This document shows positions 1 to 64,000 of a stretch of DNA of 64,000 nucleotides, piece after piece. The position numbers were made by a program, and so were the translations under genes. Origin of the DNA: Armatimonadota bacterium (GTDB lineage Bacteria; Armatimonadota; Fimbriimonadia; Fimbriimonadales; Fimbriimonadaceae); the NCBI GenBank assembly GCA_016789105.1, contig JAEURN010000006.1, forward strand, positions 62,001 through 126,000. The letters run 5' to 3'. Position 1 is the first letter of the stretch, and the number at the start of each line of letters is the position of its first letter. Below the pieces are notes generated by a model, which was not told where the DNA came from, did not search any database, and saw nothing but the letters and a program-made list of their open reading frames with translations.

Positions 1-1
1 C

Positions 2-1360
2 GGTACCGTCAACGGATCGGTCGTCGCATCCGTCAACGATAAACTCGTCCCGGGTGCGGCGGGGATCATCAACACAACCCCATACAAACAGTCTAACGCC
101 TCTTACACGACGACCTACAACAACGGGTCGACCCCATTCCGGACCCGGATGCGCCAGGTTTACGACCCGGCAAAACATGGGGCGGTAGGCAGCGCCCAAT
201 TCAATGAATGGCGCGATTACCTGTTCCAAAGCGATGCTTCGATTGCCGGGAACCGGATCTTCGGTGCCGCGTTGGAAGACTCCAGCGGATCGAAAGCCTG
301 GGTGAACACGGGTGGCACGCCGACCACGACCATGCTCGACCCGAGGCCGACCGATGAGATCGTCATGCCTGACCTTCGCGATTTTGGCAGCGTCGGCGAT
401 TCGCCTGACCCCGCCGGTAAACGGTTTGCCCGGACCAAGGCCTACACAGACGACAAGCCGACATTCTTGGATGGGTCGGCCAACCCCAACTACAGTGGCA
501 ACGCCGGATCGCAAAATAATCTCAATGCCGATGGCTCTCCCAATGTCGATTACAAAGGGGCCTACCTCGATGTCTGGGATTCCACGCTTAACAGTGGTGC
601 CGGCGGATACAAGCGGGTCACCGTCGATGGGGTTTCCACAGGCAGCCAACTGCTGGTCGGGACCGACTCGCGTCCGATCCGGATTCACGGGCCGGTCGCC
701 ATCAATGGCGATGTCGCGATCGCCGGGACGATTCAGGGACAGGGGACAATCTACACATCGAGGAACGTGCACATCATCGCCTCGGTCAAGTACAAAAACC
801 CGCCCGACTTCACCGGAAACGACATCAACGCAACCATGCAGGCCGCTGAAAAGAAGGACTTTCTTGGTCTTGCCGCCAGCGGTTCGGTGATCATGGGGAA
901 TACCACGACGTTCGGCTTCTATCCGCTGAACTATATGTCCCCACCGTTCACCAAGCCCCGCCTGGATGAAAACGGCAACACGATCCCGGCCTTCAACGCC
1001 TACGATACCGATGCCTGGGGGATCAAGAAATATCAATCCCTTCTGGAATTCGACCCGGCCACCAAAGCCGCCTATAAGTCAGTCGCGGCCAGTGGGGTCA
1101 ACCAGGTCGATGCGATCCTCTACACCAACTTCGTCGGAGGAGGGAACGTCGGCACCTCTGGCGGCGGAATGACCCTCAACGGCACGATCATCAGCCGCGA
1201 CGAAGCCATCGTCACGTGGTCGCTCCCCATCCGCATGAACTACGACGTCCGGGTTCGTGAGCGCGAAGTCACCCAACAGCCGCTCATCGACCTCGACCTG
1301 CCCCGCAGCCCCACGATCCTCAAGAGTTCGTGGCAAGACAAAGGATTCTACGGCAACTGA
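2..1360 (+). CDS. Surface/pilus-type protein, 5' truncated by window edge
   Basis: The frame is open from base 2, so the N-terminus lies outside the window and the ATG at 149 is only an internal Met. The visible part (about 452 codons) is rich in Gly, Asn, Thr and Ser, with no membrane segment and almost no Cys. Residues around 660-790 encode a run of the type 'PVAINGDVAIAGTIQGQGTIY', a short beta-repeat pattern typical of exported polymer- or pilus-associated proteins (PilX-like or DUF7305-like families). The C-terminus holds a glycine cluster (GGGNVGTSGGG) followed by an R/D-rich tail. The next gene starts 2 bases after the stop, so both are probably one operon. Function is inferred from composition only; the exact family is not certain. 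Confidence 0.7.
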   Translation, partial: GTVNGSVVASVNDKLVPGAAGIINTTPYKQSNASYTTTYNNGSTPFRTRMRQVYDPAKHGAVGSAQFNEWRDYLFQSDASIAGNRIFGAALEDSSGSKAWVNTGGTPTTTMLDPRPTDEIVMPDLRDFGSVGDSPDPAGKRFARTKAYTDDKPTFLDGSANPNYSGNAGSQNNLNADGSPNVDYKGAYLDVWDSTLNSGAGGYKRVTVDGVSTGSQLLVGTDSRPIRIHGPVAINGDVAIAGTIQGQGTIYTSRNVHIIASVKYKNPPDFTGNDINATMQAAEKKDFLGLAASGSVIMGNTTTFGFYPLNYMSPPFTKPRLDENGNTIPAFNAYDTDAWGIKKYQSLLEFDPATKAAYKSVAASGVNQVDAILYTNFVGGGNVGTSGGGMTLNGTIISRDEAIVTWSLPIRMNYDVRVREREVTQQPLIDLDLPRSPTILKSSWQDKGFYGN

Positions 1361-1362
1361 CC

Positions 1363-1797
1363 ATGAAGAACCACATCCGATTCGCCGCCCTCGCCCTCGC
1401 CGTCTCCTTCGCCGGGCTCTGTTTTGCCCCGATTGAAGGCATGCCCCAAGGTGAAAAATTCCACCCGGAATTGAACGACCAGCAACTGGGGCAATACCAA
1501 GGTGGCAATGCCGCTGCCTCCCACGATCCGATGGCATCCCCTTCCCACGAAGACAGTGGGCAAGTCCCAGCTGGGAGCGCCGAGGCGGCCAAGAACTTGG
1601 CCCAAGCCCAAAGCAATGCCGATATGGCCGCCAAGAGCCTGGCCCAAGCCGAAAGAGACCAGAAGTCCAAATCCAATTCAGGCGGCCCCAACCTCGCCAT
1701 GGCCGGCGCCTTCGTGCTGATCGGCCTGGCCTGCGCCGTCGGATTCAAAACCTACATGGACAAAACCGTCCCAGAAGCCCCGGGGCGCAAAAAGTAG
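1363..1797 (+). CDS. Small exported protein with C-terminal membrane anchor
   Basis: The 144-residue product starts with MKNHIRFAALALAVSFAGLC, a typical signal peptide, followed by a polar Gln/Ala/Ser-rich region containing alanine-rich heptad-like stretches (roughly residues 65-100, AKNLAQAQSNADMAAKSLAQ), likely helical. Around residues 112-130 there is one hydrophobic segment (LAMAGAFVLIGLACAVGF), then a short basic tail PGRKK. The ATG at 1363 is preferred over an upstream GTG at 1330 because it begins the signal peptide and lies 2 bases after the preceding stop, suggesting translational coupling. I do not recognise the family; a role at the envelope together with the upstream surface protein is inference. 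Confidence 0.75.
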   Translation: MKNHIRFAALALAVSFAGLCFAPIEGMPQGEKFHPELNDQQLGQYQGGNAAASHDPMASPSHEDSGQVPAGSAEAAKNLAQAQSNADMAAKSLAQAERDQKSKSNSGGPNLAMAGAFVLIGLACAVGFKTYMDKTVPEAPGRKK

Positions 1798-1823
1798 ACG
1801 CAGTCGGATTTGCCTGGGTGCCG

Positions 1824-1829
1824 TAGAAT
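1824..1829 (+). promoter_or_regulatory. Leaderless -10 element (TAGAAT) of trpB
   Basis: TAGAAT matches the bacterial -10 consensus at five of six positions and ends 6 bases before the trpB ATG at 1836. Transcription would start at or next to the start codon. The following bases (GGTTT) are repeated after the same hexamer at 27947. No clear -35 is visible. Confidence 0.6.
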
Positions 1830-1835
1830 GGTTTG

Positions 1836-3011
1836 ATGGCACAACCTTCGGCCCCAGGCCGCTTTGGAGACTACGGCGGGCGTTACGTCCCCGAAACCCT
1901 GGTGCCGGCCCTGGATGAGCTGGATGCCGCCTTTAGGGAAGCGTGGGTTCAACCCGATTTCCGTGCCGAATTTGAGGGGTTCCTCCGCGACTATGTCGGC
2001 CGGCCGACTCCGCTGACCGAAGCCCCCCGGATCAGCGCTGAGACCGGATATGCCGTTTCGGTCAAACGGGAAGACCTCAACCACACCGGAGCCCACAAAA
2101 TCAACAATGCCCTGGGGCAATGCCTTTTGGCCAAGCGGATGGGCAAAACCCGCATCATCGCCGAAACCGGTGCGGGGCAGCATGGGGTTGCAACCGCGAC
2201 GATCTGCGCCCGGCTCAACCTGGAATGCGTCGTTTACATGGGCGAAGAAGACACCGAGAGGCAACGGCTGAATGTCTTCCGGATGAAACTGCTTGGGGCC
2301 GAGGTGATCCCCGTTTCGAGCGGGACAAAGACTTTGAAGGATGCGCTCAACGAAGCCATGCGCGATTGGGTCGCCAACGTCCGCGACACCCACTACGTGA
2401 TCGGCACCGCTGCCGGCCCGCACCCCTACCCTTATATGGTTAGGGAGTTCCAATCGGTGATTGGCAAAGAGGCCAGGGCGCAATATTTGGAACGCCACGG
2501 GTGTTTGCCCGACACGCTTGTGGCCTGTGTTGGCGGGGGATCAAATGCAATTGGGTTCTTCCATGCTTTCGTCGGCGATCCGTCGGTCCGCATCTTTGGC
2601 GTTGAAGCGGGAGGAGACGGGGTTGCGACAGGACGCCACGCCGCCCCGCTCAGCGCCGGGCGCCCCGGAGTTCTCCATGGGTCTTACAGCTACCTGATGC
2701 AAGATGGCGACGGTCAGATCTTGCCGACCGCGTCCGTTTCGGCCGGGCTCGATTACCCTGGTGTCGGGGCCGAGCACAGCTATTTAAAGGACTCGGGACG
2801 GGTTGAATACCTGGCAGTGACCGATGATGAGGCCTTGGATGCCTTTCGGTGGCTTTCCCAAATGGAGGGCCTGATCCCGGCATTCGAATCGGCGCACGCC
2901 ATCGCCCTGTTGCGCAAGGGTCTTTGGGAGCCAGGCACCCGCGTGCTGGTCAATCTCAGCGGGCGCGGCGACAAAGACATGGAACGCGCCTCTCAAATTT
3001 TCAACCTGTAA
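1836..3011 (+). CDS. trpB: Tryptophan synthase beta subunit
   Basis: The 391-residue protein condenses indole with L-serine to tryptophan using pyridoxal phosphate. It opens with the TrpB hallmark [15 protein letters not shown], has the PLP lysine in [13 protein letters not shown] (Lys88), the tunnel segment [14 protein letters not shown], and the phosphate-binding GGGSNAIG. Length is normal for the TrpB1 family. ATG at 1836 is preferred to the TTG at 1833 because it follows a -10-like TAGAAT at 6 bases. No trpA, trpC or trpD is adjacent: upstream is an envelope gene pair and downstream a convergent AraC regulator only 2 bases away, so trpB appears to be transcribed alone. The alpha subunit must be encoded elsewhere. 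Confidence 0.97.
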
Positions 3012-3013
3012 GG

Positions 3014-3874
3014 CTATTCCCCGTGTCGGTCGCGGAGTTCGCTAGGCAAGAACCCGGCATATTCGCGGCAGGCATTCCTCAGGGCTTGCGCTGTACCAAA
3101 TCCGCACTGGTCGGAAATCGAGCAGATCGGTTGGGACGTGTTGATTAGCAAGTCAACGGCAATCTCAGCTCGGCACCGATCCACGAACTCTGGGAAGCCC
3201 ATTTTTGAGATCTGACGGAAAATCCGGGAAAGGTGGAACGGGGAATACCCGGCCAATTCGGCCGCATTTGTGAGGTTCCATTGGCGTTGCGGCTCGGCCC
3301 GGATGGCGGCGATCAGGTCGTCGAGGGGTTCGGCACCTTGCATGAACGTCGGTGTGAGCGAAAAGACGTTTCTTGTCACGTGCCATTCGTGGAAAAGTAA
3401 GTTGAACCAGGCCAAGACAAAGTTGGGCCATTCAGCCAAATCGTCTTTTCGGGCGACGACTCGGTCGGTCAACATCCTGACAACCGGGCTGCACGACGTG
3501 ACCAGGCAGGCCCCCTTGGCAATACGGTCCGAATTCGGGATGGCCGGGTTATCGGGAGACCACGTTGCCAGTAACCAAGATTGTTCTCCGCGCCCCAGCA
3601 ACAATGTCCAAGGTTCGCGCGGCCCGATGATCATGGCCGTGCCAGGGCCGATGAACTGCGCATTGGCATCGCCGATGAACAGTTGGCCGGTGCCATGGGC
3701 GCAGTAGAGGAGCGACCGGTCCTCCAATTCCGGCGCACACTTTAAATAGGCTGGGGAAATGTTTTGCCCTTCGACGCAGAAAATGCGCGGCAGTTTGATG
3801 GCCGCCTGAGTGCCCTGGTTGGCCGCGGCGGCTTTCAATTGCACTGACTCGATCAATTCCGTTTGACTTGCCAT
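3014..3874 (-). CDS. AraC-family transcriptional regulator
   Basis: This 286-residue protein has an N-terminal cupin-like sensing region (roughly residues 35-130, including LLYCAHGTGQLFIGDANAQF) and a C-terminal double helix-turn-helix of AraC/XylS type (about residues 195-286) with GYSPFHLSRIFRQ in the first HTH and CGFGTAQALRNACREYAGFLPSELR in the second. It is divergent from asd (start 3995) with 120 bases between, and is clearly paralogous to the regulator at 5009-5944 on the far side of asd, which carries the same GYSPFHLSRIFR and FLPVELR signatures. It may control asd or itself; effector unknown. Confidence 0.88.
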   Translation of the reverse strand: MASQTELIESVQLKAAAANQGTQAAIKLPRIFCVEGQNISPAYLKCAPELEDRSLLYCAHGTGQLFIGDANAQFIGPGTAMIIGPREPWTLLLGRGEQSWLLATWSPDNPAIPNSDRIAKGACLVTSCSPVVRMLTDRVVARKDDLAEWPNFVLAWFNLLFHEWHVTRNVFSLTPTFMQGAEPLDDLIAAIRAEPQRQWNLTNAAELAGYSPFHLSRIFRQISKMGFPEFVDRCRAEIAVDLLINTSQPICSISDQCGFGTAQALRNACREYAGFLPSELRDRHGE

Positions 3875-3994
3875 TTGTTTCCCTACTCAAGACCCTGTGA
3901 AGTAACAGCAAATGAATCGACGGCGATCATGGGAATCCAGAAAAGGAAGTTCCATGTCCTGGCTCCATGCCCCGGGTGCCATCACAATAACTCC

Positions 3995-5002
3995 ATGTCG
4001 TCGAAGACCTCGGTTGCGGTCATTGGAAGCTCCGGCGCCGTCGGGCAAGAAATCGTCCGGCTTTTGGAACGGGAACCGTGGCGGGACGCTACGATCTCCT
4101 TGTTCGGGAGTGAACGTTCAGCTGGGAGTTCCGTGCCTTTCCGTGGAGAAAACCTCACCGTCAACCTCCTATCAACTGACAATATTGTAGGCTACAATAT
4201 CGTTTTTGTTGCTGCAACAAGCAATGTTTCCCGCCATATTGTGCCGATATTGGCAAGTTTCAGTACTTTTGTTGTGGACAACACCAGTGCCTTCCGCATG
4301 GATCCCTCCGTGCCGCTGGTTATCCCGGAAATCAACTTCGATTCGATCGCGCCAGGGTGCCGCCTTGTCGCCAACCCCAATTGCTGCACCATCATCATGC
4401 TGATGGCCGTCGCCCCATTGCGGGTTTTCGGCCGAATTAGGCGCATCATCGTCTCCACGTATCAAAGTGCCAGCGGGGCCGGTCGCCCGGCAATGGAGGA
4501 GCTTGAAACCGCGACTCGGGCCGCCCTCGATGGCCGACCTTTCGAGCCCCAGGTTCTCCCCCACCCCTACGGGTTCAACCTTTTCAGCCATAACACGCCG
4601 ATCGGTCCGGAGGGCTACAACGGGGAAGAAGAAAAGATCATTGCCGAGACCAGGAAAATCCTGGATGACCCGGAAATCATGGTCAACCCCACTTGCGTCA
4701 GGGTGCCCGTCCTGCGATCCCACAGCGAATCCATAACAGTTGAGTTCGATGGACCGGCACCGGCCGAATCAGACGTCAGAGAAGTCTTGGCTACATTCCC
4801 GGGGGTGTGCGTTGTGGATGACCGAGAGAATAACCGCTTCCCCATGCCTATTGATGCCAATGGGCAGGGTGACGTGCTGGTCGGGAGAATCAGAAAGGAC
4901 ATCTCCAACCCCAACGCGCTTTCCCTGTTTGTTTGCGGTGACCAGTTGTTGAAAGGGGCCGCCCTCAACGCTGTGCAGATCGCGGAAAAGCAGTTTGCTT
5001 AA
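3995..5002 (+). CDS. asd: Aspartate-semialdehyde dehydrogenase
   Basis: The product (335 residues) reduces aspartyl phosphate to aspartate semialdehyde with NADPH, the branch point to lysine/diaminopimelate, threonine and methionine. Visible features are the Rossmann glycine motif VAVIGSSGAVGQE at residues 7-19, the catalytic Cys in NPNCCT (Cys130), Gln157 in STYQSASGAG, and the catalytic His243 in RVPVLRSHSES. ATG at 3995 gives the normal N-terminus; reading further upstream adds an unrelated stretch. No lysC, dapA or hom is nearby. Instead the gene sits between two paralogous AraC regulators, divergent from one and convergent with the other. Bases about 4170-4290 are noticeably A+T-rich compared with neighbours, a weak sign of transfer. 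Confidence 0.95.
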   Translation: MSSKTSVAVIGSSGAVGQEIVRLLEREPWRDATISLFGSERSAGSSVPFRGENLTVNLLSTDNIVGYNIVFVAATSNVSRHIVPILASFSTFVVDNTSAFRMDPSVPLVIPEINFDSIAPGCRLVANPNCCTIIMLMAVAPLRVFGRIRRIIVSTYQSASGAGRPAMEELETATRAALDGRPFEPQVLPHPYGFNLFSHNTPIGPEGYNGEEEKIIAETRKILDDPEIMVNPTCVRVPVLRSHSESITVEFDGPAPAESDVREVLATFPGVCVVDDRENNRFPMPIDANGQGDVLVGRIRKDISNPNALSLFVCGDQLLKGAALNAVQIAEKQFA

Positions 5003-5008
5003 CGGTAG

Positions 5009-5944
5009 TTATTCGCCGCCGCGTCCGCGGAGTTCGACCGGCAGAAATCCGGTGTGCTCCCGGATCGCCGTCCGCATGGCTTGGCATGAACCAAATCCGC
5101 ACTCCTGAGCCACGGTGCCGATGGAGCCGGCTTCTTTCAGCAACCGGTTGACGGCCAGTTCGGCCCGGCACAACTCCACGTACTTCGGGAGTCCGACGCC
5201 AATTGCCGAGCGGAAAATCCGCGAGAGGTGGAACGGGGAGTAGCCGACGAATTTTGCCGCCGATGTCAAGCTCCATTCATCCCCAGGCGCATTCTGAATG
5301 CCTTGGATCAGATCCGAAAGAGTGTCTTCGTGCTCGCCGGCGATGGGGGCGAGGTGGAACGGCTCTTTGGAATCCGCCGACTCATCCAGGAGCAGGTTGA
5401 GCCAACCGTTGACGAGATTCGGGCGGTTGCGCGCGTCGCTTTGAAGCGCGCTCACCGTGCGGGTCAACGAAGCGAGTTCCGGGCTCAGATCGCCGATGGT
5501 GAACCGGCGGATATCTGCGAAGTCCGAACCCGGAACATAGAGAGAATCAGGTTCCCAATAAGCCGTGATCCAAACCTGGTGCGACCGGCCCAACAGCAAG
5601 TCCAAGTCGGCAGTGGCGGGGAAAACAACAAAGGACCCCGGAGCCATCAGGGTCGATTCACCTTCCGGCGATATCAAGAGTGCGGAGCCAACTAGGCAAT
5701 AAGCCATGCGGACAAACCCTGTTTGGCGGCTTAGCGGGTGGTAGGCCGGCGTGATGGATTGGCACTGCCGGAACATGAACCGGGGCCGTTTATCGGCAAC
5801 CGACTCCTCCTCAATTGCCAAGATCTCCGGCAAAGAGTAGGTCATGTCGTAAATTTCCGGGGTTTTCAAGGCGTTGGTCGCCTCGCACCGCACCTTCCAG
5901 TTGGTTTGCGGATGGCAATCAAAGCCAAGTGTCGTTTCGCTCAT
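5009..5944 (-). CDS. AraC-family transcriptional regulator, paralogue
   Basis: The 311-residue reading has a beta-rich N-terminal sensor (RQCQSITPAYHPLSRQTGFVRM onwards) and the C-terminal AraC double HTH, with GYSPFHLSRIFRSA and ECGFGSCQAMRTAIREHTGFLPVELR. It aligns along its whole length with the regulator at 3014-3874, so the pair arose by duplication. The start is uncertain: an internal ATG at 5845 gives an N-terminus closer to the paralogue's length, while 5944 adds 33 residues. It converges on asd with 6 bases between stops. The 385-base gene-free region upstream probably holds its promoter. Confidence 0.85.
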   Translation of the reverse strand: MSETTLGFDCHPQTNWKVRCEATNALKTPEIYDMTYSLPEILAIEEESVADKRPRFMFRQCQSITPAYHPLSRQTGFVRMAYCLVGSALLISPEGESTLMAPGSFVVFPATADLDLLLGRSHQVWITAYWEPDSLYVPGSDFADIRRFTIGDLSPELASLTRTVSALQSDARNRPNLVNGWLNLLLDESADSKEPFHLAPIAGEHEDTLSDLIQGIQNAPGDEWSLTSAAKFVGYSPFHLSRIFRSAIGVGLPKYVELCRAELAVNRLLKEAGSIGTVAQECGFGSCQAMRTAIREHTGFLPVELRGRGGE

Positions 5945-6329
5945 GGTGGTATAGAATCCAGGTGCAATCCCATGGATTCCATAAGATTGCCGTTCTGCCT
6001 AGAAACCTGTGCAGCTTTGATATGCTCGGCCACCCTTGAGGTTGTTCAGACAGTATGCCTTCAAACTGATGGGGTTTGATGGATCTGTTGTCGGCTATTT
6101 GGATAGCCTTATTAAAAATGTTGTTCCACCCTGGGTTGTAGTCCTAGTTCGTTCGGTCGTTTCGACCTAGCCAACATTTCTGTTTTTAGCCGGAGTTAGG
6201 CGTTATTAGATCGAGTTCCAGCAGGCCCTGCAGGTTGGAATTGAGCCAAATGGCTCATATTTCCGCAAGTTACCCTTGGAAAAGACGTTCTTATGAATGT
6301 CGTCCTGATTCCCGAACATTCAGGCGCTG
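5945..6329. other. Gene-free, A+T-richer stretch
   Basis: No convincing reading frame on either strand. The stretch is visibly poorer in G+C than its surroundings. It holds two small inverted repeats: TGAGCCA-AA-TGGCTCA at 6242-6257 and GGTCG-TTT-CGACC at 6155-6167. Neither is followed by a T-run on the strand needed to terminate the minus-strand gene ending at 6330. It likely contains the promoter of the AraC gene starting at 5944. Confidence 0.55.
6242..6257. repeat. Inverted repeat, possible operator
   Basis: Perfect 7-base arms (TGAGCCA / TGGCTCA) separated by AA in the gene-free stretch upstream of an AraC gene. Shape and size fit a dimeric regulator site, but no second copy was found near asd. 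Confidence 0.3.
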
Positions 6330-7634
6330 TCATCCGAGTATCCCTAAGGGCTTATGGCTTTGGCCAGGAAAAACAACATCCGCGTTTTGATTCTGCAAAT
6401 GCCCTTGCAAAATTTCGCTAAAAACCGAACGATAGTCGGTGGTGACAGCCAAATCACCCGGGCCAGATAACCGGTCGTTCACCAATCCCGGCCATTTGCC
6501 AAATATCTTGCCGCCGGAGACCGCCTCTCCCAGCACGGCCATGCAGCCACCCGCCCCGTGATCCGTGCCGAGTCCCGAATTTTCGGCCACCCGGCGGCCA
6601 AATTCCGTCTGGACTGTGACGACAACCCGGCGCATTTCGCCGCCCAGATCTGTCCGGAATGCCGCAATGGACCTGGCGAGGTCACTCAACAACTCAAAGA
6701 GCCATCCGTCTACCGACCCTTGCGTGATGTGGCTGTCCCAGCCCGTGCTGTCCAGGCAGGCGATTTCAAGACCCACCCCGTTTTTGATCAGGAAAGCCGT
6801 TTCTTTCAAGGCCTTTCCAAGGGGGCTGTCGGGGTATTTGGCGCCGTTTTCGGGGCGGTAATCCCGAGGGTCGCTGGAGTTCAATATCCTCAGAACCCTG
6901 AGGGTATCCCGTCCGGCTTCGGCAATTTCGGTGTCCCCGCGGGAATAGAGCCTTTCCAGGCTTTGGCGCCATTCCGGTTCAACGTCAGAGAGCCGGTAGT
7001 CTGCTAACGAATTGACCGCCACCGCACCATGGGCGCCGCTCAAACTATCGGGCATCGTCCCGCCAAATGCTACGGCTCGCAAAGGGGCTTGCCTTTCTGG
7101 GGTCGAATTGAGGTGCCGGGCCAACCACCCCCCAGATACCCGGTCAGATTGATTCAGGAGACCGAGTTCCATGGTAGACATCGCCTCGAAATGGCTGTGG
7201 GTTGTGTCCCCTGAACCGATCGCATGGACAAAGGCCAAATTGCCTTCGGCAAAATCGGGAAACAAGGGGAGGAAGGCCGGGTTGAGGCCGAAAAACCCGT
7301 CCAAGTCGGTGAGCCGCTTTGTTTCAGGCTTTCCAGACCGCGGTGCCGGAATGGCCAGGCTTGGCCGGTGGCGGTAATAGTCGTCTTCCTGATAGGGGGC
7401 CACGATGTTGAGCCCATCTGCGCCGCCCCGCAGGAAGATCGTGACGAGCACCGGGCCGTCGCCCCCATCGGATCGGAATGCCCCCTGGGCCAGGGCCGAT
7501 TTGGCCCCCGCCCACCAAACACCCCCGGCAATCAGGCTGGCCGCACCGACGATCGCTTGCCGCCGGGTGATCGTCGGAGCAGCCCGGTCCAGGCGTCCGT
7601 TGCCGTCGCAAAATGTCCAAGAATTGCGGTTCAT
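6330..7634 (-). CDS. DUF1501 secreted protein
   Basis: The 434-residue product carries a twin-arginine type leader (TRRQAIVGAASLIAGGVWWA, residues about 22-41), so it is probably exported folded by Tat. The remainder matches the DUF1501 (alkaline-phosphatase-like fold) pattern: LVTIFLRGGADGLNIVAPY near the N-terminus, FVHAIGSGDTTHSHFEAM, and near the C-terminus VVVTVQTEFGRRVAENSGLGTDHGAGG, which supplies likely metal-binding Asp/His. The ATG at 7634 overlaps the stop of the upstream DUF1800 gene as ATGA, showing coupling; an ATG 6 bases earlier is possible. DUF1501 and DUF1800 genes are commonly paired in Planctomycetes and relatives; their biochemical role is not established. Confidence 0.92.
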   Translation of the reverse strand: MNRNSWTFCDGNGRLDRAAPTITRRQAIVGAASLIAGGVWWAGAKSALAQGAFRSDGGDGPVLVTIFLRGGADGLNIVAPYQEDDYYRHRPSLAIPAPRSGKPETKRLTDLDGFFGLNPAFLPLFPDFAEGNLAFVHAIGSGDTTHSHFEAMSTMELGLLNQSDRVSGGWLARHLNSTPERQAPLRAVAFGGTMPDSLSGAHGAVAVNSLADYRLSDVEPEWRQSLERLYSRGDTEIAEAGRDTLRVLRILNSSDPRDYRPENGAKYPDSPLGKALKETAFLIKNGVGLEIACLDSTGWDSHITQGSVDGWLFELLSDLARSIAAFRTDLGGEMRRVVVTVQTEFGRRVAENSGLGTDHGAGGCMAVLGEAVSGGKIFGKWPGLVNDRLSGPGDLAVTTDYRSVFSEILQGHLQNQNADVVFPGQSHKPLGILG

Positions 7635-9064
7635 CGCCATTGAAACTCCGGTGAGGCCAAAGCCAGGGCGACCTGGCCGGCAAGGTCTTTCCGGCTGGCG
7701 GCCTTGGCCAGCCCGGATAAGTCGTCCGAATCCGACGGGCGGCGGAAGACAATCGCCGTGCCGTCAACCGCTGTGCGACCGTCGCGCATCCGCTCAAAGT
7801 CTGCGCGCGTGCCGCCAAAGCCGTTCTTTGCAAGGGTCGAAGCAAAGTTCCAACGGCCCAGCAAGGAACTTGTCCAGGCCGCTGTCTCAACCGGAAACCC
7901 GTCGGGCATGGGCCAAAGGTAGAGGGGCTGCCCCATGCCGGAAAGGGCCGATTGGATCGGACCCCCGGCATCTGTGGCCGCATCCGTGGCCCTCAATGCC
8001 GAAACAACGTAATCGAAGGGCCTTTTGAGAACTGGCCCCGCGCCCGAAGGAAACTCGGCGAGGATCAGCCGCATCACCGATTTGATGTCCCCGGCCGATT
8101 CGATGAAGACCTTGGCCAATTGAGGCTGGACAGAGTGGTGCTCGTCCCCCAAGAAGTAGCCGCAAAGCTTGCGTGTGATGTGGTTGGCCGTGGCCGGGTG
8201 GAGGGCGACGATTCCGATGACGGCCTCGCCGTCTTCGATACCTTGGCCCGCCGGAATCCTTTGGCCAAGAACCGTTTTGGATCCCGAATCGTGGATTTCC
8301 GGCCGAAAGACGAACGCCCCCTTCTTCTTGAGGAAACCCCGCTCTTCCGACCATCCTGTGAAGCACCTCGCCACTTCCATGACGTCTTTTTGCGTGTAAC
8401 CGCCATCAACACCCAAGGTGTGGAGTTCCAGGAGCTCGCGGGCGTAGTTCTCGTTCGGATGGGCGGCGGTTGAGTTCTGCTGGTCTAAATAGAGCAGCAT
8501 CGCGGTGGACTTTGCCGACGCCGTGATCATCTCGGGGAATTTTCCCAAGGCATGCCGGCGGATCACGTTCCTCTCATCCCAAGGTTTGCGGTACACCGCC
8601 AAGCCCTTCTTGGTGAAGATATTGAAGTGGTTGGTCCAAAAATCCACCATCCGTTCCTGTAGCTGCCACGGGGAATAGGTGGCCCTCAGGATTGCGTTCT
8701 GCTGCATTTGGGCGATCACCGCGTCCTCTTTCCAGTCGCGCAAATCCCAGGGACCCAAGTGGTAGATCTCCAACCGGCCGATCCGGGCGGCCAAATGGGC
8801 CGGGATCGCCTCGCTGGGGTTCAGCTGTTCCTCAATCCATTGTTCGCGGCCCAATTCTTTGAACCGGGACACCGAGGCCGAATCTGGCCCAAACCCGAAC
8901 CGGTTCAGGATAGAGACCGGCTCTGAATCCCCGAGGTTGGGCGGGGAAATCGGTTCCCGGGCCGAGTTGTACGCAGCCGAGACGGCTTGGTTGCAGCCGC
9001 CCAGGGCGGCCGCCCCCGCCCCGGCCGCGGCCAGGGCGATTGCTTCGCGTCGGGATAGTTTCAT
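7631..9064 (-). CDS. DUF1800 secreted lipoprotein-like protein
   Basis: The protein (477 residues from the ATG at 9064) starts MKLSRREAIALAAAGAGAAALGGCN: a Tat-like SRRE motif followed by a lipobox (LGGC), so a lipid-anchored exported protein. The body is the DUF1800 family: LNRFGFGPD at the start, the WTNHFNIFTKKG segment, ENYARELLELHTLGVDGGYTQKDV, and GKLCGYF/RPFDYVVSALRAT. Upstream Met codons give a longer frame but lack a signal peptide, whereas 9064 is preceded by a GGGGGAGA ribosome site. It is followed with a 4-base overlap by its DUF1501 partner. Function unknown; the pair may act on an extracellular polymer. Confidence 0.92.
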   Translation of the reverse strand: MKLSRREAIALAAAGAGAAALGGCNQAVSAAYNSAREPISPPNLGDSEPVSILNRFGFGPDSASVSRFKELGREQWIEEQLNPSEAIPAHLAARIGRLEIYHLGPWDLRDWKEDAVIAQMQQNAILRATYSPWQLQERMVDFWTNHFNIFTKKGLAVYRKPWDERNVIRRHALGKFPEMITASAKSTAMLLYLDQQNSTAAHPNENYARELLELHTLGVDGGYTQKDVMEVARCFTGWSEERGFLKKKGAFVFRPEIHDSGSKTVLGQRIPAGQGIEDGEAVIGIVALHPATANHITRKLCGYFLGDEHHSVQPQLAKVFIESAGDIKSVMRLILAEFPSGAGPVLKRPFDYVVSALRATDAATDAGGPIQSALSGMGQPLYLWPMPDGFPVETAAWTSSLLGRWNFASTLAKNGFGGTRADFERMRDGRTAVDGTAIVFRRPSDSDDLSGLAKAASRKDLAGQVALALASPEFQWR

Positions 9065-9077
9065 GGTCTCCCCCAAG

Positions 9078-9602
9078 TCAGGATGCGTCGCCGGCGGGCC
9101 AAGGAGCTTCCGAACGGCGAGCACCGACAAACCCATAAACGAACGACCCCAAACTGGCAAAAAGGAACAAAGGGGCCAAGAAGAGCCAACCTAACAGCGG
9201 GATGTTCAGGACACCGACGATGAGGGCCGAGGCCCGAGCGATGGACTGAAGCATCGGAATCTCGACGCCGTTGGATGAACTGCGGATTCGGTCGCTGAGC
9301 AGCCGCGCCAGGCCACATCCCCCCAGGGCCGCACACCCCAAGAAGGCCATGGCCAGAAAAAGCGCCGTGATCTTTGCCAACGGCACGGGCAGGGAAGCCA
9401 GGGCCAAGACCGCAAAGAGGACGGGGAGAAACACCGCGGCCCCGGCCGCAACCGTCTTGCCGGGCGACGTGTCGAGCCGGTAGGCCATCTTGGCCGCTCG
9501 TGCCGGAAGGAGAAGGGTGAACATCACCATGCTGCAGAAGAGAGAGATGCTGATCAGCGCGATTGCGCCAAAAACCATCAAAACGTCACCGATTGTCGTC
9601 AT
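9078..9602 (-). CDS. Four-helix membrane protein, unknown
   Basis: The 174-residue product from the ATG at 9602 is almost entirely hydrophobic with about four membrane segments: residues about 8-30, 50-70, 75-95 and 125-160. It has a good ribosome site, GGAGG 10 bases before the ATG, which decides this start over an upstream in-frame Met. It ends 13 bases before the DUF1800 gene on the same strand, so the three genes likely form one transcript. No recognisable domain. Confidence 0.7.
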   Translation of the reverse strand: MTTIGDVLMVFGAIALISISLFCSMVMFTLLLPARAAKMAYRLDTSPGKTVAAGAAVFLPVLFAVLALASLPVPLAKITALFLAMAFLGCAALGGCGLARLLSDRIRSSSNGVEIPMLQSIARASALIVGVLNIPLLGWLFLAPLFLFASLGSFVYGFVGARRSEAPWPAGDAS

Positions 9603-9777
9603 TGTCCGGGTTCCTCCGTTGCCAGGCAGTGTAAGAACCCTTCTCCGGGCCGCCAAACGCCGCCGCAAATCCAGGTCTTATGTCCCCATGACGGATGGGC
9701 CATAAGGAGGGATTTCCTGCCGGAAGTCCTGCCCAGCCGGGCGGGAAACGTAAGCACTGGGCGCAACTGCCGGGTGC

Positions 9778-9783
9778 TATGAT
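9778..9783 (+). promoter_or_regulatory. Leaderless -10 element (TATGAT)
   Basis: TATGAT, five of six matches to the -10 consensus, ends 6 bases before the ATG at 9790. There is no Shine-Dalgarno sequence between them. Confidence 0.55.
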
Positions 9784-9789
9784 TAGGCG

Positions 9790-11748
9790 ATGGTCGCCCT
9801 GATCCTGACTGGCCTGTTTTGCGCGGCGGTCACGCTTGGGTTCCGGGGGTTGCTCGCCAAGTGGCTCGACCACCTTGACCCGCAAGAAGCGTTCGGGGTT
9901 GCCGGGTTGGTCGGACTTGGTTTGGTTGGCACGGCCACTGTCGCGCTTGGCCTCATACCGGGCTTCCTCAAACCAGCCATGTTTATCGTCGGGGGTGGCG
10001 CGATCCTTCTCGCCGCATTGGCCCTCAAGAAATTTGGGGCGACCCTGATTTCAACCGAAAAGCCGGAAAAAATGGGGCTTGCAGGTGCATTGGCCATTGC
10101 GGCCATGGCCGTCTTCCCGGCGGTCGCAAGCCAAGTACCCAGCACCCAGCTCGATTGGGATTCGTTGGCGTACCACCTAGCCGTGCCAAAACTTTGGTTG
10201 GAAGCCGGCCAGGTCACTTGGGTGCAGACCATCCACCATTCCAACTTCCCGTTTGCGCTGGACGCCCTGTACCTTTACGGCGAAAGCTGGGGCGGGGAGT
10301 ATTCCGCAAAGGCCTTCATGTTCTACGTGATGCTTTTAGGCGCACGGGCTCTGTTCGGCCTTGCCCGCCGCTGGGGGGCTGGGGGCAATGCGGTTTGGGC
10401 TCCGGTGGCGTTCATGGCTTCGCCCGTCGTGCTATGGGAATCTGGCACTGCCTATATAGATGCCGGACACGGGCTTTTTGCCGGATTGGGGATTCTTTAC
10501 GTTGCCGAAATGGTGCACCGGATCCGCAAATCAGAGGACTTGCAGGGCTTGGCTTTTGTGGCCGCCCTGTGCTGGGGGCTCGCCCTTGGCACCAAACTCA
10601 CAGGGCTCCAGTCATTTGCGATTGCCGGATTGGTGTTCATCCTCTTTTCGGCCCGGCGGGTCAATGCCGCCCTTAAGCCTGCAGCCATTGTTGCCGGGAT
10701 CGCCCTGGCGGTTGCCGGAGTCTGGTTTGCCAAGAGCACGGCCTTTACGGGCAATCCCGTTTTCCCGTTTTTCTATGAACAGTTTGGGGGCAAAGGGTGG
10801 GATCAGTGGCGGGCCGACATCTACCGCAATGAGCAGAATTCGTTCGGGGTCGGGCGGGCGGTGGACTCGGAAACGGGCAAATCGCATCTGCAGCCTGCGC
10901 AGATCGGCAACGCGATTCTCGGCCTCGCCTACCAGCCGGGCCGGTACACCAATCCGGCCCAGACCGCCGGTGGGGGTTTTCCAACCGGTTCAATCGGATT
11001 CCTGACGCTGCTGACCATGGTTTTTTGGGCCGTTTCCGGTAGGGCCGGGCCCAAAGAAAAGGTCGTCTTGGCTTGGGCCGCCCTCTCGCTTTTGTTGTGG
11101 TTCTTCCTCAGCCAGCAAAGCCGATACCTGACTTTCCTGGTCATCCCGTCGGCGGTGATGGTTGCCACGGGGGTTGGGCGCCTCCAACTTGGCAAGGCGT
11201 TGGCGGGTGCGGCAGCGTTGCAAGCTTTGGCAACGGTCTCGATCGTGGTCCAGTTCGGATTCGCCGACCAGTTCAAAGTCGTGACAGGCAATCTGACGCC
11301 GGAGGCGTACCGCAAAGCCGGGGTGCCGTTTGCACCGATGGCCCAAGTCATCAATGCCAACACCCAAGTGACCGAAGTGGCCTTGTTCGATGAGGTCTTT
11401 GGGTTCCTGCTGGACAAAAAGTACTTTTGGGCGAACCCGGGACATAGCAACCGGCTGGACTTTCAATCGATGGCCGATGGCGGGGCGCTCGCCGATGAGC
11501 TCAAGAAGCAAGGGGTCAGCCACGTTTACTTTAGCTTGGCGACAACCGACCGCGCTAATCAAAGCAAATGGCTCGCCGCCGCTGGCTTGATCCCCGCCGA
11601 ACCTTGGAGTGGGGAAGAGCGGAAGGCGATGCTTGCCAACCGAGAGCTAGCCTGGAAAGTTTTGCTGGCCGATGCCGTCCGATCCGGCCGGCTGACGGTG
11701 GCCAGCGAACCGATCAGCCCCCGTGGGCTACTCTTTAAAGTGGAATAG
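9790..11748 (+). CDS. Polytopic GT-C-like membrane glycosyltransferase
   Basis: The 652-residue protein has about twelve hydrophobic segments starting at residue 1, and a first large loop containing QLDWDSLAYHLAVPKLWLEAGQ, where the Asp-containing loop after early helices resembles the catalytic acidic motif of GT-C/GT39 lipid-linked sugar transferases. Other features are WYAKS-like helices, a loop with FFYEQFGGKGWDQWRADIYRNEQ, and a soluble C-terminal portion (about residues 470-652). It stands alone, facing the convergent glgA. Transfer of a sugar from a polyprenyl carrier to an envelope substrate is inferred; the acceptor is unknown. Confidence 0.7.
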   Translation: MVALILTGLFCAAVTLGFRGLLAKWLDHLDPQEAFGVAGLVGLGLVGTATVALGLIPGFLKPAMFIVGGGAILLAALALKKFGATLISTEKPEKMGLAGALAIAAMAVFPAVASQVPSTQLDWDSLAYHLAVPKLWLEAGQVTWVQTIHHSNFPFALDALYLYGESWGGEYSAKAFMFYVMLLGARALFGLARRWGAGGNAVWAPVAFMASPVVLWESGTAYIDAGHGLFAGLGILYVAEMVHRIRKSEDLQGLAFVAALCWGLALGTKLTGLQSFAIAGLVFILFSARRVNAALKPAAIVAGIALAVAGVWFAKSTAFTGNPVFPFFYEQFGGKGWDQWRADIYRNEQNSFGVGRAVDSETGKSHLQPAQIGNAILGLAYQPGRYTNPAQTAGGGFPTGSIGFLTLLTMVFWAVSGRAGPKEKVVLAWAALSLLLWFFLSQQSRYLTFLVIPSAVMVATGVGRLQLGKALAGAAALQALATVSIVVQFGFADQFKVVTGNLTPEAYRKAGVPFAPMAQVINANTQVTEVALFDEVFGFLLDKKYFWANPGHSNRLDFQSMADGGALADELKKQGVSHVYFSLATTDRANQSKWLAAAGLIPAEPWSGEERKAMLANRELAWKVLLADAVRSGRLTVASEPISPRGLLFKVE

Positions 11749-11762
11749 CCGCCAGGCGGCGG

Positions 11763-13211
11763 TTAGGCATGGGAAAGGGCGAACTTCCGGTCTGCGACGG
11801 CGAGTCGGTAGAGCTGAACGTAAGCCTGCGCGCTTTTGGACCAGGAAAAGTCGCTGGCCATTCCGGCATAAACCAGTTCACGCCACCGGTCTGCCTTGCG
11901 GAAGGTGGCGGCGCACCGCTCGACGGCGTCGGCAAGGGCGGCGCCGCTTTGCTCTGAGAACGTGAAACCCGTATGGCCGTCGAACACGGTGTCGGCCAAT
12001 CCGCCGGTGTGGCGGACGACGGGCACCGTCCCGTAGCGCATGGCGAACATCTGGCCCAACCCGCACGGTTCAAAGGCACTTGGCATCAAAAAGGCGTCGC
12101 AACCGGCGTAAACCTGCTGGGCCAAATCCGCGTCGAACAATTCGAAAAACTTGACCTGACCCGGATACTTGGCTTCCAGCCGGCGGAGTTGGGACGAGGC
12201 CCAAGGGTCTCCAAGGCCTTGCACCACTAAACAAGCACCGGTGGCAAAAAGCCGGTCAGCCGCTTCAAGGAGCAGGTCAAAGCCCTTTTGGTTGCTCAGC
12301 CGAGTGACCATGCCCAAAATCGGCCCCTCCGACGCCTTTGTGAGTCCGCCAAGTTTGACCAAGTGGTTTCGGCAGGCCGATTTGCCCTGCAAATCCTCGG
12401 CCGAATAGTTTGCCGGGAGGGCCGGGTCGGTCGCCGGGTTCCAAACTTCCGCGTCGATCCCGTTCAAGATGCCATGGAGCCGGCCTTGGGAGTGCAAATA
12501 CCGCATATGACCATCCAAACGGCAACCAAACTCGGGGGTTTGGATCTCATGGGCGTAGTTTGGGCTAACCGTGTTCACCTGGTCGGCAAACGCGGCTCCC
12601 GTCTTCAGGAAGTTCACGGATCCGTAGGCTTCCACCATTTCTGGACGGTAGAGGCTATGCGGGAGCCCGCAGGCATCCAATGTGTCGAAGCCGAATTCTC
12701 CCTGGTAGGCCAGGTTGTGGATTGTGAACACGCTCGGTACGTTGTCCCAGATCCCTGATTTGAGTTCGCGGAGGATTGCCGGGATGAAGCCAGTGTGCCA
12801 ATCATGGCAGTGGACCACATCCGGGATCCAGCCCGTTTCTTGGCAGGCTTCCAATGCCGCCTGGGAAAAATAGAGGTAATCGTCCCGGGAGAAGGTGTAG
12901 ACGTGTTCGCTGGATCGGGCCCGGCGGAAATTGACCTCTCCATCCACCGACCAAACTTCGGTTCCGCCGCTTTGCGAACGGTAAAGGGTGCCCTTGACGA
13001 ACCGGGCCGCATTGACCCGAACAATAAATTGATCGATCACGGGTTTGGCTCGGAGCGAAGGGTCTTCAAGCAGCAAGCCGTAACCGGGCATAAAAACCCT
13101 AACTTCATGACCAATCGCCTTGAGGGCCTTGGGTAGGGAAGCCGCCACATCGGCAAGCCCTCCCACTTTGGCGAACGGAGCCATCTCGGCGGACACAAAC
13201 AGGATCTTCAT
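11763..13211 (-). CDS. glgA: Glycogen synthase (ADP-glucose)
   Basis: The 482-residue GT5 enzyme elongates alpha-1,4-glucan from ADP-glucose in the cytoplasm. It begins MKILFVSAEMAPFAKVGGLADV, with the ADP-glucose-binding KVGGL at residues 15-19. Further hallmarks are VHCHDWHTGFIPAIL, NTVSPNYAHEIQTPEFG, NGIDAEVWNPATDPALPANYS, and the C-terminal SAFEPCGLGQMFAMRYGTVPVVRHTGGLADTV. Length is normal. It starts 13 bases after the stop of the EVE-domain gene on the same strand, so the two are probably co-transcribed. No glgB, glgC or glgP is visible. Confidence 0.97.
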   Translation of the reverse strand: MKILFVSAEMAPFAKVGGLADVAASLPKALKAIGHEVRVFMPGYGLLLEDPSLRAKPVIDQFIVRVNAARFVKGTLYRSQSGGTEVWSVDGEVNFRRARSSEHVYTFSRDDYLYFSQAALEACQETGWIPDVVHCHDWHTGFIPAILRELKSGIWDNVPSVFTIHNLAYQGEFGFDTLDACGLPHSLYRPEMVEAYGSVNFLKTGAAFADQVNTVSPNYAHEIQTPEFGCRLDGHMRYLHSQGRLHGILNGIDAEVWNPATDPALPANYSAEDLQGKSACRNHLVKLGGLTKASEGPILGMVTRLSNQKGFDLLLEAADRLFATGACLVVQGLGDPWASSQLRRLEAKYPGQVKFFELFDADLAQQVYAGCDAFLMPSAFEPCGLGQMFAMRYGTVPVVRHTGGLADTVFDGHTGFTFSEQSGAALADAVERCAATFRKADRWRELVYAGMASDFSWSKSAQAYVQLYRLAVADRKFALSHA

Positions 13212-13224
13212 GCCGTGGTTCTGA

Positions 13225-13692
13225 TTATCGGTCGTGCTTGGCGAGTTCCATGACGGCCCGCCACTCGCCTTCGGTCACGGGCATGACGGAGAGCCTCTGC
13301 CCTTTGCGGAGGACCAACATCTCCCCTAGTCCGGGATGCTCCCGCAGGTCCGCCAAGGACAGCACCCGATCGAACTTTTCGACGAACTCAACATCCACGG
13401 CCAGCCACCGGCTTCCATCGGCGGGGGCTTTTGGGTCGTGGTATTTGGATTTGGGGTCGAACTGGGTGGGGTCGGGGTAACCGCCGCGGGTGACCCGCAT
13501 TGTCCCCACGATGCCGATGGGCTCATTGACTGAATGGTAAAAAAAGGCCAAGTCGCCCGGCTTGAAGTCGTCCCGGAAAAAGTTCCGGACTGTATAGTTC
13601 CGGCACCCTTCCCACATATCGGGGCCACCTTTGGCCCGCAAGTGGTCGATGCCATATGTCGCGGGCTCAGATTTCATCAGCCAGTAACGCAT
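13225..13692 (-). CDS. EVE-domain protein
   Basis: The 155-residue product is a single EVE domain, a PUA-like fold related to human THYN1 and to modified-base readers. Visible family features are YWLMKSEPATYGIDHL at the start, WEGCRNYTVRNFFRDDFKPGDLAFFYHS, and PIGIVGTMRVTRGGYPDPTQFDP. The start is the Met of MRYWLMKSEP; the frame stays open far upstream but that part is antisense to the gene at 13825. EVE domains bind modified nucleobases in DNA or RNA in characterised cases; the target here is unknown. It lies just upstream of glgA, with no functional link apparent. Confidence 0.93.
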   Translation of the reverse strand: MRYWLMKSEPATYGIDHLRAKGGPDMWEGCRNYTVRNFFRDDFKPGDLAFFYHSVNEPIGIVGTMRVTRGGYPDPTQFDPKSKYHDPKAPADGSRWLAVDVEFVEKFDRVLSLADLREHPGLGEMLVLRKGQRLSVMPVTEGEWRAVMELAKHDR

Positions 13693-13824
13693 CCTCAGCC
13701 GGTTTACCTGAAGTGCACAGACTGGCGCAGTCGGAGTGTTCTGAGATCCACCAAAACAATTGTAGAAACTTCGTAACAGGGGCAACAACCAGACGTCTCT
13801 ACTTGTACACTGAGAGTGTTTGAA

Positions 13825-14994
13825 ATGAAGAAGTTCCTCCCTCTTTTGGTTGCAGCGTTTATGGCGCTCTCCGTCCCGACGATGGCCCAACAAGGCCTTG
13901 GGAAGGGTGGTGGCGGCAACGGCGGCGGTAGTGGCGGCAGCGGCGGCGGAAACGGCGGCGGCAACGCCCCACCTCCCCCGACGCGCGGTTCTGGTGGAAG
14001 CGGCGGTGGTAACAGCGCCCCTCCCGTCCGCGGCGGCGGCAACAACAACGGTGGCAACAACAACGGTGGCAACAACAATGGTGGTAGCGACCGCAATGGT
14101 GGCAACCGTGGCAACGGCGGCGGGCAATCCGCGCCGCCCGAACGGGGCACCCGCCAGGGCCCGCCCCCGCCCGTGGGCAACGGCGAACAACGCCAAGGCC
14201 AACCGCCCGCCGGACGATCTCAAGATGAGACTAGCCGTAGCGGCCGGGTGAACTACGGCAGTGGGAACAACAACCAGGCCGGCAGGGGCGCACCAAACTT
14301 TAGCCCGCCCCCGATTGTCGGGCAAAACCGCGCTTCGCGGGAGGCCGACCAAGAAAACCGGATTGGTTACGCCAATAACAACTACCGGAACGGTTACTAC
14401 CAATACTCGAACCAGTGGTGCGACAACAACTTTTGGTACCCGCACTACCAGTTCAACTACAACAACAATTGCGTGCCTTCGCCTTGGTACGGGTACACGA
14501 ACATGCCCGGCTACATCTCGCAAGTGCGGGTGACGTTCGGCAATTTCTCCTTCTCTTGGCGAAGTGGCGACCTTTATCGTTGGCGGTACCAAGAGTACGA
14601 CGACAACTTCGGCTACTGGAACAATTCCCGCTACGACCGGAACCAGGTGGACCAAGCTGTCGACGACATCTACGACGCGTTCCGACACGGCCGGGCGCGG
14701 TACATGGATGCGTTGATCCCGACCCGCGGAAACGTCTGGGTCGAGTTGGATCGGTACTCGTCGTACAGCATCTCGGGCAACGACTTCTATGATCTTATGG
14801 AAGACCTCATCGACGGTACGCGGACTTACGATTACCGCATTCGCGAAGTCCGGCGGTATGGCAACCAGGTCACGGTGGTGGCCGAGCACGTGTTCCAGGA
14901 CTCGTGGGGCCGGCAACAATACGCCCGCCATTACTACGGCCTGCAAATGGGGCGCCGGGGTTACGAGATCGTCGCCTTCCGCGTGGAGAACTAG
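13825..14994 (+). CDS. Secreted Gly/Asn/Pro-rich protein
   Basis: The product (389 residues) begins MKKFLPLLVAAFMALSVPTMAQQ, a clear signal peptide. Residues about 30-150 are low complexity: GGN/GGS runs, PPPP segments and three NNNGG repeats. A Tyr/Asn-rich region follows (about 170-240: YANNNYRNGYYQYSNQWCDNNFW). The last about 120 residues look folded and alpha/beta, beginning NQVDQAVDDIYDAFRHGRARYMDALIPTRGNVWVE, which resembles the SnoaL/DUF4440-like small-domain pattern but not convincingly. GTG at 13816 is a less likely start. A -10-like TACACT lies 13 bases upstream, and a strong hairpin terminator follows. Probably an extracellular matrix or envelope protein; function unknown. Confidence 0.8.
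   Translation: MKKFLPLLVAAFMALSVPTMAQQGLGKGGGGNGGGSGGSGGGNGGGNAPPPPTRGSGGSGGGNSAPPVRGGGNNNGGNNNGGNNNGGSDRNGGNRGNGGGQSAPPERGTRQGPPPPVGNGEQRQGQPPAGRSQDETSRSGRVNYGSGNNNQAGRGAPNFSPPPIVGQNRASREADQENRIGYANNNYRNGYYQYSNQWCDNNFWYPHYQFNYNNNCVPSPWYGYTNMPGYISQVRVTFGNFSFSWRSGDLYRWRYQEYDDNFGYWNNSRYDRNQVDQAVDDIYDAFRHGRARYMDALIPTRGNVWVELDRYSSYSISGNDFYDLMEDLIDGTRTYDYRIREVRRYGNQVTVVAEHVFQDSWGRQQYARHYYGLQMGRRGYEIVAFRVEN
14041..14085 (+). repeat. Three 15-base tandem repeats in coding sequence
   Basis: Three consecutive copies of AACAACAACGGTGGC (the third with two T changes) encode NNNGG three times inside the secreted protein. They sit in a longer GGC/AAC-rich stretch prone to slippage. Confidence 0.85.
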
Positions 14995-15019
14995 GCCGCT
15001 CAAAACGACCGGGCAAACG

Positions 15020-15054
15020 CCCCCTGGCTCCTTGAGCCGGGGGGTGTTGCTTTT
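15020..15054 (+). terminator. Intrinsic terminator after the Gly/Asn-rich protein gene
   Basis: An 11-base stem (CCCCCTGGCTC / GAGCCGGGGGG, one G-U pair) with a CTT loop at 15020-15044, followed by TGTTGCTTTTA. It lies 25 bases beyond the stop at 14994. Confidence 0.8.
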
Positions 15055-15976
15055 AGCTGGTCGGGAAATCTGGAGGACGGGGGTTTTCCGGAACCGGGGG
15101 CATCTCGCCGCCCATCTCGCGCGGGTAATTCGAGTATCCGCCTTGAACCCCCACAGGGGCCAACGGGATGCCCATGACATTGCTGTAAATGAGTCCAAGG
15201 CTCACCCCGTACCAGGCAAATGCGAAGAGGGCGGGGATGCAACAGAGGAAAACGGACACGACGATCGCCAACCCGAAAACGAACTGCAGCAAAAATAGCT
15301 GCCAATAACACTTTTTAGCCATTTCGATCGACCGTTTGACGGCTTCCCAAGCCGTCAGATCTTCCAACACGACTGCTGGAACCGCCCCATAAAAGAACGG
15401 ATAGATGGCGAGGTACACCGGGCTGACCAGGAGCATCGGGATGAGGATGCCAAGAATATGGCCGCCGACCGCACTGGAGTCCGAAAAGTGGGGAGAAGTA
15501 ATTGCAATCAGGTGGGGAAATGCAAAAAAGGCCGCAACGGCATAGAACGGCAGGGTTGCCAAAATTGGCGCGAACTGGGCCAGACCCAAATGCAAGGCTT
15601 TGGAGATCGGTTTGAACCCGTCGCCGATGTCTACATATTTGGATTCGCCGTACCTTCGCAGCATGGAGGTGTATCCACCCATGGTGACCCCCATGCCCAA
15701 AGTCTGGAGCAGAGTGCTCAGGATGTAGGTCAGGGCGTAAAACGGGATCTTTGACTCGAACGGACCGTTCGAGAACTGGGCGAACAGCTGCGGGATGCTG
15801 GCAATCTGACCCAATATCGCTGTGCCAAAGTAGGCGACCAGCGAGAACCCCATGAAGACGACTGGATAGGCTTTGACGACTTCAAACGCCTCGTTCAGGA
15901 TGGACCACTCAAAAAATCCGCGGGGACGGTTGAGTTCGTTGAACGGGTTATATCGGACGGTTGGCGGGGGTTCCAT
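15053..15976 (-). CDS. Multi-spanning membrane protein, unknown
   Basis: The 307-residue protein starts with a soluble proline-rich stretch (MEPPPTVRYNPFNELNRPRG) and then has about six hydrophobic segments: around residues 36-58, 85-105, 135-160, 175-205, 225-255 and 258-280. The pattern, with an amphipathic FEWSILNEAFEVVKAYP entry helix, resembles glycerophosphodiester-phosphodiesterase membrane-domain or DUF975-type proteins, but I cannot assign it. The tail is Pro/Gly-rich (PPVPENPRPPDFPTS). It lies 38 bases downstream of gyrA on the same strand, separated by a hairpin. Confidence 0.75.
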   Translation of the reverse strand: MEPPPTVRYNPFNELNRPRGFFEWSILNEAFEVVKAYPVVFMGFSLVAYFGTAILGQIASIPQLFAQFSNGPFESKIPFYALTYILSTLLQTLGMGVTMGGYTSMLRRYGESKYVDIGDGFKPISKALHLGLAQFAPILATLPFYAVAAFFAFPHLIAITSPHFSDSSAVGGHILGILIPMLLVSPVYLAIYPFFYGAVPAVVLEDLTAWEAVKRSIEMAKKCYWQLFLLQFVFGLAIVVSVFLCCIPALFAFAWYGVSLGLIYSNVMGIPLAPVGVQGGYSNYPREMGGEMPPVPENPRPPDFPTS

Positions 15977-15985
15977 AAGTCACGC

Positions 15986-16007
15986 GGCCCCGGCGGCAGC
16001 CGGGGCC
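15986..16007 (-). terminator. GC-rich hairpin between gyrA and the downstream gene
   Basis: A perfect 9-base stem GGCCCCGGC / GCCGGGGCC with a 4-base loop, just after the gyrA stop. No T-run follows on the minus strand, so it may attenuate or stabilise the message rather than fully terminate. Confidence 0.5.
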
Positions 16008-16014
16008 AGCCAGA

Positions 16015-18528
16015 TCATTCGTCTTCAAGGGTCATTTGGTCGTCAGAGTCTTCTTCGTATTGCGGGTTTTCGCCTTCGTCTGGGTCGGCGATGATCCGGG
16101 CGATGCTGGCAACTTGGTCGCCGTCCTTCAAGTTGATCAACTTGACCCCTTGCGCCACCCTTTTGACGTCGCGGATCCCATTGACTTTGATCCGGATGCC
16201 TTGGCCCATCGTGGTGAGGACGACGAGGCGATCCTTTTCATCGACGACTTCGGCGGAGACCACCTTGCCGGTCTTATCTGTGCAATTCATGGTCAAGATC
16301 CCACTGCCACCCCGAGTTTGGATCCGATACTCGTCCAGGTCGGTTCGCTTGCCGTACCCGTTCTCGCCGACGACCAAGAGCTTTGCCCCTTCGCGGACGA
16401 TATCGGCCCCGACGATGTAGTCGGAACCTTTGAGCCGGATGGCGCGGACACCGCCCGCCGCCCGCGAACGGGAAGTCGCGTCCCGTTCGTTGAACCGGAT
16501 CGACATGCCGTTGTGGGTGACGATGATGATGTCGTTGTTGCCGGCGGAGGTGAGCACCCAGCCCAATTTGTCCCCGTCTTCAATGTCGAAGGCGCGCAAG
16601 CCGTTGCTCCGAAGGTTGGCAAACGATTCCATGGGCGTCCGCTTGACTTCACCAAATTTAGTGATCATGGTCAAGAAGCCTTCGCCCTTGATGTCCTTGA
16701 CGCTGACGGTCGCGGTCACGGTCTCGTCGCTTTCGATGGCGATGTAGTTGATCACCGGCATCCCGCGGCTGTAACGGCTGCTTTCGGGCAAGTCGTAGGT
16801 GCGAAGTTTGTAAACCCGGCCCCGGTCGGTGAAGAACAGGATGAAGTGGTGCGTGTTCACCTGGAACAGGTGGGCTGGCTCGTCATCTTGCTTCATCACC
16901 GATTTAAGCCCTTTGCCACCCCGCTTCTGTTGACGGTAGGCATCGATGCTGATGCGTTTGATGTAACCGTCGCGGCTGATGCTCACGATGGCTTCTTCCT
17001 CGGGGATCAGATCCTCTTCATTGAAGTCGCCGGCTTCACGGGCAATGATGCGGGTCCGCCGCTCGTCGCCGTATTTGTCGCGCATGGCGACGATTTCTTC
17101 GCGCAGGATCGACCGCAACCGTTCGTCGTCGGTCAAGATGTTCATCAGGTCCTGCACCCGTTGCAAGGCTGCCTTGTAATCGGATTCCAGTTGGGCTTGG
17201 TCGAGCTGGGTGAGCCGCCGCAACTGCATCGCCAAAACCGCAAGGGCCTGGGCCGGCGACATGTCGAACTGGCGCACCAAGTTGACAAGGGCTTCGTTTT
17301 GGTCGGAACTCGCCCGGATAGTCGCGATGACCTCGTCCAGGAACCGGCGGGCGATTTGAAACCCTTCCAGTTGGTGCATGCGCTCCAGCGCGCGGTATAG
17401 CTCGTACCGGGTTCGCCGGATGATGACGTCACGGCGGTGCTCCAGATATTCGTCGATGATGGTCAGCAGTGGGCTGACCCGTGGGGCCCCATCGATCAGG
17501 CTCAGCATGATGCACCCGAATGTCGAGCGCAACGCCGTGTGCTTGAGCAGGTAATTCAGCGCCTTGTTTGGGTTGACATCCCGGCGGAATTCGACCTCGA
17601 TCCGCATGCCCCGTTTGTCTGAATAATCCTGGACGTCGGTGATCCCGTCAAATTTCTTGAGCTTTGCCAGTTTCGCGATGTTCTCAACCAAAGTCTTTTT
17701 GTTGACCTGGTAGGGCAATTCAGTGATCACGATCTTCGATTTGCCCATTTCGGCGGGCTCGATCATCGTTTTGGCTTGCATGATCACGCTGCCGCGCCCG
17801 GTTTCGTAAGCGTCCCGGATCCCTTTCTTGCCCATGATGAGGCCATAGGTGGGGAAGTCCGGCCCGGGGATGTGCTCCATCATCTCCTCCAGGTTGCATT
17901 CAGGGTTGTCCAACCGATGCAGGATTCCGTTGCAAACCTCGGTCAGGTTGTGGGGGGGCATGCTGGTCGCCATGCCAACCGCGATCCCTTGCGTTCCGTT
18001 GCACAACAGGTTGGGGAACTTGCCCGTTAGGTACATCGGCTCGTTGAGCGAGTTCGAGTAGTTCCGCATCCACTCGACTGAATCCTTCTCCAAATCCTCC
18101 AAGAGCTCCATGGCGATGGGGGCGAGCCGGCATTCGGTGTAACGCATCGCGGCCGGTGGGTCGCCGTCGATCGAACCGTAGTTCCCCTGGCCCGTGATCA
18201 ACGGGTAGCGCATGCTGAAGGTTTGCGCCATCCGGACGAGGGTCGGATAAATCACTTGTTCGCCGTGGGGGTGGTAATCGCCGGAGGTCGATCCGCAAAC
18301 TTTGGCGCACTTTTGGAACGAAGCGTCTGGCCCCAAATTGAGCTGGCGCATCGCATAAAGGATGCGCCGTTGAACTGGTTTGAGCCCATCGCGCACGTCT
18401 GGCAAGGCGCGCGAGATGATGACGCTCATCGCGTAGTTCACATAGCTCTTGGCCAGTTCCTCGTTGATGGGCACACTTGGGATGTTGGACGATTCCTGAT
18501 CGGGCACGGTTTGTTTCCAGACGGCCAA
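16015..18528 (-). CDS. gyrA: DNA gyrase subunit A
   Basis: The 837-residue protein is the DNA-cleaving subunit of gyrase. The catalytic tyrosine is in PAAMRYTE (Tyr130 from this start), followed by PHNLTEVCNGILH and a GyrA box of the form QKRGGKG in the C-terminal wrapping domain, which supports GyrA rather than ParC. The C-terminus is acidic (about 15 of the last 20 residues are D/E/N/Q). The quinolone region reads GDYHPHGEQVIYPT: the positions equal to E. coli Ser83 and Asp87 are Gln and Pro. The start is a TTG at 18528; a GTG at 18507 is an alternative. No gyrB is nearby. Confidence 0.97.
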   Translation of the reverse strand: MAVWKQTVPDQESSNIPSVPINEELAKSYVNYAMSVIISRALPDVRDGLKPVQRRILYAMRQLNLGPDASFQKCAKVCGSTSGDYHPHGEQVIYPTLVRMAQTFSMRYPLITGQGNYGSIDGDPPAAMRYTECRLAPIAMELLEDLEKDSVEWMRNYSNSLNEPMYLTGKFPNLLCNGTQGIAVGMATSMPPHNLTEVCNGILHRLDNPECNLEEMMEHIPGPDFPTYGLIMGKKGIRDAYETGRGSVIMQAKTMIEPAEMGKSKIVITELPYQVNKKTLVENIAKLAKLKKFDGITDVQDYSDKRGMRIEVEFRRDVNPNKALNYLLKHTALRSTFGCIMLSLIDGAPRVSPLLTIIDEYLEHRRDVIIRRTRYELYRALERMHQLEGFQIARRFLDEVIATIRASSDQNEALVNLVRQFDMSPAQALAVLAMQLRRLTQLDQAQLESDYKAALQRVQDLMNILTDDERLRSILREEIVAMRDKYGDERRTRIIAREAGDFNEEDLIPEEEAIVSISRDGYIKRISIDAYRQQKRGGKGLKSVMKQDDEPAHLFQVNTHHFILFFTDRGRVYKLRTYDLPESSRYSRGMPVINYIAIESDETVTATVSVKDIKGEGFLTMITKFGEVKRTPMESFANLRSNGLRAFDIEDGDKLGWVLTSAGNNDIIIVTHNGMSIRFNERDATSRSRAAGGVRAIRLKGSDYIVGADIVREGAKLLVVGENGYGKRTDLDEYRIQTRGGSGILTMNCTDKTGKVVSAEVVDEKDRLVVLTTMGQGIRIKVNGIRDVKRVAQGVKLINLKDGDQVASIARIIADPDEGENPQYEEDSDDQMTLEDE

Positions 18529-18622
18529 AGGGGCGGCAAAGCCGCAAGAGCCCAGGCCGGATTAGGTTCAGAGACTACCCCCTTGGAAGACCAGTAATCG
18601 GGCCGGTAACCTGGGCAGCGCA

Positions 18623-19114
18623 ATGCCGCCCTTCACGATCAGGCCGATGAACGGGCCAGAAGACATCGCCGCGGCCCAACGGCTTCTCCGCCAATACCAC
18701 GATGGGATGCGTGAAGACCGGTGTTTCGTCCGGTTTGAACAGGAGATCCGAAACCTTCCCGGCGACTACATCCCGCCGCATGGAGAGTTCCTGTTGGCCT
18801 GTATCGGCAACGAAGCCGTGGGTTGCGTGGCTTTGAAGCCGATGGCCACGCCCCATTGCAGCGAACTCAAGAGGTTTTTTGTCCGCCCAGAATTCCGGGG
18901 GCAGGGGATCGGCCTCGCCCTGTTCCGGGCCATCATCGGACACGCTTATTCCGTCGGGTATCGAGAGATCCGCCTGGACACGATCCCAACTTTGGAGAAA
19001 GCCATTGCGATGTACCGGCAACACGGCTTTGTCGAGGTCGAGCCCTGGGTCGATCCGGTGCCGAGCGCGGTTTTGTTTATGGCGCTGCACTTAGAGCCAC
19101 CGGACGGCGTTTGA
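18623..19114 (+). CDS. GNAT-family N-acetyltransferase
   Basis: The 163-residue single-domain GNAT protein should transfer an acetyl group from acetyl-CoA to an amine. The CoA-binding motif A is FVRPEFRGQGIGLALF, with motif B LDTIPTLEKAIAMYRQHGFVEVEP. A TAACCT hexamer stands 10 bases before the ATG. It converges on gpmA with 7 bases between stops. The N-terminal segment (DIAAAQRLLRQYHDGM) resembles small-molecule acetyltransferases acting on amino acids or amines, but the substrate cannot be read from sequence. Confidence 0.9.
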   Translation: MPPFTIRPMNGPEDIAAAQRLLRQYHDGMREDRCFVRFEQEIRNLPGDYIPPHGEFLLACIGNEAVGCVALKPMATPHCSELKRFFVRPEFRGQGIGLALFRAIIGHAYSVGYREIRLDTIPTLEKAIAMYRQHGFVEVEPWVDPVPSAVLFMALHLEPPDGV

Positions 19115-19121
19115 GGCCCCC

Positions 19122-19730
19122 TCAACCCAAAACTTCGACGGAATTCATGGTTCCGTCCAAGTTCAAATCGTAAACGAGCGGAACACCAGTTGCCAATTCT
19201 TTCGCCAGTATCTGCTCCGGCGTCAGGTTCTCAAGGGCCATCACGATGCTGCGGTTGCTGTTGCCGTGGGCGGCGACCAAAACGTTCTTGCCTTGTTTGA
19301 TATCGCCCAAAATTGCCCGCTCAAAAAACGGCAGTGTCCTGGCTCGGGTGTCTTTGAGTGATTCGCCACCCGGGGGGGCCACATCGTAGCTCCGCCGCCA
19401 GACGTGGACTTGCTCTTCGCCATATTTTTCGCGCATCTCATCTTTGTTGAGCCCGCTGAGGTCGCCGTAGTCACGTTCGTTCAACGCCTGGTCGCGGATA
19501 ACGGGAACATACTCTTTGCCGCTTTGCTCCAAGATCAGGGCAAGGGTGTTTTGGGCCCGCCGCAGGGCGCTGGTGTAGGCCACGTCGATCAGGTACGGCG
19601 TGATCAGTTCACCGGCCCGGCGGGCCTCCTCTTCGCCTTGTGCGGTCAACGGGACGTCAACCCAACCGGTGAACCGGTTTTCCAGGTTCCAAAGCGATTG
19701 GCCATGGCGGACGAGGATCAAATGCGGCAT
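19122..19730 (-). CDS. gpmA: 2,3-bisphosphoglycerate-dependent phosphoglycerate mutase
   Basis: The 202-residue enzyme interconverts 3- and 2-phosphoglycerate in glycolysis through a phosphohistidine. It begins [29 protein letters not shown], with the phosphorylated His9 in RHG; later come [29 protein letters not shown] and the second active-site His in [14 protein letters not shown]. It is shorter than E. coli GpmA (250) but matches the compact form of other phyla. It follows upp by 21 bases on the same strand, yet has its own -10-like element at 19737-19742. Confidence 0.95.
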
Positions 19731-19736
19731 GCCCTG

Positions 19737-19742
19737 AGGTTA
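19737..19742 (-). promoter_or_regulatory. Leaderless -10 element (TAACCT) of gpmA
   Basis: On the minus strand TAACCT ends 6 bases before the gpmA ATG at 19730, within the 21-base gap after upp. Confidence 0.45.
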
Positions 19743-19751
19743 CCTAGAAGC

Positions 19752-20372
19752 TCAGAGTGTCCCAAAAAGCCGGTCGCCATAATCGCCAAGCCCGGGCAGG
19801 ATGTATTTTTTCTCGTTCAAGCCTCTATCCAATGCGGCGACGAACACCTCGACATCCGGGTGGTCGGCGGCCATGCGGGCGACCCCTTCCGGCGCGGCCA
19901 CAACGCTGACCAGAGTGACGGTGCGGGGGTTGCCTTGCTTGACCAAGCCGATCGCTTGGGAGGCGGATCCACCTGTCGCCAGCATCGGGTCGACAACGAT
20001 GGCTACCGTGCCGTCGAGCCGGGGGAGTTTGCAATAGTACGAAGAAGCCTCCGCTGTTTCTTCATTCCGCTCCAGCCCGATGTAGCCAACGGCGACGTCG
20101 GGGAAGAGCTCCAAGAACGGTTCAAGCATGGAAAGTCCGGCCCGGAGGATCGGGACAACGGCAAGCGGAGCGCCCAAGACGATGGCGTCGGTTTGTTCAA
20201 GCGGGGTCTGGACCTTTGTCGCCCGGTTCGGCAGGGTCTGGGTGGCTTCCAACGCCAAAATCGTCCCCAAAACCCGGGCGGCCCGGCGGAAGGCATGGGG
20301 GTCGGTCCCCGTGTCGCGCAGATCCGCCAACAGGTGGTGGGCCAACGGGTGGGTCGAAACATGGACGGGCAT
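19752..20372 (-). CDS. upp: Uracil phosphoribosyltransferase
   Basis: The 206-residue salvage enzyme makes UMP from uracil and PRPP. The PRPP-binding loop is IVVDPMLATGGSASQA; the uracil site is in the C-terminal ILPGLGDYGDRLFGT, and an early segment THPLAHHLLADLRDTGT is typical of Upp. ATG at 20372 is chosen because homologues begin near MPVHVSTHPL and a -10-like TAGCAT lies 8 bases upstream; a longer upstream reading lacks family similarity. It is divergent from glmU, 53 bases between starts. The PRPP supplier prs is close by, at 21811. Confidence 0.96.
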   Translation of the reverse strand: MPVHVSTHPLAHHLLADLRDTGTDPHAFRRAARVLGTILALEATQTLPNRATKVQTPLEQTDAIVLGAPLAVVPILRAGLSMLEPFLELFPDVAVGYIGLERNEETAEASSYYCKLPRLDGTVAIVVDPMLATGGSASQAIGLVKQGNPRTVTLVSVVAAPEGVARMAADHPDVEVFVAALDRGLNEKKYILPGLGDYGDRLFGTL

Positions 20373-20380
20373 AGACCGGA

Positions 20381-20386
20381 ATGCTA
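20381..20386 (-). promoter_or_regulatory. Leaderless -10 element (TAGCAT) of upp
   Basis: TAGCAT on the minus strand ends 8 bases before the upp ATG at 20372, in the short upp/glmU divergent region. Confidence 0.5.
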
Positions 20387-20425
20387 CAACAATTCGGACC
20401 GCCGGGTATTGTTCAAGACCTCTCA

Positions 20426-21814
20426 ATGACCCCATGCCTCGCCATCGTCCTCGCCGCCGGCCAGGGCACCCGCATGAAAAGCGACCTCCCCAAAGTGTTG
20501 CACAAGGCTTGTGGGCGGAGCCTTGTCAAGTGGGTTCTCGCCAGCTTGGGTTCAGCCGGGGTGGATGACATCTGCGTCGTTGTTGGACACGGGGCAGAAG
20601 CCGTCCGGGCCGAACTGGGTGACAGGGTGGGCTATGCCGTCCAGACAGAACGATTGGGCACCGGCCATGCGGTCATGAGCGCCGCCGACGCCCTGGCAAG
20701 TGCCACTGGATCCGTCATCGTCCTCGCCGGGGATGTCCCCATGATCGAACCCGAAACGATTCGGAAATTGGTTGCGCTCCAGGCCGGTGAAGGGGCCGAG
20801 GTTGCGATGGCGACTTTTTCAATGGCGAACCCGACGGGCTATGGCCGAATCCTACGGGACACTTACGGGGCCGTCAAAGGGATCGTCGAAGAAAAGGACG
20901 CCTCTCCAGATGAAAAGGCGATAACCGAAGTCAATCCGGCGGTTTATTGCTTCCGGGCCCAAACACTGCGGGAAATCCTCCCCCAAATTTCGAACCAAAA
21001 CGCCCAAGGCGAATACTATCTGACGGACGCCATCGCCCTCATTGCCGCCCAAGGAGGGCGCGTGTTGACCATCGAATCCGACGACCCGGACGAATTCTTG
21101 GGCATCAACGACCGGTGGCAGTTAGCGGAGGCGGCCGGCCTCATCCGCAAACGGATCCTCCGCAACCTCATTGAAAACGGCGTCTCCATCCCAGATACGT
21201 CCACCGTTACGATCGACCCGGATGCGGAGATCGGTGCAGGCACCACCATCCTTTCAGGCACGGTCATCGAGGGGCAAACCCGGATCGGGAGCGGTTGTTC
21301 GATTGGTCCAAACACGTGGATCAAAGACTCGATAATCGGCGATTCGTGCCGGGTTTTTATGAGCCACCTTGATGGCGCGGCCATGGAAGAAGGGTGCCGA
21401 TGCGGGCCGTTTTCCAACCTGAGGCCGGGAGCCGTGCTCAAAAGAGAGACGAAAATCGGCAACTTTGTCGAAATCAAAAACTCCGAAGTCGGCCCGGAGA
21501 CCAGCATCAGCCACCTCACCTATATCGGCGATGCCACTGTCGGTTCCGAAACCAACATCGGGGCGGGCACCATCACCTGCAACTACGACGGATTCGACAA
21601 ACACCGGACCCAGATCGGCGACCGGTGCTTCATTGGCAGCAATTCGACCCTCGTCGCACCCGTAACCGTGGAAGACGACTCATTTGTTGCCGCGGGGAGC
21701 GTCGTCAACCGCCAAGTGCCTTCCGGTGCTATGGCGATTGGCCGCGCAAGGCAGGAGAACAAAGAGCAATGGTACACAGCATGGCGAGAACGGAAGACCT
21801 CGGAGAAAAAATGA
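20426..21814 (+). CDS. glmU: Bifunctional GlcNAc-1-P uridyltransferase / GlcN-1-P acetyltransferase
   Basis: The 462-residue enzyme makes UDP-GlcNAc, the sugar donor for peptidoglycan. The N-terminal uridyltransferase carries LAAGQGTRMKSDLPKVLH (residues 9-26) and LAGDVPMIEPETI; the C-terminal left-handed beta-helix (about residues 250-440) shows hexapeptide repeats, the ISHLTYIGDATVGSETNIGAGTITCNYDG acetyl-CoA site and a positively charged end. The ATG at 20426 gives the correct N-terminus; a longer upstream frame is not homologous. It overlaps prs by 4 bases (ATGA). GlmM, the preceding pathway enzyme, lies far away at 61428. Confidence 0.97.
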   Translation: MTPCLAIVLAAGQGTRMKSDLPKVLHKACGRSLVKWVLASLGSAGVDDICVVVGHGAEAVRAELGDRVGYAVQTERLGTGHAVMSAADALASATGSVIVLAGDVPMIEPETIRKLVALQAGEGAEVAMATFSMANPTGYGRILRDTYGAVKGIVEEKDASPDEKAITEVNPAVYCFRAQTLREILPQISNQNAQGEYYLTDAIALIAAQGGRVLTIESDDPDEFLGINDRWQLAEAAGLIRKRILRNLIENGVSIPDTSTVTIDPDAEIGAGTTILSGTVIEGQTRIGSGCSIGPNTWIKDSIIGDSCRVFMSHLDGAAMEEGCRCGPFSNLRPGAVLKRETKIGNFVEIKNSEVGPETSISHLTYIGDATVGSETNIGAGTITCNYDGFDKHRTQIGDRCFIGSNSTLVAPVTVEDDSFVAAGSVVNRQVPSGAMAIGRARQENKEQWYTAWRERKTSEKK

Positions 21815-22776
21815 GCAACGACCTCACAGGCCTCAAACTGTTCGCCGGGAACTCCCATAAGGAGCTCGGCATCAAAGTCGCCGACTACCTGGGCGTGCAC
21901 CTTGGCGGGCTGACATCCACCAAATTCAGCGATGGCGAAATCCGGCTGATGGTGGAAGAAAGCGCCCGGGGCAACGACGTTTTTATCATCCAGCCCACAT
22001 GCGCCCCGGTCAACGATTCGCTGATGGAACTGCTCATCATGCTTGATGCCTTCAGGCGGGCGAGCGCCCGTCGGCTGACGGTCGTGATGCCTTATTACGG
22101 GTACGCCCGCCAAGATAAAAAGGTCAAACCCCGTGAACCGATCACGGCCCGCCTAGTGGCCGACCTCATCGTGACCGCGGGGGCGAACCGGGTCGTGGCT
22201 GTGGATCTCCATGCCGAACAGATCCAAGGTTTCTTCGACGTTCCGGTCGACCACCTCTACGGCGGACCGATCTTGGGCCGGTATTTTCAAGACGAAGGGC
22301 TCTCCGAACAAGACGACATCGTCGTGGTCAGCCCGGATGTCGCCGGGGTGCCCCGGGCGCGCAGCCTGGCCGAAATGCTCAAGGCTCCCATCGCCATCAT
22401 CGCCAAAAGGCGCCCTGAACCCAACAAAGTCGACATCGTCGAAATCATCGGCGATGTCAGCGGCAAACGGTGCATCATGATCGACGACATGATCGACACC
22501 GGCGGGTCGATCATCATGGGGGCCGAACAGCTCCTTAAACGGGGCGCAACCGAAGTCATCGCCTGCTGCACCCACGCCGTTTTCAGCGGAAACGCCAGCC
22601 AGCGGCTGCAAGACAGCATCGTTAGCCGGGTCGTGACTATGGACACCCTGCCCTTGGGGTCGGAAAAGCATTTCCCCAAGCTCTCGGTCCTGCCGAGTGC
22701 CCCGTTGCTGGGCGAAGCGATCCGCAGGATTCACTTGAACGAGTCGATCAGCACCCTGTTCAACGATTGGCGATAA
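21811..22776 (+). CDS. prs: Ribose-phosphate pyrophosphokinase
   Basis: The 321-residue enzyme makes PRPP from ribose 5-phosphate and ATP for nucleotide, His and Trp synthesis. Class I features visible: KLFAGNSHKELG at the start, the VDLHAEQIQGFFDVPVDHLYG flag region, the Mg/pyrophosphate loop and the PRPP motif IMIDDMIDTGGSIIMGAEQL. It is translationally coupled to glmU by an ATGA overlap, a common pairing in bacteria. Length is normal. Only 4 bases separate it from the next gene. Confidence 0.97.
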   Translation: MSNDLTGLKLFAGNSHKELGIKVADYLGVHLGGLTSTKFSDGEIRLMVEESARGNDVFIIQPTCAPVNDSLMELLIMLDAFRRASARRLTVVMPYYGYARQDKKVKPREPITARLVADLIVTAGANRVVAVDLHAEQIQGFFDVPVDHLYGGPILGRYFQDEGLSEQDDIVVVSPDVAGVPRARSLAEMLKAPIAIIAKRRPEPNKVDIVEIIGDVSGKRCIMIDDMIDTGGSIIMGAEQLLKRGATEVIACCTHAVFSGNASQRLQDSIVSRVVTMDTLPLGSEKHFPKLSVLPSAPLLGEAIRRIHLNESISTLFNDWR

Positions 22777-22780
22777 ACCG

Positions 22781-23236
22781 TTGGCAGATCCGCAAGCAGA
22801 GACTCCGGCGATGGCCTGGTCCGTGTCCATCGGCGAAGGCCATCCCCGCAAGAGGGCGGCCTTGGCGGTCGTGACTCTGGCCGCCGGGGTTTTCGGGTTT
22901 GCTTTCCTCGGGATGTGGGGGCTCCTCATCAGCCTTGCCGCCGTGTTCGTGTCAACCGCCGAATATTGGCTGCCAATCCGGTTCCGGTTGGACGAGGCGG
23001 GCGCCGAGTCCAAAATCGGGCTCAGCACAAACTTGCTTCGCTGGGGGGATCTCAAACGTCTGATCCACACAGCCGACGGCGTCAGGCTCTCGCCCCTGCC
23101 ATCGCCGTCGAGGCTTGACGAGTTCCGAGGGGTTTATCTGAGGTTTGCAGGCAATCGGGAGGAAGTATTGGCCAAAATAGCCGAACTAAGCGAACGATAT
23201 GGAAACAGTGTGGATCGAGAAGCTGACGCCGGATGA
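22781..23236 (+). CDS. Membrane protein with bPH-like C-terminal domain
   Basis: The 151-residue reading starts with TTG at 22781, only 4 bases after prs; ATG at 22811 (MAWSVSIGEG) is an alternative. Two close hydrophobic segments (about residues 28-44 and 46-62) form a hairpin into the membrane, then a soluble beta-rich region from FRLDEAGAESKIGLSTNLLRWGDLKRLIHT, whose pattern resembles the bacterial PH-like fold. The last 13 codons overlap the next gene's start. It begins the uncharacterised membrane module that continues to 27204. Confidence 0.7.
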   Translation: MADPQAETPAMAWSVSIGEGHPRKRAALAVVTLAAGVFGFAFLGMWGLLISLAAVFVSTAEYWLPIRFRLDEAGAESKIGLSTNLLRWGDLKRLIHTADGVRLSPLPSPSRLDEFRGVYLRFAGNREEVLAKIAELSERYGNSVDREADAG

Positions 23237-23573
23237 GGAGGAGTACCTGATCGCGCAGTTCGTTTATGAGGTCAAAAGGCGGGGGTTGCAGGTTCCTGCC
23301 ACGTTCGCTATTGAAATGCACCGGCCGTTGGCCGGCCTGGCTGAGACGTTCGGGATCGTGACGGCCCCATTCACCGCGCCGCTGGTCGGACTTGGGAACG
23401 TGCACGGATACAGCCGGATTTTTTCCAACCGCCAGGCGGTCGACCGCATTTTGGCCGCACTCGAAGATCCTTCCGAACCGGTCAAACCGATCCGGCCCGT
23501 AGGGTCAGACATAGAAGGGAACACAGGACAACAAAGAATGGGTAATGACGACGAGGTGGGGCACGGTGCTTGA
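23199..23573 (+). CDS. Small soluble protein of the membrane module
   Basis: The 124-residue product has no signal peptide or membrane segment. Its centre carries FAIEMHRPLAGLAETFGIVTAPFTAPLVGLGNVHGYSRIF in a highly hydrophobic but not transmembrane pattern, then a helical part RQAVDRILAALED. It overlaps the preceding gene by 38 bases and the following one by 29 bases in different frames, so all three are translated from one message. I do not recognise a family; the conserved-looking 'HRPLAG...YSRIFSNR' pattern would be the best search seed. Confidence 0.7.
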   Translation: METVWIEKLTPDEEEYLIAQFVYEVKRRGLQVPATFAIEMHRPLAGLAETFGIVTAPFTAPLVGLGNVHGYSRIFSNRQAVDRILAALEDPSEPVKPIRPVGSDIEGNTGQQRMGNDDEVGHGA

Positions 23574-24543
23574 AGGCGAACAGTATTTAGACACCGGCTG
23601 GGTCAACATCCTGATGACGCTCGTGGTCGTCGGATTCATCCTGTACAACATCTTCCGCGCGGAACGCAAATCAGAAAGCATGTTCATCCGCCGGATTGCC
23701 GGCCTCAACGCCATCGATGACGCCATCGGGCGGGCCACGGAAATGGGACGCCCGGTGCTGATGGTTCCCGGTATCGGTGTCCTGGATGCCATTTCCGTCC
23801 AAGCGGTCAACATCTTCGCCCAAGTCACCAAATCGGCGGCCCAGTTTTCAACCCCGATCCGGCTGTGTTGCGCCAATGCAGCGGTTTACGCCTATGCCCA
23901 AGAGGTGATCCGAGACGTTTACACCCAGCAAGGCATGGGAGACCGGTTCACTCCAGAATCGGTTCAATTCGTTAGCGACCAACAGTTCGCGTTTGCGGCC
24001 GGGGTCAGCGGGATGATCTACCGCGAAAAAGTGGCGGCGACGTTCCTTTTGGGTGCTTTTTATGCCGAATCCCTGATCTTTGCCGAGAGTTCCAACTCCA
24101 TCGGGGCGATTCAAATCGCGGGGTCAACCCAGTCAACCCAGACGCCGTTCTTTATCGCCGCCTGCGACTATGTGTTGATCGGGGACGAGTTTTACGCCGC
24201 TTCGGCCTATCTCACCCGCCAACCGGTGCTCGTCGGTTCCTTGGTCGGCCAAGACTGGACAAAGATCATGATCGCCGGCATGGCACTCTTCGGCACCCTT
24301 GGGCTTTCGTTCCAACTCACGGGGATGACAACCGAACACCGTGACGGCGCCAAGATGGTCTCGGTCAGCGAATCCAGCGAAGGGAAGCGAACCGAAGAAC
24401 GAGTCAAAAAGAGCGACACGGCGATTTTCCGGCTGTTCAACCCCATGGTCACCGAAGAAATGACAGAGAAATACAAGCGGGAATTGACCCCAGAGGCCAA
24501 AAAGAAGAAAGACGAGGAAGCCGCAAAGGGAGGTGGTGAATAA
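23545..24543 (+). CDS. DUF6754-like membrane protein
   Basis: The 332-residue protein has one N-terminal membrane segment (about residues 20-38), a conserved soluble region (about 60-240) with RPVLMVPGIGVLDAISVQAVNIF and AFAAGVSGMIYREKVAATFLLGAFYAESLI, a second membrane segment (about 240-260, MIAGMALFGTLG), and a lysine/glutamate-rich cytosolic tail. This resembles the DUF6754 family of unknown function. It starts inside the previous gene and its stop shares bases with the next start (TAATG). It should be the core component of the module; which face its soluble part occupies is not certain. Confidence 0.8.
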   Translation: MTTRWGTVLEGEQYLDTGWVNILMTLVVVGFILYNIFRAERKSESMFIRRIAGLNAIDDAIGRATEMGRPVLMVPGIGVLDAISVQAVNIFAQVTKSAAQFSTPIRLCCANAAVYAYAQEVIRDVYTQQGMGDRFTPESVQFVSDQQFAFAAGVSGMIYREKVAATFLLGAFYAESLIFAESSNSIGAIQIAGSTQSTQTPFFIAACDYVLIGDEFYAASAYLTRQPVLVGSLVGQDWTKIMIAGMALFGTLGLSFQLTGMTTEHRDGAKMVSVSESSEGKRTEERVKKSDTAIFRLFNPMVTEEMTEKYKRELTPEAKKKKDEEAAKGGGE

Positions 24544-25472
24544 TGCTCCCGCTGCAATCTCTGCTCGCCCAGGCCGTCCAAGAGAATTTCTGGAAATACA
24601 AACCCGGCCCCACATTGGTCATGTGGGTCGTCGTCGGCCTGTTGGCCGGTACGGCCCTGTGTTTCGGGCTGTCCCGTGTTCCAACCAACATGCGGCGGCG
24701 GGTGATCTTCGCCTTCACCTTCCTCGCTGGGCTGCCCTACGTGCTCGTCTACTTGTGGCCAACGCCGATCAAAGCCGATTTTGCCAATGAAGTCCCCCGG
24801 AACGGGGTCGAGCAGTTCGGGTTCTTCCTCAACCAGGCCGTTGACCCAGTTGGGAGCATCACCAACATCCTGCAAGGGTTCCTCCTTGGGGTTGGGTTCT
24901 ACTCACTGGTGTTGATCCACTCGACCAGGGTGAGGCGCAAACAAGAGAACTGGGGTTTTAGCCTGATCCTTTTGCTGAGTTTTGCCGCGATGACCATTGC
25001 TGGCTTCTGGGATTGGCGAACCCGCCAGTTCTTGGATCCCGACGGAAAACTCAACGTCCGCGAAAACTGGGGATTTGTCAACTACGCCCAGGATTTCTTG
25101 TTCGAGGGCCTGTACCAACAAATGGACTCGGCCATGTTCTCCATGATCGCGTTCTATATCCTGTCTGCGGCTTACCGGGCCTTCCGCATCCGCAGCGTCG
25201 AAGCGACCGTCATGATGGCCTCCGCGCTCATCCTGATGATCAACCTCATGGGGGCCGTGACCTACCTGCAAGGGCAAGCCGTGGAGCAACTCGTCATTTC
25301 GAGCGGCAACCCGTTCTGGATGAACTTGAAATGGACCGCGATTGCGGATTGGCTTCGCTCCACGATGCAGATCCCGGCGATCCGGGCCATCGACTTTGGC
25401 GTCTACATCGGCGCCCTCGCCATGGGGCTCCGCCTCTGGCTCGGCCTTGAAAAAGGTGGTGTATCGGCATGA
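24543..25472 (+). CDS. Polytopic membrane protein of the module
   Basis: The 309-residue product has about seven hydrophobic segments (about residues 24-42, 52-70, 100-120, 138-155, 195-212, 218-240 and 285-300), joined by polar loops that are rich in Trp and Arg (NWGFSLILL, FWDWRTRQFLDPDGK). The end of the preceding gene overlaps the start as TAATG and the following gene overlaps by 4 bases (ATGA), giving strict translational coupling. No known transporter or enzyme motif was identified. Confidence 0.78.
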   Translation: MLPLQSLLAQAVQENFWKYKPGPTLVMWVVVGLLAGTALCFGLSRVPTNMRRRVIFAFTFLAGLPYVLVYLWPTPIKADFANEVPRNGVEQFGFFLNQAVDPVGSITNILQGFLLGVGFYSLVLIHSTRVRRKQENWGFSLILLLSFAAMTIAGFWDWRTRQFLDPDGKLNVRENWGFVNYAQDFLFEGLYQQMDSAMFSMIAFYILSAAYRAFRIRSVEATVMMASALILMINLMGAVTYLQGQAVEQLVISSGNPFWMNLKWTAIADWLRSTMQIPAIRAIDFGVYIGALAMGLRLWLGLEKGGVSA

Positions 25473-26425
25473 CAATTTGGGAAAAAATGCAGAAAATCGA
25501 CCGGCGCATCCTGTATGCGATCTTGGTTGTGTTGGTGTGCGGCGGGTTGTTCTTCCCAACAACGATCCCAACGGATCCTGACCCCAGCAGCAAGTCGTTC
25601 TATGAGGCGATGCAGGCGCTGCCAGAAGGAGCCACCGTCATTGTCCAAACCGATTGGACGAACAGCACCCGCGGCGAAAGCATGGGCCACTTTGAAAACC
25701 TGCTGCGCTTGCTGATGGACAAAGACGCGAAGTTCGTGTTCTATTCGGCAGCAGACCCCGCTGCACCGCAGGTCGCCCGGACCGTCCTTGCCCGGATCGT
25801 AGCCGAGCGCAAATCGCAAAACCTCAAGGAATACAAAGTCGGGGAAGACTACATTGACCTCGGGTTCTTCCCGAACGCAGAAGCCACCAACACCACCATG
25901 GGAGCCAACCTCCGGGCCGCTTGGGCTGGCCGGAAATCCAAACTCGCCGGCCAAGGCGATGTGGATATTTGGCAGACGCCGGTTCTGAAAAAGGTCAACA
26001 AAATCGAAGACTGCCAGATGATGGTCGTCGTGACGGCCTCCAGCTCCATCGACGTTGCCGTGCAAAGGCTGGCCAACAAAATCAAGATCACGGCTCTGGT
26101 CACCGGCGTCGTCGGCCCGACCGTCCTGCCGTTCTACCAATCCGGCCAGGTGGCGGGCGTCGGAGTCGGGCTCAAAGGGGTTTACGATGTCGAATACCTG
26201 ATGAAAAACGGCATCAACGATGTCAAGGACAAAGATGGTGAGCGGCCGGTGGTGACCTGGAATAAGCCTGGAACCGTTCCGCACGTGACCGAAGGGACGA
26301 CCCTGGCCCGGGGCCAACAGTATTACGGCACCCTGCATGTGGCCCTCGCGCTGCTCATCCTTGCCGTCATCTTGGGGAACGTCGCCATGTTTGCCGCCCG
26401 CCGCCGCAAAGGAGATTCGGTTTGA
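25469..26425 (+). CDS. Bitopic protein with large extracytoplasmic domain
   Basis: The 318-residue protein has an N-terminal anchor (about residues 12-30, ILYAILVVLVCGGLFF) and a C-terminal anchor (about 290-312, VALALLILAVILGNVAMFAAR), so about 250 residues lie between them on one side of the membrane. That region contains LPEGATVIVQTDWTNSTRGE and KFVFYSAADPAAPQV and looks alpha/beta, with an SSSIDVAVQRLANKIKITALVTGVVGP segment. No family recognised. It is coupled to both neighbours by 4-base overlaps. Confidence 0.78.
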   Translation: MTIWEKMQKIDRRILYAILVVLVCGGLFFPTTIPTDPDPSSKSFYEAMQALPEGATVIVQTDWTNSTRGESMGHFENLLRLLMDKDAKFVFYSAADPAAPQVARTVLARIVAERKSQNLKEYKVGEDYIDLGFFPNAEATNTTMGANLRAAWAGRKSKLAGQGDVDIWQTPVLKKVNKIEDCQMMVVVTASSSIDVAVQRLANKIKITALVTGVVGPTVLPFYQSGQVAGVGVGLKGVYDVEYLMKNGINDVKDKDGERPVVTWNKPGTVPHVTEGTTLARGQQYYGTLHVALALLILAVILGNVAMFAARRRKGDSV

Positions 26426-27204
26426 ACCAGCACTTCTACGACGTCCTGAAAATCAGCTCGGGGGTCATTGCCATGCTGGCCCTCTACAGCATCCTCTACC
26501 GGGAGAACAAGTTCTACCGCCTGTTCGAGCACATCTTCCTTGGATTGGCCGCCGGATACACCATCGTGGCAACCTGGAAAGACACGCTGTATCCCCAATG
26601 GTGGGTCAAGATGATGGGGCAAGAGGCCACCAAAACCGACCCCGCTGTTCCTGGCTATTGGGTTTTTGCGGCGCTCTTGCCGGTTGGCATGCTGGCCTAT
26701 TTGGTCTTCAGCAAAAAACACAACTGGATGAGCAAAATCCCGATCGGCGTCATCCTGGGTCTCTGGTCGGGACAACAGGTGCAGATCTGGTGGCAAACCT
26801 GGGGTCCGCAACTGTTCAGCTCGATGCAGCCCATCATCCCCACCACTTTCCAACCCCTTTCCGTTCCTGCAACGGTCGAAGTGGTCGGGGGCAGAATCCA
26901 ACCGCTTGCCGGGGATGCCCTCACCAACACCCAACAACTCATTAGCAACAACCTGTTTGCCACCCAAGCCCTCACGAACTTCATTTTCGTGGCGACCTTC
27001 TTGTCAGCGTTCAGCTACTTCATCTTCAGCTTTGAGCTCAAGGGGCCGATCCTGACCGGGGTCAACAAGTTTGGGCGGTGGATGCTGATGATCGGGTTCG
27101 GTGCCATCTTCGGCTCAACAGTCATGGCCCGGTTTGCCCTGGTCATCGACCGGATGAGCTACATCGTCAACGAGTGGGCCCAGGTCGTCCTGCGGGGCGG
27201 ATAA
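26422..27204 (+). CDS. Membrane protein ending the module
   Basis: The 260-residue product starts with TTG overlapping the previous stop (TTGA). It has about six hydrophobic segments (about residues 12-28, 35-52, 74-94, 104-124, 180-205 and 220-245) and two polar regions, one with FSSMQPIIPTTFQPLSVPATVEVVGGRIQPL. No motif recognised. It stops 31 bases before the TTG used for recO. Confidence 0.75.
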   Translation: MNQHFYDVLKISSGVIAMLALYSILYRENKFYRLFEHIFLGLAAGYTIVATWKDTLYPQWWVKMMGQEATKTDPAVPGYWVFAALLPVGMLAYLVFSKKHNWMSKIPIGVILGLWSGQQVQIWWQTWGPQLFSSMQPIIPTTFQPLSVPATVEVVGGRIQPLAGDALTNTQQLISNNLFATQALTNFIFVATFLSAFSYFIFSFELKGPILTGVNKFGRWMLMIGFGAIFGSTVMARFALVIDRMSYIVNEWAQVVLRGG

Positions 27205-27235
27205 CACGGCAGAGACGACCGCCCGCGCCCTCGTC

Positions 27236-27949
27236 TTGCACCGAACCGATTCGGGCGAGAGCGACCGGCGGCTCTCGCTGCTGACCGAGGAGCAGGGGAT
27301 CGTCGATGTTGTGGCCAAAGGAGCCCGGAAATCCGGGAGCCGGCTGGCCGGGGCCTCCGAACCCATGGTTCTCGCCGAATTCACTTGGGCGGATGGCCGG
27401 GCGAACCGGTTTTTGCAACATGTCCGGCCCGTCACCTCGTTTCCGGGGCTCCGGCAAGATTACGACCGGATCGTTGCTGGTGTCGCCTGGTGCGACACCC
27501 TGCGCACATACCTGCCCTATGGGGCACCTGGCGGGGAAGCGTTTTCTTTGTCTGTCACCGTTTTGGCTGCCCTGGAGCAGTTCCCCGAGCCGGTTCCCGT
27601 GCTCGTGTGGGGTTTTGCCCGCCTCCTCATGGGCGACGGAGTCGCCCCCGATTGGTTGACTGCATTGGACACCGGTGAACGGGTTTCTGTCACCCCCGTA
27701 GCGTTTGATTTTGCCGCCGGAGGGCCGGTGGAAGATGCGACGCAAGCCAGGGGAGGCGTTCAATGGGTGGACGCCCAAGTCCTCATCGGCCTCAGCCGAG
27801 TGGGCTCATTGGAAACCCCGCCCGTCAAAATGGCTCAGAGCCTGGATTGTCTGGACCTCCTCAAATCGGTGTTGGAATTTCATACCGACCGCAAGGTTGC
27901 CGCCCTCGGGGGGCTCATCTCGGAACTGCGGGCACGGACCGGGGTGTAG
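27236..27949 (+). CDS. recO: DNA repair protein RecO (start unresolved)
   Basis: RecO loads RecA onto SSB-coated DNA with RecR in the RecF pathway. The sequence after the TTG reads HRTDSGESDRRLSLLTEEQGIVDVVAKGARKSGSRLAGA, matching the RecO OB-fold (E. coli: [23 protein letters not shown]). The in-frame codons upstream encode TARALVL, which completes the first beta strand, but no ATG, GTG or TTG occurs between the frame's stop at 27155 and the TTG at 27236. The true start may be non-canonical, such as ACG at 27206 or 27215. No zinc CXXC motif is visible in the C-terminal half. The gene sits at the end of the glmU-to-module run. Confidence 0.85.
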   Translation: MHRTDSGESDRRLSLLTEEQGIVDVVAKGARKSGSRLAGASEPMVLAEFTWADGRANRFLQHVRPVTSFPGLRQDYDRIVAGVAWCDTLRTYLPYGAPGGEAFSLSVTVLAALEQFPEPVPVLVWGFARLLMGDGVAPDWLTALDTGERVSVTPVAFDFAAGGPVEDATQARGGVQWVDAQVLIGLSRVGSLETPPVKMAQSLDCLDLLKSVLEFHTDRKVAALGGLISELRARTGV

Positions 27950-27952
27950 AAT
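27947..27952 (+). promoter_or_regulatory. Leaderless -10 element (TAGAAT) of the OppA-type gene
   Basis: TAGAAT spans the recO stop (TAG at 27947-27949) and ends 7 bases before the ATG at 27960. The following GGTTT is identical to that downstream of the trpB element at 1824. Confidence 0.6.
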
Positions 27953-27959
27953 GGTTTCC

Positions 27960-29594
27960 ATGGCGATGAAGACGTCAACAGTGGTTGCCTTGGCAGCCGC
28001 ATTCACAGCCGCTGGCATCCTGGCCGGGTGCGGTACAAGCGGCAAAGCTGGCGGAGGGTTCAGCTCCCGCAATGCGGCCGCAGCCGATAACGTGCTCCGA
28101 TACGCGATCCCCACCAATCCCACGACCCTTGACCCCGCGATCGTTCAAGATGGCGACACCATCGACTTCCTCCAACAGGTTTATGAATCGCTTGTCGGTT
28201 GGAACGAAAACAACGAGGTCGTCGGGCTTGTCGCCGAAAAATGGGATGTTTCGCCAGATGCCAAAGAATTCACGTTTCATTTGAGGCCGGGCGTCAAATT
28301 CCAGAACGGGCGGGAAGTCACCGCAGAAGACTTTAAATGGAGCATCGAACGGGCCTGCAAACCGGCAATGGCTTCCACCACCTGCACCGCTTACTTGGGC
28401 GACGTGGTGGGTGTCAACGAATTCCACGACGGCAAGTCCACCGAAATCCAGGGCATCACGGTGATCGACCCGAAAACGATCAAATTCACGCTCAACCAGT
28501 CCGCCGCCTATTTCTTGGGCAAACTCACCTACCTGGTTTCTGCCGCCCTCCCCAAGGAAAGCGTCCCCGCCGACAAGCAGATCAGCAAAGCCGAGGAAAT
28601 GGTCGGCACCGGCCCGTTCAAGGTCACCAAGTACGAGGACAAGATCTTGGCCGAGCTTGAACCGTTCGATGGGTATTGGGGCGGCAAACCGACCCTCACT
28701 AAAATCGAGCGCCCCATCATCGTCGACGCCCAGCTCCGGTTGACCAAATTCCAGAACGGCGAGACCGACCTGCTGTTGATGCAGCGCCAAGATTTGAAAG
28801 GGGTTGAAAGCGATCCCAAGCTCAAAGACCAAATCGTCTACCGCAACCGGGCGGCGATCTACTACATCGGCATGAGCCAGGTCAATTACAAGCCGTTCCA
28901 AGATAAGCGGGTTCGGCAAGCTTTCGCCATGGCAATCGACCGGCACAAAATCGTTAGCGAACTCTTGGGCGGTGTTTACCAAGAAGCCAAGTGCATCTTG
29001 CCGCCAGGGATCCCTGGCCACCGTGATGATGGCCCAGCCTACGATTACAAGCCCGAAGAGGCGAAGAAACTCTTGGCGGCGGCCGGATTCGCCGGAGGTA
29101 AAGGAATGCCGGAACTTACCATCAATTTCCAAGAAGGCAAACCGGACATCAAGACCGTTGCCGAAGCTGTGGCCGGCATGATCAAGGAAAACCTCGGAGT
29201 CCCCGTCCGGGCCCAGCCGATGGAGTGGGGCAAATACTTGGATGATTACAACAACAAGAAGCTCTTCTTCTACCACATGCGCTGGTCGGCCGACTTTTAC
29301 GACCCCCAGAACTTCTTGACCCACATGCTCACCACCAACGGCCCAGAAAACAAGTTCGGATACAGCAATCCCGCTTATGACGCCTTGTGCCACCAAGCCG
29401 ACACGATGGTGAAGATGGAAGACCGGATCCCCATTTACCAAAAAGCAGAGGACATGGTGCTTCAAGATGCGGCATGGATCCCCATCTACTTCCAACGCGA
29501 TGTCGAGCTTGTCTCGCCGTCCGTCAAAGGGTTGCGGGTCAGCCTAGGCGGCTACTTGCCTCACACCAAAACATCCGTTGAACGAAAGCCGTAA
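27960..29594 (+). CDS. Peptide ABC transporter substrate-binding lipoprotein (OppA family)
   Basis: The 544-residue exported protein has a lipoprotein signal MAMKTSTVVALAAAFTAAGILAGC with the lipobox Leu-Ala-Gly-Cys. The SBP family 5 body shows LRYAIPTNPTTLDPAIVQDGDT, QQVYESLVGWNENNEVVG, AKEFTFHLRPGVKFQNGREVTAEDF and the domain-linking VRQAFAMAIDRHKIVSELLGG. It should bind oligopeptides or similar ligands outside the membrane. ATG at 27960 is preferred over 27951 because the latter is part of the -10-like hexamer. No permease or ATPase is adjacent; an OppF-like ATPase lies 9 kb away at 37095. Confidence 0.94.
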   Translation: MAMKTSTVVALAAAFTAAGILAGCGTSGKAGGGFSSRNAAAADNVLRYAIPTNPTTLDPAIVQDGDTIDFLQQVYESLVGWNENNEVVGLVAEKWDVSPDAKEFTFHLRPGVKFQNGREVTAEDFKWSIERACKPAMASTTCTAYLGDVVGVNEFHDGKSTEIQGITVIDPKTIKFTLNQSAAYFLGKLTYLVSAALPKESVPADKQISKAEEMVGTGPFKVTKYEDKILAELEPFDGYWGGKPTLTKIERPIIVDAQLRLTKFQNGETDLLLMQRQDLKGVESDPKLKDQIVYRNRAAIYYIGMSQVNYKPFQDKRVRQAFAMAIDRHKIVSELLGGVYQEAKCILPPGIPGHRDDGPAYDYKPEEAKKLLAAAGFAGGKGMPELTINFQEGKPDIKTVAEAVAGMIKENLGVPVRAQPMEWGKYLDDYNNKKLFFYHMRWSADFYDPQNFLTHMLTTNGPENKFGYSNPAYDALCHQADTMVKMEDRIPIYQKAEDMVLQDAAWIPIYFQRDVELVSPSVKGLRVSLGGYLPHTKTSVERKP

Positions 29595-30771
29595 CCCCGA
29601 GCCGATCAGCGGACAGTTCGCCCCCCCGGCCGGGGGGGCGGCCTGGAGTCGGCCCGATGGGAGCCCTTTGAGGGCATGGCAGGGGAAAGGCGGGCCCGGG
29701 AGGTTGCACCCTGCACGGGCTTTGCCATCAGTTTTGACGGCGCAGTTTTCCAACCCCGTGCGGGCGGGCAAAATCGTATTGCGAGGATGTCTGGCCTTGT
29801 TTGCTTCCGCCCGGCACGAGCCTTTTGGCACTATCGGGGCCGAAATCCATGCGGGACGGTTCTCGTTCAAACTTGCCAATGGCCGACATTACCGCGACGC
29901 CGCCGAGCCGGCTTCCGTCGACCGTGTGAACGGCGACGGCTCCCGGCTTTTGACCGTTGGCGAAGCATTGGGCCCCGAAGGGCGGTTCATGGTCGATGAG
30001 TTGACGGTTGACTTAGCAACGCCCCAGATGCTCGACTCGTTTGAGGTCCGCATCTTCGATACCCCCTCGAGCTTCGTCCTGTTTGAGGCATTGGCGGTTC
30101 CAGTTGCTTCGGAATGTCCCTTCCGTGGCCACGGGGGGCGGATCTCGCTCTCCGAAGTGGGATCCATCGTGCGTCTGCGGGACTGGGAGAGGTTTGAGCA
30201 GGCGGTTGGCCAGCTTCACCGCGCCCTGGTCGCCGAAAATGACCTGGATGACGCCAAAGGCTCCGTCCTCACGTTTTTGGCCGTTGTCAGCTCGGCAATC
30301 TTGGATTTTGGCGGCAACCGCAAGCTGCACCGGTTTCAGTTGGATTCGGCCCGTCGGCTAGACCGCCTGGCAACCGTGGAGGAAGTGGCCAAAGAGGCTT
30401 GCCTGCTGTGCCAAAACTTGGTCGGCGAATACCTCCCCGTCCAGCGGAACCACACAACGGCGGCGATCGACCGGGCCCTGCGCTATGTGGAATCCCGATT
30501 TGCCATGGAAATCGCCGATGACGAAGTTGCTGAAGAGGTCGGTCTGAGCACCAGCCACTTCCGACACCTGTTCAAGGAGCGGACTGGCGTGCCGTTCCAC
30601 AAGTATCTGCTCAATTTGAGGTTGGAACGGGCCCGCCAGGAGATCCTTGCCGGGACGGCACCGATCCGGGAAGTGGCCGAGCAGTGCGGTTTTGTGAGTT
30701 CAGCCCATTTCAGCCGGGCGTTCAGCCACCGGTTCGGCATGCCGCCCAAGCAATTGCGGGAAAGCGTCTGA
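29578..30771 (+). CDS. AraC-family regulator with uncertain N-terminus
   Basis: The frame opens at TTG 29578, inside the end of the lipoprotein gene, but the first 50 or so codons are low complexity and contain the GC palindrome, so translation probably begins downstream: TTG 29704, TTG 29734 or GTG 29758 are candidates. The middle (about residues 70-170 of the full reading) is a beta-rich ligand domain; the C-terminal 100 residues hold the AraC HTH pair, with DDEVAEEVGLSTSHFRHLFKERTGVPFHKYLLNLRLERARQEIL and EVAEQCGFVSSAHFSRAFSHRFGMPPKQLR. This is standard AraC DNA-binding architecture. Effector and targets unknown; it could regulate the preceding peptide-binding gene. Confidence 0.8.
   Translation: MNESRNPEPISGQFAPPAGGAAWSRPDGSPLRAWQGKGGPGRLHPARALPSVLTAQFSNPVRAGKIVLRGCLALFASARHEPFGTIGAEIHAGRFSFKLANGRHYRDAAEPASVDRVNGDGSRLLTVGEALGPEGRFMVDELTVDLATPQMLDSFEVRIFDTPSSFVLFEALAVPVASECPFRGHGGRISLSEVGSIVRLRDWERFEQAVGQLHRALVAENDLDDAKGSVLTFLAVVSSAILDFGGNRKLHRFQLDSARRLDRLATVEEVAKEACLLCQNLVGEYLPVQRNHTTAAIDRALRYVESRFAMEIADDEVAEEVGLSTSHFRHLFKERTGVPFHKYLLNLRLERARQEILAGTAPIREVAEQCGFVSSAHFSRAFSHRFGMPPKQLRESV
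29619..29640. repeat. 22-base perfect GC palindrome
   Basis: A perfect palindrome made of G and C only, with CCCCCCC and GGGGGGG runs around a GGCC centre, 25 bases after the lipoprotein stop. There is no unpaired loop and no T-run. It could stall polymerase, act as a binding site or be a sequencing-difficult spot. Confidence 0.8.
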
Positions 30772-30811
30772 GCGCCTCAAGTTCCCGCCGTGGATTCCCA
30801 ATAATCCCGAT

Positions 30812-30949
30812 ATGGCTTGGGTGGTCTTCGCAATCTGTTATGCGGTCGCAGCAGGATCGTTTTATGTGTTGAGCGTCAAAACTGCTGAGCCCCATGTCGA
30901 ACTCAAAGTCGTAGACGGGCAAGCCGATACCCAATCGCGGGCGGCCTAA
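30812..30949 (+). CDS. Small single-pass membrane protein
   Basis: A 45-residue frame: MAWVVFAICYAVAAGSFYVL is a membrane helix, followed by a short polar tail ending in TQSRAA. It follows the AraC gene by 40 bases. Its stop overlaps the stop of lemA on the other strand by 2 bases. Codon choice is consistent with its neighbours, but such a short frame could be chance. Confidence 0.45.
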   Translation: MAWVVFAICYAVAAGSFYVLSVKTAEPHVELKVVDGQADTQSRAA

Positions 30950-31509
30950 AACTTCACTTTGACAGGCTCGCGCTCGGCTGGCTCGGTGAGTTCGAAGAGC
31001 TCCCTGGCTTGAAATGACCCAATTCCGGCAACGATGCTGCTTGGGAACGTTTCCAACTTCGTGTTGTATTCCGTCACCACGTCGTTGTAGTATTGCCGAG
31101 AAAAGCTGATCTTGCTTTCGGTCTCGCGCAATTCTTCTTGCAGTTGGATCATGTTCGAATTCGCTTTGAGGTCCGGATAGGCTTCTGCCAGCCCGAAAAT
31201 GCCGGTCAAAGCTCCGGCTAACGCGCCTTCGGCCTTGCCCTTTTCCGAGACTCCGGTGGCGTTCATTGCCATGTTGCGGGCTTGGATCACCTTTTCCAGC
31301 GTGCCCTGTTCGTGGGCCATATACCCCTTCACCGTTTCGACGAGATTCGGGATGAGGTCATACCGGCGTTTGAGTTGGACATCGATCTGAGCCCAGGCAT
31401 TCATCGTCTGTTGGCGCAACCGCACCAGGCCGTTGTACATGGCGATGAAAACCGCCACCAATACGGCGACGAAAACGAAGACGGCGATCAACCCACCCAT
31501 TGTTGACAT
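30946..31509 (-). CDS. lemA: LemA family protein
   Basis: The 187-residue protein has one N-terminal membrane helix (about residues 5-25, GLIAVFVFVAVLVAVFIAM) followed by the LemA coiled region, with YNGLVRLRQQTMNAWAQIDVQLKRRYDLIPNLVETVKGYM and FSRQYYNDVVTEYNTKLETFPSSIVA. These match the LemA family closely. LemA proteins are envelope-associated and have no settled biochemical role. It lies 32 bases downstream of a lipoprotein gene on the same strand and ends opposite a small frame. Confidence 0.93.
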   Translation of the reverse strand: MSTMGGLIAVFVFVAVLVAVFIAMYNGLVRLRQQTMNAWAQIDVQLKRRYDLIPNLVETVKGYMAHEQGTLEKVIQARNMAMNATGVSEKGKAEGALAGALTGIFGLAEAYPDLKANSNMIQLQEELRETESKISFSRQYYNDVVTEYNTKLETFPSSIVAGIGSFQARELFELTEPAEREPVKVKF

Positions 31510-31541
31510 TCAAGACGCCGCAGCCATCCCGAGGGTTGCGG

Positions 31542-31967
31542 CTATTTGGGCTCCTGCTTCTGCAAGAGGATGGATTCCGAACCAAACCGGTAGCCGGTGA
31601 GCCGGATGGTCCCCGCGGACTGCATGGTCGCGGTCACTGGAGTTTGGGCGTCGCGGATTTCAGCCGGTTCGTTTTCAATGGGTTTGCCGAGGATTTTGGT
31701 GATCGTCAGGGTCGCATCCGCGCCCTGGACGGAGTACCGGCCTTCATAGGGCATGCCGGCGACGAACAGGGCAAATGTCCGGTCCTGCTTGAAGGACAGT
31801 TTCACCATTCGCAAGGTGCCGGCGATCACCGGGTCTTTCGCCGCTTCCGCGTCTGAGACCAGGGTTTTGTCCTCACCTTTCCACTCGCCGACCCATTTGG
31901 GTGTCGGATCCGGCGAGCAGCAAGCGACCCCGGCCAAAATCATCGCCAGCGGTAAGATTTTGGCCAT
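31542..31967 (-). CDS. Lipoprotein, unknown
   Basis: The 141-residue product begins MAKILPLAMILAGVACCSPDP, a signal peptide with a lipobox (AGVAC). The rest is a beta-rich domain (KWVGEWKGEDKTLVSDAE, VKLSFKQDRTFALFVAGMPYEGRYSV, ITKILGKPI) like small 'extrinsic' lipocalin-like proteins. Its ATG overlaps the purL ATG on the other strand by two bases. A TATACA about 18 bases upstream, with GGAG between, may serve as promoter and ribosome site. Confidence 0.78.
   Translation of the reverse strand: MAKILPLAMILAGVACCSPDPTPKWVGEWKGEDKTLVSDAEAAKDPVIAGTLRMVKLSFKQDRTFALFVAGMPYEGRYSVQGADATLTITKILGKPIENEPAEIRDAQTPVTATMQSAGTIRLTGYRFGSESILLQKQEPK
31953..31958 (+). promoter_or_regulatory. Leaderless -10 element (TAAGAT) of purL
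   Basis: TAAGAT ends 7 bases before the purL ATG at 31966. It lies inside the coding N-terminus of the divergent lipoprotein gene. Confidence 0.5.
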
Positions 31968-34215
31968 GGCGGCAATGGCTCCGGATGTATACCGGTCGAT
32001 GGGGTTGAGGGATTCCGAGTTCGAACGCATTGTCGGCCTGATGGGTCGCGAACCTAGTTTGACAGAAACCGGGATGTTCGCCGTCATGTGGAGCGAACAC
32101 TGCGGTTATAAATACTCCCGCCCAATCCTTCGGTATTTTGCGGAATACAAAAAAGCCATGGATGGGGCGGGGTTGGAAAATGCCGGCATCGTCGAGATCG
32201 GGGACGGTTTGGGAATCGCCATGAAAGTGGAATCGCACAACCACCCCAGTGCGGTGGAACCCTACCAGGGCGCGGCGACTGGTGTGGGCGGAATTATCCG
32301 GGATATCTTCACCATGGGCGCACGACCCATTGCCTGCCTGAACAGCCTGCGGTTTGGCCCGTTGGAAGGGGATGGGGAGGCTGCCAAACGGAACCGTTAC
32401 CTCTTCGACGGGGTCGTGAGGGGGATCGCCGGATACGGCAATTGCGTTGGCGTCCCGACGGTTGGCGGGGAAGTCTCGTTTCATCCGCGGTTCAACGGTC
32501 GGCCGCTTGTCAACGCCATGTGCATCGGGATCGTCGAATGCGACAAGGTCGCAACGGCAGGGGCAGAAGGTGTCGGCAACCCGGTCATCTACCTTGGATC
32601 AGCAACTGGGAAAGACGGGATCCACGGCGCGACGTTTGCCAGTGAGGAATTGGGGGAAGATAACCATGCCAAGCGACCAAATGTCCAAATCGGCGACCCA
32701 TTTGCCGAGAAACAACTGATTGAAGCGACGCTCGAAGCGTTGCAGACCGGAGCCGTCCAGTCGATCCAAGACATGGGGGCGGCCGGGCTGACTTGCTCAA
32801 CGATCGAAATGAGTGCAAAAGGCGGGGTGGGCATGGAGATCGACCTCGACCTCGTCCCCATGCGGGAAAGCGACATGAGCGGCTACGAGCTGATGCTGAG
32901 CGAGAGCCAAGAGAGGATGCTTGCCGTGGCTCACCATGGGCGGGAGCAAGAGGTCATCCGCGTTTTTGAAAAGTGGGGTGTCCACGCCAGGGTGATCGGC
33001 CATGTGACCGGCACCGGCCGGGTTGTGGTCCGCCGGCATGGTGAAATCGTCGCCGACGTAGAGGCCGTCCATTTGGCGGATATGTGCCCAACCTACACCA
33101 TCGAGGGAATTGAGCCGGATCATTGCCGCACCGCCAAGGCGTTCGACATCTCCCAAATCCCCGTCCCGGGAGATTTGGGCGCAACCCTTGTGGAACTCGC
33201 CGGTTGGCCAGACCTTGCGGACAAGTCTTGGGTGTTCGGGCAATATGACTTCCAAGTGCAAACCCAGACCGCCCTTTGCCCTGGCGACGGCGATGCGGCC
33301 GTCTTGGCCCCCCGGGGAACGGCAAAGGGTCTCGCCGTTAAAATCGACGGCAATGGGCATTGGGTGCGCCAAAGCCCTTATGCCGGTGGGCAACTCGCCG
33401 TTTGCGAGGCCGCCCGGAATGTCGCCTGCGTTGGGGGAGTCCCAGCCGCCGCTACCGACGGATTGAACTACGGGTCGCCCGAAGATCCCGGCATCTATTG
33501 GACATTTGACCAAAGCGTCAAGGGGATCGCCGACGCATGCGAGGCGCTGGGAACCCCGGTTGTCAGCGGCAATGTCAGTTTCTATAACCACGGGGATCTG
33601 GGCGAGGTCTTGCCGACCCCGATGATCGGGATGCTCGGCATCTTGCCGGATGCGTCAAAGCGGTGCGGCTCAAAAGTCCACGGGCCGGGGGGCACCCTGT
33701 GCCTTCTGAGTTACACGCACCCCGAGGTGCCCCAACAGGGATTGGGGGCTTCTGCTTACCTGCGCGCCGTGCATGGGATTGAAGACGGCATCCCCGTCCC
33801 GCCGGTGCCCGCGTTGGAAAAGGTGCTCTGCCACACGCTCGCCGGCTGGATCAACCAAGGGCTCGTGGAAGCCGCCCACGACGTGAGCGAAGGGGGGTTG
33901 GGGTTCTGCGTGGCAGAAATGGTCGCAATCCCGGGATTTGGGGCCGAGATCGAATTGCCGAACCCCTACGGTTTCACCCGTTGCGACGCTTTGCTCTACG
34001 CAGAATTGCCAGGTTTTGTCGTGATTGCCGTCAAACCGGAGAACATCGGCCATCTTAGGGCCGCCTTACCATCGGATTTGAATCTAGCCGAACTGGGGCC
34101 GATCACGGATGGGGTGTTAAGATTCCGATACAATGGCGACGTGGTTGCGGAGACTGGCGCAAAGCAGTTTGCGATTCGGCACGCATCTTGCCTAGACGGA
34201 TTGGTGCAGAGATAG
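31966..34215 (+). CDS. purL: Phosphoribosylformylglycinamidine synthase subunit II
   Basis: The 749-residue enzyme catalyses the ATP-dependent amidation of FGAR in purine synthesis. Features: FAVMWSEHCGYKYSRP, the ATP/Mg motif ESHNHPSAVEPYQGAATGVGGIIRDI and a second PurM-like half with AHDVSEGGLGFCVAEM. Length fits the short, PurQ/PurS-dependent type; neither partner is adjacent. The start is ATG 31966, or 31975 two residues into MAAMAP; the first is favoured by the TAAGAT at 7 bases. It overlaps the divergent lipoprotein start. Confidence 0.96.
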   Translation: MAAMAPDVYRSMGLRDSEFERIVGLMGREPSLTETGMFAVMWSEHCGYKYSRPILRYFAEYKKAMDGAGLENAGIVEIGDGLGIAMKVESHNHPSAVEPYQGAATGVGGIIRDIFTMGARPIACLNSLRFGPLEGDGEAAKRNRYLFDGVVRGIAGYGNCVGVPTVGGEVSFHPRFNGRPLVNAMCIGIVECDKVATAGAEGVGNPVIYLGSATGKDGIHGATFASEELGEDNHAKRPNVQIGDPFAEKQLIEATLEALQTGAVQSIQDMGAAGLTCSTIEMSAKGGVGMEIDLDLVPMRESDMSGYELMLSESQERMLAVAHHGREQEVIRVFEKWGVHARVIGHVTGTGRVVVRRHGEIVADVEAVHLADMCPTYTIEGIEPDHCRTAKAFDISQIPVPGDLGATLVELAGWPDLADKSWVFGQYDFQVQTQTALCPGDGDAAVLAPRGTAKGLAVKIDGNGHWVRQSPYAGGQLAVCEAARNVACVGGVPAAATDGLNYGSPEDPGIYWTFDQSVKGIADACEALGTPVVSGNVSFYNHGDLGEVLPTPMIGMLGILPDASKRCGSKVHGPGGTLCLLSYTHPEVPQQGLGASAYLRAVHGIEDGIPVPPVPALEKVLCHTLAGWINQGLVEAAHDVSEGGLGFCVAEMVAIPGFGAEIELPNPYGFTRCDALLYAELPGFVVIAVKPENIGHLRAALPSDLNLAELGPITDGVLRFRYNGDVVAETGAKQFAIRHASCLDGLVQR

Positions 34216-34264
34216 CCGCGGGAGCCTGAGGGCGACCCCGACTGGGCGAAGAGGAATTATCGAC

Positions 34265-36268
34265 ATGAAATACACACGCTTGTGGATCATGGCCATGGTG
34301 GCTGGGATGGCGGTTTGCACATTCGCCGACTTGGCTCCGGCCTTTCAAATCGCCGAGGCGGGGAACCTCGCCGAAGGGGCTTTGCAGCAAACGCCTGACA
34401 AACTTCCCGCAGAAAATGTGGACGGCACAAAGGCCAACACCAAAACGCACAACGCCGCCGCAAAAATCATCAAGGAATTCAATGATGCTTCACAAGCAGA
34501 CCTGATGGGGGCGGCCGTCCAGGCATTGGCCAAGTTCGAAGAACTCCATACCCAAGACCCCGTCTATCTACCCGCGATGACCTGGATCGGTTATTTGGCC
34601 ACCGTCACGGGCAACCAAGTGCGATCCATCGAAGTTTTGGAAGCCATCCGGGGCAAGAGCAGCGACCAGAAGGTCAACTTGATGAACCTGCGCAACCTTT
34701 GCGCCGCCTATTACGCAACCCAGGATTACCGAAAGGCGGCTGGCGCCCTCGTCGAACTCGATTCGCAAGAACCAGGCAACCCGACGACCTTGTCGCTCCT
34801 TGGCAGCTCCTATGTGTTGGACAAGGATTACCGCAGCGCCATCGCACCTCTCGAATCGGCCGCCGGATACCTGGCAAACGATCCCGATTCCCTCCGCAAT
34901 GTGCGGGTTGACCTTGGCATCTGCTACGCCCGCACAAACCAACAGGAAAATGCGATGGGCCTGTTTGATTCCATGTTGGACGATGGGGGGCTCACGGCGA
35001 CCCAGTTGGGGTGGATGGGTTACATCTACCTGGAAAACAAGAAATACGGCCAAGCCATCAACGCGTTGGAACGCGCCAACAAGATGGATCCGACCAACGC
35101 CACGGTGGTCAACAACCTGGCAACGGCCTATATCGAGCGAGGCCAATCCGGTGACGAGGCAAAGGCGGTCAGCCTGTTCGAGACTTTGGCTGGAATGTCT
35201 TCTGGCAACCCGGTCGCCGACTACAACGTCGGCACCATTTATTTGAAGAAGGGCGAATATGCCAAGGCCAAGACCTACCTCTCCCGGGCGGCCAAAAGCA
35301 ATGACCCTTATGCCCTCAACAATCTGGGCATGGCGCACGAAGGGCTCAAAGAAGACAAAGAGGCCCTGGCCGCGTACGCCAAGGCTAGCGACCTCCGGCC
35401 GGATGTCGTGGTCTTCTCCCGCAATGCCGGATTTGCCGCTGTCCGCGTCAAAGACGACAACTCTGCCGTCAAGTACCTTTCCCGAGCCTCGGCATCGGAT
35501 AAATCTGCCGAAGTGCTGATCCCGCTGGCCGGCGTTTATAGCCGAACGGGACAAGGAACCAAGGCTCTTGATATCTGGACGATGCCGGAAGTGCGCGAAA
35601 AGCTGAAGGGGGACGCCGACTATTGGTTCAACCTTGGGTTGGCCCACGCCGGTGCCGGTCAGATGAAAGAAGCCGCAGCTGCCTACCGCCAAAGCCTGCT
35701 GATCAAGCCGGGCAACGGCGCGGTCCTCAACAATTTGGGCGCCCTTTTGTGGGATAGCGGGGACTACGCGGGCGCAAGGGATGCTTTTGAAAGGCAATCC
35801 AAGTTAGAGCCGGAAAACGAAACCGCCAAAATGAACATCGCTGCCTGCTACGTCAAAGAAGGCAACATCGATGGCGCAGTGGCGATTTGGCGCGATGTCG
35901 TCCGGGCCCATCCGGACCGCACCGACGTGCGGTTGGATCTTGCCGACGGGCTTTGGAACACCGGGGATACGCCAGGGGCGCGGTTCCATTACGCCACGGC
36001 CCTCAAATCCCAGCCCAACAACCCCCGGGCCTTGAACGGACTTGGGATGTGGGCACTGCTCCAAACCCAAAATGATGAAGCCGAAAGCTATTTCCGCAAA
36101 GCGGTTTCCGCCGACCGGAAGTTCATTCCCGCCTACCAAAACCTGGCCATCGTGTTGGAGCGCAAGAACAAATTGGCCGAGGCGGTCAAAACCTTGGAAG
36201 CCGCATTAAGCATGGACCCGGACAACGAGGCGGTCAAGCAACACCTTGCTCGGCTAAAATCGCTGTAG
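34265..36268 (+). CDS. Secreted TPR-repeat protein
   Basis: The 667-residue protein starts with a signal peptide (MKYTRLWIMAMVAGMAVCTFADLAPA) and then consists of at least ten tetratricopeptide repeats, visible as repeated A.(4)GY..LE..KYGQAINALERA, NLGMAHEGLKEDKEALAAYAKA, NLGALLWDSGDYAGARDAFERQSKLEPENETA and NLAIVLERKNKLAEAVKTLEAAL. A GAGGAA ribosome site lies 9 bases before the ATG at 34265. It likely scaffolds a periplasmic or envelope complex. Its stop shares bases with the nadK start (TAGTG), so the two are coupled. Confidence 0.88.
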   Translation: MKYTRLWIMAMVAGMAVCTFADLAPAFQIAEAGNLAEGALQQTPDKLPAENVDGTKANTKTHNAAAKIIKEFNDASQADLMGAAVQALAKFEELHTQDPVYLPAMTWIGYLATVTGNQVRSIEVLEAIRGKSSDQKVNLMNLRNLCAAYYATQDYRKAAGALVELDSQEPGNPTTLSLLGSSYVLDKDYRSAIAPLESAAGYLANDPDSLRNVRVDLGICYARTNQQENAMGLFDSMLDDGGLTATQLGWMGYIYLENKKYGQAINALERANKMDPTNATVVNNLATAYIERGQSGDEAKAVSLFETLAGMSSGNPVADYNVGTIYLKKGEYAKAKTYLSRAAKSNDPYALNNLGMAHEGLKEDKEALAAYAKASDLRPDVVVFSRNAGFAAVRVKDDNSAVKYLSRASASDKSAEVLIPLAGVYSRTGQGTKALDIWTMPEVREKLKGDADYWFNLGLAHAGAGQMKEAAAAYRQSLLIKPGNGAVLNNLGALLWDSGDYAGARDAFERQSKLEPENETAKMNIAACYVKEGNIDGAVAIWRDVVRAHPDRTDVRLDLADGLWNTGDTPGARFHYATALKSQPNNPRALNGLGMWALLQTQNDEAESYFRKAVSADRKFIPAYQNLAIVLERKNKLAEAVKTLEAALSMDPDNEAVKQHLARLKSL

Positions 36269-37119
36269 TGCGGATCCACACGATTGTCAACTCATTCCGC
36301 CCGGATGCTGTCCAAGCTGCCAAAGAGGCGCTGGAGGGGCTCCGGGCGGAGAATATCGAGTTTGGCGCAGACCGCGATTCCGCGTCTTTGCTTGGCGTGC
36401 AAGCTATCCCCCCGGAATCGTTGGGGGATGCGGATCTCATGGTTTCCTTCGGCGGCGATGGCACGTTGATCCGGGCCGCCCACCTGTGCGCGGAGCACGG
36501 GACTCCGATCCTGGGGGTCTACTTTGGACGGTTTGGGTTCGTCACCCAATGCATGCCCAGCGAAGTGGGGGCCGCCCTGAGCGCATTCTTAGACGGTCAG
36601 GCCCAGATCGAAGAGCGGATGATGGTGCAGACAGAGTTGCTGCGGGGGGATCGCAGCGTGGCCACCCTCCATTCGCTAAATGAAGCGGTCGTGCAACGTT
36701 CGGCGACCACCCGGATCCTGACCTTTGACGTCAAGTTGGATGGAGTCCGGCTCAGCCGTTACCCGGCCGACGGCGTCATGGTCAGTACACCGACGGGTTC
36801 CACCGCCTATAGCCTGAGCGCGGGCGGCCCGATCATCGACCCGTCCGTCGGTGCTCTCTTGATCACGGCGATCATGCCGCACACGTTGAGCGCCCGGCCG
36901 CTTGTCGCGCGCGATTCAGCGGTCATCGACATCCACATCGAAACCCGGGGGGATGCCGTCCTTAGCTGTGATGGGCAAAGCCGCTTGCACTTGTTGAGCG
37001 GCGATGCCGTCCGCATCACAAAATCTCCGCGCGTCACCCGGCTTGTCAGTGTGGATGAGCATGACTTTATGAGTAAGCTCGCCAACCGGTTCCAATGGAG
37101 CAAAAGCTCGCGACAGTAG
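36268..37119 (+). CDS. nadK: NAD kinase
   Basis: The 283-residue enzyme phosphorylates NAD to NADP, probably using ATP. It has the kinase motif FGGDGTLIRAAH (residues 61-72), LNEAVVQRS, and the TPTGSTAYSLSAGGPIIDP loop. The GTG start at 36268 overlaps the previous stop (TAGTG). Its last 25 bases overlap the downstream ABC ATPase gene in another frame. Genes around it are not metabolically linked. Confidence 0.95.
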   Translation: MRIHTIVNSFRPDAVQAAKEALEGLRAENIEFGADRDSASLLGVQAIPPESLGDADLMVSFGGDGTLIRAAHLCAEHGTPILGVYFGRFGFVTQCMPSEVGAALSAFLDGQAQIEERMMVQTELLRGDRSVATLHSLNEAVVQRSATTRILTFDVKLDGVRLSRYPADGVMVSTPTGSTAYSLSAGGPIIDPSVGALLITAIMPHTLSARPLVARDSAVIDIHIETRGDAVLSCDGQSRLHLLSGDAVRITKSPRVTRLVSVDEHDFMSKLANRFQWSKSSRQ

Positions 37120-38027
37120 CAATTCCCGCCCTCCGCATCTGTGGGGCGGCCGTCGAATTCCCGGTCCCAGGGGGTCGGATCAGGGCGGTCGACGATGTCG
37201 ATCTAGAGGTGCAGCCGGGAGAGGCGATGGCCGTTGTCGGAGAATCCGGATGTGGCAAAACCACCCTTGCCCGGGCCGTTTTGGGGCTGCAGCCGTTGGC
37301 AGACGGGGAAATCCAAGTGGCGGGCCAAACTGTGCAGGGCAACCTGGCTGGCCAAGCCAAGCGGATCGGCATGGTGTGGCAGGACCCGTTCGCCAGCATT
37401 GAACCCAAATGGACGGTCCGCAAAATCTTGGAGGAACCTGTGCGGTTGGCGGGGCAACAGGCGGATATCGCCAAAATGATGGAGCAGGTTGGACTCGCCC
37501 CGGCACTCGCTGAGCGCTACCCCCATGAACTGAGCGGCGGCCAAAGGCAACGTGCGGCCATTGCCCGCGCCATCGCCCTCCGGCCTCCCCTCGTTATTTG
37601 TGACGAACCCACCGCTGCGCTCGACCTCAGCATCCAAGCGCAAATCCTTAACCTGCTCAAGGATCTCAAGGCAGAGACCGGTTGCGCCTTCCTTTACATC
37701 ACGCACGACTTGCAAACCGTCCGGTACCTCGCCGACCGCGTGGCCGTGATGTACATGGGGCAAATTGTGGAGATCGGGCCGACCGAGGCCGTTTTCACCC
37801 ACCCCAAACACCCGTACACCCAAGCGCTTTTGGCATCATCGCCAAGCCTGGAAAAACTAGGTCACATCCCCGACGCGCCGCTTGGAGAAATCCCAGAACC
37901 GACAGCGCAGATCGCCGGATGCCGGTTTGCCAGCCGGTGTCCTTTTGCCCAAGACGATTGCCAGCAGCCCCTTCCGGGATACGATCTTCCGGACGGCCAC
38001 CGGGCCCTTTGCATCCACCCCAGGTGA
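37095..38027 (+). CDS. Oligopeptide ABC transporter ATP-binding protein (OppF/DppF type)
   Basis: The 310-residue protein has Walker A GESGCGKTT (about residues 49-57), signature LSGGQRQRAAIARAIAL, Walker B LVICDEPTAALD and the switch His in LYITHDLQ. The C-terminal part (about 235-310) carries the oligo_HPY segment LLASSPSLEKLG and four cysteines (GCRFASRCPFAQDDCQQP and LCIHPR), a possible Fe-S or zinc site as in other Opp ATPases. It would energise a peptide importer, but no permease is nearby; the OppA-type lipoprotein at 27960 could be its partner. Confidence 0.93.
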   Translation: MEQKLATVAIPALRICGAAVEFPVPGGRIRAVDDVDLEVQPGEAMAVVGESGCGKTTLARAVLGLQPLADGEIQVAGQTVQGNLAGQAKRIGMVWQDPFASIEPKWTVRKILEEPVRLAGQQADIAKMMEQVGLAPALAERYPHELSGGQRQRAAIARAIALRPPLVICDEPTAALDLSIQAQILNLLKDLKAETGCAFLYITHDLQTVRYLADRVAVMYMGQIVEIGPTEAVFTHPKHPYTQALLASSPSLEKLGHIPDAPLGEIPEPTAQIAGCRFASRCPFAQDDCQQPLPGYDLPDGHRALCIHPR

Positions 38028-38030
38028 CGG

Positions 38031-38056
38031 CGATCCGGGACTTTCCCGGATCGTTT
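38031..38056 (+). terminator. Hairpin after the OppF-like gene
   Basis: Perfect 10-base arms CGATCCGGGA / TCCCGGATCG with a CTT loop, 3 bases after the stop at 38027, followed by TTTA. The T-run is short, so termination may be partial. Confidence 0.65.
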
Positions 38057-38090
38057 ACCGGCGACTGGTATTGTTGATCTCTTAACAATT

Positions 38091-38780
38091 ATGTCGGAAG
38101 GGATTACGCCACGCCGCGCGCTCGACGATGAGCGGAGGTTGATAGAGGTTGAACTGCTCGACATGGTCAACAAGTCAGTTGCCATGTTCAACCTGGCTGT
38201 CCGGTCGCTGCACCAACTCGACACAGGGATGGCCCGCCAAGCCTTGGGCCTCGACGACGAGATCGACCGGCTGGACCTTGAAATCGAAAGCAAGTGCCTC
38301 GACATCCTGGCGCTCCAGCAACCGATGGGAAGCGACCTGAGGGAAGTCGGCACCTGCCTCAAAATCATCACGGACATCGAGCGGGTCGGCGATTTAAGTG
38401 TCGATATCTCCAAAATCACCCTCAAGATTGACAAGGAGCTCGGGCGATCTGATTTTGTTGACCTGCCCCGGCTGGCCGTCGTCGTCACCCGGATGCTCAA
38501 CGAGAGCGCGCAGATGTTCGCCCGGAAATCGGCCGATGGGCTCGACCAGATCGGCAAACTTGAGGACGAAGTGGACGAGATGTACCGGGAATTCCGTACG
38601 CAAACCCAGGAGTTCATGGTTGCCCATCCCGAACAAGTGGTTGCCGCCAGTTGGATGTTACTGGCCTTGCACCATATCGAGCGGGTAGCCGACCATGCGC
38701 TCAATATGGCCGAGAGGGTCCACTTCATGGTGACCGGCGAACTCCGGCAGATCGTTCCAGACGACCCAGACCGTGGATAA
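38091..38780 (+). CDS. phoU: Phosphate signalling protein PhoU
   Basis: The 229-residue protein has the two helical bundles of PhoU, with the metal-binding motifs EIDRLDLEIESKCLDILALQQPMGSDLR and ITDIERVGDLSVDIS (first bundle) and VDEMYREF and HHIERVADHALNMAERVHFM (second). In characterised bacteria PhoU links the Pst transporter to the PhoR kinase and represses the Pho regulon. No pst genes or phoBR are adjacent. A TATTGT hexamer is 16 bases before the ATG. Confidence 0.95.
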   Translation: MSEGITPRRALDDERRLIEVELLDMVNKSVAMFNLAVRSLHQLDTGMARQALGLDDEIDRLDLEIESKCLDILALQQPMGSDLREVGTCLKIITDIERVGDLSVDISKITLKIDKELGRSDFVDLPRLAVVVTRMLNESAQMFARKSADGLDQIGKLEDEVDEMYREFRTQTQEFMVAHPEQVVAASWMLLALHHIERVADHALNMAERVHFMVTGELRQIVPDDPDRG

Positions 38781-38824
38781 CTCTGCGCCCTCTATCGGCT
38801 AGCCTGCGTCTGGAAGTGCATCCG

Positions 38825-39244
38825 ATGGTGCCTTGGTTTATCGCCTATTACGCCTCCCCGATCACTGAGGGGCTCCACATTAGGACGGATTCCGTCCAAG
38901 CCCAACGGCAAGTCGGCATTCAAACGGTGGAGGTCACACACACTTCGGGGATCCACGCCCGCGACGGGGACAGGGTCACCATCCAGTATCGGTTCGTGGC
39001 CGCGGGCCGCGTTTTGGCCGACGCCGACCTGGTCGGCATGCCTTTCACGTTCACATTGGGGGATGGCACGGTGCCTGACCCCGTCGATGACTGCGCATGG
39101 GGTTTGCAGCTTTGGGCGCGGCGCCGCGCCAAAGTGGATGCCGCCCAACTCGGCCCGGGGTTTGCCGCCCGGTGGCCCGACATTCATGGCCAGGTCGAGT
39201 TTGAAGTCGTTGTTGTCGGCCTTGTGCGGCCCGGAATGCCCTAG
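38825..39244 (+). CDS. FKBP-like protein
   Basis: The 139-residue product carries an FKBP-type pattern after an N-terminal extension: VEVTHTSGIHARDGDRVTIQYRFVAAGRVLADADLVGMPFTFTLGDGTVP, and GLQLWARRRAKVDAAQLGPGFAARWPDIHGQVEFEVVVVGL. The Tyr of VTIQY, Phe and the WARRRAK-helix fit, but the usual GM..G turn is replaced and the 'VIPG' site reads VPD, so prolyl isomerase activity is doubtful. Starts at ATG 38825 or GTG 38816. No signal peptide is obvious. It is followed by a leaderless promoter for the transporter genes. Confidence 0.68.
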   Translation: MVPWFIAYYASPITEGLHIRTDSVQAQRQVGIQTVEVTHTSGIHARDGDRVTIQYRFVAAGRVLADADLVGMPFTFTLGDGTVPDPVDDCAWGLQLWARRRAKVDAAQLGPGFAARWPDIHGQVEFEVVVVGLVRPGMP

Positions 39245-39251
39245 GGCCGAG

Positions 39252-39257
39252 TAGAAT
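39252..39257 (+). promoter_or_regulatory. Leaderless -10 element (TAGAAT) of the ABC-2 permease gene
   Basis: TAGAAT ends 8 bases before the ATG at 39266, with no Shine-Dalgarno sequence in between. Confidence 0.6.
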
Positions 39258-39265
39258 CCCTGCCT

Positions 39266-40132
39266 ATGGTGGAAGACCTCAGGGAGTTGTGGCGGTTCCG
39301 CGAACTCCTTTGGGCAATGGTGGAGCGGGACCTCCGCATCCGATACAAGAATTCCGCCCTCGGTTTTTTTTGGAGCCTTCTGAACCCGTTGGTGACCGTG
39401 CTGGTGATGTGGGCGGTGTTCACCTTTTTGCTCGGCAACCACACCAAGAGCTACGCAGCCTATATCTTGGCCGCCTATCTCCCATTCTTGTTTTTCAACA
39501 TGAGCCTCATGGATTCGGCCCAGTCTGTCCTGGGGGCCTTGCCGGTGGTGAAAAAAGTCTACTTCCCCCGGGAGATCATGCCCCTTGCGAGCGTGATTAG
39601 CAACTTTGTCAATTTTTTGTTGACATTGGGCGTCTTCCTTGTATTCCTGTTTGGCGTGTGGGCTCTCAGTGGGTTCCAGGTCACCCCATATTCTTGGAAG
39701 CTTTTAGCGCTCCCCTTGCTGCTCGTCCCGTTCTTGAGCTTGGTCACCGGGCTCGCCCTGTTGGTCAGCGCCCTCAATGTCTTTTATGAGGATGTCAAAT
39801 ACATCCTCGGCGTTGTCCTCTACCTGATGTTCTTTGTCTGCCCAGTGATGTACTTTAGCGAGACGGTTAAGGCTTCGCTCGGCAAATATGCCAACGGCGA
39901 CCTCCTCTACATGCTTTATCACCTGAACCCGCTGGCCACCATGCTGACGGCATTCCGCAAAGTCCTTGTGCCAGCGGGGGTGATCGATATCCCGCAAGCC
40001 GGCGGACAGGTGCCGCCTGACCCGTTCAACTACCCGATGGTGGCGGTGGCCAGCCTGGTCAGCTTCGCCGTCCTGATCTTCGGCTATTCCGTGTTCAACC
40101 GCATGAAGTGGAGGTTTGTCGAACGGCCATGA
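39266..40132 (+). CDS. ABC-2 polysaccharide/lipid exporter permease
   Basis: The 288-residue protein has six membrane segments with the N-terminal ELLWAMVERDLRIRYKNSALGFFWSLLNPL amphipathic stretch of Wzm/TagG-type permeases, and a central LVSALNVFYEDVKYILGVVLYLMFFVCPVMY. This family moves polysaccharide or teichoic-type polymers across the membrane with a cognate ATPase, here the next gene, which starts inside the stop codon (ATGA overlap). No polymerase genes are adjacent. Confidence 0.93.
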   Translation: MVEDLRELWRFRELLWAMVERDLRIRYKNSALGFFWSLLNPLVTVLVMWAVFTFLLGNHTKSYAAYILAAYLPFLFFNMSLMDSAQSVLGALPVVKKVYFPREIMPLASVISNFVNFLLTLGVFLVFLFGVWALSGFQVTPYSWKLLALPLLLVPFLSLVTGLALLVSALNVFYEDVKYILGVVLYLMFFVCPVMYFSETVKASLGKYANGDLLYMLYHLNPLATMLTAFRKVLVPAGVIDIPQAGGQVPPDPFNYPMVAVASLVSFAVLIFGYSVFNRMKWRFVERP

Positions 40133-40869
40133 AATCCGGGGACGCCATTGCCATCAAAGATTTGCGGAAACAGTTCGTGCTCAGCCATTCCGGCGCCGCT
40201 TCACTCAAAACAGCCCTGCTTTGGTGGAAGAGGAAAAACATGGAAAAGCTCGAAGTGCTGCGCGGGCTCGACCTCACGATCCGTCATGGCGAATGCGTCG
40301 CCCTGGTGGGTAGGAACGGAGCAGGGAAATCAACCTTGCTCAGCCTGATCTCCAGGATCTACAAGCCGACATCGGGCAGCATCGCCGTAGATGGGCGCAT
40401 CGCCCCCCTTCTCGAACTCGGCGCGGGGTTCCATCCAGACCTCACCGGGCTGGAAAACATCCTCTACAATGGGATGATCCTTGGCCTCACCCGGAAGGAG
40501 GCCACGGAACGCACCCCGGCCATCGTGGAGTTTGCCGAATTGCAATCCCATATCGACGCCCCGGTCCGCACTTATTCCAGCGGGATGCAAGCGCGGCTGG
40601 GCTTCAGCATCGCCGCCCATGTCGATGCCGATATCTTGATCGTCGACGAGGTTTTGGCGGTCGGGGATTATGCTTTTGAAAAGAAATGTTACGACTACAT
40701 CGATTCGTTCCGGGCCAAAGGCGGAACGATTTTGTTCGTCAGTCATAACCCAGATTCAGTCCAGCGGGTTGCCGACCGAGTGGTTTGGATTTCTAAAGGT
40801 GAAGTTGAGCGGGATGGCCCGGTCGAAGAAGTCCTAGAGGCGTACCTCGCCGCTGGCGATAACCGCTAA
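40129..40869 (+). CDS. Polysaccharide-type ABC exporter ATP-binding protein
   Basis: The 246-residue ATPase has Walker A GRNGAGKSTLLS, an ordinary signature loop (YSSGMQARLGFSIAAH), Walker B ILIVDEVLAVGD and a His switch (SHNPDSV). It is the Wzt/TagH type but ends soon after the nucleotide domain (about residue 245), lacking the C-terminal carbohydrate-binding domain of O9a-type Wzt. The start ATG overlaps the permease stop. It forms a two-gene exporter with 39266-40132 and overlaps the convergent glycosyltransferase by 4 bases. Confidence 0.94.
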   Translation: MKSGDAIAIKDLRKQFVLSHSGAASLKTALLWWKRKNMEKLEVLRGLDLTIRHGECVALVGRNGAGKSTLLSLISRIYKPTSGSIAVDGRIAPLLELGAGFHPDLTGLENILYNGMILGLTRKEATERTPAIVEFAELQSHIDAPVRTYSSGMQARLGFSIAAHVDADILIVDEVLAVGDYAFEKKCYDYIDSFRAKGGTILFVSHNPDSVQRVADRVVWISKGEVERDGPVEEVLEAYLAAGDNR

Positions 40870-41768
40870 GCATCATCAGGCAAAGGTGGCCCGGATATTC
40901 CCGTGCCCAATACCCGGAGCCAAAGCCGGGATCCTCTTGGTTTGAGCGCGATCCGGAGAAGGGCCCCGAGACGGTTGACCGCATAGCAAGCCCATTGGGC
41001 CGCCAGCCCGTGGTGGATCCGGAAATAGAGCTCCTTGCCGTAGTTGTAGCAGGCGACAGACCACCAGCGGTTTTCTTTGGACGACACGCCCAACTCATGG
41101 GTAAAAACCGCCATTGGATCATAGACGATTTTCCCCATGCGGGAGAGCCGGAGGCAAAGTTCGGTGTCTTCACAATAGAGGAAGAACCGCTCATCAAAGC
41201 GGGCGACCGGCCTCATCATCAGGCATGCTCCCATCACTTGAGCCACATGGAACGGCCCCCCAGAACCCCCGACCAAGCGCGCTGAAAGGTAGTACGGGTT
41301 GAACACCCGGGATTTGGGGAACAGCCGGTAAGTTAATAGCTGCTCGCAGACAACAACCCACAGGGTCAGCCGGCTGCATGCCGATTCTTGCAAGCTGCCG
41401 TCGGGGTTGAGCAGCCTCCCGCCGGCGGCGACGACACTGGGGTCTTTGAACGCCTCGGCGAGTTTCGCCACCGCGCCGGGCTCCGGGACGCAATCAGAAT
41501 TCAACAGAAGGGCAAGATCGCCGGTCATGGCATCTAGCGCCTGGTTGTTGGCCGCGCCAAAACCCCGGTTCCGCGTATTGATGATGAGTTTGACCCCCGG
41601 GTGCCTTTCTTTGACCAACTCGACCGTCTTGTCGCGGCTCGCATTGTCCACGACGATCACTTCGTGTGCTTGCCCCTCCAGGGCCTCCAGGGCCGCAAGG
41701 ACGTGGCCCGCCGTGTTGTAGCTGACCAAGATGACGGAGACTTTCTTAGCGTGTTCTGCTCCGCCCAC
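40866..41768 (-). CDS. Glycosyltransferase family 2
   Basis: The 300-residue enzyme has a GT-A fold: KKVSVILVSYNTAGHVLAALEALEG, the nucleotide-sugar region VVDNASRDKTVELVKE and the DXD-like LLNSDCVPEP. The pattern, including EDTELCLRLSRMGKIVYDP, is typical of rhamnosyl/galactosyltransferases of polysaccharide loci. The start is a GTG at 41768, directly downstream of a CATAAT hexamer at 6 bases. It lies next to the polysaccharide exporter; the polymer itself is unknown. Confidence 0.92.
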   Translation of the reverse strand: MGGAEHAKKVSVILVSYNTAGHVLAALEALEGQAHEVIVVDNASRDKTVELVKERHPGVKLIINTRNRGFGAANNQALDAMTGDLALLLNSDCVPEPGAVAKLAEAFKDPSVVAAGGRLLNPDGSLQESACSRLTLWVVVCEQLLTYRLFPKSRVFNPYYLSARLVGGSGGPFHVAQVMGACLMMRPVARFDERFFLYCEDTELCLRLSRMGKIVYDPMAVFTHELGVSSKENRWWSVACYNYGKELYFRIHHGLAAQWACYAVNRLGALLRIALKPRGSRLWLRVLGTGISGPPLPDDA

Positions 41769-41774
41769 ATCCGG

Positions 41775-41780
41775 ATTATG
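41775..41780 (-). promoter_or_regulatory. Leaderless -10 element (CATAAT)
   Basis: On the minus strand CATAAT ends 6 bases before the GTG at 41768 of the glycosyltransferase gene; five of six consensus positions match. Confidence 0.5.
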
Positions 41781-41832
41781 ACCGTTTGGCGAACTTTCAG
41801 CCTAAATTGAAAATTCGCGCCGGATCGAGGTG

Positions 41833-41838
41833 TAGAAT
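41833..41838 (+). promoter_or_regulatory. Leaderless -10 element (TAGAAT) of mqnC
   Basis: TAGAAT ends 9 bases before the ATG at 41848 and 3 bases before the ATG at 41842. The spacing seen elsewhere favours 41848 as start. Confidence 0.55.
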
Positions 41839-41847
41839 CAAATGACG

Positions 41848-42933
41848 ATGGCGGCAACGGTCAGCCCGGGAGTTTCGATCGATTCGATCGCGGAAAAGGT
41901 ATTTGGGGGTGTGCGCATCACGCCGGAAGATGCGCTGTTCTTGTTCAACCACCCCAACCTCAATGATCTGGCCACCTTGGCCAACCACCGCCGCGAACAA
42001 GCGACCGACCCCGATACCGTCACCTACATCGTCGGCAGGATTCTCAACTACACGAACGTGTGTTGGGTGCGTTGCAAATTCTGCGCGTTCTACCGGGTTC
42101 CGGGCAATGAGGAAGGCTACACGCTCAGCGAGCAGGAAATCCTCGACAAAGTCCAAGACACCGTGGACAGGGGCGGGGTTGAAATCCTTTTTCAAGGCGG
42201 TCTCAACCCCAAGCTTAAGATCGACTACTACGAAGAGATCTTTGGCAAGGTCATGGCCAAATTCCCCGACGTGATTTTGCACGCCCTCAGCCCGGCAGAA
42301 ATCATCTATATCGCCCACATCAGCAAGCTGACCTTGGAAGACTGCCTTAAGCGGCTTCATGCCGCCGGACTGCATTCAATCCCAGGAGCCGGGGGCGAGA
42401 TCTTGGTCGACCGCGTCCGCAAAATCATTGCCCCGTACAAAGACACCACCGACGAGTGGCTGGCCTGTATGCGCACCGCTTCAAAGCTTGGCATCAAGAG
42501 CACGGCCAGCATGATGTTCGGCCATGTCGAAACTTTGGAAGACCGCGTCGAACACCTTGGGCGGATCCGCGACCTCCAGGACGAGTGCCAACCGTTCCGG
42601 GCATTTGTCACTTGGAGCTTCCAACCGGAAGAAACCAATCTGCCCATCCCCCACAAGGCATCTTCGTTCGATTACCTCCGGACGGTCGCGGTCAGCCGCA
42701 TCTTCCTCGATAATTTTGCCAACATGCAGCTCTCGATCCTCACCCAGGGGCCCCGCATCGCCCAATTGGCGCTGGGTTATGGCGCCAACGATTTTGGGTC
42801 GACCATGATCGAAGAAAATGTCGTCAGTGCGGCGGGAAATAAGTTCATTCTAAGTGCCGAAGAATTCGAACGGCTCATCCGAGACGCCGGATACACCCCC
42901 AAGCGGCGCAACACCCGGTACGAACTGGTGTAA
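41848..42933 (+). CDS. mqnC: Cyclic dehypoxanthinyl futalosine synthase (radical SAM)
   Basis: The 361-residue enzyme cyclises dehypoxanthine futalosine in the futalosine route to menaquinone. It has the radical SAM CxxxCxxC cysteines at Cys72, Cys76 and Cys79 (CWVRCKFCAFYR), the ILFQGGLNPKLKIDYYE segment and AEIIYIAHISKLTLEDCLKRLHAAGLHSIPGAGGEIL. These match MqnC rather than MqnE. No other mqn genes are adjacent. ATG 41842 two codons earlier is an alternative start. It indicates menaquinone-based respiration. Confidence 0.95.
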   Translation: MAATVSPGVSIDSIAEKVFGGVRITPEDALFLFNHPNLNDLATLANHRREQATDPDTVTYIVGRILNYTNVCWVRCKFCAFYRVPGNEEGYTLSEQEILDKVQDTVDRGGVEILFQGGLNPKLKIDYYEEIFGKVMAKFPDVILHALSPAEIIYIAHISKLTLEDCLKRLHAAGLHSIPGAGGEILVDRVRKIIAPYKDTTDEWLACMRTASKLGIKSTASMMFGHVETLEDRVEHLGRIRDLQDECQPFRAFVTWSFQPEETNLPIPHKASSFDYLRTVAVSRIFLDNFANMQLSILTQGPRIAQLALGYGANDFGSTMIEENVVSAAGNKFILSAEEFERLIRDAGYTPKRRNTRYELV

Positions 42934-42947
42934 ACCAACACCGGTGA

Positions 42948-42965
42948 TCCCCGCGGGGAATTTTT
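42948..42965 (+). terminator. Possible terminator after mqnC
   Basis: A 12-base palindrome TCCCCGCGGGGA followed by AT and five T residues, 15 bases after the mqnC stop. The stem is short (4-5 pairs); its T-run overlaps the -35 of the next promoter. Confidence 0.4.
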
Positions 42966-42993
42966 GACATTTGCCTGGCAAGGGCGGCATACT
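42964..42993 (+). promoter_or_regulatory. Promoter of the MFS transporter gene
   Basis: A perfect -35 TTGACA at 42964-42969 and CATACT at 42988-42993, spacer 18 bases. The ATG at 43001 is 7 bases after the -10, so the message is leaderless or nearly so. Confidence 0.6.
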
Positions 42994-43000
42994 GCCCCCC

Positions 43001-44359
43001 ATGCCGAGCCCAGCCATGACGGCCGATGAAAAACGCGGCCTCTCCCGGGTGATTGCCGCAAGTTCGGCCGGGACGCTGATTGAGTGGTACGACTTCTACA
43101 TCTTTGGGTCTCTTGCGGCGACCTTTGGGGCGCATTTCTTTCCCAGTAATGGGGACGAAACGGCGGCACTGCTCAAAGCCTTTGCCACATTTGCCGTTGG
43201 GTTTGTGGTTCGGCCGTTCGGCGCGTTCTTTTTCGGGCGGCTAGGGGACTTGGTCGGCCGGAAGTATACGTTTTTGCTCACGCTGCTCCTGATGGGTGGT
43301 TCAACGTTTGCAATCGGGATTTTGCCAACCTACGGACAAATCGGGGTAGCTGCAACGGCCTTGCTGGTCCTGCTCCGAGCCGTCCAGGGCCTCGCCCTTG
43401 GCGGGGAATATGGCGGGGCTGCAACCTATGTGGCGGAGCATTCCCCGGTCGGGCGCCGGGGATTCTATACGAGTTTCATCCAAACGACCGCAACCCTCGG
43501 ATTGTTTGTCTCGATCATCGTCATCTTGCTCTGCCGGAACGCCGTCGGCAAAGACGCCTTTGAAGACTGGGGCTGGAGAATCCCCTTCCTCCTCTCGTCC
43601 GTGCTGGTGGTTTTTAGCTACCTAATCAGGCGGAATATGGAAGAATCGCCTGAGTTCGCGGAAATGAAGGCGGGCGGCAAGACGAGCAAAAACCCGTTGA
43701 AAGAAGCGTTTGGGAACACGGAGAACCTGCGCTGGGTGCTGCTCGCCCTTTTTGGGGCAACAGCGGGGCAGGGGGTGGTTTGGTACACGGCCCAGTTTTA
43801 TGCCCTTTCGTTCATGCAAGACACACTAAAGGTCGACAAGGGCGTTGCCGGAACTGTCATGTTGGTGGCCCTGGCTTTGGCGACCCCGTTCTTTATCTTG
43901 TTCGGTTCACTTTCGGACCGTGTCGGCCGTAAAAAAGTGATGATGGCCGGCATGGTTTTGGGGGCGGTTGGGTTTATCCCGATGTTCAATCTGCTCACCG
44001 TGGCGGCCGGCTACGATGCGGCAACAAAGTCGTCATCCAACCCCAACGTCCCGATGCTGGTCGCCGTGGTCTTTGTGATGGTCTTGTTCGTGACCATGGT
44101 TTATGGCCCGATAGCCGCTTTCTTGATCGAACTCTTCCCAACCCGCATCCGGTACACATCCATGAGCGTGCCTTACCACATCGGGAACGGCATTTTTGGG
44201 GGACTGGTGCCCTTTGTCAGCACCGCCCTTGTCGCCTCTAGTGGGAACCTCTTTGCTGGGCTTTGGTACCCGGTGGGGGTGGCGGCCGCGACATTCGTCA
44301 TCGGATCCCTATTCCTGAAAGAGCGGGAGCACGAAACCACCGATCCCCTGCCAGGCTAG
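43001..44359 (+). CDS. MFS transporter (metabolite:H+ symporter family)
   Basis: The 452-residue protein has 12 membrane segments and the MHS/AAHS family pattern: AASSAGTLIEWYDFYIFGSLAATFG at the first helix, RLGDLVGRKYTF (motif A) and RAVQGLALGGEYGGAATYVAEHSPVGRRG; a second motif A-like SLSDRVGRKKVMM sits between halves. Family members import dicarboxylates, proline/betaine or similar; the substrate is not readable. ATG 43016 is an alternative start. The promoter with TTGACA lies just upstream. Confidence 0.93.
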   Translation: MPSPAMTADEKRGLSRVIAASSAGTLIEWYDFYIFGSLAATFGAHFFPSNGDETAALLKAFATFAVGFVVRPFGAFFFGRLGDLVGRKYTFLLTLLLMGGSTFAIGILPTYGQIGVAATALLVLLRAVQGLALGGEYGGAATYVAEHSPVGRRGFYTSFIQTTATLGLFVSIIVILLCRNAVGKDAFEDWGWRIPFLLSSVLVVFSYLIRRNMEESPEFAEMKAGGKTSKNPLKEAFGNTENLRWVLLALFGATAGQGVVWYTAQFYALSFMQDTLKVDKGVAGTVMLVALALATPFFILFGSLSDRVGRKKVMMAGMVLGAVGFIPMFNLLTVAAGYDAATKSSSNPNVPMLVAVVFVMVLFVTMVYGPIAAFLIELFPTRIRYTSMSVPYHIGNGIFGGLVPFVSTALVASSGNLFAGLWYPVGVAAATFVIGSLFLKEREHETTDPLPG

Positions 44360-44411
44360 GCTGGTTTCACGCGAATTTCGCGGTTGGGGCTTAAAGTCAC
44401 GGCGGAGACCG

Positions 44412-45554
44412 ATGATGTCCAAGACCCGAATACTACGCATTGCGCCCCTCCTTTGCATCGTGGCCCTCATGGCCGGATGTGGAGGGAATGGGAGCGATAC
44501 CCCTCCGGCTGGAGGCGGCACTTCTGATTACACAGCCGAGATCGCCTTAGGCGGGACAGAGAGTGCCACCCTGACCGTTTCGGTGAGCGGCAACACCGCC
44601 ACCGGGACGCTTGTCAAAGATTCAACCCGCGGGTTCCCACCGGTTCCCGATGGAACGACGCAACTCAGCGGCACGTTCACCGCCCCCTCGACTTTCCACT
44701 TGACGGGCAGCCTGACCGGCGGGGTTCCGATTGAACTCGATGGCACGTTGCCGGGGGATCAGACGGCCGGTAGTTACCAACTCAAATCTGGATCAGACAC
44801 GCTGACCGGAGGGTTCTTGCCCAAAAAGTTCCCAAAGCCGGCCATCGCGTGGGATCGCCAGACGCTCTCGTTTGAACCCGGGCAAGGCGGAGGGAACTCC
44901 CTCATAAAGACGAACTTCCCGACCGGTGGGACAATCAGTTACCGCTATTTCATCGCGGCGCCGGCAGCCTATGTGCGGAACTCGGCAACTCCCCCTGTCA
45001 CGGGGCAAGACATCGAGATTTCTGACGACCAGGTTTATGTCCAAACCAGCGCGGCCGATTCCGGCAAGCTCAAAACTTATTGCCAGGCCTATTTCACGAA
45101 AGATGGTGTCCGGACTTTCCTCGCTCAGGCCTACTTCACGGTCGACTTGGTCGATGTCCAATTCGTCCCGGCCACCTGGTTCGAAGAAATCGGGACAAAC
45201 CCGCAAGGGAACATCGACTACCACTCATACGGCTGGGATATTCCGCTAGTGGCCGATGCCAAGGAGTATGTCGTTAGCCACTTGAACTACCTGAACGGCT
45301 CCGAACTCCTCCGATACCGGATTCATGCTGGGGATATCGACGCAACGGCCAACACTACCACTCCGATCTTTTTCGGGGCGTTCCCGCACAGTTTCCCGCC
45401 GGTTATCCCGGTTTCCGAAGAACTCTCGGGGTCAGCCCACACCCAGTTCTTCCGTCGGGGCAACTCGATGCGGATGCTGATCGTGGTCACGGATCCCGGG
45501 CTTGAGGGCCCCTATCGGGATCACAACCCGATTTCGGTCAAGGTCTACAAATAA
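44412..45554 (+). CDS. Lipoprotein, unknown
   Basis: The 380-residue product has a signal peptide with lipobox (MAGC, residues about 20-23), then a Gly-rich linker and beta-rich domains: residues about 35-120 resemble a lipocalin-like or Ig-like fold with TLTVSVSGNTATGTLVKDS, and the remainder has mixed beta strands (DLVDVQFVPATWFEEIG, YVVSHLNYLNGSELLRYRI). No domain recognised. GGCGGAGACC before the ATG serves as ribosome site; Met 2 (44415) is equally possible. Confidence 0.75.
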   Translation: MMSKTRILRIAPLLCIVALMAGCGGNGSDTPPAGGGTSDYTAEIALGGTESATLTVSVSGNTATGTLVKDSTRGFPPVPDGTTQLSGTFTAPSTFHLTGSLTGGVPIELDGTLPGDQTAGSYQLKSGSDTLTGGFLPKKFPKPAIAWDRQTLSFEPGQGGGNSLIKTNFPTGGTISYRYFIAAPAAYVRNSATPPVTGQDIEISDDQVYVQTSAADSGKLKTYCQAYFTKDGVRTFLAQAYFTVDLVDVQFVPATWFEEIGTNPQGNIDYHSYGWDIPLVADAKEYVVSHLNYLNGSELLRYRIHAGDIDATANTTTPIFFGAFPHSFPPVIPVSEELSGSAHTQFFRRGNSMRMLIVVTDPGLEGPYRDHNPISVKVYK

Positions 45555-45557
45555 CGA

Positions 45558-45968
45558 TTAAGCCAAGGGATCCGGAGTCGCTTCGACCCGGATCCCGATT
45601 GTAGAAATCACATTGGCCGCATCTTGGCAGGCCGATTCGGAATCGCGGTGGACGACCGAAGAACCCAGGTTGTCAATCTCCCAGGTTTCGATGGCTGCCT
45701 CTTCCGCATCGCAGCCTGTGGCAACCATCAAGATGGAGATCACTTCCAAATGGGTGTTGGTGTCGTTGTCGTAAACCGTGACGATCCAACCCTTTTCTTT
45801 TTGGGTCGACGATTCTGAAAGGAGGCCGGGATCTGCTACCGTCGCCCCGCCGTTCCAAATTGGGCATTCCACAACCGCGACATGGGAGACTGTCCCGGCA
45901 AACCGGTCGAGGGCAGAGACGCCGTACCCTGGCCTGCTTTTGGGCCCACGAGTGGTCAATCGTCCCAT
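45558..45968 (-). CDS. ClpS-like adaptor paralogue, divergent
   Basis: The 136-residue reading begins at ATG 45968, inside the end of the upstream clpS gene, with a GAGG ribosome site 6 bases before it; a GTG at 45872 would give a 104-residue protein. The ClpS domain is at about residues 60-130: KGWIVTVYDNDTNTHLEVISILMVATGCDAEEAAIETWEIDNLG. The residues that hold an N-terminal degron in ClpS are the Asn-Asp pair and a His; here DND is kept, but the His of the 'VH' helix reads Asp (EIDNLG), so N-degron binding may be lost or altered. No clpA is near. Confidence 0.7.
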   Translation of the reverse strand: MGRLTTRGPKSRPGYGVSALDRFAGTVSHVAVVECPIWNGGATVADPGLLSESSTQKEKGWIVTVYDNDTNTHLEVISILMVATGCDAEEAAIETWEIDNLGSSVVHRDSESACQDAANVISTIGIRVEATPDPLA

Positions 45969-46243
45969 TCCAACCTCACTTCGGCCTCCACGCCAGCCGT
46001 CCTGATGATCCGGGCGGCTCGCTCGCACATCTCCCGCGTATCAAAATGGACGTCGGCCTTTCCGAACGTGTGGGCCTCCCACATTTCGATGTAGGCCTCT
46101 TCCGCACTGCACCCGGTTGCGCGCATGAGGATTGAAACCACCGTGTCCATCGTCGTGTGGTCGTTGTTGAATATGGTCGTCCGGTACCGTTTCGTCTGAC
46201 TCAACGAATCGGGTTGACGGGTTGTCAGGGGACTGCTACTCAT
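45956..46243 (-). CDS. clpS: ClpS-family adaptor
   Basis: The 95-residue protein is a ClpS domain with NND in place of NDD (YRTTIFNNDHTTMDTVVSILMRATGCSAEEAYIEMWEAHTFGKADV), and keeps the His in EAHTFG equivalent to the degron-contacting His. In characterised bacteria ClpS hands N-degron proteins to ClpAP. The start overlaps the stop of the YfhO-like gene (ATGA) and its own 3' end overlaps the next ClpS-like gene, so all three are coupled. No clpA/clpC in view. Confidence 0.85.
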   Translation of the reverse strand: MSSSPLTTRQPDSLSQTKRYRTTIFNNDHTTMDTVVSILMRATGCSAEEAYIEMWEAHTFGKADVHFDTREMCERAARIIRTAGVEAEVRLEWDD

Positions 46244-48579
46244 GCTGGATCAGGTGGCTGGTTTCCTGATTCTACGGGATTGCGGTCGGAGTTTGGTTTT
46301 TTTGGCTTCCAAGCCTGGGCCAGCAGACTCAATACGGCAACCAGCGGGTTGAGATAGGCTAGGGACATGACTAGGGACGGGGACGGCAACCCGGGAGGAA
46401 GGTATTTGAAGTCGATGGGGGCCGCGCGATCCACCGGTTCGACTTCCAACCACCGACCACTACCAATCGGGAGGTCTTTCCCGGCTTGAGTTGCGCGCCA
46501 CCCGGGGAGGTTGGCGAACCGGGCGACGACATGGCCGTCCATGGGGCCGGAGAGCCGGAATCCTTCGGTGTTGGCAGTCACGACGAGCGGTTTGTCCCCG
46601 GCCGTGGCGATTCCTGGCCCTGGCAGGGCATAGATGTGGGCTTCGCCCAGGGTGCGCTCTTCCAGCAAATCAGGAATTGAGAACTTGGAGCAAACCCTCG
46701 TGACGCCGGCGGCCGCAAGGGCATCGGGGTCGAACCGGCTCTTCACGAACATCATGTTCCCATTGGTTGGGGGCGCGGCATCTTCGCCTCGGTTGATTTC
46801 GCGGAGGATGTCCACGCTCGATTTGGCCATCAAACTGTCGTATCCGCCGATTTCGGGGGTGCCATAGATTGTCGCAAAGTTGGGTGGCATCAGTGCGGAA
46901 CGGGGCGCGGCAAAGAAGTCCCACTTTTCATTAATGTAGGCCGTGCGGATCCCCGGGTCGATGGCCGTGACCGCTTTTGGCGGGTCTGAAAAGGGAAGGA
47001 CGCCCAACGGAACGGCTACCAAATGAGCGGCCACCGCGCAAATTGTGCCGACAGCCAACCAACCCCGCTTGGCCCAAAAATACCAAGCCCCCGCCGCCGC
47101 AATCAGCGAGCCAATCAAGAAGGGAATCGCCTCCACCATTCGCCGGGCAACGATGGAATTTAGTTCGATTGGCAGCCAGGTCTTCAATCCGCCCATTTGC
47201 GTGGAGGCGAGGATCGAGGCCAATGCGATTCCGAGCAGGGCAAAGTAGGCCAAGGCCTTGGCCTTGGGGTTTGATTGAGTCGGCTCAGCGGGGACGGCGA
47301 CGGCGGCCATTGTGCAAGCCGCCAGAACAAACAGGATCGCCGCCCTGCCCGGTGAGCCGGTGGAGGCAAAACCAGGGATGCCAAAGTAGAACAAGCGGGC
47401 CAAAGGTGTGCCCAATGCAAGGAGTAATCCTGTCGCCCCAACCGCCGCCAAGGGGGCAAGCCGCCGCCAATCGGTGCGCCGGCCCAACAAGCAAAGGCCG
47501 AGGATAACCGGGGTGCCAAGCCAGATTGCGCTTTCGGCATAGTTCCCCCCCGGCTTGACATACATCATCCAGGTCGAGGGGATTTTGCCTTCCACATCCT
47601 CGGCATCGAAATGGCCGGGTGTGCCCATGAAAACCGGAGTCGTTGTCCCCAAGAACTCCCACGGCTGAATGGCAGAGGCCGCATAGGCCGCATAACCTTC
47701 TTCGTTCGCTACCGCCTTCCGGTGGGAAAGTTTGCTGAAAGCCAAGGTCGGCCCGATCTGGGGCCAGGCCATGGCCACCCCCAAGGCCAAGGCCGAAACC
47801 GATGCCAAGAGGGACATCACGATGTTGGGGCGTTGCAAGGAAGCAACAAGGCTCACTGCACCGAATACTGTCCAAGCCAATCCGCCATAAAAGACGAACT
47901 GCAGGTGCCCCGCGGAAAAAAGCATCAGTGCCGCACCACACAAGCCTAGCCAACTTTTGGTTCCGGGATTTTGGATCGCGGCCGATTGCGCGGCCAAAAC
48001 CACCGGGATCCAGCAACAAGCCGTCATGACGCTGGGTAGGGCCGACCATGAAACGGCGAACGGGCTCAAAGCCATTGCCACGCCGCCAAACAACGCGCCT
48101 TCCACGCCAGCCCCGAGCCGGCGGGCTAGGCAGAACACCCCCAAACCAGCCACTGACAAATGGAACCAAGCCAAAAAGACCAGGTACGGCCCCGTTGCGA
48201 TCCCTTTAATCGCAATGGGAACCAGGTGCAGCGGGTAGTAGGGCGCCGACTGCGAGTTTGCCAAAAGTGGAGTCCCCGCTAGCTCATTTGGGTTCCAAAG
48301 GGGCATTTGTCCCTTCTTGTGGGCTTGGAACACAAGGTTGCGCCACCCGTAGAACTGGAGGGCGCCATCGGCTTGCAAAATGTCCCAGGCGCGGTCAGTC
48401 TGCGGCTGCTCGGCACTTTCGCCCAGCACCATGTGGCGCATTTGATCGAACGGGCCAATCGTCTTGCCGGATAACAGCGGGGGGCCGAACACCAGGCCTG
48501 GCATCAGGGCGATGACGAGCATCGCCACCCAAACGGGGATGCGGATATCGGCGAAAGGGTTTTTCTGCATCCCGTCCAC
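46240..48579 (-). CDS. YfhO-like polytopic membrane protein
   Basis: The 779-residue protein has about ten to twelve membrane segments and a large soluble C-terminal region. The first loop reads FDQMRHMVLGESAEQPQTDRAWDILQADGALQFYGWRNLVF, with NPNELAGTPLLANSQSAPYYPLHLVPI after it, a pattern of the YfhO family (GT-C fold) thought to modify lipid-linked envelope polymers. The GTG start at 48579 lies 15 bases after the TPR gene. The gene overlaps clpS by 4 bases. Confidence 0.78.
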   Translation of the reverse strand: MDGMQKNPFADIRIPVWVAMLVIALMPGLVFGPPLLSGKTIGPFDQMRHMVLGESAEQPQTDRAWDILQADGALQFYGWRNLVFQAHKKGQMPLWNPNELAGTPLLANSQSAPYYPLHLVPIAIKGIATGPYLVFLAWFHLSVAGLGVFCLARRLGAGVEGALFGGVAMALSPFAVSWSALPSVMTACCWIPVVLAAQSAAIQNPGTKSWLGLCGAALMLFSAGHLQFVFYGGLAWTVFGAVSLVASLQRPNIVMSLLASVSALALGVAMAWPQIGPTLAFSKLSHRKAVANEEGYAAYAASAIQPWEFLGTTTPVFMGTPGHFDAEDVEGKIPSTWMMYVKPGGNYAESAIWLGTPVILGLCLLGRRTDWRRLAPLAAVGATGLLLALGTPLARLFYFGIPGFASTGSPGRAAILFVLAACTMAAVAVPAEPTQSNPKAKALAYFALLGIALASILASTQMGGLKTWLPIELNSIVARRMVEAIPFLIGSLIAAAGAWYFWAKRGWLAVGTICAVAAHLVAVPLGVLPFSDPPKAVTAIDPGIRTAYINEKWDFFAAPRSALMPPNFATIYGTPEIGGYDSLMAKSSVDILREINRGEDAAPPTNGNMMFVKSRFDPDALAAAGVTRVCSKFSIPDLLEERTLGEAHIYALPGPGIATAGDKPLVVTANTEGFRLSGPMDGHVVARFANLPGWRATQAGKDLPIGSGRWLEVEPVDRAAPIDFKYLPPGLPSPSLVMSLAYLNPLVAVLSLLAQAWKPKKPNSDRNPVESGNQPPDPA

Positions 48580-48594
48580 GACAGCTAAGACGGG

Positions 48595-48942
48595 TCAACC
48601 GCAGTAGGCGATCTGCTGCTTTGCTTTTTCGTGCCCTGGTTCCTGCCGCAAGACTTCGTGGAAATGCGCGCAGGCCTCCTCATCCATGCCGAGCATCATT
48701 TGGGTCATGCCCAAATCGTATCGTGCATTAACGTGGTTCGGATGCTTGTCGACGATTTCTTGGAGGGTTGCCATGCTCCCGTCAAAGTCGCCCTCGAACC
48801 CTTGGATCAAACCCAATTGCCATTTGGAATCAGCATGGTCGGGCTCTTGCGACAAGATCTGTTCAAACAGCATCTTCGCGTACCCGTATTTGCCATCGCA
48901 ACGGGCCTGAAAGGCCTGCTCGTAGAGTTCGTCCACGCTCAT
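48595..48942 (-). CDS. Short TPR protein
   Basis: The 115-residue protein has about three TPR units: LYEQAFQARCDGKYGYAKMLFEQILSQEPDH, WQLGLIQGFEGDFDGSMATLQEIVDKHPNH and YDLGMTQMMLGMDEEACAHFHEVLRQEPGH. No signal peptide, so likely cytoplasmic. A -10-like TATAGT lies about 19 bases upstream of the ATG. It stands between ftsH and the YfhO-like gene, 15 bases from the latter. Confidence 0.8.
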   Translation of the reverse strand: MSVDELYEQAFQARCDGKYGYAKMLFEQILSQEPDHADSKWQLGLIQGFEGDFDGSMATLQEIVDKHPNHVNARYDLGMTQMMLGMDEEACAHFHEVLRQEPGHEKAKQQIAYCG

Positions 48943-49013
48943 AGGGTTCCGTCAGAAGTTGACTATACCGAAATTGGGGCAATCCCGTCCGCAGTGCAAC
49001 GATTTTGCCCAGT

Positions 49014-50984
49014 TCAAGCGGTTCCCGGCTCAAGTTTTCCAGGAGGGACAGAATCAGTCTGCTTGCTTCCCGGTTCGACCGGCGGCAGGGGCGGGGCCCC
49101 GTCGCTCAGCTTGAGTTCCAACGGCGGGAGTTCCTCGCCCCGGAGCACCGCCAAGAATTCTTCGCGGTCTAAAGTCTCCCGTTCCAGCAGGGCCGAGGCG
49201 ATAGCGTCCAGCTTGGCGCGGTTCTCTTCAATGATCTGCCGGGCGCGTTGGCGGCATTGGTCGACGATGTGGCGAACCTCTTCGTCGATTTGGCGGGCCA
49301 ATTCTTCGCTGTAATCCCGGTCGGACTGGATTTCCCGGCCCAAGAAGGGGTTGCTGACGTTGCGGCCGATGGCCAACGTCCCAAGCTTCTCGCTCATTCC
49401 AAAGCGCGTAACCATGGCCCGCGCAATCCGGGTGACCCGCTCCAGGTCGTTGCTCGCCCCGGTCCATCGTTCGCCAAAGACGATTTCTTCCGCCAGGAGC
49501 CCGGCCAAAAGCACGCTGATGTCTTCGTAAAGTTCTTGCCTGGACGTGTGGTAGCTATCGGTTTCCGGGAGTTGCCATGTCGAGCCAAGCGACATGCCCC
49601 GCGGGAGGATGGTGACTTTGTGAACGGGGTCGGAATGCTCCAAAAGTTCGCCAACAAGGGCGTGTCCAGCTTCGTGGTAGGCGGTGATCTTCCGCTCTTC
49701 CTCGTTCATGACGCGGCTCTTGCGGGCCGGCCCGCCAATCACGCGATCCAGCGCTTCTTCCAAATCGTTCTCGGAGATTTTGGTGTGGTTGCGCCGGGCG
49801 GCTAGCAGGGCGGCTTCGTTAAGCGTGTTGGCCAGGTCGGCACCGGTGAAGCCCGGGCTGCGTCGGGCAAGGTTCTTGAGATCCACGTCGGCGGCAAGCG
49901 GCTTGCCTTTGGCGTGGATCTTCAAGATCGCCAGGCGGCCTTCCATGTCCGGCGCATCAACCATGATCTTGCGGTCAAAACGGCCGGGCCGCAAGAGGGC
50001 CTCATCCAACACGTCGGCCCGGTTGGTGGCGGCAATCACAACGACCCCAGAGTTCGTCTCGAACCCGTCCATCTCAACCAAGAGTTGGTTCAACGTTTGT
50101 TCGCGCTCGTCGTTACCGCCTCCAACACCCGTGCCGCGTTGGCGGCCGACGGCGTCGATTTCATCGACAAACACCAGGCAGGGCCGGTGGGCCTTGGCGG
50201 TTTCAAACAGGTCGCGGACGCGGGCGGCACCAACCCCCACGAACATTTCGACGAACTCAGAACCGGAGATGTGGAAGAACGGGACGCCCGCTTCGCCCGC
50301 AATGGCCCGGGCCAGGTGGGTTTTCCCAACCCCCGGAGGGCCCACCAACAAGACGCCCTTCGGGATTTTCGCCCCGAGCGAAACATATTTCTTCGTGCTC
50401 TTCAGGAATTCGACGACTTCAAACAGCTCTTCTTTGGCTTCGTCGATGCCGGCAACGTCTTCAAACGTGACTTTTGGGGTGTTTTCCCCGGCCCGTCGCG
50501 CCCGGGATCTTCCAAAGCTCATGGCTTGGTTGCCACTCTGCTGGGCTTGACGGCTAATCCACCAGATTACGAACCCGCCCAACAACAGGGTTGGCAGCAG
50601 GAGCCCCAGCAGGCCCGCGAGCTGCGTGCCGATCGGTGCCGGCGTGATCTTGTAGTCGATTTTGTTGGCGTCCAGGAAGTTCGAAAGCTGCGCACCAGAC
50701 GGAGACTCGGAAGGGTAGGCCCGGACAATGAACTTGCTCCCCGATTTGTAGTCTCCCTTGATCGTGTCCACTTGCCATTCCACCGGGCTCTTGATTTGCC
50801 CGGCGGCAATCTCAGTCTTCAAAGTCCCGACGGAAATCTCTTTGGGCGGGGCAAAACCCAGCGCGGAATTGGATGACAGTAGATTCAAAACGGCGATCAC
50901 GGCCAAAAACGCGATCGCAACGAGAATGAAGTATCGGGATCCTTTCAAATCTTCTCCTGGCGGTTTGCCGCCTTCACCTGTCAT
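49014..50984 (-). CDS. ftsH: ATP-dependent zinc metalloprotease FtsH
   Basis: The 656-residue membrane AAA protease degrades misfolded membrane and short-lived proteins. Segments: an N-terminal anchor (about residues 18-36) and a second (about 120-142), a periplasmic part between them, Walker A GPPGVGKT (215-222), Walker B VFVDEIDA (271-278), second region of homology with RPGRFDR and the zinc site HEAGH (437-441). Length and domain order are normal. It lies 47 bases downstream of tilS on the same strand, a classic bacterial pair, and upstream of the TPR and ClpS-like genes. Confidence 0.98.
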
Positions 50985-51031
50985 ACGTGCAGGCAGGGGG
51001 CAGCGTTCCTGTCATTATGACTGTCGGACCC

Positions 51032-52402
51032 TCAAAGGGGCCCGAACCGAACCGAAATAGCCCTAACGGTCTTATCGGTCACCCGGACGCGGTCGGCCAA
51101 GCGGCAACCGGGAATCCAAATCGGCCCAGCCATATCGTAAATGATCGGCAGACGCCGCCGCGCAGCCGAGGTCAATTTTGACTTGGCCAACAAGTCGGAG
51201 ACCTTGCGGGGGGAATCCCCGCCGAGAGGCACCATTTGGTCGCCTGGCTGGGCCGAACGGAAATAGAGTCCTCCTTTGGCAGATTCCATGTCGATGACGG
51301 CGTCCAATGAACCGGGCTCCCGTTGATAGCCATCCGACGGTGCCGGCAGGGTGGTGAACTTCCAACCGAACACCTCGCTCTCGGTGACACCAGGAACCGT
51401 CAGCGGGAACCGGAACGGCTCAATATCCTGGAGATTCCGGATCATCAGCCGGCTCTGCGAGAGCTCGATGACCGCTTGGCCGGCCGTGACGGAAATGGAA
51501 GATCCGGGTTGCCGGATTGAATTGAGGATTGCCAAGGTGTTTTCGTAGCCCAGTTCGCCTCCGATGAAGGCAGCAGCCAGCCGGATCCCCCGCCGGGCCA
51601 ACACGCTTGGGGCATCGGCCAGTGCCTGCCGGTCAAAGCAAGCCTCGACTTGATCGGTCAAAAAAGAGAGGTTGCCGTTCAACGGGATCTCCGCCGTTTG
51701 TATCAGGTTGGCGGCCATATGTTGCAAAAAAGTATCTTCTTCGGCCAAGGTTTCCGCCACCCGCGAAACGGCAGATTTGAACTTCGGGTTGACTGCCTCG
51801 AATTCGGGGATGATCCGCTTCCTCACCTTGACCCGAGTGAACGATTCGTCGAAATTCCCCGGGTCGTCATGGAACCAAAGACCCCGCTCCTTGCAGAACA
51901 TCCGAGTTTCGTCACGGGTGAACGGCAGTAGCGGACGGACGAACCCGTCCCGCAGGGGCCGGATACCGCCCAGTCCCGACATTCCCGCACCCCGTGCCAG
52001 ATTCATGAGGACCGTTTCAACATGGTCATCCTGGGTGTGGCCGGTCGCAATTAAGCTGCAGCCGGTTTGACCCGCCGATTGCTGGAAAAACGCTCTGCGG
52101 GCGTGCCTCCCCGCCTCTTCCACCCCGATCCGCAGCTTTGCCGACATCGCTGGGATATCGGCGCGGCCAGAGAGGAACGGGATGCCCAACGAATCGGCAA
52201 AAGCCGCGCATTGATCCAACTCCCGATCAGCTTCGGGCCGCATCCCGTGGTGGAGGTGGGCCGCCACGCAATCAAAACCGCTCTCTACCAAAAGCACAAG
52301 GAGCGCGGTCGAGTCCGGCCCGCCGGAATACCCGACGAGCAGTTTTGACTCCGGTGGGATCAGGCCGGATTCGTGGAGATGTGTCTTGAACCTGTCGAGC
52401 AA
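51032..52402 (-). CDS. tilS: tRNA(Ile)-lysidine synthase
   Basis: The 456-residue enzyme modifies C34 of tRNA-Ile(CAU) to lysidine so that it reads AUA. The PP-loop SGGPDST is at residues 26-32; the C-terminal domain carries a KVSDLLAKSK and IIYDMAGPIWIPGCRLADRVRV. The start TTG at 52402 gives a normal N-terminus and sits 7 bases below a TAACAT hexamer; TTG 52405 is next to it. The frame runs on upstream, but that part is antisense to mgtE. It is divergent from mgtE by 58 bases. Confidence 0.93.
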   Translation of the reverse strand: MLDRFKTHLHESGLIPPESKLLVGYSGGPDSTALLVLLVESGFDCVAAHLHHGMRPEADRELDQCAAFADSLGIPFLSGRADIPAMSAKLRIGVEEAGRHARRAFFQQSAGQTGCSLIATGHTQDDHVETVLMNLARGAGMSGLGGIRPLRDGFVRPLLPFTRDETRMFCKERGLWFHDDPGNFDESFTRVKVRKRIIPEFEAVNPKFKSAVSRVAETLAEEDTFLQHMAANLIQTAEIPLNGNLSFLTDQVEACFDRQALADAPSVLARRGIRLAAAFIGGELGYENTLAILNSIRQPGSSISVTAGQAVIELSQSRLMIRNLQDIEPFRFPLTVPGVTESEVFGWKFTTLPAPSDGYQREPGSLDAVIDMESAKGGLYFRSAQPGDQMVPLGGDSPRKVSDLLAKSKLTSAARRRLPIIYDMAGPIWIPGCRLADRVRVTDKTVRAISVRFGPL

Positions 52403-52409
52403 CAACCCG

Positions 52410-52415
52410 ATGTTA
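52410..52415 (-). promoter_or_regulatory. Leaderless -10 element (TAACAT) of tilS
   Basis: On the minus strand TAACAT ends 7 bases before the TTG at 52402, in the tilS/mgtE divergent region. Confidence 0.45.
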
Positions 52416-52460
52416 CTTGGGCTGCCTATACCCTGTTGGGGAAATGTAAACTGGCTTGCG

Positions 52461-53915
52461 ATGAGCCGCCTGTTCACCCTGTTGAAAATCCGGGTCTCGC
52501 GGTTCTTCCGGGATCGGGGCCGGGCCCACGACGACCGGGGTGGGTTCAGGGAAAACCTTGCCCGCCTCCTCCACCTCAAATCTCGGCTGGAAAACACGAA
52601 GGCAAAGCCCGAGGCCATGGCCGAACTCGCCGCCGAGCGGCCAGAAGACCTCGCCGAATCCATTGCCCATATGGAGACGGAGGATGCCGCGGCCCTTTTG
52701 CAGGCCATGGACCCCATGCAAGCGGGGAACGTTATGGTGGAACTCCCCACCGAGACGGCCAAAGAAATCGTCTCCGAACTCCCCGACGAGGTTTTGGCCT
52801 CCTACCTCGATGTCCTGCCGATGGACGATGCCATCGACTTGCGCGAGGAAGTCGGCGAGGAGCGGTTCGAATCTTTGCTCGAGGTCATCCCGGACGAGGA
52901 TGCCCAAGAAATCCGCCGATTGCTGGCCTACCCAGAAGACTCGGTGGGCCGCATCATGACGGAGCACTACTTTTGGGCGACGCCGGAAATGGCGATCAAG
53001 CAGGTCCTTGCCGACCTGAGGAAGGCCGCCGACGAAAAGTACGAGCAAATCCACGACATTTACGTGGTCGGCCCGGAAAAGGAGCTGATCGGAGTCACAA
53101 GCCTGCGCCGCGTTCTCCGCGTCCCCCAAAGCACACTTGTCGGGGAAATCGTCCAGACCGACCCGGTCTCCGTCAAAGCGGACGACGACCAAGAGACTGC
53201 GGCCAGAACCATGGCACGGTACGGTTTTTACGCCTTGCCGGTCATTGACGACGCGGGGCGTCTGGTTGGGATCTTCACTGGCGACGACGCCCAGACGATA
53301 TTGCGGGAAGCTGAGACGGAAGACGTTCTCGCCGTTGGTGCGGTCAGTGGCGATGCCGAGCCGTACTATTCTCTCAGCCCGTGGTCGCTCTACAAACGGC
53401 GATTTCCCTGGCTGGTGGCCCTGTTTGCCGCCGAATTCCTAACCGGGATGGTGCTGCGCCACTATGGGCAGGACGACGGCCAACCTAAATCGTTGCAGGT
53501 GCCGCAGCTCTTGCTATTCTTGCCGCTGATCTTGGGGGCAGGAGGGAACAGCGGGTCGCAGGTGACAACGACGATCACCCGCGCTTTGGCCCTTGGCGAG
53601 GTTCGCACGGCAAGCTGGCTTTCGGTTTTGGCCAAAGAGGTGACGGTGGCGACGATGATCGGCGCTTCCCTCGGCATCGTGGGGTATTTCCGCGCGGTTC
53701 TGTGGCAAAGCCCCATGGATTTGTGCCTCGTCGTCGGACTCTCATTGCCGGTGGTGGTGATCTGGGCCACCACGGTCGGCAGCATCTTGCCCATTGGGGC
53801 AAGGCGGCTCGGAATCGACCCGGCCGTGATGAGCGCCCCCTTCATTTCTACATTTGTCGATGCGACCGGCCTCATCATTTATTTCGAAATCGCCAAAAGA
53901 CTCCTGACCCCGTAA
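52461..53915 (+). CDS. mgtE: Magnesium transporter MgtE
   Basis: The 484-residue protein has the MgtE N-terminal helical domain (about residues 55-145, AELAAERPEDLAESIAHMETEDAAALLQAMDP), two CBS domains (about 160-290, EIVQTDPVSVKADDDQETAARTMARYGFYALPVIDDAGRLVGIF) and five membrane segments (about 320-484) with GAGGNSGSQVTTTITRALALGEV, the ion-path signature. MgtE is a Mg2+-gated channel; the N and CBS domains sense cytosolic Mg2+. It is divergent from tilS. Length normal. Confidence 0.95.
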   Translation: MSRLFTLLKIRVSRFFRDRGRAHDDRGGFRENLARLLHLKSRLENTKAKPEAMAELAAERPEDLAESIAHMETEDAAALLQAMDPMQAGNVMVELPTETAKEIVSELPDEVLASYLDVLPMDDAIDLREEVGEERFESLLEVIPDEDAQEIRRLLAYPEDSVGRIMTEHYFWATPEMAIKQVLADLRKAADEKYEQIHDIYVVGPEKELIGVTSLRRVLRVPQSTLVGEIVQTDPVSVKADDDQETAARTMARYGFYALPVIDDAGRLVGIFTGDDAQTILREAETEDVLAVGAVSGDAEPYYSLSPWSLYKRRFPWLVALFAAEFLTGMVLRHYGQDDGQPKSLQVPQLLLFLPLILGAGGNSGSQVTTTITRALALGEVRTASWLSVLAKEVTVATMIGASLGIVGYFRAVLWQSPMDLCLVVGLSLPVVVIWATTVGSILPIGARRLGIDPAVMSAPFISTFVDATGLIIYFEIAKRLLTP

Positions 53916-53991
53916 ACCGCCGCCAAACAAATTCGTCTTAAGATAAATCCGCGGCACACAAATCGCATCGGCCGTGGTAGAAAGGTAACAG

Positions 53992-55254
53992 ATGAAGAGT
54001 TTTGCGGGCATTGTGGCCAAGGTGGCTGTCATCGCCACCCTGTTGGCATCGGCGGTCGGAGCGGTCGCCCAACCTAAAGATCTCGAAAAGATTTCAGCGG
54101 CCGAGAAGAAGCAGACCCTTGAAAGGCTGGAATTCCTTTTGACCCGGGCGGCTTTCGTTCCCGGTGTCGACTTCAAAAAGTGGCCAGACATGGTCACAAC
54201 CCACCAATCCGCCATCGACCAGGCAGAAACCGTCGGAGATTTCACGCGGACGGTCAACCAGGTGATGGAGTCCTATGGATTTAGCCACATCGTCTTGTTC
54301 TCGCCCGAACAAGGGGCCTCGCGCGAAACGCAAAGCCGGGCGGGAATCGGGATCCGCATTGAAATCGAACCCGATGGCCTGCGGGTCGTCAACATATTTC
54401 CCGGCAGTCCAGCATCCGAGATTGGTTTGCAACCTGGCGATCTCGTTTTTGAATGCGATGGGCACCCGGTGAAAGGGGTTGCCGATCTTGCCGGCAGTGA
54501 AGGGCAGAAGTCGACGATCAAATACAAACGGGAGAACCGGGTCGTGACTGTCGATGTCACCCGCCGCAAATATAGCACCGTGTTGCCCGAATCGCTGACA
54601 TGGCAGGGCGATACGGCGATCCTCACCGTTCCCAGTTTCGACGCCGGCTACAACCGCGACCGGGTTGAAGAGTTGATGGCAGAAATCGACAAGAGGGCCA
54701 AAGCCGTTGTCCTGGATTTGCGGGGCAATGGAGGGGGCCGCGTCATTAACCTCCAGCACCTTGCTTCGTTCTTCTTGGACAAAGACAGCCAGCCGCTCGG
54801 CACATTTGTGGGTCGTCAGGAAGTCGCCAACTATTCCCGGCGGTTTGGGCCATCGGTCGACCCGGTTCAAATCGCTGAAAAAACGGATTCCAAAGTCCGG
54901 GCCACCCGGAACTCCAAGGGGATCCTCCTGAAAGTGCCGGTCTCTTGCCTGATCGACGGGGGTTCTGGGAGTGCCTCGGAAATGATGGCGGGGGCGCTTA
55001 GGGACAACCTCGGCGCAAAACTGTACGGTCGCAAATCTGCTGGCGCGGTGCTGGCTTCCATGATTGTGCCGATGGGTGACGATTTGGGCTTTTGGCTTCA
55101 GTTTCCGGTCACCGACTACGTGACCATCAAAGGGCTCCGAATTGAAGGGCATCCGCTGGTTCCCGACAAGGAATTCCCGATCGCCAAGTTTGGCGAGCCG
55201 GATGGTGCGTTGCAAGCGGCCGTGGCCAACACAATCAAAACTTCCCGAATGTAG
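53992..55254 (+). CDS. S41 family peptidase with PDZ domain, atypical catalytic site
   Basis: The 420-residue exported protein has a signal peptide (about residues 1-26), a PDZ domain (about 115-190: IGIRIEIEPDGLRVVNIFPGSPASEIGLQPGD) and the S41 fold with GSGSASEMMAG carrying the nucleophile Ser327. The loop that supplies the Lys general base in CtpA/Prc (E. coli Lys477) aligns as GRKSAGAVL, placing Ala352 at that position; the nearby Lys348 is four residues off. This tricorn/IRBP-like spacing suggests a different catalytic set or an inactive enzyme. A TAGAAA hexamer stands 8 bases before the ATG. Confidence 0.87.
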   Translation: MKSFAGIVAKVAVIATLLASAVGAVAQPKDLEKISAAEKKQTLERLEFLLTRAAFVPGVDFKKWPDMVTTHQSAIDQAETVGDFTRTVNQVMESYGFSHIVLFSPEQGASRETQSRAGIGIRIEIEPDGLRVVNIFPGSPASEIGLQPGDLVFECDGHPVKGVADLAGSEGQKSTIKYKRENRVVTVDVTRRKYSTVLPESLTWQGDTAILTVPSFDAGYNRDRVEELMAEIDKRAKAVVLDLRGNGGGRVINLQHLASFFLDKDSQPLGTFVGRQEVANYSRRFGPSVDPVQIAEKTDSKVRATRNSKGILLKVPVSCLIDGGSGSASEMMAGALRDNLGAKLYGRKSAGAVLASMIVPMGDDLGFWLQFPVTDYVTIKGLRIEGHPLVPDKEFPIAKFGEPDGALQAAVANTIKTSRM

Positions 55255-55270
55255 CAGATAGGGATTGCGC

Positions 55271-56524
55271 TTAGAGCAATTCGGAAAGGGGACGGGCTTG
55301 CGATGGGGGATCCAACCGCAGGCCCGTCCCGTTGATGCGTTTAAAGGTCGTCACGGTTTTGGGGGCCGCCATTCCGCGGGCCACTGGCTGGGATTCGATC
55401 TTCAGGACGAACCCATCCTTTTTCGCAAATGTGACGGTCAAATCCGCGTAAGGGCTCTTGGCAGTGGCAACAACCGAAGGTTCTGCTGCGTTGGCCACCG
55501 GCTTTGTTGCAATCCCCGTCGATTCAGAGAACAGCCTCCGCATGGGATTGCGGCCTTCCATAAGCCCCCGGAGATAAGGGTCGACCCGGGAACCGCAGGC
55601 GGCGACAGCCGCCAAGACATCCTCTTTGGTCGCCGGTCCAGAGTACGTCAAGCTGGAAACTTTGTTCCTCAAGGTTAGGGTTTTCCCGTTATATCCCCAC
55701 TCGACCTTGGCATCCGACTGGTAGGCGTAGGAGTTGCTGAATGCCGCCGTCACCTTCTCCCGTCCGGTCGTCAGCTCATAGGCAAGGGAATTGGGAGGGT
55801 CATACCGCCGGAACATGGTGTCGATGGCGGCCGTAGCGGCCCCCGATGTCACTTGCATCTTGCTCAAGCGGTCGTCAAATTGGGCGACCAAGTACGCGCC
55901 CGGCTCCTTGGAAACCGGTTTGACCGATGTGAGCGGGGAATACTTGAAATCCCAAACCACCCCCCCCAAATTGTTGGAAAAGGCTAGCTTTTGGAGGCGA
56001 AGGGATTTTCGGTCGACGACAAATTTTGCCGAGCCGTCCTTTTGTTTGTATTCGATTTGGACATTGGCCCCGGCACCGCTGACCGTCCATAGGGGGCTCT
56101 CCAGGTCTTGCTTGGCAAGCACGGCCCGCAACCCCATCGGGGTCAAGAGACTGACGACGAATTCATCGAGCTGCGGCGTCGCCGCCTTCACCAGCGACTC
56201 CAAGTCTCGCTCATTGCCCCGGCTCTCGGTGTATTGCTTGAGCACGGGCCGATAGGCGTTGGCCACGGTGCCCGAATCTGTGACCCGGTAATAGTAGCTC
56301 TCCTCCTGCGAGTTCGACATCGTGAGTTTGAAGTCGATCCTGGCTTCCCGCCCCCGCACGACTTGAATGACAAAATGGTTGTCTGCCGCGCTCTTGGTGG
56401 CAATCATCGTGGCGCGGGCATCGATGGTCTCCTTGGAAACTTTTGCCTGTGCCTCCACCATCCCTTCCAGCAAGAACGGAGCGGGCTTGAATCCCGGGAG
56501 GGCGGCCAAAAATGAGACAAGCAT
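55271..56524 (-). CDS. Envelope protein of the importer run, unknown
   Basis: The 417-residue product starts at ATG 56524, 5 bases after the permease stop, so it belongs to the same run. It begins with a short hydrophobic stretch (MLVSFLAALPGF) and continues as two similar beta-rich halves: residues about 30-215 and 215-417, with KLTMSNSQEESYYYRVTD, VDRKSLRLQKLAFSNNLGG and in the second half LTVTFAKKDGFVLKIESQPVARGM. The pattern is LolA-like (lipoprotein-carrier or LppX fold), but a family is not certain. It may be exported. Confidence 0.62.
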   Translation of the reverse strand: MLVSFLAALPGFKPAPFLLEGMVEAQAKVSKETIDARATMIATKSAADNHFVIQVVRGREARIDFKLTMSNSQEESYYYRVTDSGTVANAYRPVLKQYTESRGNERDLESLVKAATPQLDEFVVSLLTPMGLRAVLAKQDLESPLWTVSGAGANVQIEYKQKDGSAKFVVDRKSLRLQKLAFSNNLGGVVWDFKYSPLTSVKPVSKEPGAYLVAQFDDRLSKMQVTSGAATAAIDTMFRRYDPPNSLAYELTTGREKVTAAFSNSYAYQSDAKVEWGYNGKTLTLRNKVSSLTYSGPATKEDVLAAVAACGSRVDPYLRGLMEGRNPMRRLFSESTGIATKPVANAAEPSVVATAKSPYADLTVTFAKKDGFVLKIESQPVARGMAAPKTVTTFKRINGTGLRLDPPSQARPLSELL

Positions 56525-56529
56525 CTGGG

Positions 56530-57411
56530 TCAGGGCTTCCCGAGGCCCGATGGGGCCTTGCCTTTGCCAAGCGTACCCGCCAAGGCGACGAGAGTGATGA
56601 GGTAGGGCAAGGCTTGCCAGACCTGGTCGGGGATCTGGATGCCCATCGGCGATTGTCCCTGGAGCGACAACTGCAAGGAACCAAAAAAACCAAAGGCCAG
56701 CGCCGCGGCCAAGGTCGGCCACGGCTTCCATGCGCCCAAAATCAGGGCCGCCAGGGCGATGTAACCCCTACCCGCCGTCATATCTTCGCTGAACCTCCCC
56801 GCGCTCGATGCGACCAGGGTGCCGGCAAGTCCGGTCAAAAGGCCGGTCCCCAGCAACGCCTGGAACCGGATCCTCACCGGTTTGAGACCCATTTGCCGGC
56901 TCTTGTCGGGGTCGTTGCCCACGGCTGTGAGCCTCAATCCGGGCCGCGTGTCCCGCAACATCCACCAGATCACCGCCGCCGCTAACCAAGCCAAGCCATA
57001 GTAGAAGCCCGCAGGGAAGGACGCCATTTCTTTGGAATTGATGTCGGGCAGCGATTTGAACACCAATCCGGTCCCACCCAGGGCCAAGGCATTGATCCCC
57101 ATCCCGCTGACAATGTGGTCGATTTGGTACCCCTGGGTCAGCAGCCAGTGGAGCAACGCCAACAGCGTTGCCGCAAGCAATCCGGCTACCAAACCAATTG
57201 CCGCCGAACCGGTCGCCTGCGCCGCCAAAGCCGAAGCGCATGCGGCCGAGAGCATCATGCCTTCCAAACCGATATTCACAACGCCGCTCCGTTCGCTGAA
57301 CAACCCACCTAGCGCGCAAAGGATAAGAGGGGAGCTATAGGCCAGGGTGCTGAGGACTATCGAAACTGCCACACTTCCTTGCTGGGCCAACAAGTTTGTG
57401 AGGTCAATCAC
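56530..57411 (-). CDS. Nucleoside-type ABC importer permease (second)
   Basis: The 293-residue protein has about eight membrane segments with FSERSGVVNIGLEGMMLSAACASALAA, the hallmark of the nucleoside/simple-sugar importer permease family (NupC/YufQ-type, related to RbsC). The GTG start at 57411 overlaps the preceding permease by 8 bases. Together with the neighbours it would import nucleosides or their bases, but the substrate is inferred. Confidence 0.92.
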   Translation of the reverse strand: MIDLTNLLAQQGSVAVSIVLSTLAYSSPLILCALGGLFSERSGVVNIGLEGMMLSAACASALAAQATGSAAIGLVAGLLAATLLALLHWLLTQGYQIDHIVSGMGINALALGGTGLVFKSLPDINSKEMASFPAGFYYGLAWLAAAVIWWMLRDTRPGLRLTAVGNDPDKSRQMGLKPVRIRFQALLGTGLLTGLAGTLVASSAGRFSEDMTAGRGYIALAALILGAWKPWPTLAAALAFGFFGSLQLSLQGQSPMGIQIPDQVWQALPYLITLVALAGTLGKGKAPSGLGKP

Positions 57412-58411
57412 GGACAATCGCCTCCTTGCGGTAACGATAAGCCGCAAACACGATCACCAGGACCCCGAGCAGGATTGAACTCAGCGACTTGGGCACGCCT
57501 GTTCGCCCCAAGATGCTGGTGCTTTCGCTGATGAATCCGAACAGGAGCCCGGACGCGGCGGTGGCAAGAGGGTTGCCGCCGGCCAGTAGGGCCACCCCCA
57601 GGGCATCGAACCCGTACCCAGGCGAAAAGTGGGCGTAGAACCGGTGTTCAAACGCAAGAACCTGCACGGCCCCGGCCAACCCAGCAATTGCACCGCTTGC
57701 TGCCATCGCCCTCACCGTCACCTTTTCGACCGCGATCCCGGCAAACCGGGCGGTGTTGCTGTTTTTGCCAGTGGCGGAAAGTTCAAAACCGCCGACCGTT
57801 CGGCTCAAATACCACCAGAGCCCGGCGACCGCCATGACCGCGATCAGAGTGGCGCTGCTCACCCGGAAGGGCCCATCCTGGATCAGCATCGGGAGTTGGG
57901 CGGAATCGGCAATCGTCGCGGTCGATGGTTGTTGGCCGGTCGGATCCATGATCGGCCCGCTGACCAAATAGAAGGTCAGGAACCCCGCGATGTTGTTGAG
58001 CATGATTGTGGTGATGACCTCGTGCCCACCCCGGTATGCCTTGATCAAGCCGACCGGATAGGCCCAAAGCGCACCACCCAAAATCCCGGCGATAATCCCG
58101 GCAACGATCCCGGTTGGCCCAGGGAATTTGAGGGCGGCTACCGTGGCGCAACAGGCCCCGATGACGAATTGGCCATCGGCCCCGATGTTGAACAATCCAA
58201 CCCGCAGGGCCAAATAAACGCTGCAGCCCAACAAAATCAGCGGCGTCGATTCCTTGAGGATGTTGCGCCAACCGGCCGGACGGGTCAACCCCTTTTGCCA
58301 GATCTGTGCCAGCACATCCTGGGGAACCGCTTTGACCACGACAAGGGCCAACACAATCAGACCGAAACCGGCCAATGCCAGCAGGATCTGCTTCCAGCCG
58401 AACGACTTCAA
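57404..58411 (-). CDS. Nucleoside-type ABC importer permease (first)
   Basis: The 335-residue membrane protein has about nine hydrophobic segments and family marks such as ILKESTPLILLGCSVYLALRVGLFNIGADGQFVIGACC and AYRGGHEVITTIMLNNIAGFLTFYLVSGPI, typical of YufP/NupB-like permeases. Its ATG overlaps the ATPase stop (ATGA) and its 3' end overlaps the second permease, so all three are coupled. An extracellular binding protein (BmpA type) is missing from the locus. Confidence 0.93.
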   Translation of the reverse strand: MKSFGWKQILLALAGFGLIVLALVVVKAVPQDVLAQIWQKGLTRPAGWRNILKESTPLILLGCSVYLALRVGLFNIGADGQFVIGACCATVAALKFPGPTGIVAGIIAGILGGALWAYPVGLIKAYRGGHEVITTIMLNNIAGFLTFYLVSGPIMDPTGQQPSTATIADSAQLPMLIQDGPFRVSSATLIAVMAVAGLWWYLSRTVGGFELSATGKNSNTARFAGIAVEKVTVRAMAASGAIAGLAGAVQVLAFEHRFYAHFSPGYGFDALGVALLAGGNPLATAASGLLFGFISESTSILGRTGVPKSLSSILLGVLVIVFAAYRYRKEAIVRD

Positions 58412-59925
58412 CCGGTGGCCCCCACCATCATCCGGCCGATCACAGCCCGGTCATCGCGTTGCCCAGCAGGAACCTCGGCCAATTGCCCGTCGTTCATTAC
58501 CAAAATCCGGTCGCAATAAGCCATCAATTCGTCCAGGTCGAAACTGACGACAAGGCAGGTTGCGCCTTCCCGGGTGGCCTGGACCAATCCACGGAAAACC
58601 AGATCCGCCACATAAAGGTCTATGCCCCGGGTGGGTTGAAAGGCCAAAACAACCTTGGGATTTTGCAACAGGGCCCGGGCGGAAACGACTTTTTGCTGGT
58701 TACCCCCGCTCAAATCGCGGAAAGGTTGGTCGATGCTGGCAAATTTGGTGGGGAACCGTTGGGTTGCCGCCTCGGCGAGGGCCCGTTGCGCGGCGCGATC
58801 GATCCCTGCGCCCTTTTTGAGCCCCGCCGTGCGTTGCAACCCCAGGATGGCGTTATCGGCGATGCTCCACTCTTCGATCACCGCTTCGTCATGCCGGTCT
58901 TCGGCGATCAGACGCATTCCGTCGGCGATCCTCTCAGCTGTGGGCACTCCGGCGAGGTCGCGCCCCATCAGTAAGGCCTTGCCGGTTGCCGGGCGCAGGC
59001 CCATCAGTGCGTGGAAGAGTTCCCTTTGGCCATTGCCATCCACCCCCGCGATGCCCACCAGCTCGCCCGAGCGCAAAGAAAACCCGATCGACTTGACCGC
59101 TTGGTCACCGCGGTCGCCCCGAACCGAAAAGTCTTGGACATCCAAGATCGGATCCCCGGGGTTTGCGGGTTGCCGGACATGTTCGGCAACCGATTGGCCG
59201 ACCATTTTTTCGGCCAGGTCGGCAGGGTTGGTTTGCGATACCGGGCCCGACCACACCAGCTTTCCTCCGCGGAGGACGGTGACATCCTGGCAATGCTCCA
59301 TCACGTCGGGCAAGCGGTGGGTGACAACGATGACCGTCGCTCCTTGGGCGGCCAGTTCATGCAGTTTTGAATAGAGCAAATCGGCATCTTCCGGGGCCAG
59401 CATCGCCGTCGGCTCATCTAGGATCATGATTTTGGCGTTGCGCCACAATAGTTTGAGAATCTCCAACTTTTGCGCCTGGCCAGGAGACAGGGCAGACGAT
59501 GACTGCTCCCAATCGAATTCAAAGCCCATTTGCCGGGCGAGCCCGTCGGCCCGGGATTCGGCAGTTGATCGGGAAATCATGAAGCCCGGCTCGGCCCCGA
59601 GCATGAGGTTTTGCAGGCAAGTCAGCTCGGGGATCACGGCGTAATGTTGGCTGACCATGCCCACGCCGGCGGCGATGGCCGAATCTGGATTTGGGAACCG
59701 GACGGTGCCGCCGCCAATCTTGATGTCTCCGGAGTCCGGCTGGCAGGCCCCATAGAGAATTTTCATCAGTGTGGTTTTGCCGGCCCCGTTCTCCCCGACA
59801 ACCGCATGGATCTTGCCGGGTTCAACGCGGAGTCCGACCCCATCTAACGCGGATACCTGGCCGAAATTCTTGCTGATCCTCAGCATTTCGACTACGGAAC
59901 CGGTTATGTCGGCACCCCCTGACAC
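58408..59925 (-). CDS. Nucleoside-type ABC importer ATPase, two nucleotide domains
   Basis: The 505-residue protein holds two fused ABC domains. The first has Walker A GENGAGKTT (residues 44-52), LSPGQAQKLEILKLLWR and Walker B IMILDEPTAML. The second has a degenerate P-loop (GVDGNGQREL), a good signature LSGGNQQKVVSARALLQ and QPTRGIDL. This is the usual asymmetric architecture of YufO/RbsA-type ATPases. It overlaps the end of the dehydrogenase gene by 22 bases. Confidence 0.95.
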   Translation of the reverse strand: MSGGADITGSVVEMLRISKNFGQVSALDGVGLRVEPGKIHAVVGENGAGKTTLMKILYGACQPDSGDIKIGGGTVRFPNPDSAIAAGVGMVSQHYAVIPELTCLQNLMLGAEPGFMISRSTAESRADGLARQMGFEFDWEQSSSALSPGQAQKLEILKLLWRNAKIMILDEPTAMLAPEDADLLYSKLHELAAQGATVIVVTHRLPDVMEHCQDVTVLRGGKLVWSGPVSQTNPADLAEKMVGQSVAEHVRQPANPGDPILDVQDFSVRGDRGDQAVKSIGFSLRSGELVGIAGVDGNGQRELFHALMGLRPATGKALLMGRDLAGVPTAERIADGMRLIAEDRHDEAVIEEWSIADNAILGLQRTAGLKKGAGIDRAAQRALAEAATQRFPTKFASIDQPFRDLSGGNQQKVVSARALLQNPKVVLAFQPTRGIDLYVADLVFRGLVQATREGATCLVVSFDLDELMAYCDRILVMNDGQLAEVPAGQRDDRAVIGRMMVGATG

Positions 59926-60776
59926 AGAACATCGAACAGGGCGGTTGTGGCTTCTTCTTCGCGTCCGGCGGCGGTCAGGGCAGCCAGTAGCCGATCTGCC
60001 AATTCGGTGGCCGGGAGCGCCATTCCGGCATCTGCCGCCGATTCAAGGCAATAGCCAAAGTCTTTGCGCTGGTTTTTGACACTGAACCCAGGGGAGTGAT
60101 CTCCGGAGATGATTTTGGGGCCGTAGTTTTCAAATGCCCAACTGCCGGCTGCCCCGGTTGAAAGCAGATCCCGAGTGGTCGCAAGATCCAATCCGGCCTG
60201 GTTGGCGAACGCGAGGGATTCGCAGAGCCCCAGCAGGGCGCCGCCCACCGCAATTTGGTTGGCCATCTTCATCATCTGGCCCTGCCCCGGGCCCCCGACG
60301 TAGGCGATCCGCTTGCCATAGGCCCGGAGGATTGGCTCCGCCCGGGCAAAATCTGATTCCGCTCCCCCGCAAAAAATCGTCAAAGTCCCGTTCTGGGCTC
60401 CCATTGAACCGCCGGTGATGGGGGCGTCAACAAAGCCGATCCCTTTTTCCGCACACTGCTCATGGATTTTGCGGGCTCCCGACGGGGAGATCGTGCTGTG
60501 GTCGATGAGCAAGCCACCTTCGGGCATAGATCCGAGGAGGACATGCACGATTGCGGCCACATCTTCTGTCCTTCCCAAGCACAGGCAAACGATTGGGCAA
60601 GCGGATGCCATTTCGTGCAGGTCGGCCGCAACTCGGGCTCCACAGGAAACCGCGTGCGCCTCTTTGCCCGGAGTCCGGTTCCACACCCACGTGGGGGTGC
60701 CAGTCGTGGCAAGGTGGCCCGCCATGGGCGAACCCATGGTTCCCAGTCCGACGAACCCCACCGCATGGCGATCCAT
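59904..60776 (-). CDS. NAD(P)-dependent beta-hydroxyacid dehydrogenase
   Basis: The 290-residue oxidoreductase resembles 3-hydroxyisobutyrate dehydrogenase and tartronate semialdehyde reductase. It has the Rossmann motif GFVGLGTMGSPMAGHL, substrate motif DAPITGGSMGAQNGTLTI and the catalytic Lys170 in GQGQMMKMANQ. The native substrate is unclear. It is the first gene of the run that continues into the nucleoside-type importer and is overlapped by the ATPase start. Its own start has TAAAAC 8 bases upstream. Confidence 0.9.
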   Translation of the reverse strand: MDRHAVGFVGLGTMGSPMAGHLATTGTPTWVWNRTPGKEAHAVSCGARVAADLHEMASACPIVCLCLGRTEDVAAIVHVLLGSMPEGGLLIDHSTISPSGARKIHEQCAEKGIGFVDAPITGGSMGAQNGTLTIFCGGAESDFARAEPILRAYGKRIAYVGGPGQGQMMKMANQIAVGGALLGLCESLAFANQAGLDLATTRDLLSTGAAGSWAFENYGPKIISGDHSPGFSVKNQRKDFGYCLESAADAGMALPATELADRLLAALTAAGREEEATTALFDVLCQGVPT

Positions 60777-60846
60777 GACCGCCTGTTTTACCCTTAAGCT
60801 CGCCCCGGTGCCCTCGGATCGGCAAGGGTATCTTTAACGCGATCCC

Positions 60847-61425
60847 ATGAGCGAAAACGAAGGGCAAACCACACCCCAAGACACTCCCCGGGTAGATGTT
60901 TCCGAACCCCAGGCCGAAGCACTGGGAGACTCCGAATCCGCTGAGACCGTCGATCCCCGAGACATCCTGATTGCCGGTTTGAAAGAGGAGCTCAAGCGGA
61001 CCTCCGACGACTTGCTCCGCCAGCTCGCCGAGGCGCAAAACATCCAGCGCCGGTTAAAGCAGCAAATGGACCAAGACCGCAAGTACGCAGTGGAAGGATT
61101 GATCCGCAACCTGATTCCCGTCCTCGATAATTTCGACCGGTCTATCGCCGCCGCCGAACAAGGGGCCAGCCCAGAAGCCGTCATTGACGGGATACGGGCC
61201 ATGCACAAGAGCCTCCAGCGAGCATTAGAGCCCGTCGGGTTGATCAGGATCACGGCCGTAGGGCTCCCCTTTGACCCCGAACGCCACGAGGCGTTGGCAA
61301 CCGTCGAAACCAGCGATGTGCCGCCAGAAACCGTTACGGATGAAATCGAGCCGGGCTACATTCTGGCCGACCGCGTTGTGCGGCCCGCACGGGTTCGGGT
61401 GAGCCGGGCCCCCGGGGAAGGTTAG
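60847..61425 (+). CDS. grpE: Nucleotide exchange factor GrpE
   Basis: The 192-residue cochaperone releases ADP from DnaK. It has an acidic N-terminal coil (about residues 1-60), the long helix with DLLRQLAEAQNIQRRLKQQMDQDRKYAVEGLIRNLIPVLDNFDRSI, and the beta-wing VGLPFDPERHEALATVETSDVPPETVTDEIEPGYILADRVVRPARVRVS. These are strong GrpE signatures. dnaK and dnaJ are not adjacent. It is followed 2 bases later by glmM. Confidence 0.96.
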   Translation: MSENEGQTTPQDTPRVDVSEPQAEALGDSESAETVDPRDILIAGLKEELKRTSDDLLRQLAEAQNIQRRLKQQMDQDRKYAVEGLIRNLIPVLDNFDRSIAAAEQGASPEAVIDGIRAMHKSLQRALEPVGLIRITAVGLPFDPERHEALATVETSDVPPETVTDEIEPGYILADRVVRPARVRVSRAPGEG

Positions 61426-61427
61426 GC

Positions 61428-62810
61428 ATGGGCAGTTTGTTCGGTACAGACGGCGTGCGGGGCGTGGCCAACCACAAGCTGACGCCGGAAATCGCCTTCC
61501 AGATCGGTCAGGCGGCGGGGGTCTGGCTCAAGTCGCAACCCAACCTGCACCACCGTGTGGCGATCGGTCGAGACACGCGGCGCAGCGGGCCAATGCTGGG
61601 CGCTGCCCTTGCCTCCGGGTTTTGCAGCGCCGGAATCGATGCCGCCACCCTCGGCTTCTTCCCAACCGGGGGCGTGAGTTATGTCACCCGGACGGGGGAT
61701 TACGGCATGGGAGCTGTGATTTCGGCAAGCCACAATCCTGCCCCGGACAACGGCATCAAGCTGATCGCCCATAGCGGCACCAAGGTGCCTGCGGAAGTCG
61801 AGGCATTTGTCGAATCGCACCTGGGGGCCGAATTGCCGACTCGGCCGGTCGGTGCAGACCTCGGGATGCTTGCCCCGGCAGCCGGCGAAGCCGAACGGTA
61901 TTTGCAATGGCTGGGCTCTCTGGTTCCCGAACGCCTTGATGGCCTCAAAATTGCCGTCGATGCGGCCAACGGTGCGGCGTTTGAACTCGGGGCGCGGTTG
62001 TTCCGGGACCTGGGGGCCGAAGTGGTCTCTGCCGGCGACCAGCCAGACGGCATGAACATTAATTCCGGTTGCGGGGCGACCCACCCGGCCTTCATCCAGG
62101 AGTTGGCAAAATCTCACCGGTGCGACCTAGGGATCGCCTTTGACGGAGATGCCGATCGGGCCGTTTTCGCCGATTCGCAGGGCCGGTTGATCAACGGGGA
62201 CCGGACGATGGCGATCTGGTGTGCCCACCAAATGAAGCACGGGGAGCTTTCGCCTGCCTTGGTGGTCGGCACCGTGATGTCGAATGGCGGCTTTGAATCC
62301 TACATGCGTTCACAAGGGATCCAGCTGATCCGGGTGGATGTCGGAGACAAGTACGTTGCGGCAAAACTACGCGAGACCGGTGGGAAGGTCGGAGGCGAAC
62401 AGAGCGGCCACATCATCTTCTCGGACCATGTCCCGACTGGGGACGGCTTGGTCACAGCCTTGATGCTGGCCAAAGTCCTCCGGAATCAAGGCAAGTCAGC
62501 CGCCGAACTTTACGATAGTTTCGAAAACTGGCCCCAGATATTGGTCAATTTGGAGGTCGAGAGGAAGGAGGGGTGGGACTCCAACTCGGTCATCCAGGGC
62601 AAGATTTCGGAAGCCGAATCTGCCTTGGCCGGGCATGGGCGTGTTAATGTCCGCGCCAGCGGCACCCAGCCGATCCTCCGCGTCATGGTCGAATCCTCGG
62701 ATTGCCGCGACCGCGACCACGCCGCGGGGCTCATCACCGATGCCATCCTTGCCGAGTTGGGGGGAACCGTGTATAGCCGAGTAGACTTGACCCATGCTTT
62801 GGGCGATTGA
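61428..62810 (+). CDS. glmM: Phosphoglucosamine mutase
   Basis: The 460-residue enzyme converts glucosamine 6-phosphate to glucosamine 1-phosphate for UDP-GlcNAc. It begins MGSLFGTDGVRGVANHKLTP, has the phosphoserine in AVISASHNPAPDNGIK (Ser101), the Mg2+ loop FDGDADRAVF and the C-terminal phosphate-binding RASGTQPILRVMVE. Length and order are normal. It follows grpE at once and its 3' end contains a promoter and the first codons of coaX. GlmU is encoded 41 kb upstream. Confidence 0.97.
   Translation: MGSLFGTDGVRGVANHKLTPEIAFQIGQAAGVWLKSQPNLHHRVAIGRDTRRSGPMLGAALASGFCSAGIDAATLGFFPTGGVSYVTRTGDYGMGAVISASHNPAPDNGIKLIAHSGTKVPAEVEAFVESHLGAELPTRPVGADLGMLAPAAGEAERYLQWLGSLVPERLDGLKIAVDAANGAAFELGARLFRDLGAEVVSAGDQPDGMNINSGCGATHPAFIQELAKSHRCDLGIAFDGDADRAVFADSQGRLINGDRTMAIWCAHQMKHGELSPALVVGTVMSNGGFESYMRSQGIQLIRVDVGDKYVAAKLRETGGKVGGEQSGHIIFSDHVPTGDGLVTALMLAKVLRNQGKSAAELYDSFENWPQILVNLEVERKEGWDSNSVIQGKISEAESALAGHGRVNVRASGTQPILRVMVESSDCRDRDHAAGLITDAILAELGGTVYSRVDLTHALGD
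62782..62787 (+). promoter_or_regulatory. Leaderless -10 element (TAGACT) of coaX, inside glmM
   Basis: TAGACT ends 6 bases before the coaX ATG at 62794, while glmM is still being read until 62810. A weak TTGGGG lies 19 bases upstream. Confidence 0.5.
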
Positions 62811-63558
62811 CATCGGCAACACCCAGGTCAACGTCGGGGTTCATGACGGTACGCGGTGGTTGGCCAGTTGGCGGCACGAAACCGACCATCAACGCACTGA
62901 AGACGAGATTGCCGGGCTGCTGTTCCCGCTGGCGCAATTCGCCGGCATCGCCTTTTCCGATTGCTGCTCGGTCGTTGTTGGCAGCGTCGTCCCCCCTGTC
63001 GATGTAAATTGGCACCGGTTCGCCCTCAAATACCTTGGGTGCGAGGCCCGGTTCCTGCGGGGCGGGGATCAGGTCGGTTTGAAGGTGGATTACGACCCGC
63101 CCCGGGCTGTTGGGGCCGACCGGATCGCCAATGCGCTTGGGGCTTTGGCCCGCCTGCAGCCGCCATTGGTCGTGGTCGACTTTGGGACGGCGACCACCTT
63201 CGACTGCGTTGACCGGTCGGGAGCCTACACCGGCGGAGCAATCATGCCCGGTTTGATGGTGAGCCTGGATTCGTTGGTTGGCCGGACAGCCAAACTCCCG
63301 GCGGTAGCCATCGAAGCTCCGAACCGCACAGTGGGGAAGAACACTGTAGAATCGTTGCAAAGCGGCGTTGTCCTGGGTTACGCCGAGGCGATAGACGGGT
63401 TGATCCGGCGGATTCGGGCCGAGCTAGGCGACCCGTGCCCCGCAGTGGCCACCGGCGGACTTGGGCAAACTTTTGTCGGCCTTTGTCAGGAGATTTCTGA
63501 ATACGATCCGACCTTGACCCTGGAAGGGTTGAGAATCGCGGCCGGCAAGATGGCCTAA
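62794..63558 (+). CDS. coaX: Type III pantothenate kinase
   Basis: The 254-residue enzyme phosphorylates pantothenate, the first step to coenzyme A. It begins MLWAIDIGNTQVNVGVHDG, has the phosphate loop and DFGTATTFDCVDRSGAYTGGAIMPG, and ends GGLGQTFVGLC, features of the CoaX (ASKHA-fold) type rather than CoaA. It overlaps glmM by 17 bases and ends 4 bases inside the convergent HhH-type gene. Confidence 0.96.
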   Translation: MLWAIDIGNTQVNVGVHDGTRWLASWRHETDHQRTEDEIAGLLFPLAQFAGIAFSDCCSVVVGSVVPPVDVNWHRFALKYLGCEARFLRGGDQVGLKVDYDPPRAVGADRIANALGALARLQPPLVVVDFGTATTFDCVDRSGAYTGGAIMPGLMVSLDSLVGRTAKLPAVAIEAPNRTVGKNTVESLQSGVVLGYAEAIDGLIRRIRAELGDPCPAVATGGLGQTFVGLCQEISEYDPTLTLEGLRIAAGKMA

Positions 63559-64000
63559 TCGCCGATCCGGGCGATCAAAGCCTTCATTTCGGCATCAAAC
63601 CGCGAAGGCTCGCGGACAACGCGTTGGCCAAAATAGGTGAGCCCCAGATTGAATCGGATGCCGCTGACTTTGGCCCTGCGGGCATATTTGTTGACTTTGC
63701 CGGCTACGATCCAATCGGCGAGCCGGTCGTCGTGTGGTTCCGGAACGCAATAGGTGGTTGCCAGCCTTGTCCACCGGTCGACCGGCTGGATGTGGATCCG
63801 GTCGGCGGGGTTGACCTTCGCCTCCAGTCCATAAATCAAAACCAGGTCCCGCAGGAATGTGGAGGTGCTTTTGGGGCCGACCCCGCGGATATCGACAATC
63901 CGGTTGAACTGGGGCTCAATGTTGCTCGTTTGCTCAATGCCGTCGGCGACCCATCCGCAGATCGACCCGCACCCGTCGAGGGCGAAGATTTCCTGTGCCA
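63555..64000 (-). CDS. HhH-type DNA repair-like protein, 5' truncated by window edge
   Basis: The frame stays open to the right edge (last full codon at 63998-63996), so only the C-terminal 148 residues are visible. They include a helix-hairpin-helix pattern VDIRGVGPKSTSTFLRDLVLIYGLE and two nearby cysteines (DGCGSICGW), then IQPVDRWTRLATTYCVP and YARRAKVSGIRFNLGLTYFGQRVV. This resembles DNA-glycosylase families, such as the 8-oxoguanine or endonuclease III group, but the catalytic residue lies outside the visible part or is not identified. TTG 63839 is not the real start. Confidence 0.68.
   Translation of the reverse strand, partial: AQEIFALDGCGSICGWVADGIEQTSNIEPQFNRIVDIRGVGPKSTSTFLRDLVLIYGLEAKVNPADRIHIQPVDRWTRLATTYCVPEPHDDRLADWIVAGKVNKYARRAKVSGIRFNLGLTYFGQRVVREPSRFDAEMKALIARIGD

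Follow-up and report, generated by a model that had tools for sequence, protein, structure and literature searches.

MutL/GlmL proteins (PF13941) are ATPases of the ASKHA type that are accessory to the B12-dependent glutamate and ornithine mutases, and GlmL is regarded as chaperoning or reactivating a metabolic enzyme. The family as a whole is known for such enzyme accessory roles, not for transport. DUF6754 (PF20539), by comparison, is a Pfam entry without a function, without the fixed C-D-E-F partners or the A-B pair described below, and without a link to MutL or to the protein that we call H, all of which are added here. Neither DUF6754, PF13941 nor the system itself is named in any paper of the open-access collection searched, although subscription papers and preprints lay outside this search and an earlier description is possible.

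The six genes of the membrane module, A to F, lie in a 64,000-nucleotide stretch of Armatimonadota DNA, hereafter the window, and are listed in Table 1 together with MutL and H. Upstream stands prs (PF13793/PF14572), whose stop (22776) precedes the start of A by 4 bases, and downstream of F stands recO (PF11967/PF02565). A and B overlap by 38 bases (23199-23236) and B and C by 29 (23545-23573), while the remaining junctions share a TAATG (C/D, 24541-24545), an ATGA (D/E, 25469-25472) and a TTGA (E/F, 26422-26425). A preliminary description of this DNA had claimed six coupled genes between prs and recO, with precisely these overlaps and junctions, and the ORF list and the sequence bear it out to the base. 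The DUF6754-like third protein that it named is C, its seven-helix protein is D, and its bitopic protein with about 250 residues between two anchors is E, in which we find some 258 residues between anchors at approximately 14-32 and 291-309. Two of its readings stand only in part. The first two proteins are indeed small and B is soluble-looking, but A has a hydrophobic hairpin that makes it a membrane-hairpin protein, leaving B as the sole soluble-looking product of the six. Similarly, the last protein, F, is polytopic as described, but hydropathy scores only four to five helices and the sixth is no more than probable.

Table 1. Genes of the module in the window (A to F) and the two further parts encoded on other contigs of the same genome.
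Gene	Position	Strand	Product	Features
A	22781..23236	+	151 aa, TTG start	hydrophobic hairpin at residues 27-66, remainder soluble
B	23199..23573	+	124 aa	no clear TM helix; soluble-looking
C	23545..24543	+	332 aa	DUF6754; TM1, Rossmann-like domain (~54-224, predicted cytosolic), TM2
D	24543..25472	+	309 aa	~7 TM helices; no known family
E	25469..26425	+	318 aa	TM1, Rossmann-like domain (~36-250, predicted periplasmic), TM2; no known family
F	26422..27204	+	260 aa, TTG start	5-6 TM helices; no known family
MutL	G000:C4:446384-447856 (locus L134)			single copy; PF13941, 1.4e-127
H	G000:C2:205923-207041 (locus L135)		375 aa	single copy; barrel-sandwich; 48% identity

C is a full-length member of DUF6754 (296.2 bits against a cut-off of 27, 2.1e-88) and was the only one of the six to match Pfam. 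Searches of A, B, D, E and F against Pfam and NCBIfam gave nothing above cut-off to a known transporter family, and the addition of PHROGs to the scans of the window proteins gave no match besides that of C. Homologues of D, E and F, scanned member by member against Pfam, showed no consistent family, and C and E, both as single sequences and as profiles, found nothing when searched against the sequences of the PDB, where H and MutL gave nothing useful. The earlier statement that no transporter could be named holds in these searches, since none of A to F matched a known transporter or secretion component in Pfam, NCBIfam or, for C and E, the sequences of the PDB.

The order of the genes is conserved. 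C, D, E and F are directly consecutive in 79 of the 84 loci that have at least 3.2 kb downstream of C, with median gaps of 5, -3 and 0 bases, and the five exceptions include a tandem C and ORFs broken by mechanical ORF calling. Because the proteins and their order are kept in these independent loci and across phyla, A to F go beyond chance and the six ORFs are real genes. Homologues are therefore not scattered. The conserved, undescribed envelope system that the preliminary description proposed is supported by this conservation, together with the absence of a known transporter or secretion match noted above. The upstream pair A-B precedes C in 41 of 43 Armatimonadota loci and in only 6 of the 43 loci from L083 onward, which are mostly from other phyla. 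Homologues of A were found in 55 loci; those of B share a conserved motif (PAI.FLE..KPLSF) and adjoin MutL in other phyla.

A scan of GTDB genomes for C gave at least 574 confirmed stretches, and the best 80 of these are labelled Armatimonadetes, WOR-3/Stahlbacteria, TA06, Poribacteria, Zixibacteria, Coatesbacteria, Fermentibacteria, Aegiribacteria, Latescibacterota, Edwardsbacteria, Riflebacteria and Eisenbacteria. The C-D-E-F system is found in Armatimonadota and in about a dozen other phylum-level groups. Flanking prs and recO genes are common only to close relatives (Fimbriimonadia-type genomes), so that the conserved unit is the module and not the region; the prs-recO setting first described for the module is true of the window and these relatives, but other genomes place it elsewhere.

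The six genes are a conserved module, as had been claimed, but an incomplete system, as a MutL-type ATPase and H also belong to it and are encoded elsewhere in the genome, both on contigs other than that of the window. The MutL of this genome covers 448 of the 450 positions of PF13941 (424.8 bits, cut-off 27) and carries the ASKHA phosphate-1, phosphate-2 and adenosine motifs (TDCGSTTTKA, DIGGATTDV and GSGGVLSHAP), which are conserved in 59 sequences. In other genomes MutL adjoins B or the end of the C-F operon: this is seen in Riflebacteria-type (L097, L126, L130), Zixibacteria (L102, L120) and Fermentibacteria-type loci (L096, L127, L128) and in one Armatimonadota family (L045), with matches to PF13941 at 1e-119 to 4e-132. 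In most of these loci MutL is followed directly by H, a conserved protein of about 375 aa. The full operon reads A-B-MutL-H-C-D-E-F in deep Armatimonadota (L136, L137) and in Fermentibacteria-type genomes (L096, L127), and the Riflebacteria order is C-D-E-F-B-MutL-H. Four genomes also carry a fused MutL-H paralogue of 973-1091 aa, which is a further sign that MutL and H act jointly.

Presence and loss of the parts follow the same pattern. Profile searches covered 201 genomes of the phylum. The DUF6754 profile detected C in 173 of them and had no match in a control set of 14 well-known genomes; E was detected in 172, MutL in 183 and H in 182. In the 141 high-quality genomes (completeness of 90% or more, contamination of 5% or less), an identical set of 13 lacks both C and E, and the remaining 128 keep the system. 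Ten of those 13 also lack H, which every one of the 128 has (Fisher 5e-13, a value that ignores shared ancestry), and the three genomes with H but without C and E are fragmented MAGs of 440 to 1060 contigs. The losses, among them those of f1 g15, f6, f9 g62 and f11 g87, are spread over at least four families; in f1, f9 and f11 other genera retain the system. Among 22 genomes of other phyla that were picked for having C, MutL was found in every one and H in 21. C and MutL occur without H in one WOR-3 genome.

Two further ideas were considered. Omp85, used as a control, is found in 140 of the 141 high-quality genomes, including those that lack C, and the system was rejected as an outer-membrane marker since Omp85 is retained where it is lost. 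For the idea of a type IV pilus part, PilM-type matches are mostly kept in C-less genomes, and the model also matches 9 of the 14 controls, B. subtilis included, which makes it uninformative.

By analogy with GlmL, MutL-H could serve to chaperone or reactivate some metabolic enzyme, with C-F merely co-inherited. This would fit the membership of our MutL in its family (425 bits), as well as the nine genomes, drawn from several phyla, in which gcvPB immediately precedes (A-)B-MutL. However, the gene between gcvPB and MutL is B, a member of the membrane operon, and several lineages have the eight genes in a single operon, with losses affecting them jointly. Our MutL also differs from MutL/GlmL proteins in having about 115 extra C-terminal residues and in being tied to a membrane operon, and it falls far below the equivalog cut-offs for GlmL (NF040745, 224.2 bits against 475) and Or-4 (211 against 600). 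Glutamate mutase subunits were not noticed beside MutL in its own 16-kb locus or in the other loci that were read. We regard the chaperone role as quite unlikely.

To gain a view of the membrane-anchored subunits, we used predicted models of E (pLDDT 93.3, pTM 0.90) and C (mean 79.7, with core residues of about 61-170 above 90). In both models a single domain with the arrangement a0-b1-a1-b2-a2-b3-a3-b4-a4-b5-a5-b6-a6 is enclosed between two TM helices, and the model of E, unlike that of C, has an additional hairpin past a3. The best fold matches in VIA-align have Z-scores of 10.0 for C and 8.8 for E, which is the level of a common Rossmann-like (DHS-like) arrangement; for both proteins they include MT0777 and the epsilon subunit of CODH/ACS, alongside other Rossmann-like proteins. 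Neither C nor E has sequence similarity to MT0777 or the epsilon subunit, and both differ from them in being anchored in the membrane at both ends. Foldseek searches of E and C against the PDB, and of E against viral models, gave no match with an E-value below 0.001. Profile homology between C and E is not significant, though it was the best of the pairs tested and in register (P 0.038), and that between D and F is not significant either. Based on the models, a common origin of C and E can be offered as a suggestion.

Conserved residues of C and E lie mostly at strand ends and helix starts in the models, the region that usually forms the ligand site in Rossmann-like folds. As these residues cluster at the C-terminal ends of the strands, each domain is predicted to hold a ligand in a pocket there. 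The distribution of positive charges, which follow TM1 in C and flank E on its N- and C-terminal sides, would put the domain of C on the inner side of the membrane and that of E on the outer side. In distant C proteins the chain is extended at its N-terminus, with an fn3-like match ahead of TM1, which fits an outside N-terminus.

The inventory of two polytopic proteins, one protein with a periplasmic domain and one cytosolic barrel-sandwich protein also resembles that of Rnf and Na+-NQR, and the system might be a relative or analogue that couples cytosolic chemistry to ion movement. H would then correspond to RnfC/NqrA, D and F to the paired six-helix subunits, and E to the one that bears an extracytoplasmic domain. 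In its N-terminal part, H does resemble PF13375 (1e-5 to 0.03), and the H of one Riflebacteria-type locus (L130) barely exceeds the RnfC_N cut-off (25.7 against 25.6). On the other hand, our own H (22.5) and that of L045 (14.8) fall below this cut-off, the C-terminal part of H is different, and the barrel-sandwich domain is widespread. No Rnf/Nqr partner subunits accompany H: 33 members of D and 40 of F gave no Rnf/Nqr family at E 0.1 (for D, among the 25 of 31 families listed), and no iron-sulfur or flavin family scored above cut-off among the proteins scanned. A relationship to Rnf/Nqr appears very unlikely to us.

Taken together, gene order, shared operons, joint presence and loss, the MutL-H fusion, the ATP motifs of MutL and the architecture of C and E lead us to conclude, with high confidence, that A to F, MutL and H form one system. 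The coupling of the genes suggests that A to F may be one physical complex made in fixed proportions. The genes that adjoin the system in the various phyla serve ordinary metabolism or housekeeping (prs, recO, aroK-aroB, gcvPB in nine genomes, accA in six, plsX in four). Combined with its occurrence in nearly all genomes of the phylum, this suggests a constitutive role. Our best explanation, on which we see the balance as even, is an eight-part housekeeping machine of the inner membrane, driven by MutL-H and perhaps moving a small or lipid-linked molecule.

In the proposed mechanism, A to F would make up the membrane part, while MutL would be a cytosolic ASKHA ATPase with H as its adaptor. C-D-E-F would form a complex in the inner membrane with the C domain in the cytosol, exposing the second Rossmann-like domain, that of E, to the periplasm. 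MutL-H may dock on the cytosolic C domain as an energy or switch unit, so that ATP binding or hydrolysis by MutL would change the state of the complex. As its activity we tentatively favour the use of ATP to move a small or lipid-linked molecule across the inner membrane, or to hand it over there. The lack of any transporter-family match for D, E or F counts against transport.

The same parts could instead serve envelope sensing or signalling, with E sensing a periplasmic ligand, C passing the signal to MutL-H, and H passing it to a response regulator. Indeed, in five Armatimonadota genomes the gene after H, on the same strand, encodes an OmpR/PhoB-type response regulator; in the genome of the window the two overlap by 42 bases. 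C and E also show conservation that resembles ligand pockets, on either side of the membrane. The regulator link was seen in none of the loci outside Armatimonadota, where the neighbours of H are accA and others, and two polytopic proteins plus an ATPase exceed the needs of a sensor, so we consider sensing unlikely. Similarly, the machine could act in envelope assembly or lipid homeostasis, working on membrane lipids and not moving a soluble substrate, given that H-x-accA is found in six genomes and MutL-plsX in four, and that the MutL-H fusion adjoins accD in one. These neighbours, however, occur only in WOR-3, TA06 and Latescibacterota-type genomes and could just mark well expressed housekeeping operons, represented elsewhere by prs, recO and aroK-aroB, and Omp85 is kept where the system is lost. 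We hold this lipid role to be rather unlikely.

Under the eight-part reading, it is quite possible, if somewhat short of probable, that the system represents an undescribed class of ATP-driven machine, in which an actin-fold ATPase (MutL) and a barrel-sandwich adaptor drive a four-subunit complex with similar Rossmann-like domains on both membrane faces, in a housekeeping role in the envelope across about a dozen phyla. Such a class would be distinct from the ABC, P-type, V/F-type, Sec and Tol/Ton systems. Eight genes are devoted to the system by 128 of the 141 good Armatimonadota genomes and by many from little-studied phyla, and one DUF and four membrane proteins without a family are now tied to a recognisable ATPase, which offers a starting point for biochemistry. 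Should MutL drive the complex, an actin-fold ATPase would join the known motors of membrane machines, and the MutL family would gain a role outside the B12 mutases.

Two genomes of the same family as the window's organism (G177 and G181; each 1.5 Mb, 97% completeness) have lost the entire system: the membrane-module genes C (DUF6754) and E, the ASKHA ATPase MutL and the barrel-sandwich protein H. A strong match to the type IV pilus protein PilM is also absent from both, and the pattern looks like genome reduction.

The substrate-binding lipoprotein gene of oligopeptide-ABC type that follows recO in the window holds this place after recO in many close relatives too, and two Riflebacteria-type loci (L097, L130) have a similar gene upstream of C. 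The gene after H in Armatimonadota encodes an OmpR/PhoB-type response regulator (L135, L139, L204, L212, L213), with an overlap of 42 bases in the window's genome. Directly 5' of (A-)B-MutL lies gcvPB (glycine dehydrogenase subunit) in nine genomes, from WOR-3, TA06, Stahlbacteria, Fermentibacteria/Aegiribacteria and Latescibacterota.

Fused MutL-H paralogues of ~970-1090 aa co-occur with separate MutL and H in Eisenbacteria, Fermentibacteria-type and WOR-3 genomes; the genes around them are unrelated (accD in one case).

Coordinates of the features
Feature	Locus	Positions
Oligopeptide-ABC lipoprotein	Window	27985-29594
H + response regulator	L135 (own genome, G000:C2)	6250-8042
gcvPB + (A-)B-MutL	L188	5644-9144
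gcvPB + (A-)B-MutL	L191	4740-8240
gcvPB + (A-)B-MutL	L192	2488-6009
gcvPB + (A-)B-MutL	L096, L127, L128, L218-L220	
MutL-H fusion	L184	3923-6898
MutL-H fusion	L185	7732-11007
MutL-H fusion	L186	7803-10724
MutL-H fusion	L187	5197-8169
C-D-E-F + DUF4388 + MotA/ExbB + ExbD-type run	L099	7575-15974
Same run	L090, L092, L108, L116	

In WOR-3 genomes, a C-D-E-F copy precedes a run of genes for a DUF4388 protein, four small proteins (two soluble, two in the membrane), a single MotA/ExbB and a pair of ExbD-type proteins. At five loci C-D-E-F stands in tandem (L095, L098, L115, L118, L124), with a maximum of three copies in L098; the membrane unit can therefore multiply, with MutL and H mostly staying single.

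Follow-up and report, generated by a model that had tools for sequence, protein, structure and literature searches.

A tandem pair of ClpS-fold proteins kept across Fimbriimonadia, with pockets predicted to differ in N-degron recognition

Two overlapping genes of a Fimbriimonadaceae bacterium encode ClpS-fold proteins and probably form a co-translated pair of ClpS-type adaptors which have different N-degron pockets and are predicted to feed a ClpC-ClpP protease. Bacteria read N-terminal degradation signals through ClpS, in which His66 (positions are in E. coli numbering unless stated otherwise) is usually taken as part of the clamp for the amino group. The window, meaning the whole stretch of 64,000 nucleotides analysed (contig JAEURN010000006.1, positions 62,001 to 126,000), carries the two genes head to tail on the minus strand. 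An earlier note on this DNA, made from the letters alone, had proposed a duplication leaving one canonical adaptor and one altered in cargo preference through loss of the histidine. The two overlapping reading frames it described are present, both products exceed the Pfam cut-off for ClpS and both are modelled as ClpS folds. Its motifs are also confirmed, the Asn-Asn-Asp and the histidine of the first gene lying in FNNDHTTM and WEAHTFG and the Asp-Asn-Asp and Glu-Ile-Asp of the second in YDNDTNTH and WEIDNLG. The features are collected in Table 1; ClpS1 and ClpS2 are the window's examples of copy 1 and copy 2.

Table 1. Features of the ClpS pair and its gene string, in positions of the window.
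Feature	Position	Strand	Basis
ClpS1 (copy 1), 95 aa, ClpS-domain protein	45956..46243	minus	ORF; Pfam ClpS; AlphaFold
ClpS2 (copy 2), 136 aa, N-terminal extension and ClpS domain	45558..45968	minus	ORF from ATG at 45968
End of ClpS1 and start of ClpS2, 13-base overlap, probable translational coupling	45956..45968	minus	ORFs; start position in relatives
ClpS1 Asn-Asn-Asp, equivalent to E. coli 34-36	46160..46168	minus	Sequence and alignment to E. coli ClpS
ClpS1 EAHTFG, His at E. coli His66 position	46061..46078	minus	Sequence and alignment
ClpS2 Asp-Asn-Asp, equivalent to E. coli 34-36	45762..45770	minus	Sequence and alignment
ClpS2 Glu-Ile-Asp, Asp at E. coli His66 position	45672..45680	minus	Sequence and alignment
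Large membrane-type protein, 779 aa	46240..48579	minus	ORF; conserved upstream neighbour of pair
Small TPR protein, same gene string	48595..48942	minus	Pfam TPR; neighbour family F2 in 16 loci
FtsH-type membrane protease, same gene string	49014..50984	minus	Pfam Peptidase_M41 and AAA; neighbour family F3 in 10 loci

Both ClpS1 and ClpS2 are ClpS-fold proteins. Against Pfam ClpS (PF02617, curated cut-off 23 bits) ClpS1 scored 54.6 bits (E 9.7e-15) and ClpS2 26.7 bits (E 4.9e-6), and these are exactly the ClpS genes that exceed the cut-off in the whole genome of 2.75 Mb in 11 contigs. The NCBIfam equivalog models for ClpS, whose cut-offs lie between 86 and 159 bits among those listed, gave at best 33.2 bits for ClpS1 against a cut-off of 149 and no match for ClpS2. 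AlphaFold models were confident (mean pLDDT 89.5 for ClpS1 and about 97 for the domain of ClpS2), and the best match to a solved structure was for both the Arabidopsis AtClpS1-peptide structure, with Z of 15.4 for ClpS1 and 14.9 for ClpS2 at an rmsd of 1.2 over 78 aligned residues. Yeast Ubr1 came lower, with Z of 10.6 for ClpS2 and 10.1 for ClpS1.

The start of ClpS2 at 45968, with an extension of about 60 residues, had been offered provisionally in the earlier note. Of the 78 pairs, 70 have an in-frame start in the interval from -16 to +4 bases around the stop of copy 1, versus 88 of 312 control windows, which were of the same kind but placed inside copy 1, and for this reason both the start at 45968 and coupled translation are credible. 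The eight pairs lacking a start in that interval are L066, L032, L050, L053, L051, L075, L054 and L023. The extension ahead of the ClpS2 domain comprises some 57-60 residues and is of low confidence in the AlphaFold model, thus it is probably disordered. Copy-2 extensions are usually short except in the window's genus, where most members have a long one. Upstream, the stop of the 779-aa membrane-type protein overlaps the ClpS1 start by 4 bases. This protein has no Pfam match at 0.01, and its family stands directly upstream of the pair in 59 of 78 cases. The conserved gene order may reflect a functional tie of the pair to the membrane protein or to FtsH. On the other side a 380-aa reading frame with a lipoprotein-like start (44412-45554; no Pfam match at 0.01) converges on the pair.

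The tandem pair is an old arrangement kept across Fimbriimonadia. The search for tandem ClpS genes in relatives which had been suggested at the outset covered 94 loci (the window and 93 of relatives), of which 78 have two ClpS domains, in the same order and on the same strand in every case, and 16 have one. In the class a ClpS match was found in 100 of 113 genomes and most of family f1 had two; five f1 genomes gave no ClpS match (G011, G013, G038, G049 and G050, completeness 68-94%). Copy 2 is present in nearly all near-complete Fimbriimonadaceae genomes. A profile search found 80 named loci, comprising 63 pairs, 16 single copies and one locus broken into three pieces. The 16 single copies are of the copy-2 type with no second ClpS in the fetched flanks, and those with a class label are all Chthonomonadia. 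Families f12 and f13 have the copy-2 type alone, with an ordinary ClpS on another contig in ten genomes among those examined, while copy 1 is alone in G044, G068 and G069 and copy 2 is alone in G014. The named relatives place the pair-bearing group in Fimbriimonadaceae/Fimbriimonadia, Armatimonadota, and some pair-bearing assemblies are labelled Chthonomonas at NCBI or just Armatimonadetes. One contig labelled as a Methanoregulaceae archaeon (L148) holds a typical Fimbriimonadaceae-like pair and is probably mislabelled or from a mixed assembly. The copy-2 profile A1 was built from 63 of 78 rows and the copy-1 profile A2 from 64 of 78, and A3 contained 18 of 63 copy-1 rows. For the structure jobs L148 and L166, which has a broken frame, were left out of the rows of both copies and L170 was also left out of those of copy 1.

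The duplication proposed in the earlier note is real and it is ancient, both copies having been conserved. In a tree of 172 domains the 78 copy-2 domains and one lone copy form a single clade (SH-aLRT 99), and this clade has its own invariant pocket residues. A tree of 88 rows places copies 1 and 2 together, apart from ordinary Armatimonadota and canonical ClpS, with SH-aLRT of 99.5. ClpS trees have about 84 columns and resolve little. In the 88-row set a tree that groups copy 1 with the ordinary and canonical types also survived testing (p-AU 0.636), although the quick search used there missed better trees, and any placing of the root between the copies is provisional. Two other origins were considered. 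A recent local duplication is rejected by the spread of the pair through relatives and by the copy-2 clade. Descent of copy 1 from ordinary Armatimonadota ClpS, with copy 2 coming from elsewhere, is disfavoured by the free tree, which joins the two copies, but not rejected, the p-AU value just given applying to this alternative.

The pockets were compared in an alignment of 36 ordinary Armatimonadota ClpS, 88 copy-1 and 103 copy-2 rows, grouped by motif and by place in the 172-domain tree, with the lone L008, L016, L056 and L080 counted as copy 1. In the Caulobacter complex the peptide amino group touches Asn47, Asp49 and His79, according to PMC12493166, and by a count made here these correspond to positions 34, 36 and 66. 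In the window this triad reads Asn34, Asp36, His66 in ClpS1 and Asp34, Asp36, Asp66 in ClpS2. Ordinary Armatimonadota ClpS have Asp35 in 29 of 36 rows, His38 in all 36 and His66 in 32. Copy 1 has Asn35, His66 and an Asp or Glu at position 36 each in 77 of 88 rows. In copy 2 Asn35, Asn38 and Val43 are invariant (103/103), as is the choice of Ile or Val at 65; position 34 is Asn in 60 rows and Asp in 43, position 36 is acidic in 93, position 40 is Tyr in 59 and position 66 is Asp in 73 and His in 30. Within the tandem pairs copy 2 has Asp66 in 60 of 78 and His66 in 18, and copy 1 is without His66 in 10 of 78. Sixteen columns of copy 2 are invariant over 63 sequences spanning the class. The alignment thus read, copy 1 keeps the Asn34/Asp36/His66 triad but has lost Asp35, and copy 2 is changed at 66 and often at 34. 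The description of the first gene as canonical does not hold, given the Asn in place of Asp35 in most copy-1 rows. Nor can a lost histidine serve as the mark of specialisation, for 18 of the 78 tandem copy-2 genes and 30 of the 103 in the wider set retain it, an outcome which the earlier note had itself named as refuting its view. As judged from these rows, what sets copy 2 apart is its invariant Asn35 and Asn38, not the missing His. Cysteines absent from E. coli ClpS were observed at positions 53 and 81, in 87/88 and 88/88 copy-1 rows respectively and in 103/103 copy-2 rows each. The ordinary Armatimonadota ClpS (L251-L279 and others) have His38 together with Cys81 in 36/36, and Asp66 in 4/36.

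Positions 34 and 66 of copy 2 do not vary independently. Among 108 different copy-2-type rows the combinations are N34/D66 in 56, D34/H66 in 27, D34/D66 in 20 and N34/H66 in only 5. A model with dependent sites was better than independence, with likelihood-ratio p values of 2.5e-4 and 4.5e-4 on two trees and 6e-6 to 3.5e-4 on ten resampled trees; these are one-site models on short, poorly resolved trees built without columns 34 and 66. A treekit sign test on well-supported branches had one usable pair only. The changes at 34 and 66 suggest a need to retain an acid close to the amine. A loss of amine binding is not supported, given this co-variation and the nearly constant presence of an acid. 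Equating loss of His with loss of function was likewise rejected as the default, since position 66 alternates between Asp and His in copy 2 while the pocket positions stay fixed. The copy-2 pocket looks remodelled, not broken. Copy 1 does not keep an extra acid, which counts against the preferred explanation.

The absence of ClpA from view, as remarked in the earlier note, is true of the window, and the candidate partners lie elsewhere in the genome. Contig C10 carries a ClpC-type ATPase (835 aa, two Clp_N repeats), C3 a ClpB-type ATPase and C4 a single ClpP; the names ClpC and ClpB are presumptive, being assigned from length and domain order. Four Clp_N matches occur in the genome, the three listed falling in the ClpC and ClpB genes, which are the Clp ATPases identified, and no ClpA was found in it. 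Clp_N is present in all 41 genomes searched. The window's pair does not adjoin clpC; in E. coli clpS is ahead of clpA. In one relative (G041) a third ClpS (L080 2963-3286) lies 25 bases upstream of clpC (454-2937) on the same strand, besides the tandem pair, and this third gene falls on a long branch in the copy-1 group of the tree. In the neighbour clusters of stand-alone copy-2 genes, judged by eye, no recurring family was recognised as Clp. At L004 (G108) a proteobacteria-like ClpS, possibly acquired, is followed by a Clp ATPase reading frame, and Aat is also present in that genome.

Aat is the leucyl/phenylalanyl-transferase which makes N-degrons, and the window's genome encodes it on C10 (E 4.4e-50). 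In the phylum it occurs in 123 of 160 genomes with a copy-1 profile match versus 9 of 131 without, and in the class, where adjacency was checked in part only, two ClpS matches go with Aat in 76 of 84 genomes, versus 9 of the 29 genomes lacking two; these counts are inflated by relatedness and the association is partly shared ancestry. Many genomes of families f6-f11 also have Aat, and the copy-1 profile matches there are mainly the ordinary ClpS type. Aat was therefore rejected as a marker of copy 2, as it follows any ClpS. The small genomes G068 and G069 (1.5 Mb; loci L008 and L016) have copy 1 only and are without Aat. Aat is not required for the pair, since G065, G066, G059 and G060 have both copies without it.

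Compared with the ClpS of E. coli and Caulobacter, the two copies share the fold, with Z of 11.5 to 13.9 for at least 74 residues, and a low-confidence, probably disordered N-terminal extension, and copy 1 shares Asn34, the acid at 36 and His66. Both copies differ in having Asn for Asp35, no Lys84 and invariant Cys at 53 and 81, and copy 2 differs further in Asn38 and in Asp or His at 66. The E. coli and Caulobacter proteins are adaptors for ClpA, whereas the genome here has ClpC and no ClpA and the pair is not beside an ATPase gene. Glu79, Glu82 and Lys84 are given as the contacts of E. coli ClpS to the ClpA N-domain in PMC12493166. The window has Glu, Glu, Ala at these positions in ClpS1 and Ser, Gln, Ala in ClpS2; in each copy generally, the place of Lys84 is taken by a small or aliphatic side chain. 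With Lys84 lost in both and Glu79 and Glu82 lost in the window's ClpS2, the contact with ClpC must differ.

Organisms with two ClpS proteins are known. PMC12493166 describes a Leptospira interrogans ClpS1 in which Asp stands for the His and Tyr for Met40, next to a canonical second copy, and its authors call the pockets distinct. Two adaptors per genome, His versus Asp at 66 and the Tyr40 of most copy 2 are thus common to both systems, but the Leptospira clpS genes are unlinked, clpS2 is beside clpA and the altered copy has Asp31, which by a count made here is position 35 and is Asn in copy 2. The altered His is therefore not new as such. Synechococcus ClpS1 and ClpS2 have affinity for different N-terminal residues, as reported in PMC7966870, and two ClpC adaptors with different N-terminal preference are also what is predicted for the present pair. 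The ClpS-like (type-2) domain of eukaryotic UBR1 and UBR2 has Asp at the His66 position and Cys at 53 and 81. It also has Asp35 and His38, where copy 2 has Asn at both (103/103), so that of these three residues only Asp66 is in common; His38 is instead shared with ordinary Armatimonadota ClpS, and unlike UBR1 and UBR2 the pair has no E3 ligase. In the PDB both family profiles, A2 for copy 1 and A1 for copy 2, matched the UBR1/UBR2 ClpS-like domains best by sequence, ahead of every bacterial ClpS, and A1 found no bacterial ClpS there at E 0.01 or better. A search of a UBR2 fragment against plasmids gave six matches, all with E of about 4 or more and none usable. In the open-licence literature no description of the tandem Armatimonadota pair was found, and none of a phylum-wide ClpS family in coupled tandem with position 66 toggling alongside 34.

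The preferred explanation is that ClpS1 and ClpS2 are made together and both hand substrates to the ClpC-ClpP protease. Each copy would bind a destabilising N-terminal residue by its free amino group and its side chain. For copy 1 the amine site would be like Asn34/Asp36/His66, and for copy 2 it would be a rebuilt one to which an acid at either 34 or 66 contributes. The side-chain pocket of copy 2 is predicted to be changed as well, with Tyr or Phe at 33, Asn38, a mostly aromatic residue at 40 and Ile or Val at 65, and the two copies may therefore differ in the N-terminal residues that they favour. In both, the unstructured N-terminal extension may enter the ClpC pore in the way that the E. 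coli extension docks in the pore of ClpA (PMC9663308). A division of labour between the copies is plausible. A bolder form, tentative and on present evidence doubtful, is that copy 2 acts in these bacteria as a receptor for N-degrons in which the Asn/His of the amino clamp has given way to an acid that can sit at either 34 or 66, with Asp66 as in UBR1 and UBR2, and that the Armatimonadota two-ClpS system reads N-terminal residues other than those of the classical L/F/W/Y code.

Several other accounts of copy 2 have to be weighed against this. It is unlikely to be a regulator which vies with copy 1 for binding to the ClpC N-domain, or diverts ClpC from other substrates, with a pocket that no longer serves N-degrons. 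Cyanobacterial ClpS2 is reported to block the degradation of casein by ClpCP3/R (PMC6274998), which would fit such a role, as would the missing His66 in 60 of 78 pairs and the greater departure of copy 2 from Pfam ClpS. Yet cyanobacterial ClpS2 itself shows affinity for L, F, Y, V and I at the N-terminus (PMC7966870), the ClpA-contact positions are kept less and not better in the window's copy 2, and the amine-site positions are among its most conserved, with 34 and 66 co-varying. If the site were dead its pocket would be expected to drift, and the invariance of Asn35, Asn38 and Val43 (103/103) therefore argues that the copy-2 pocket is not dead. A start close to the end of copy 1 in 70 of the 78 pairs, together with an order and strand the same in all 78, would suit a single unit in which coupled translation gives equal amounts of a hetero-pair that jointly delivers one or two substrates to the ClpC ring. 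This is improbable, recalling that the copy-2 type is alone in 16 of the 80 named loci and in G014 and copy 1 is alone in G044, G068 and G069, so that each can be kept without the other. A weak Pfam score and two altered pocket residues might suggest that copy 2 is a decaying duplicate with no present function. Its 16 invariant columns and its presence in nearly all near-complete Fimbriimonadaceae genomes make this the least probable account by far and, as far as conservation of sequence can speak, refute it as a general one.

A large natural family in which position 66 toggles between His and Asp alongside 34 offers a direct way to ask what the amino-group clamp requires. The question extends to eukaryotes, whose UBR type-2 domain has Asp at the same place. 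The pair itself lets one ask whether two adaptors divide the N-degron code.
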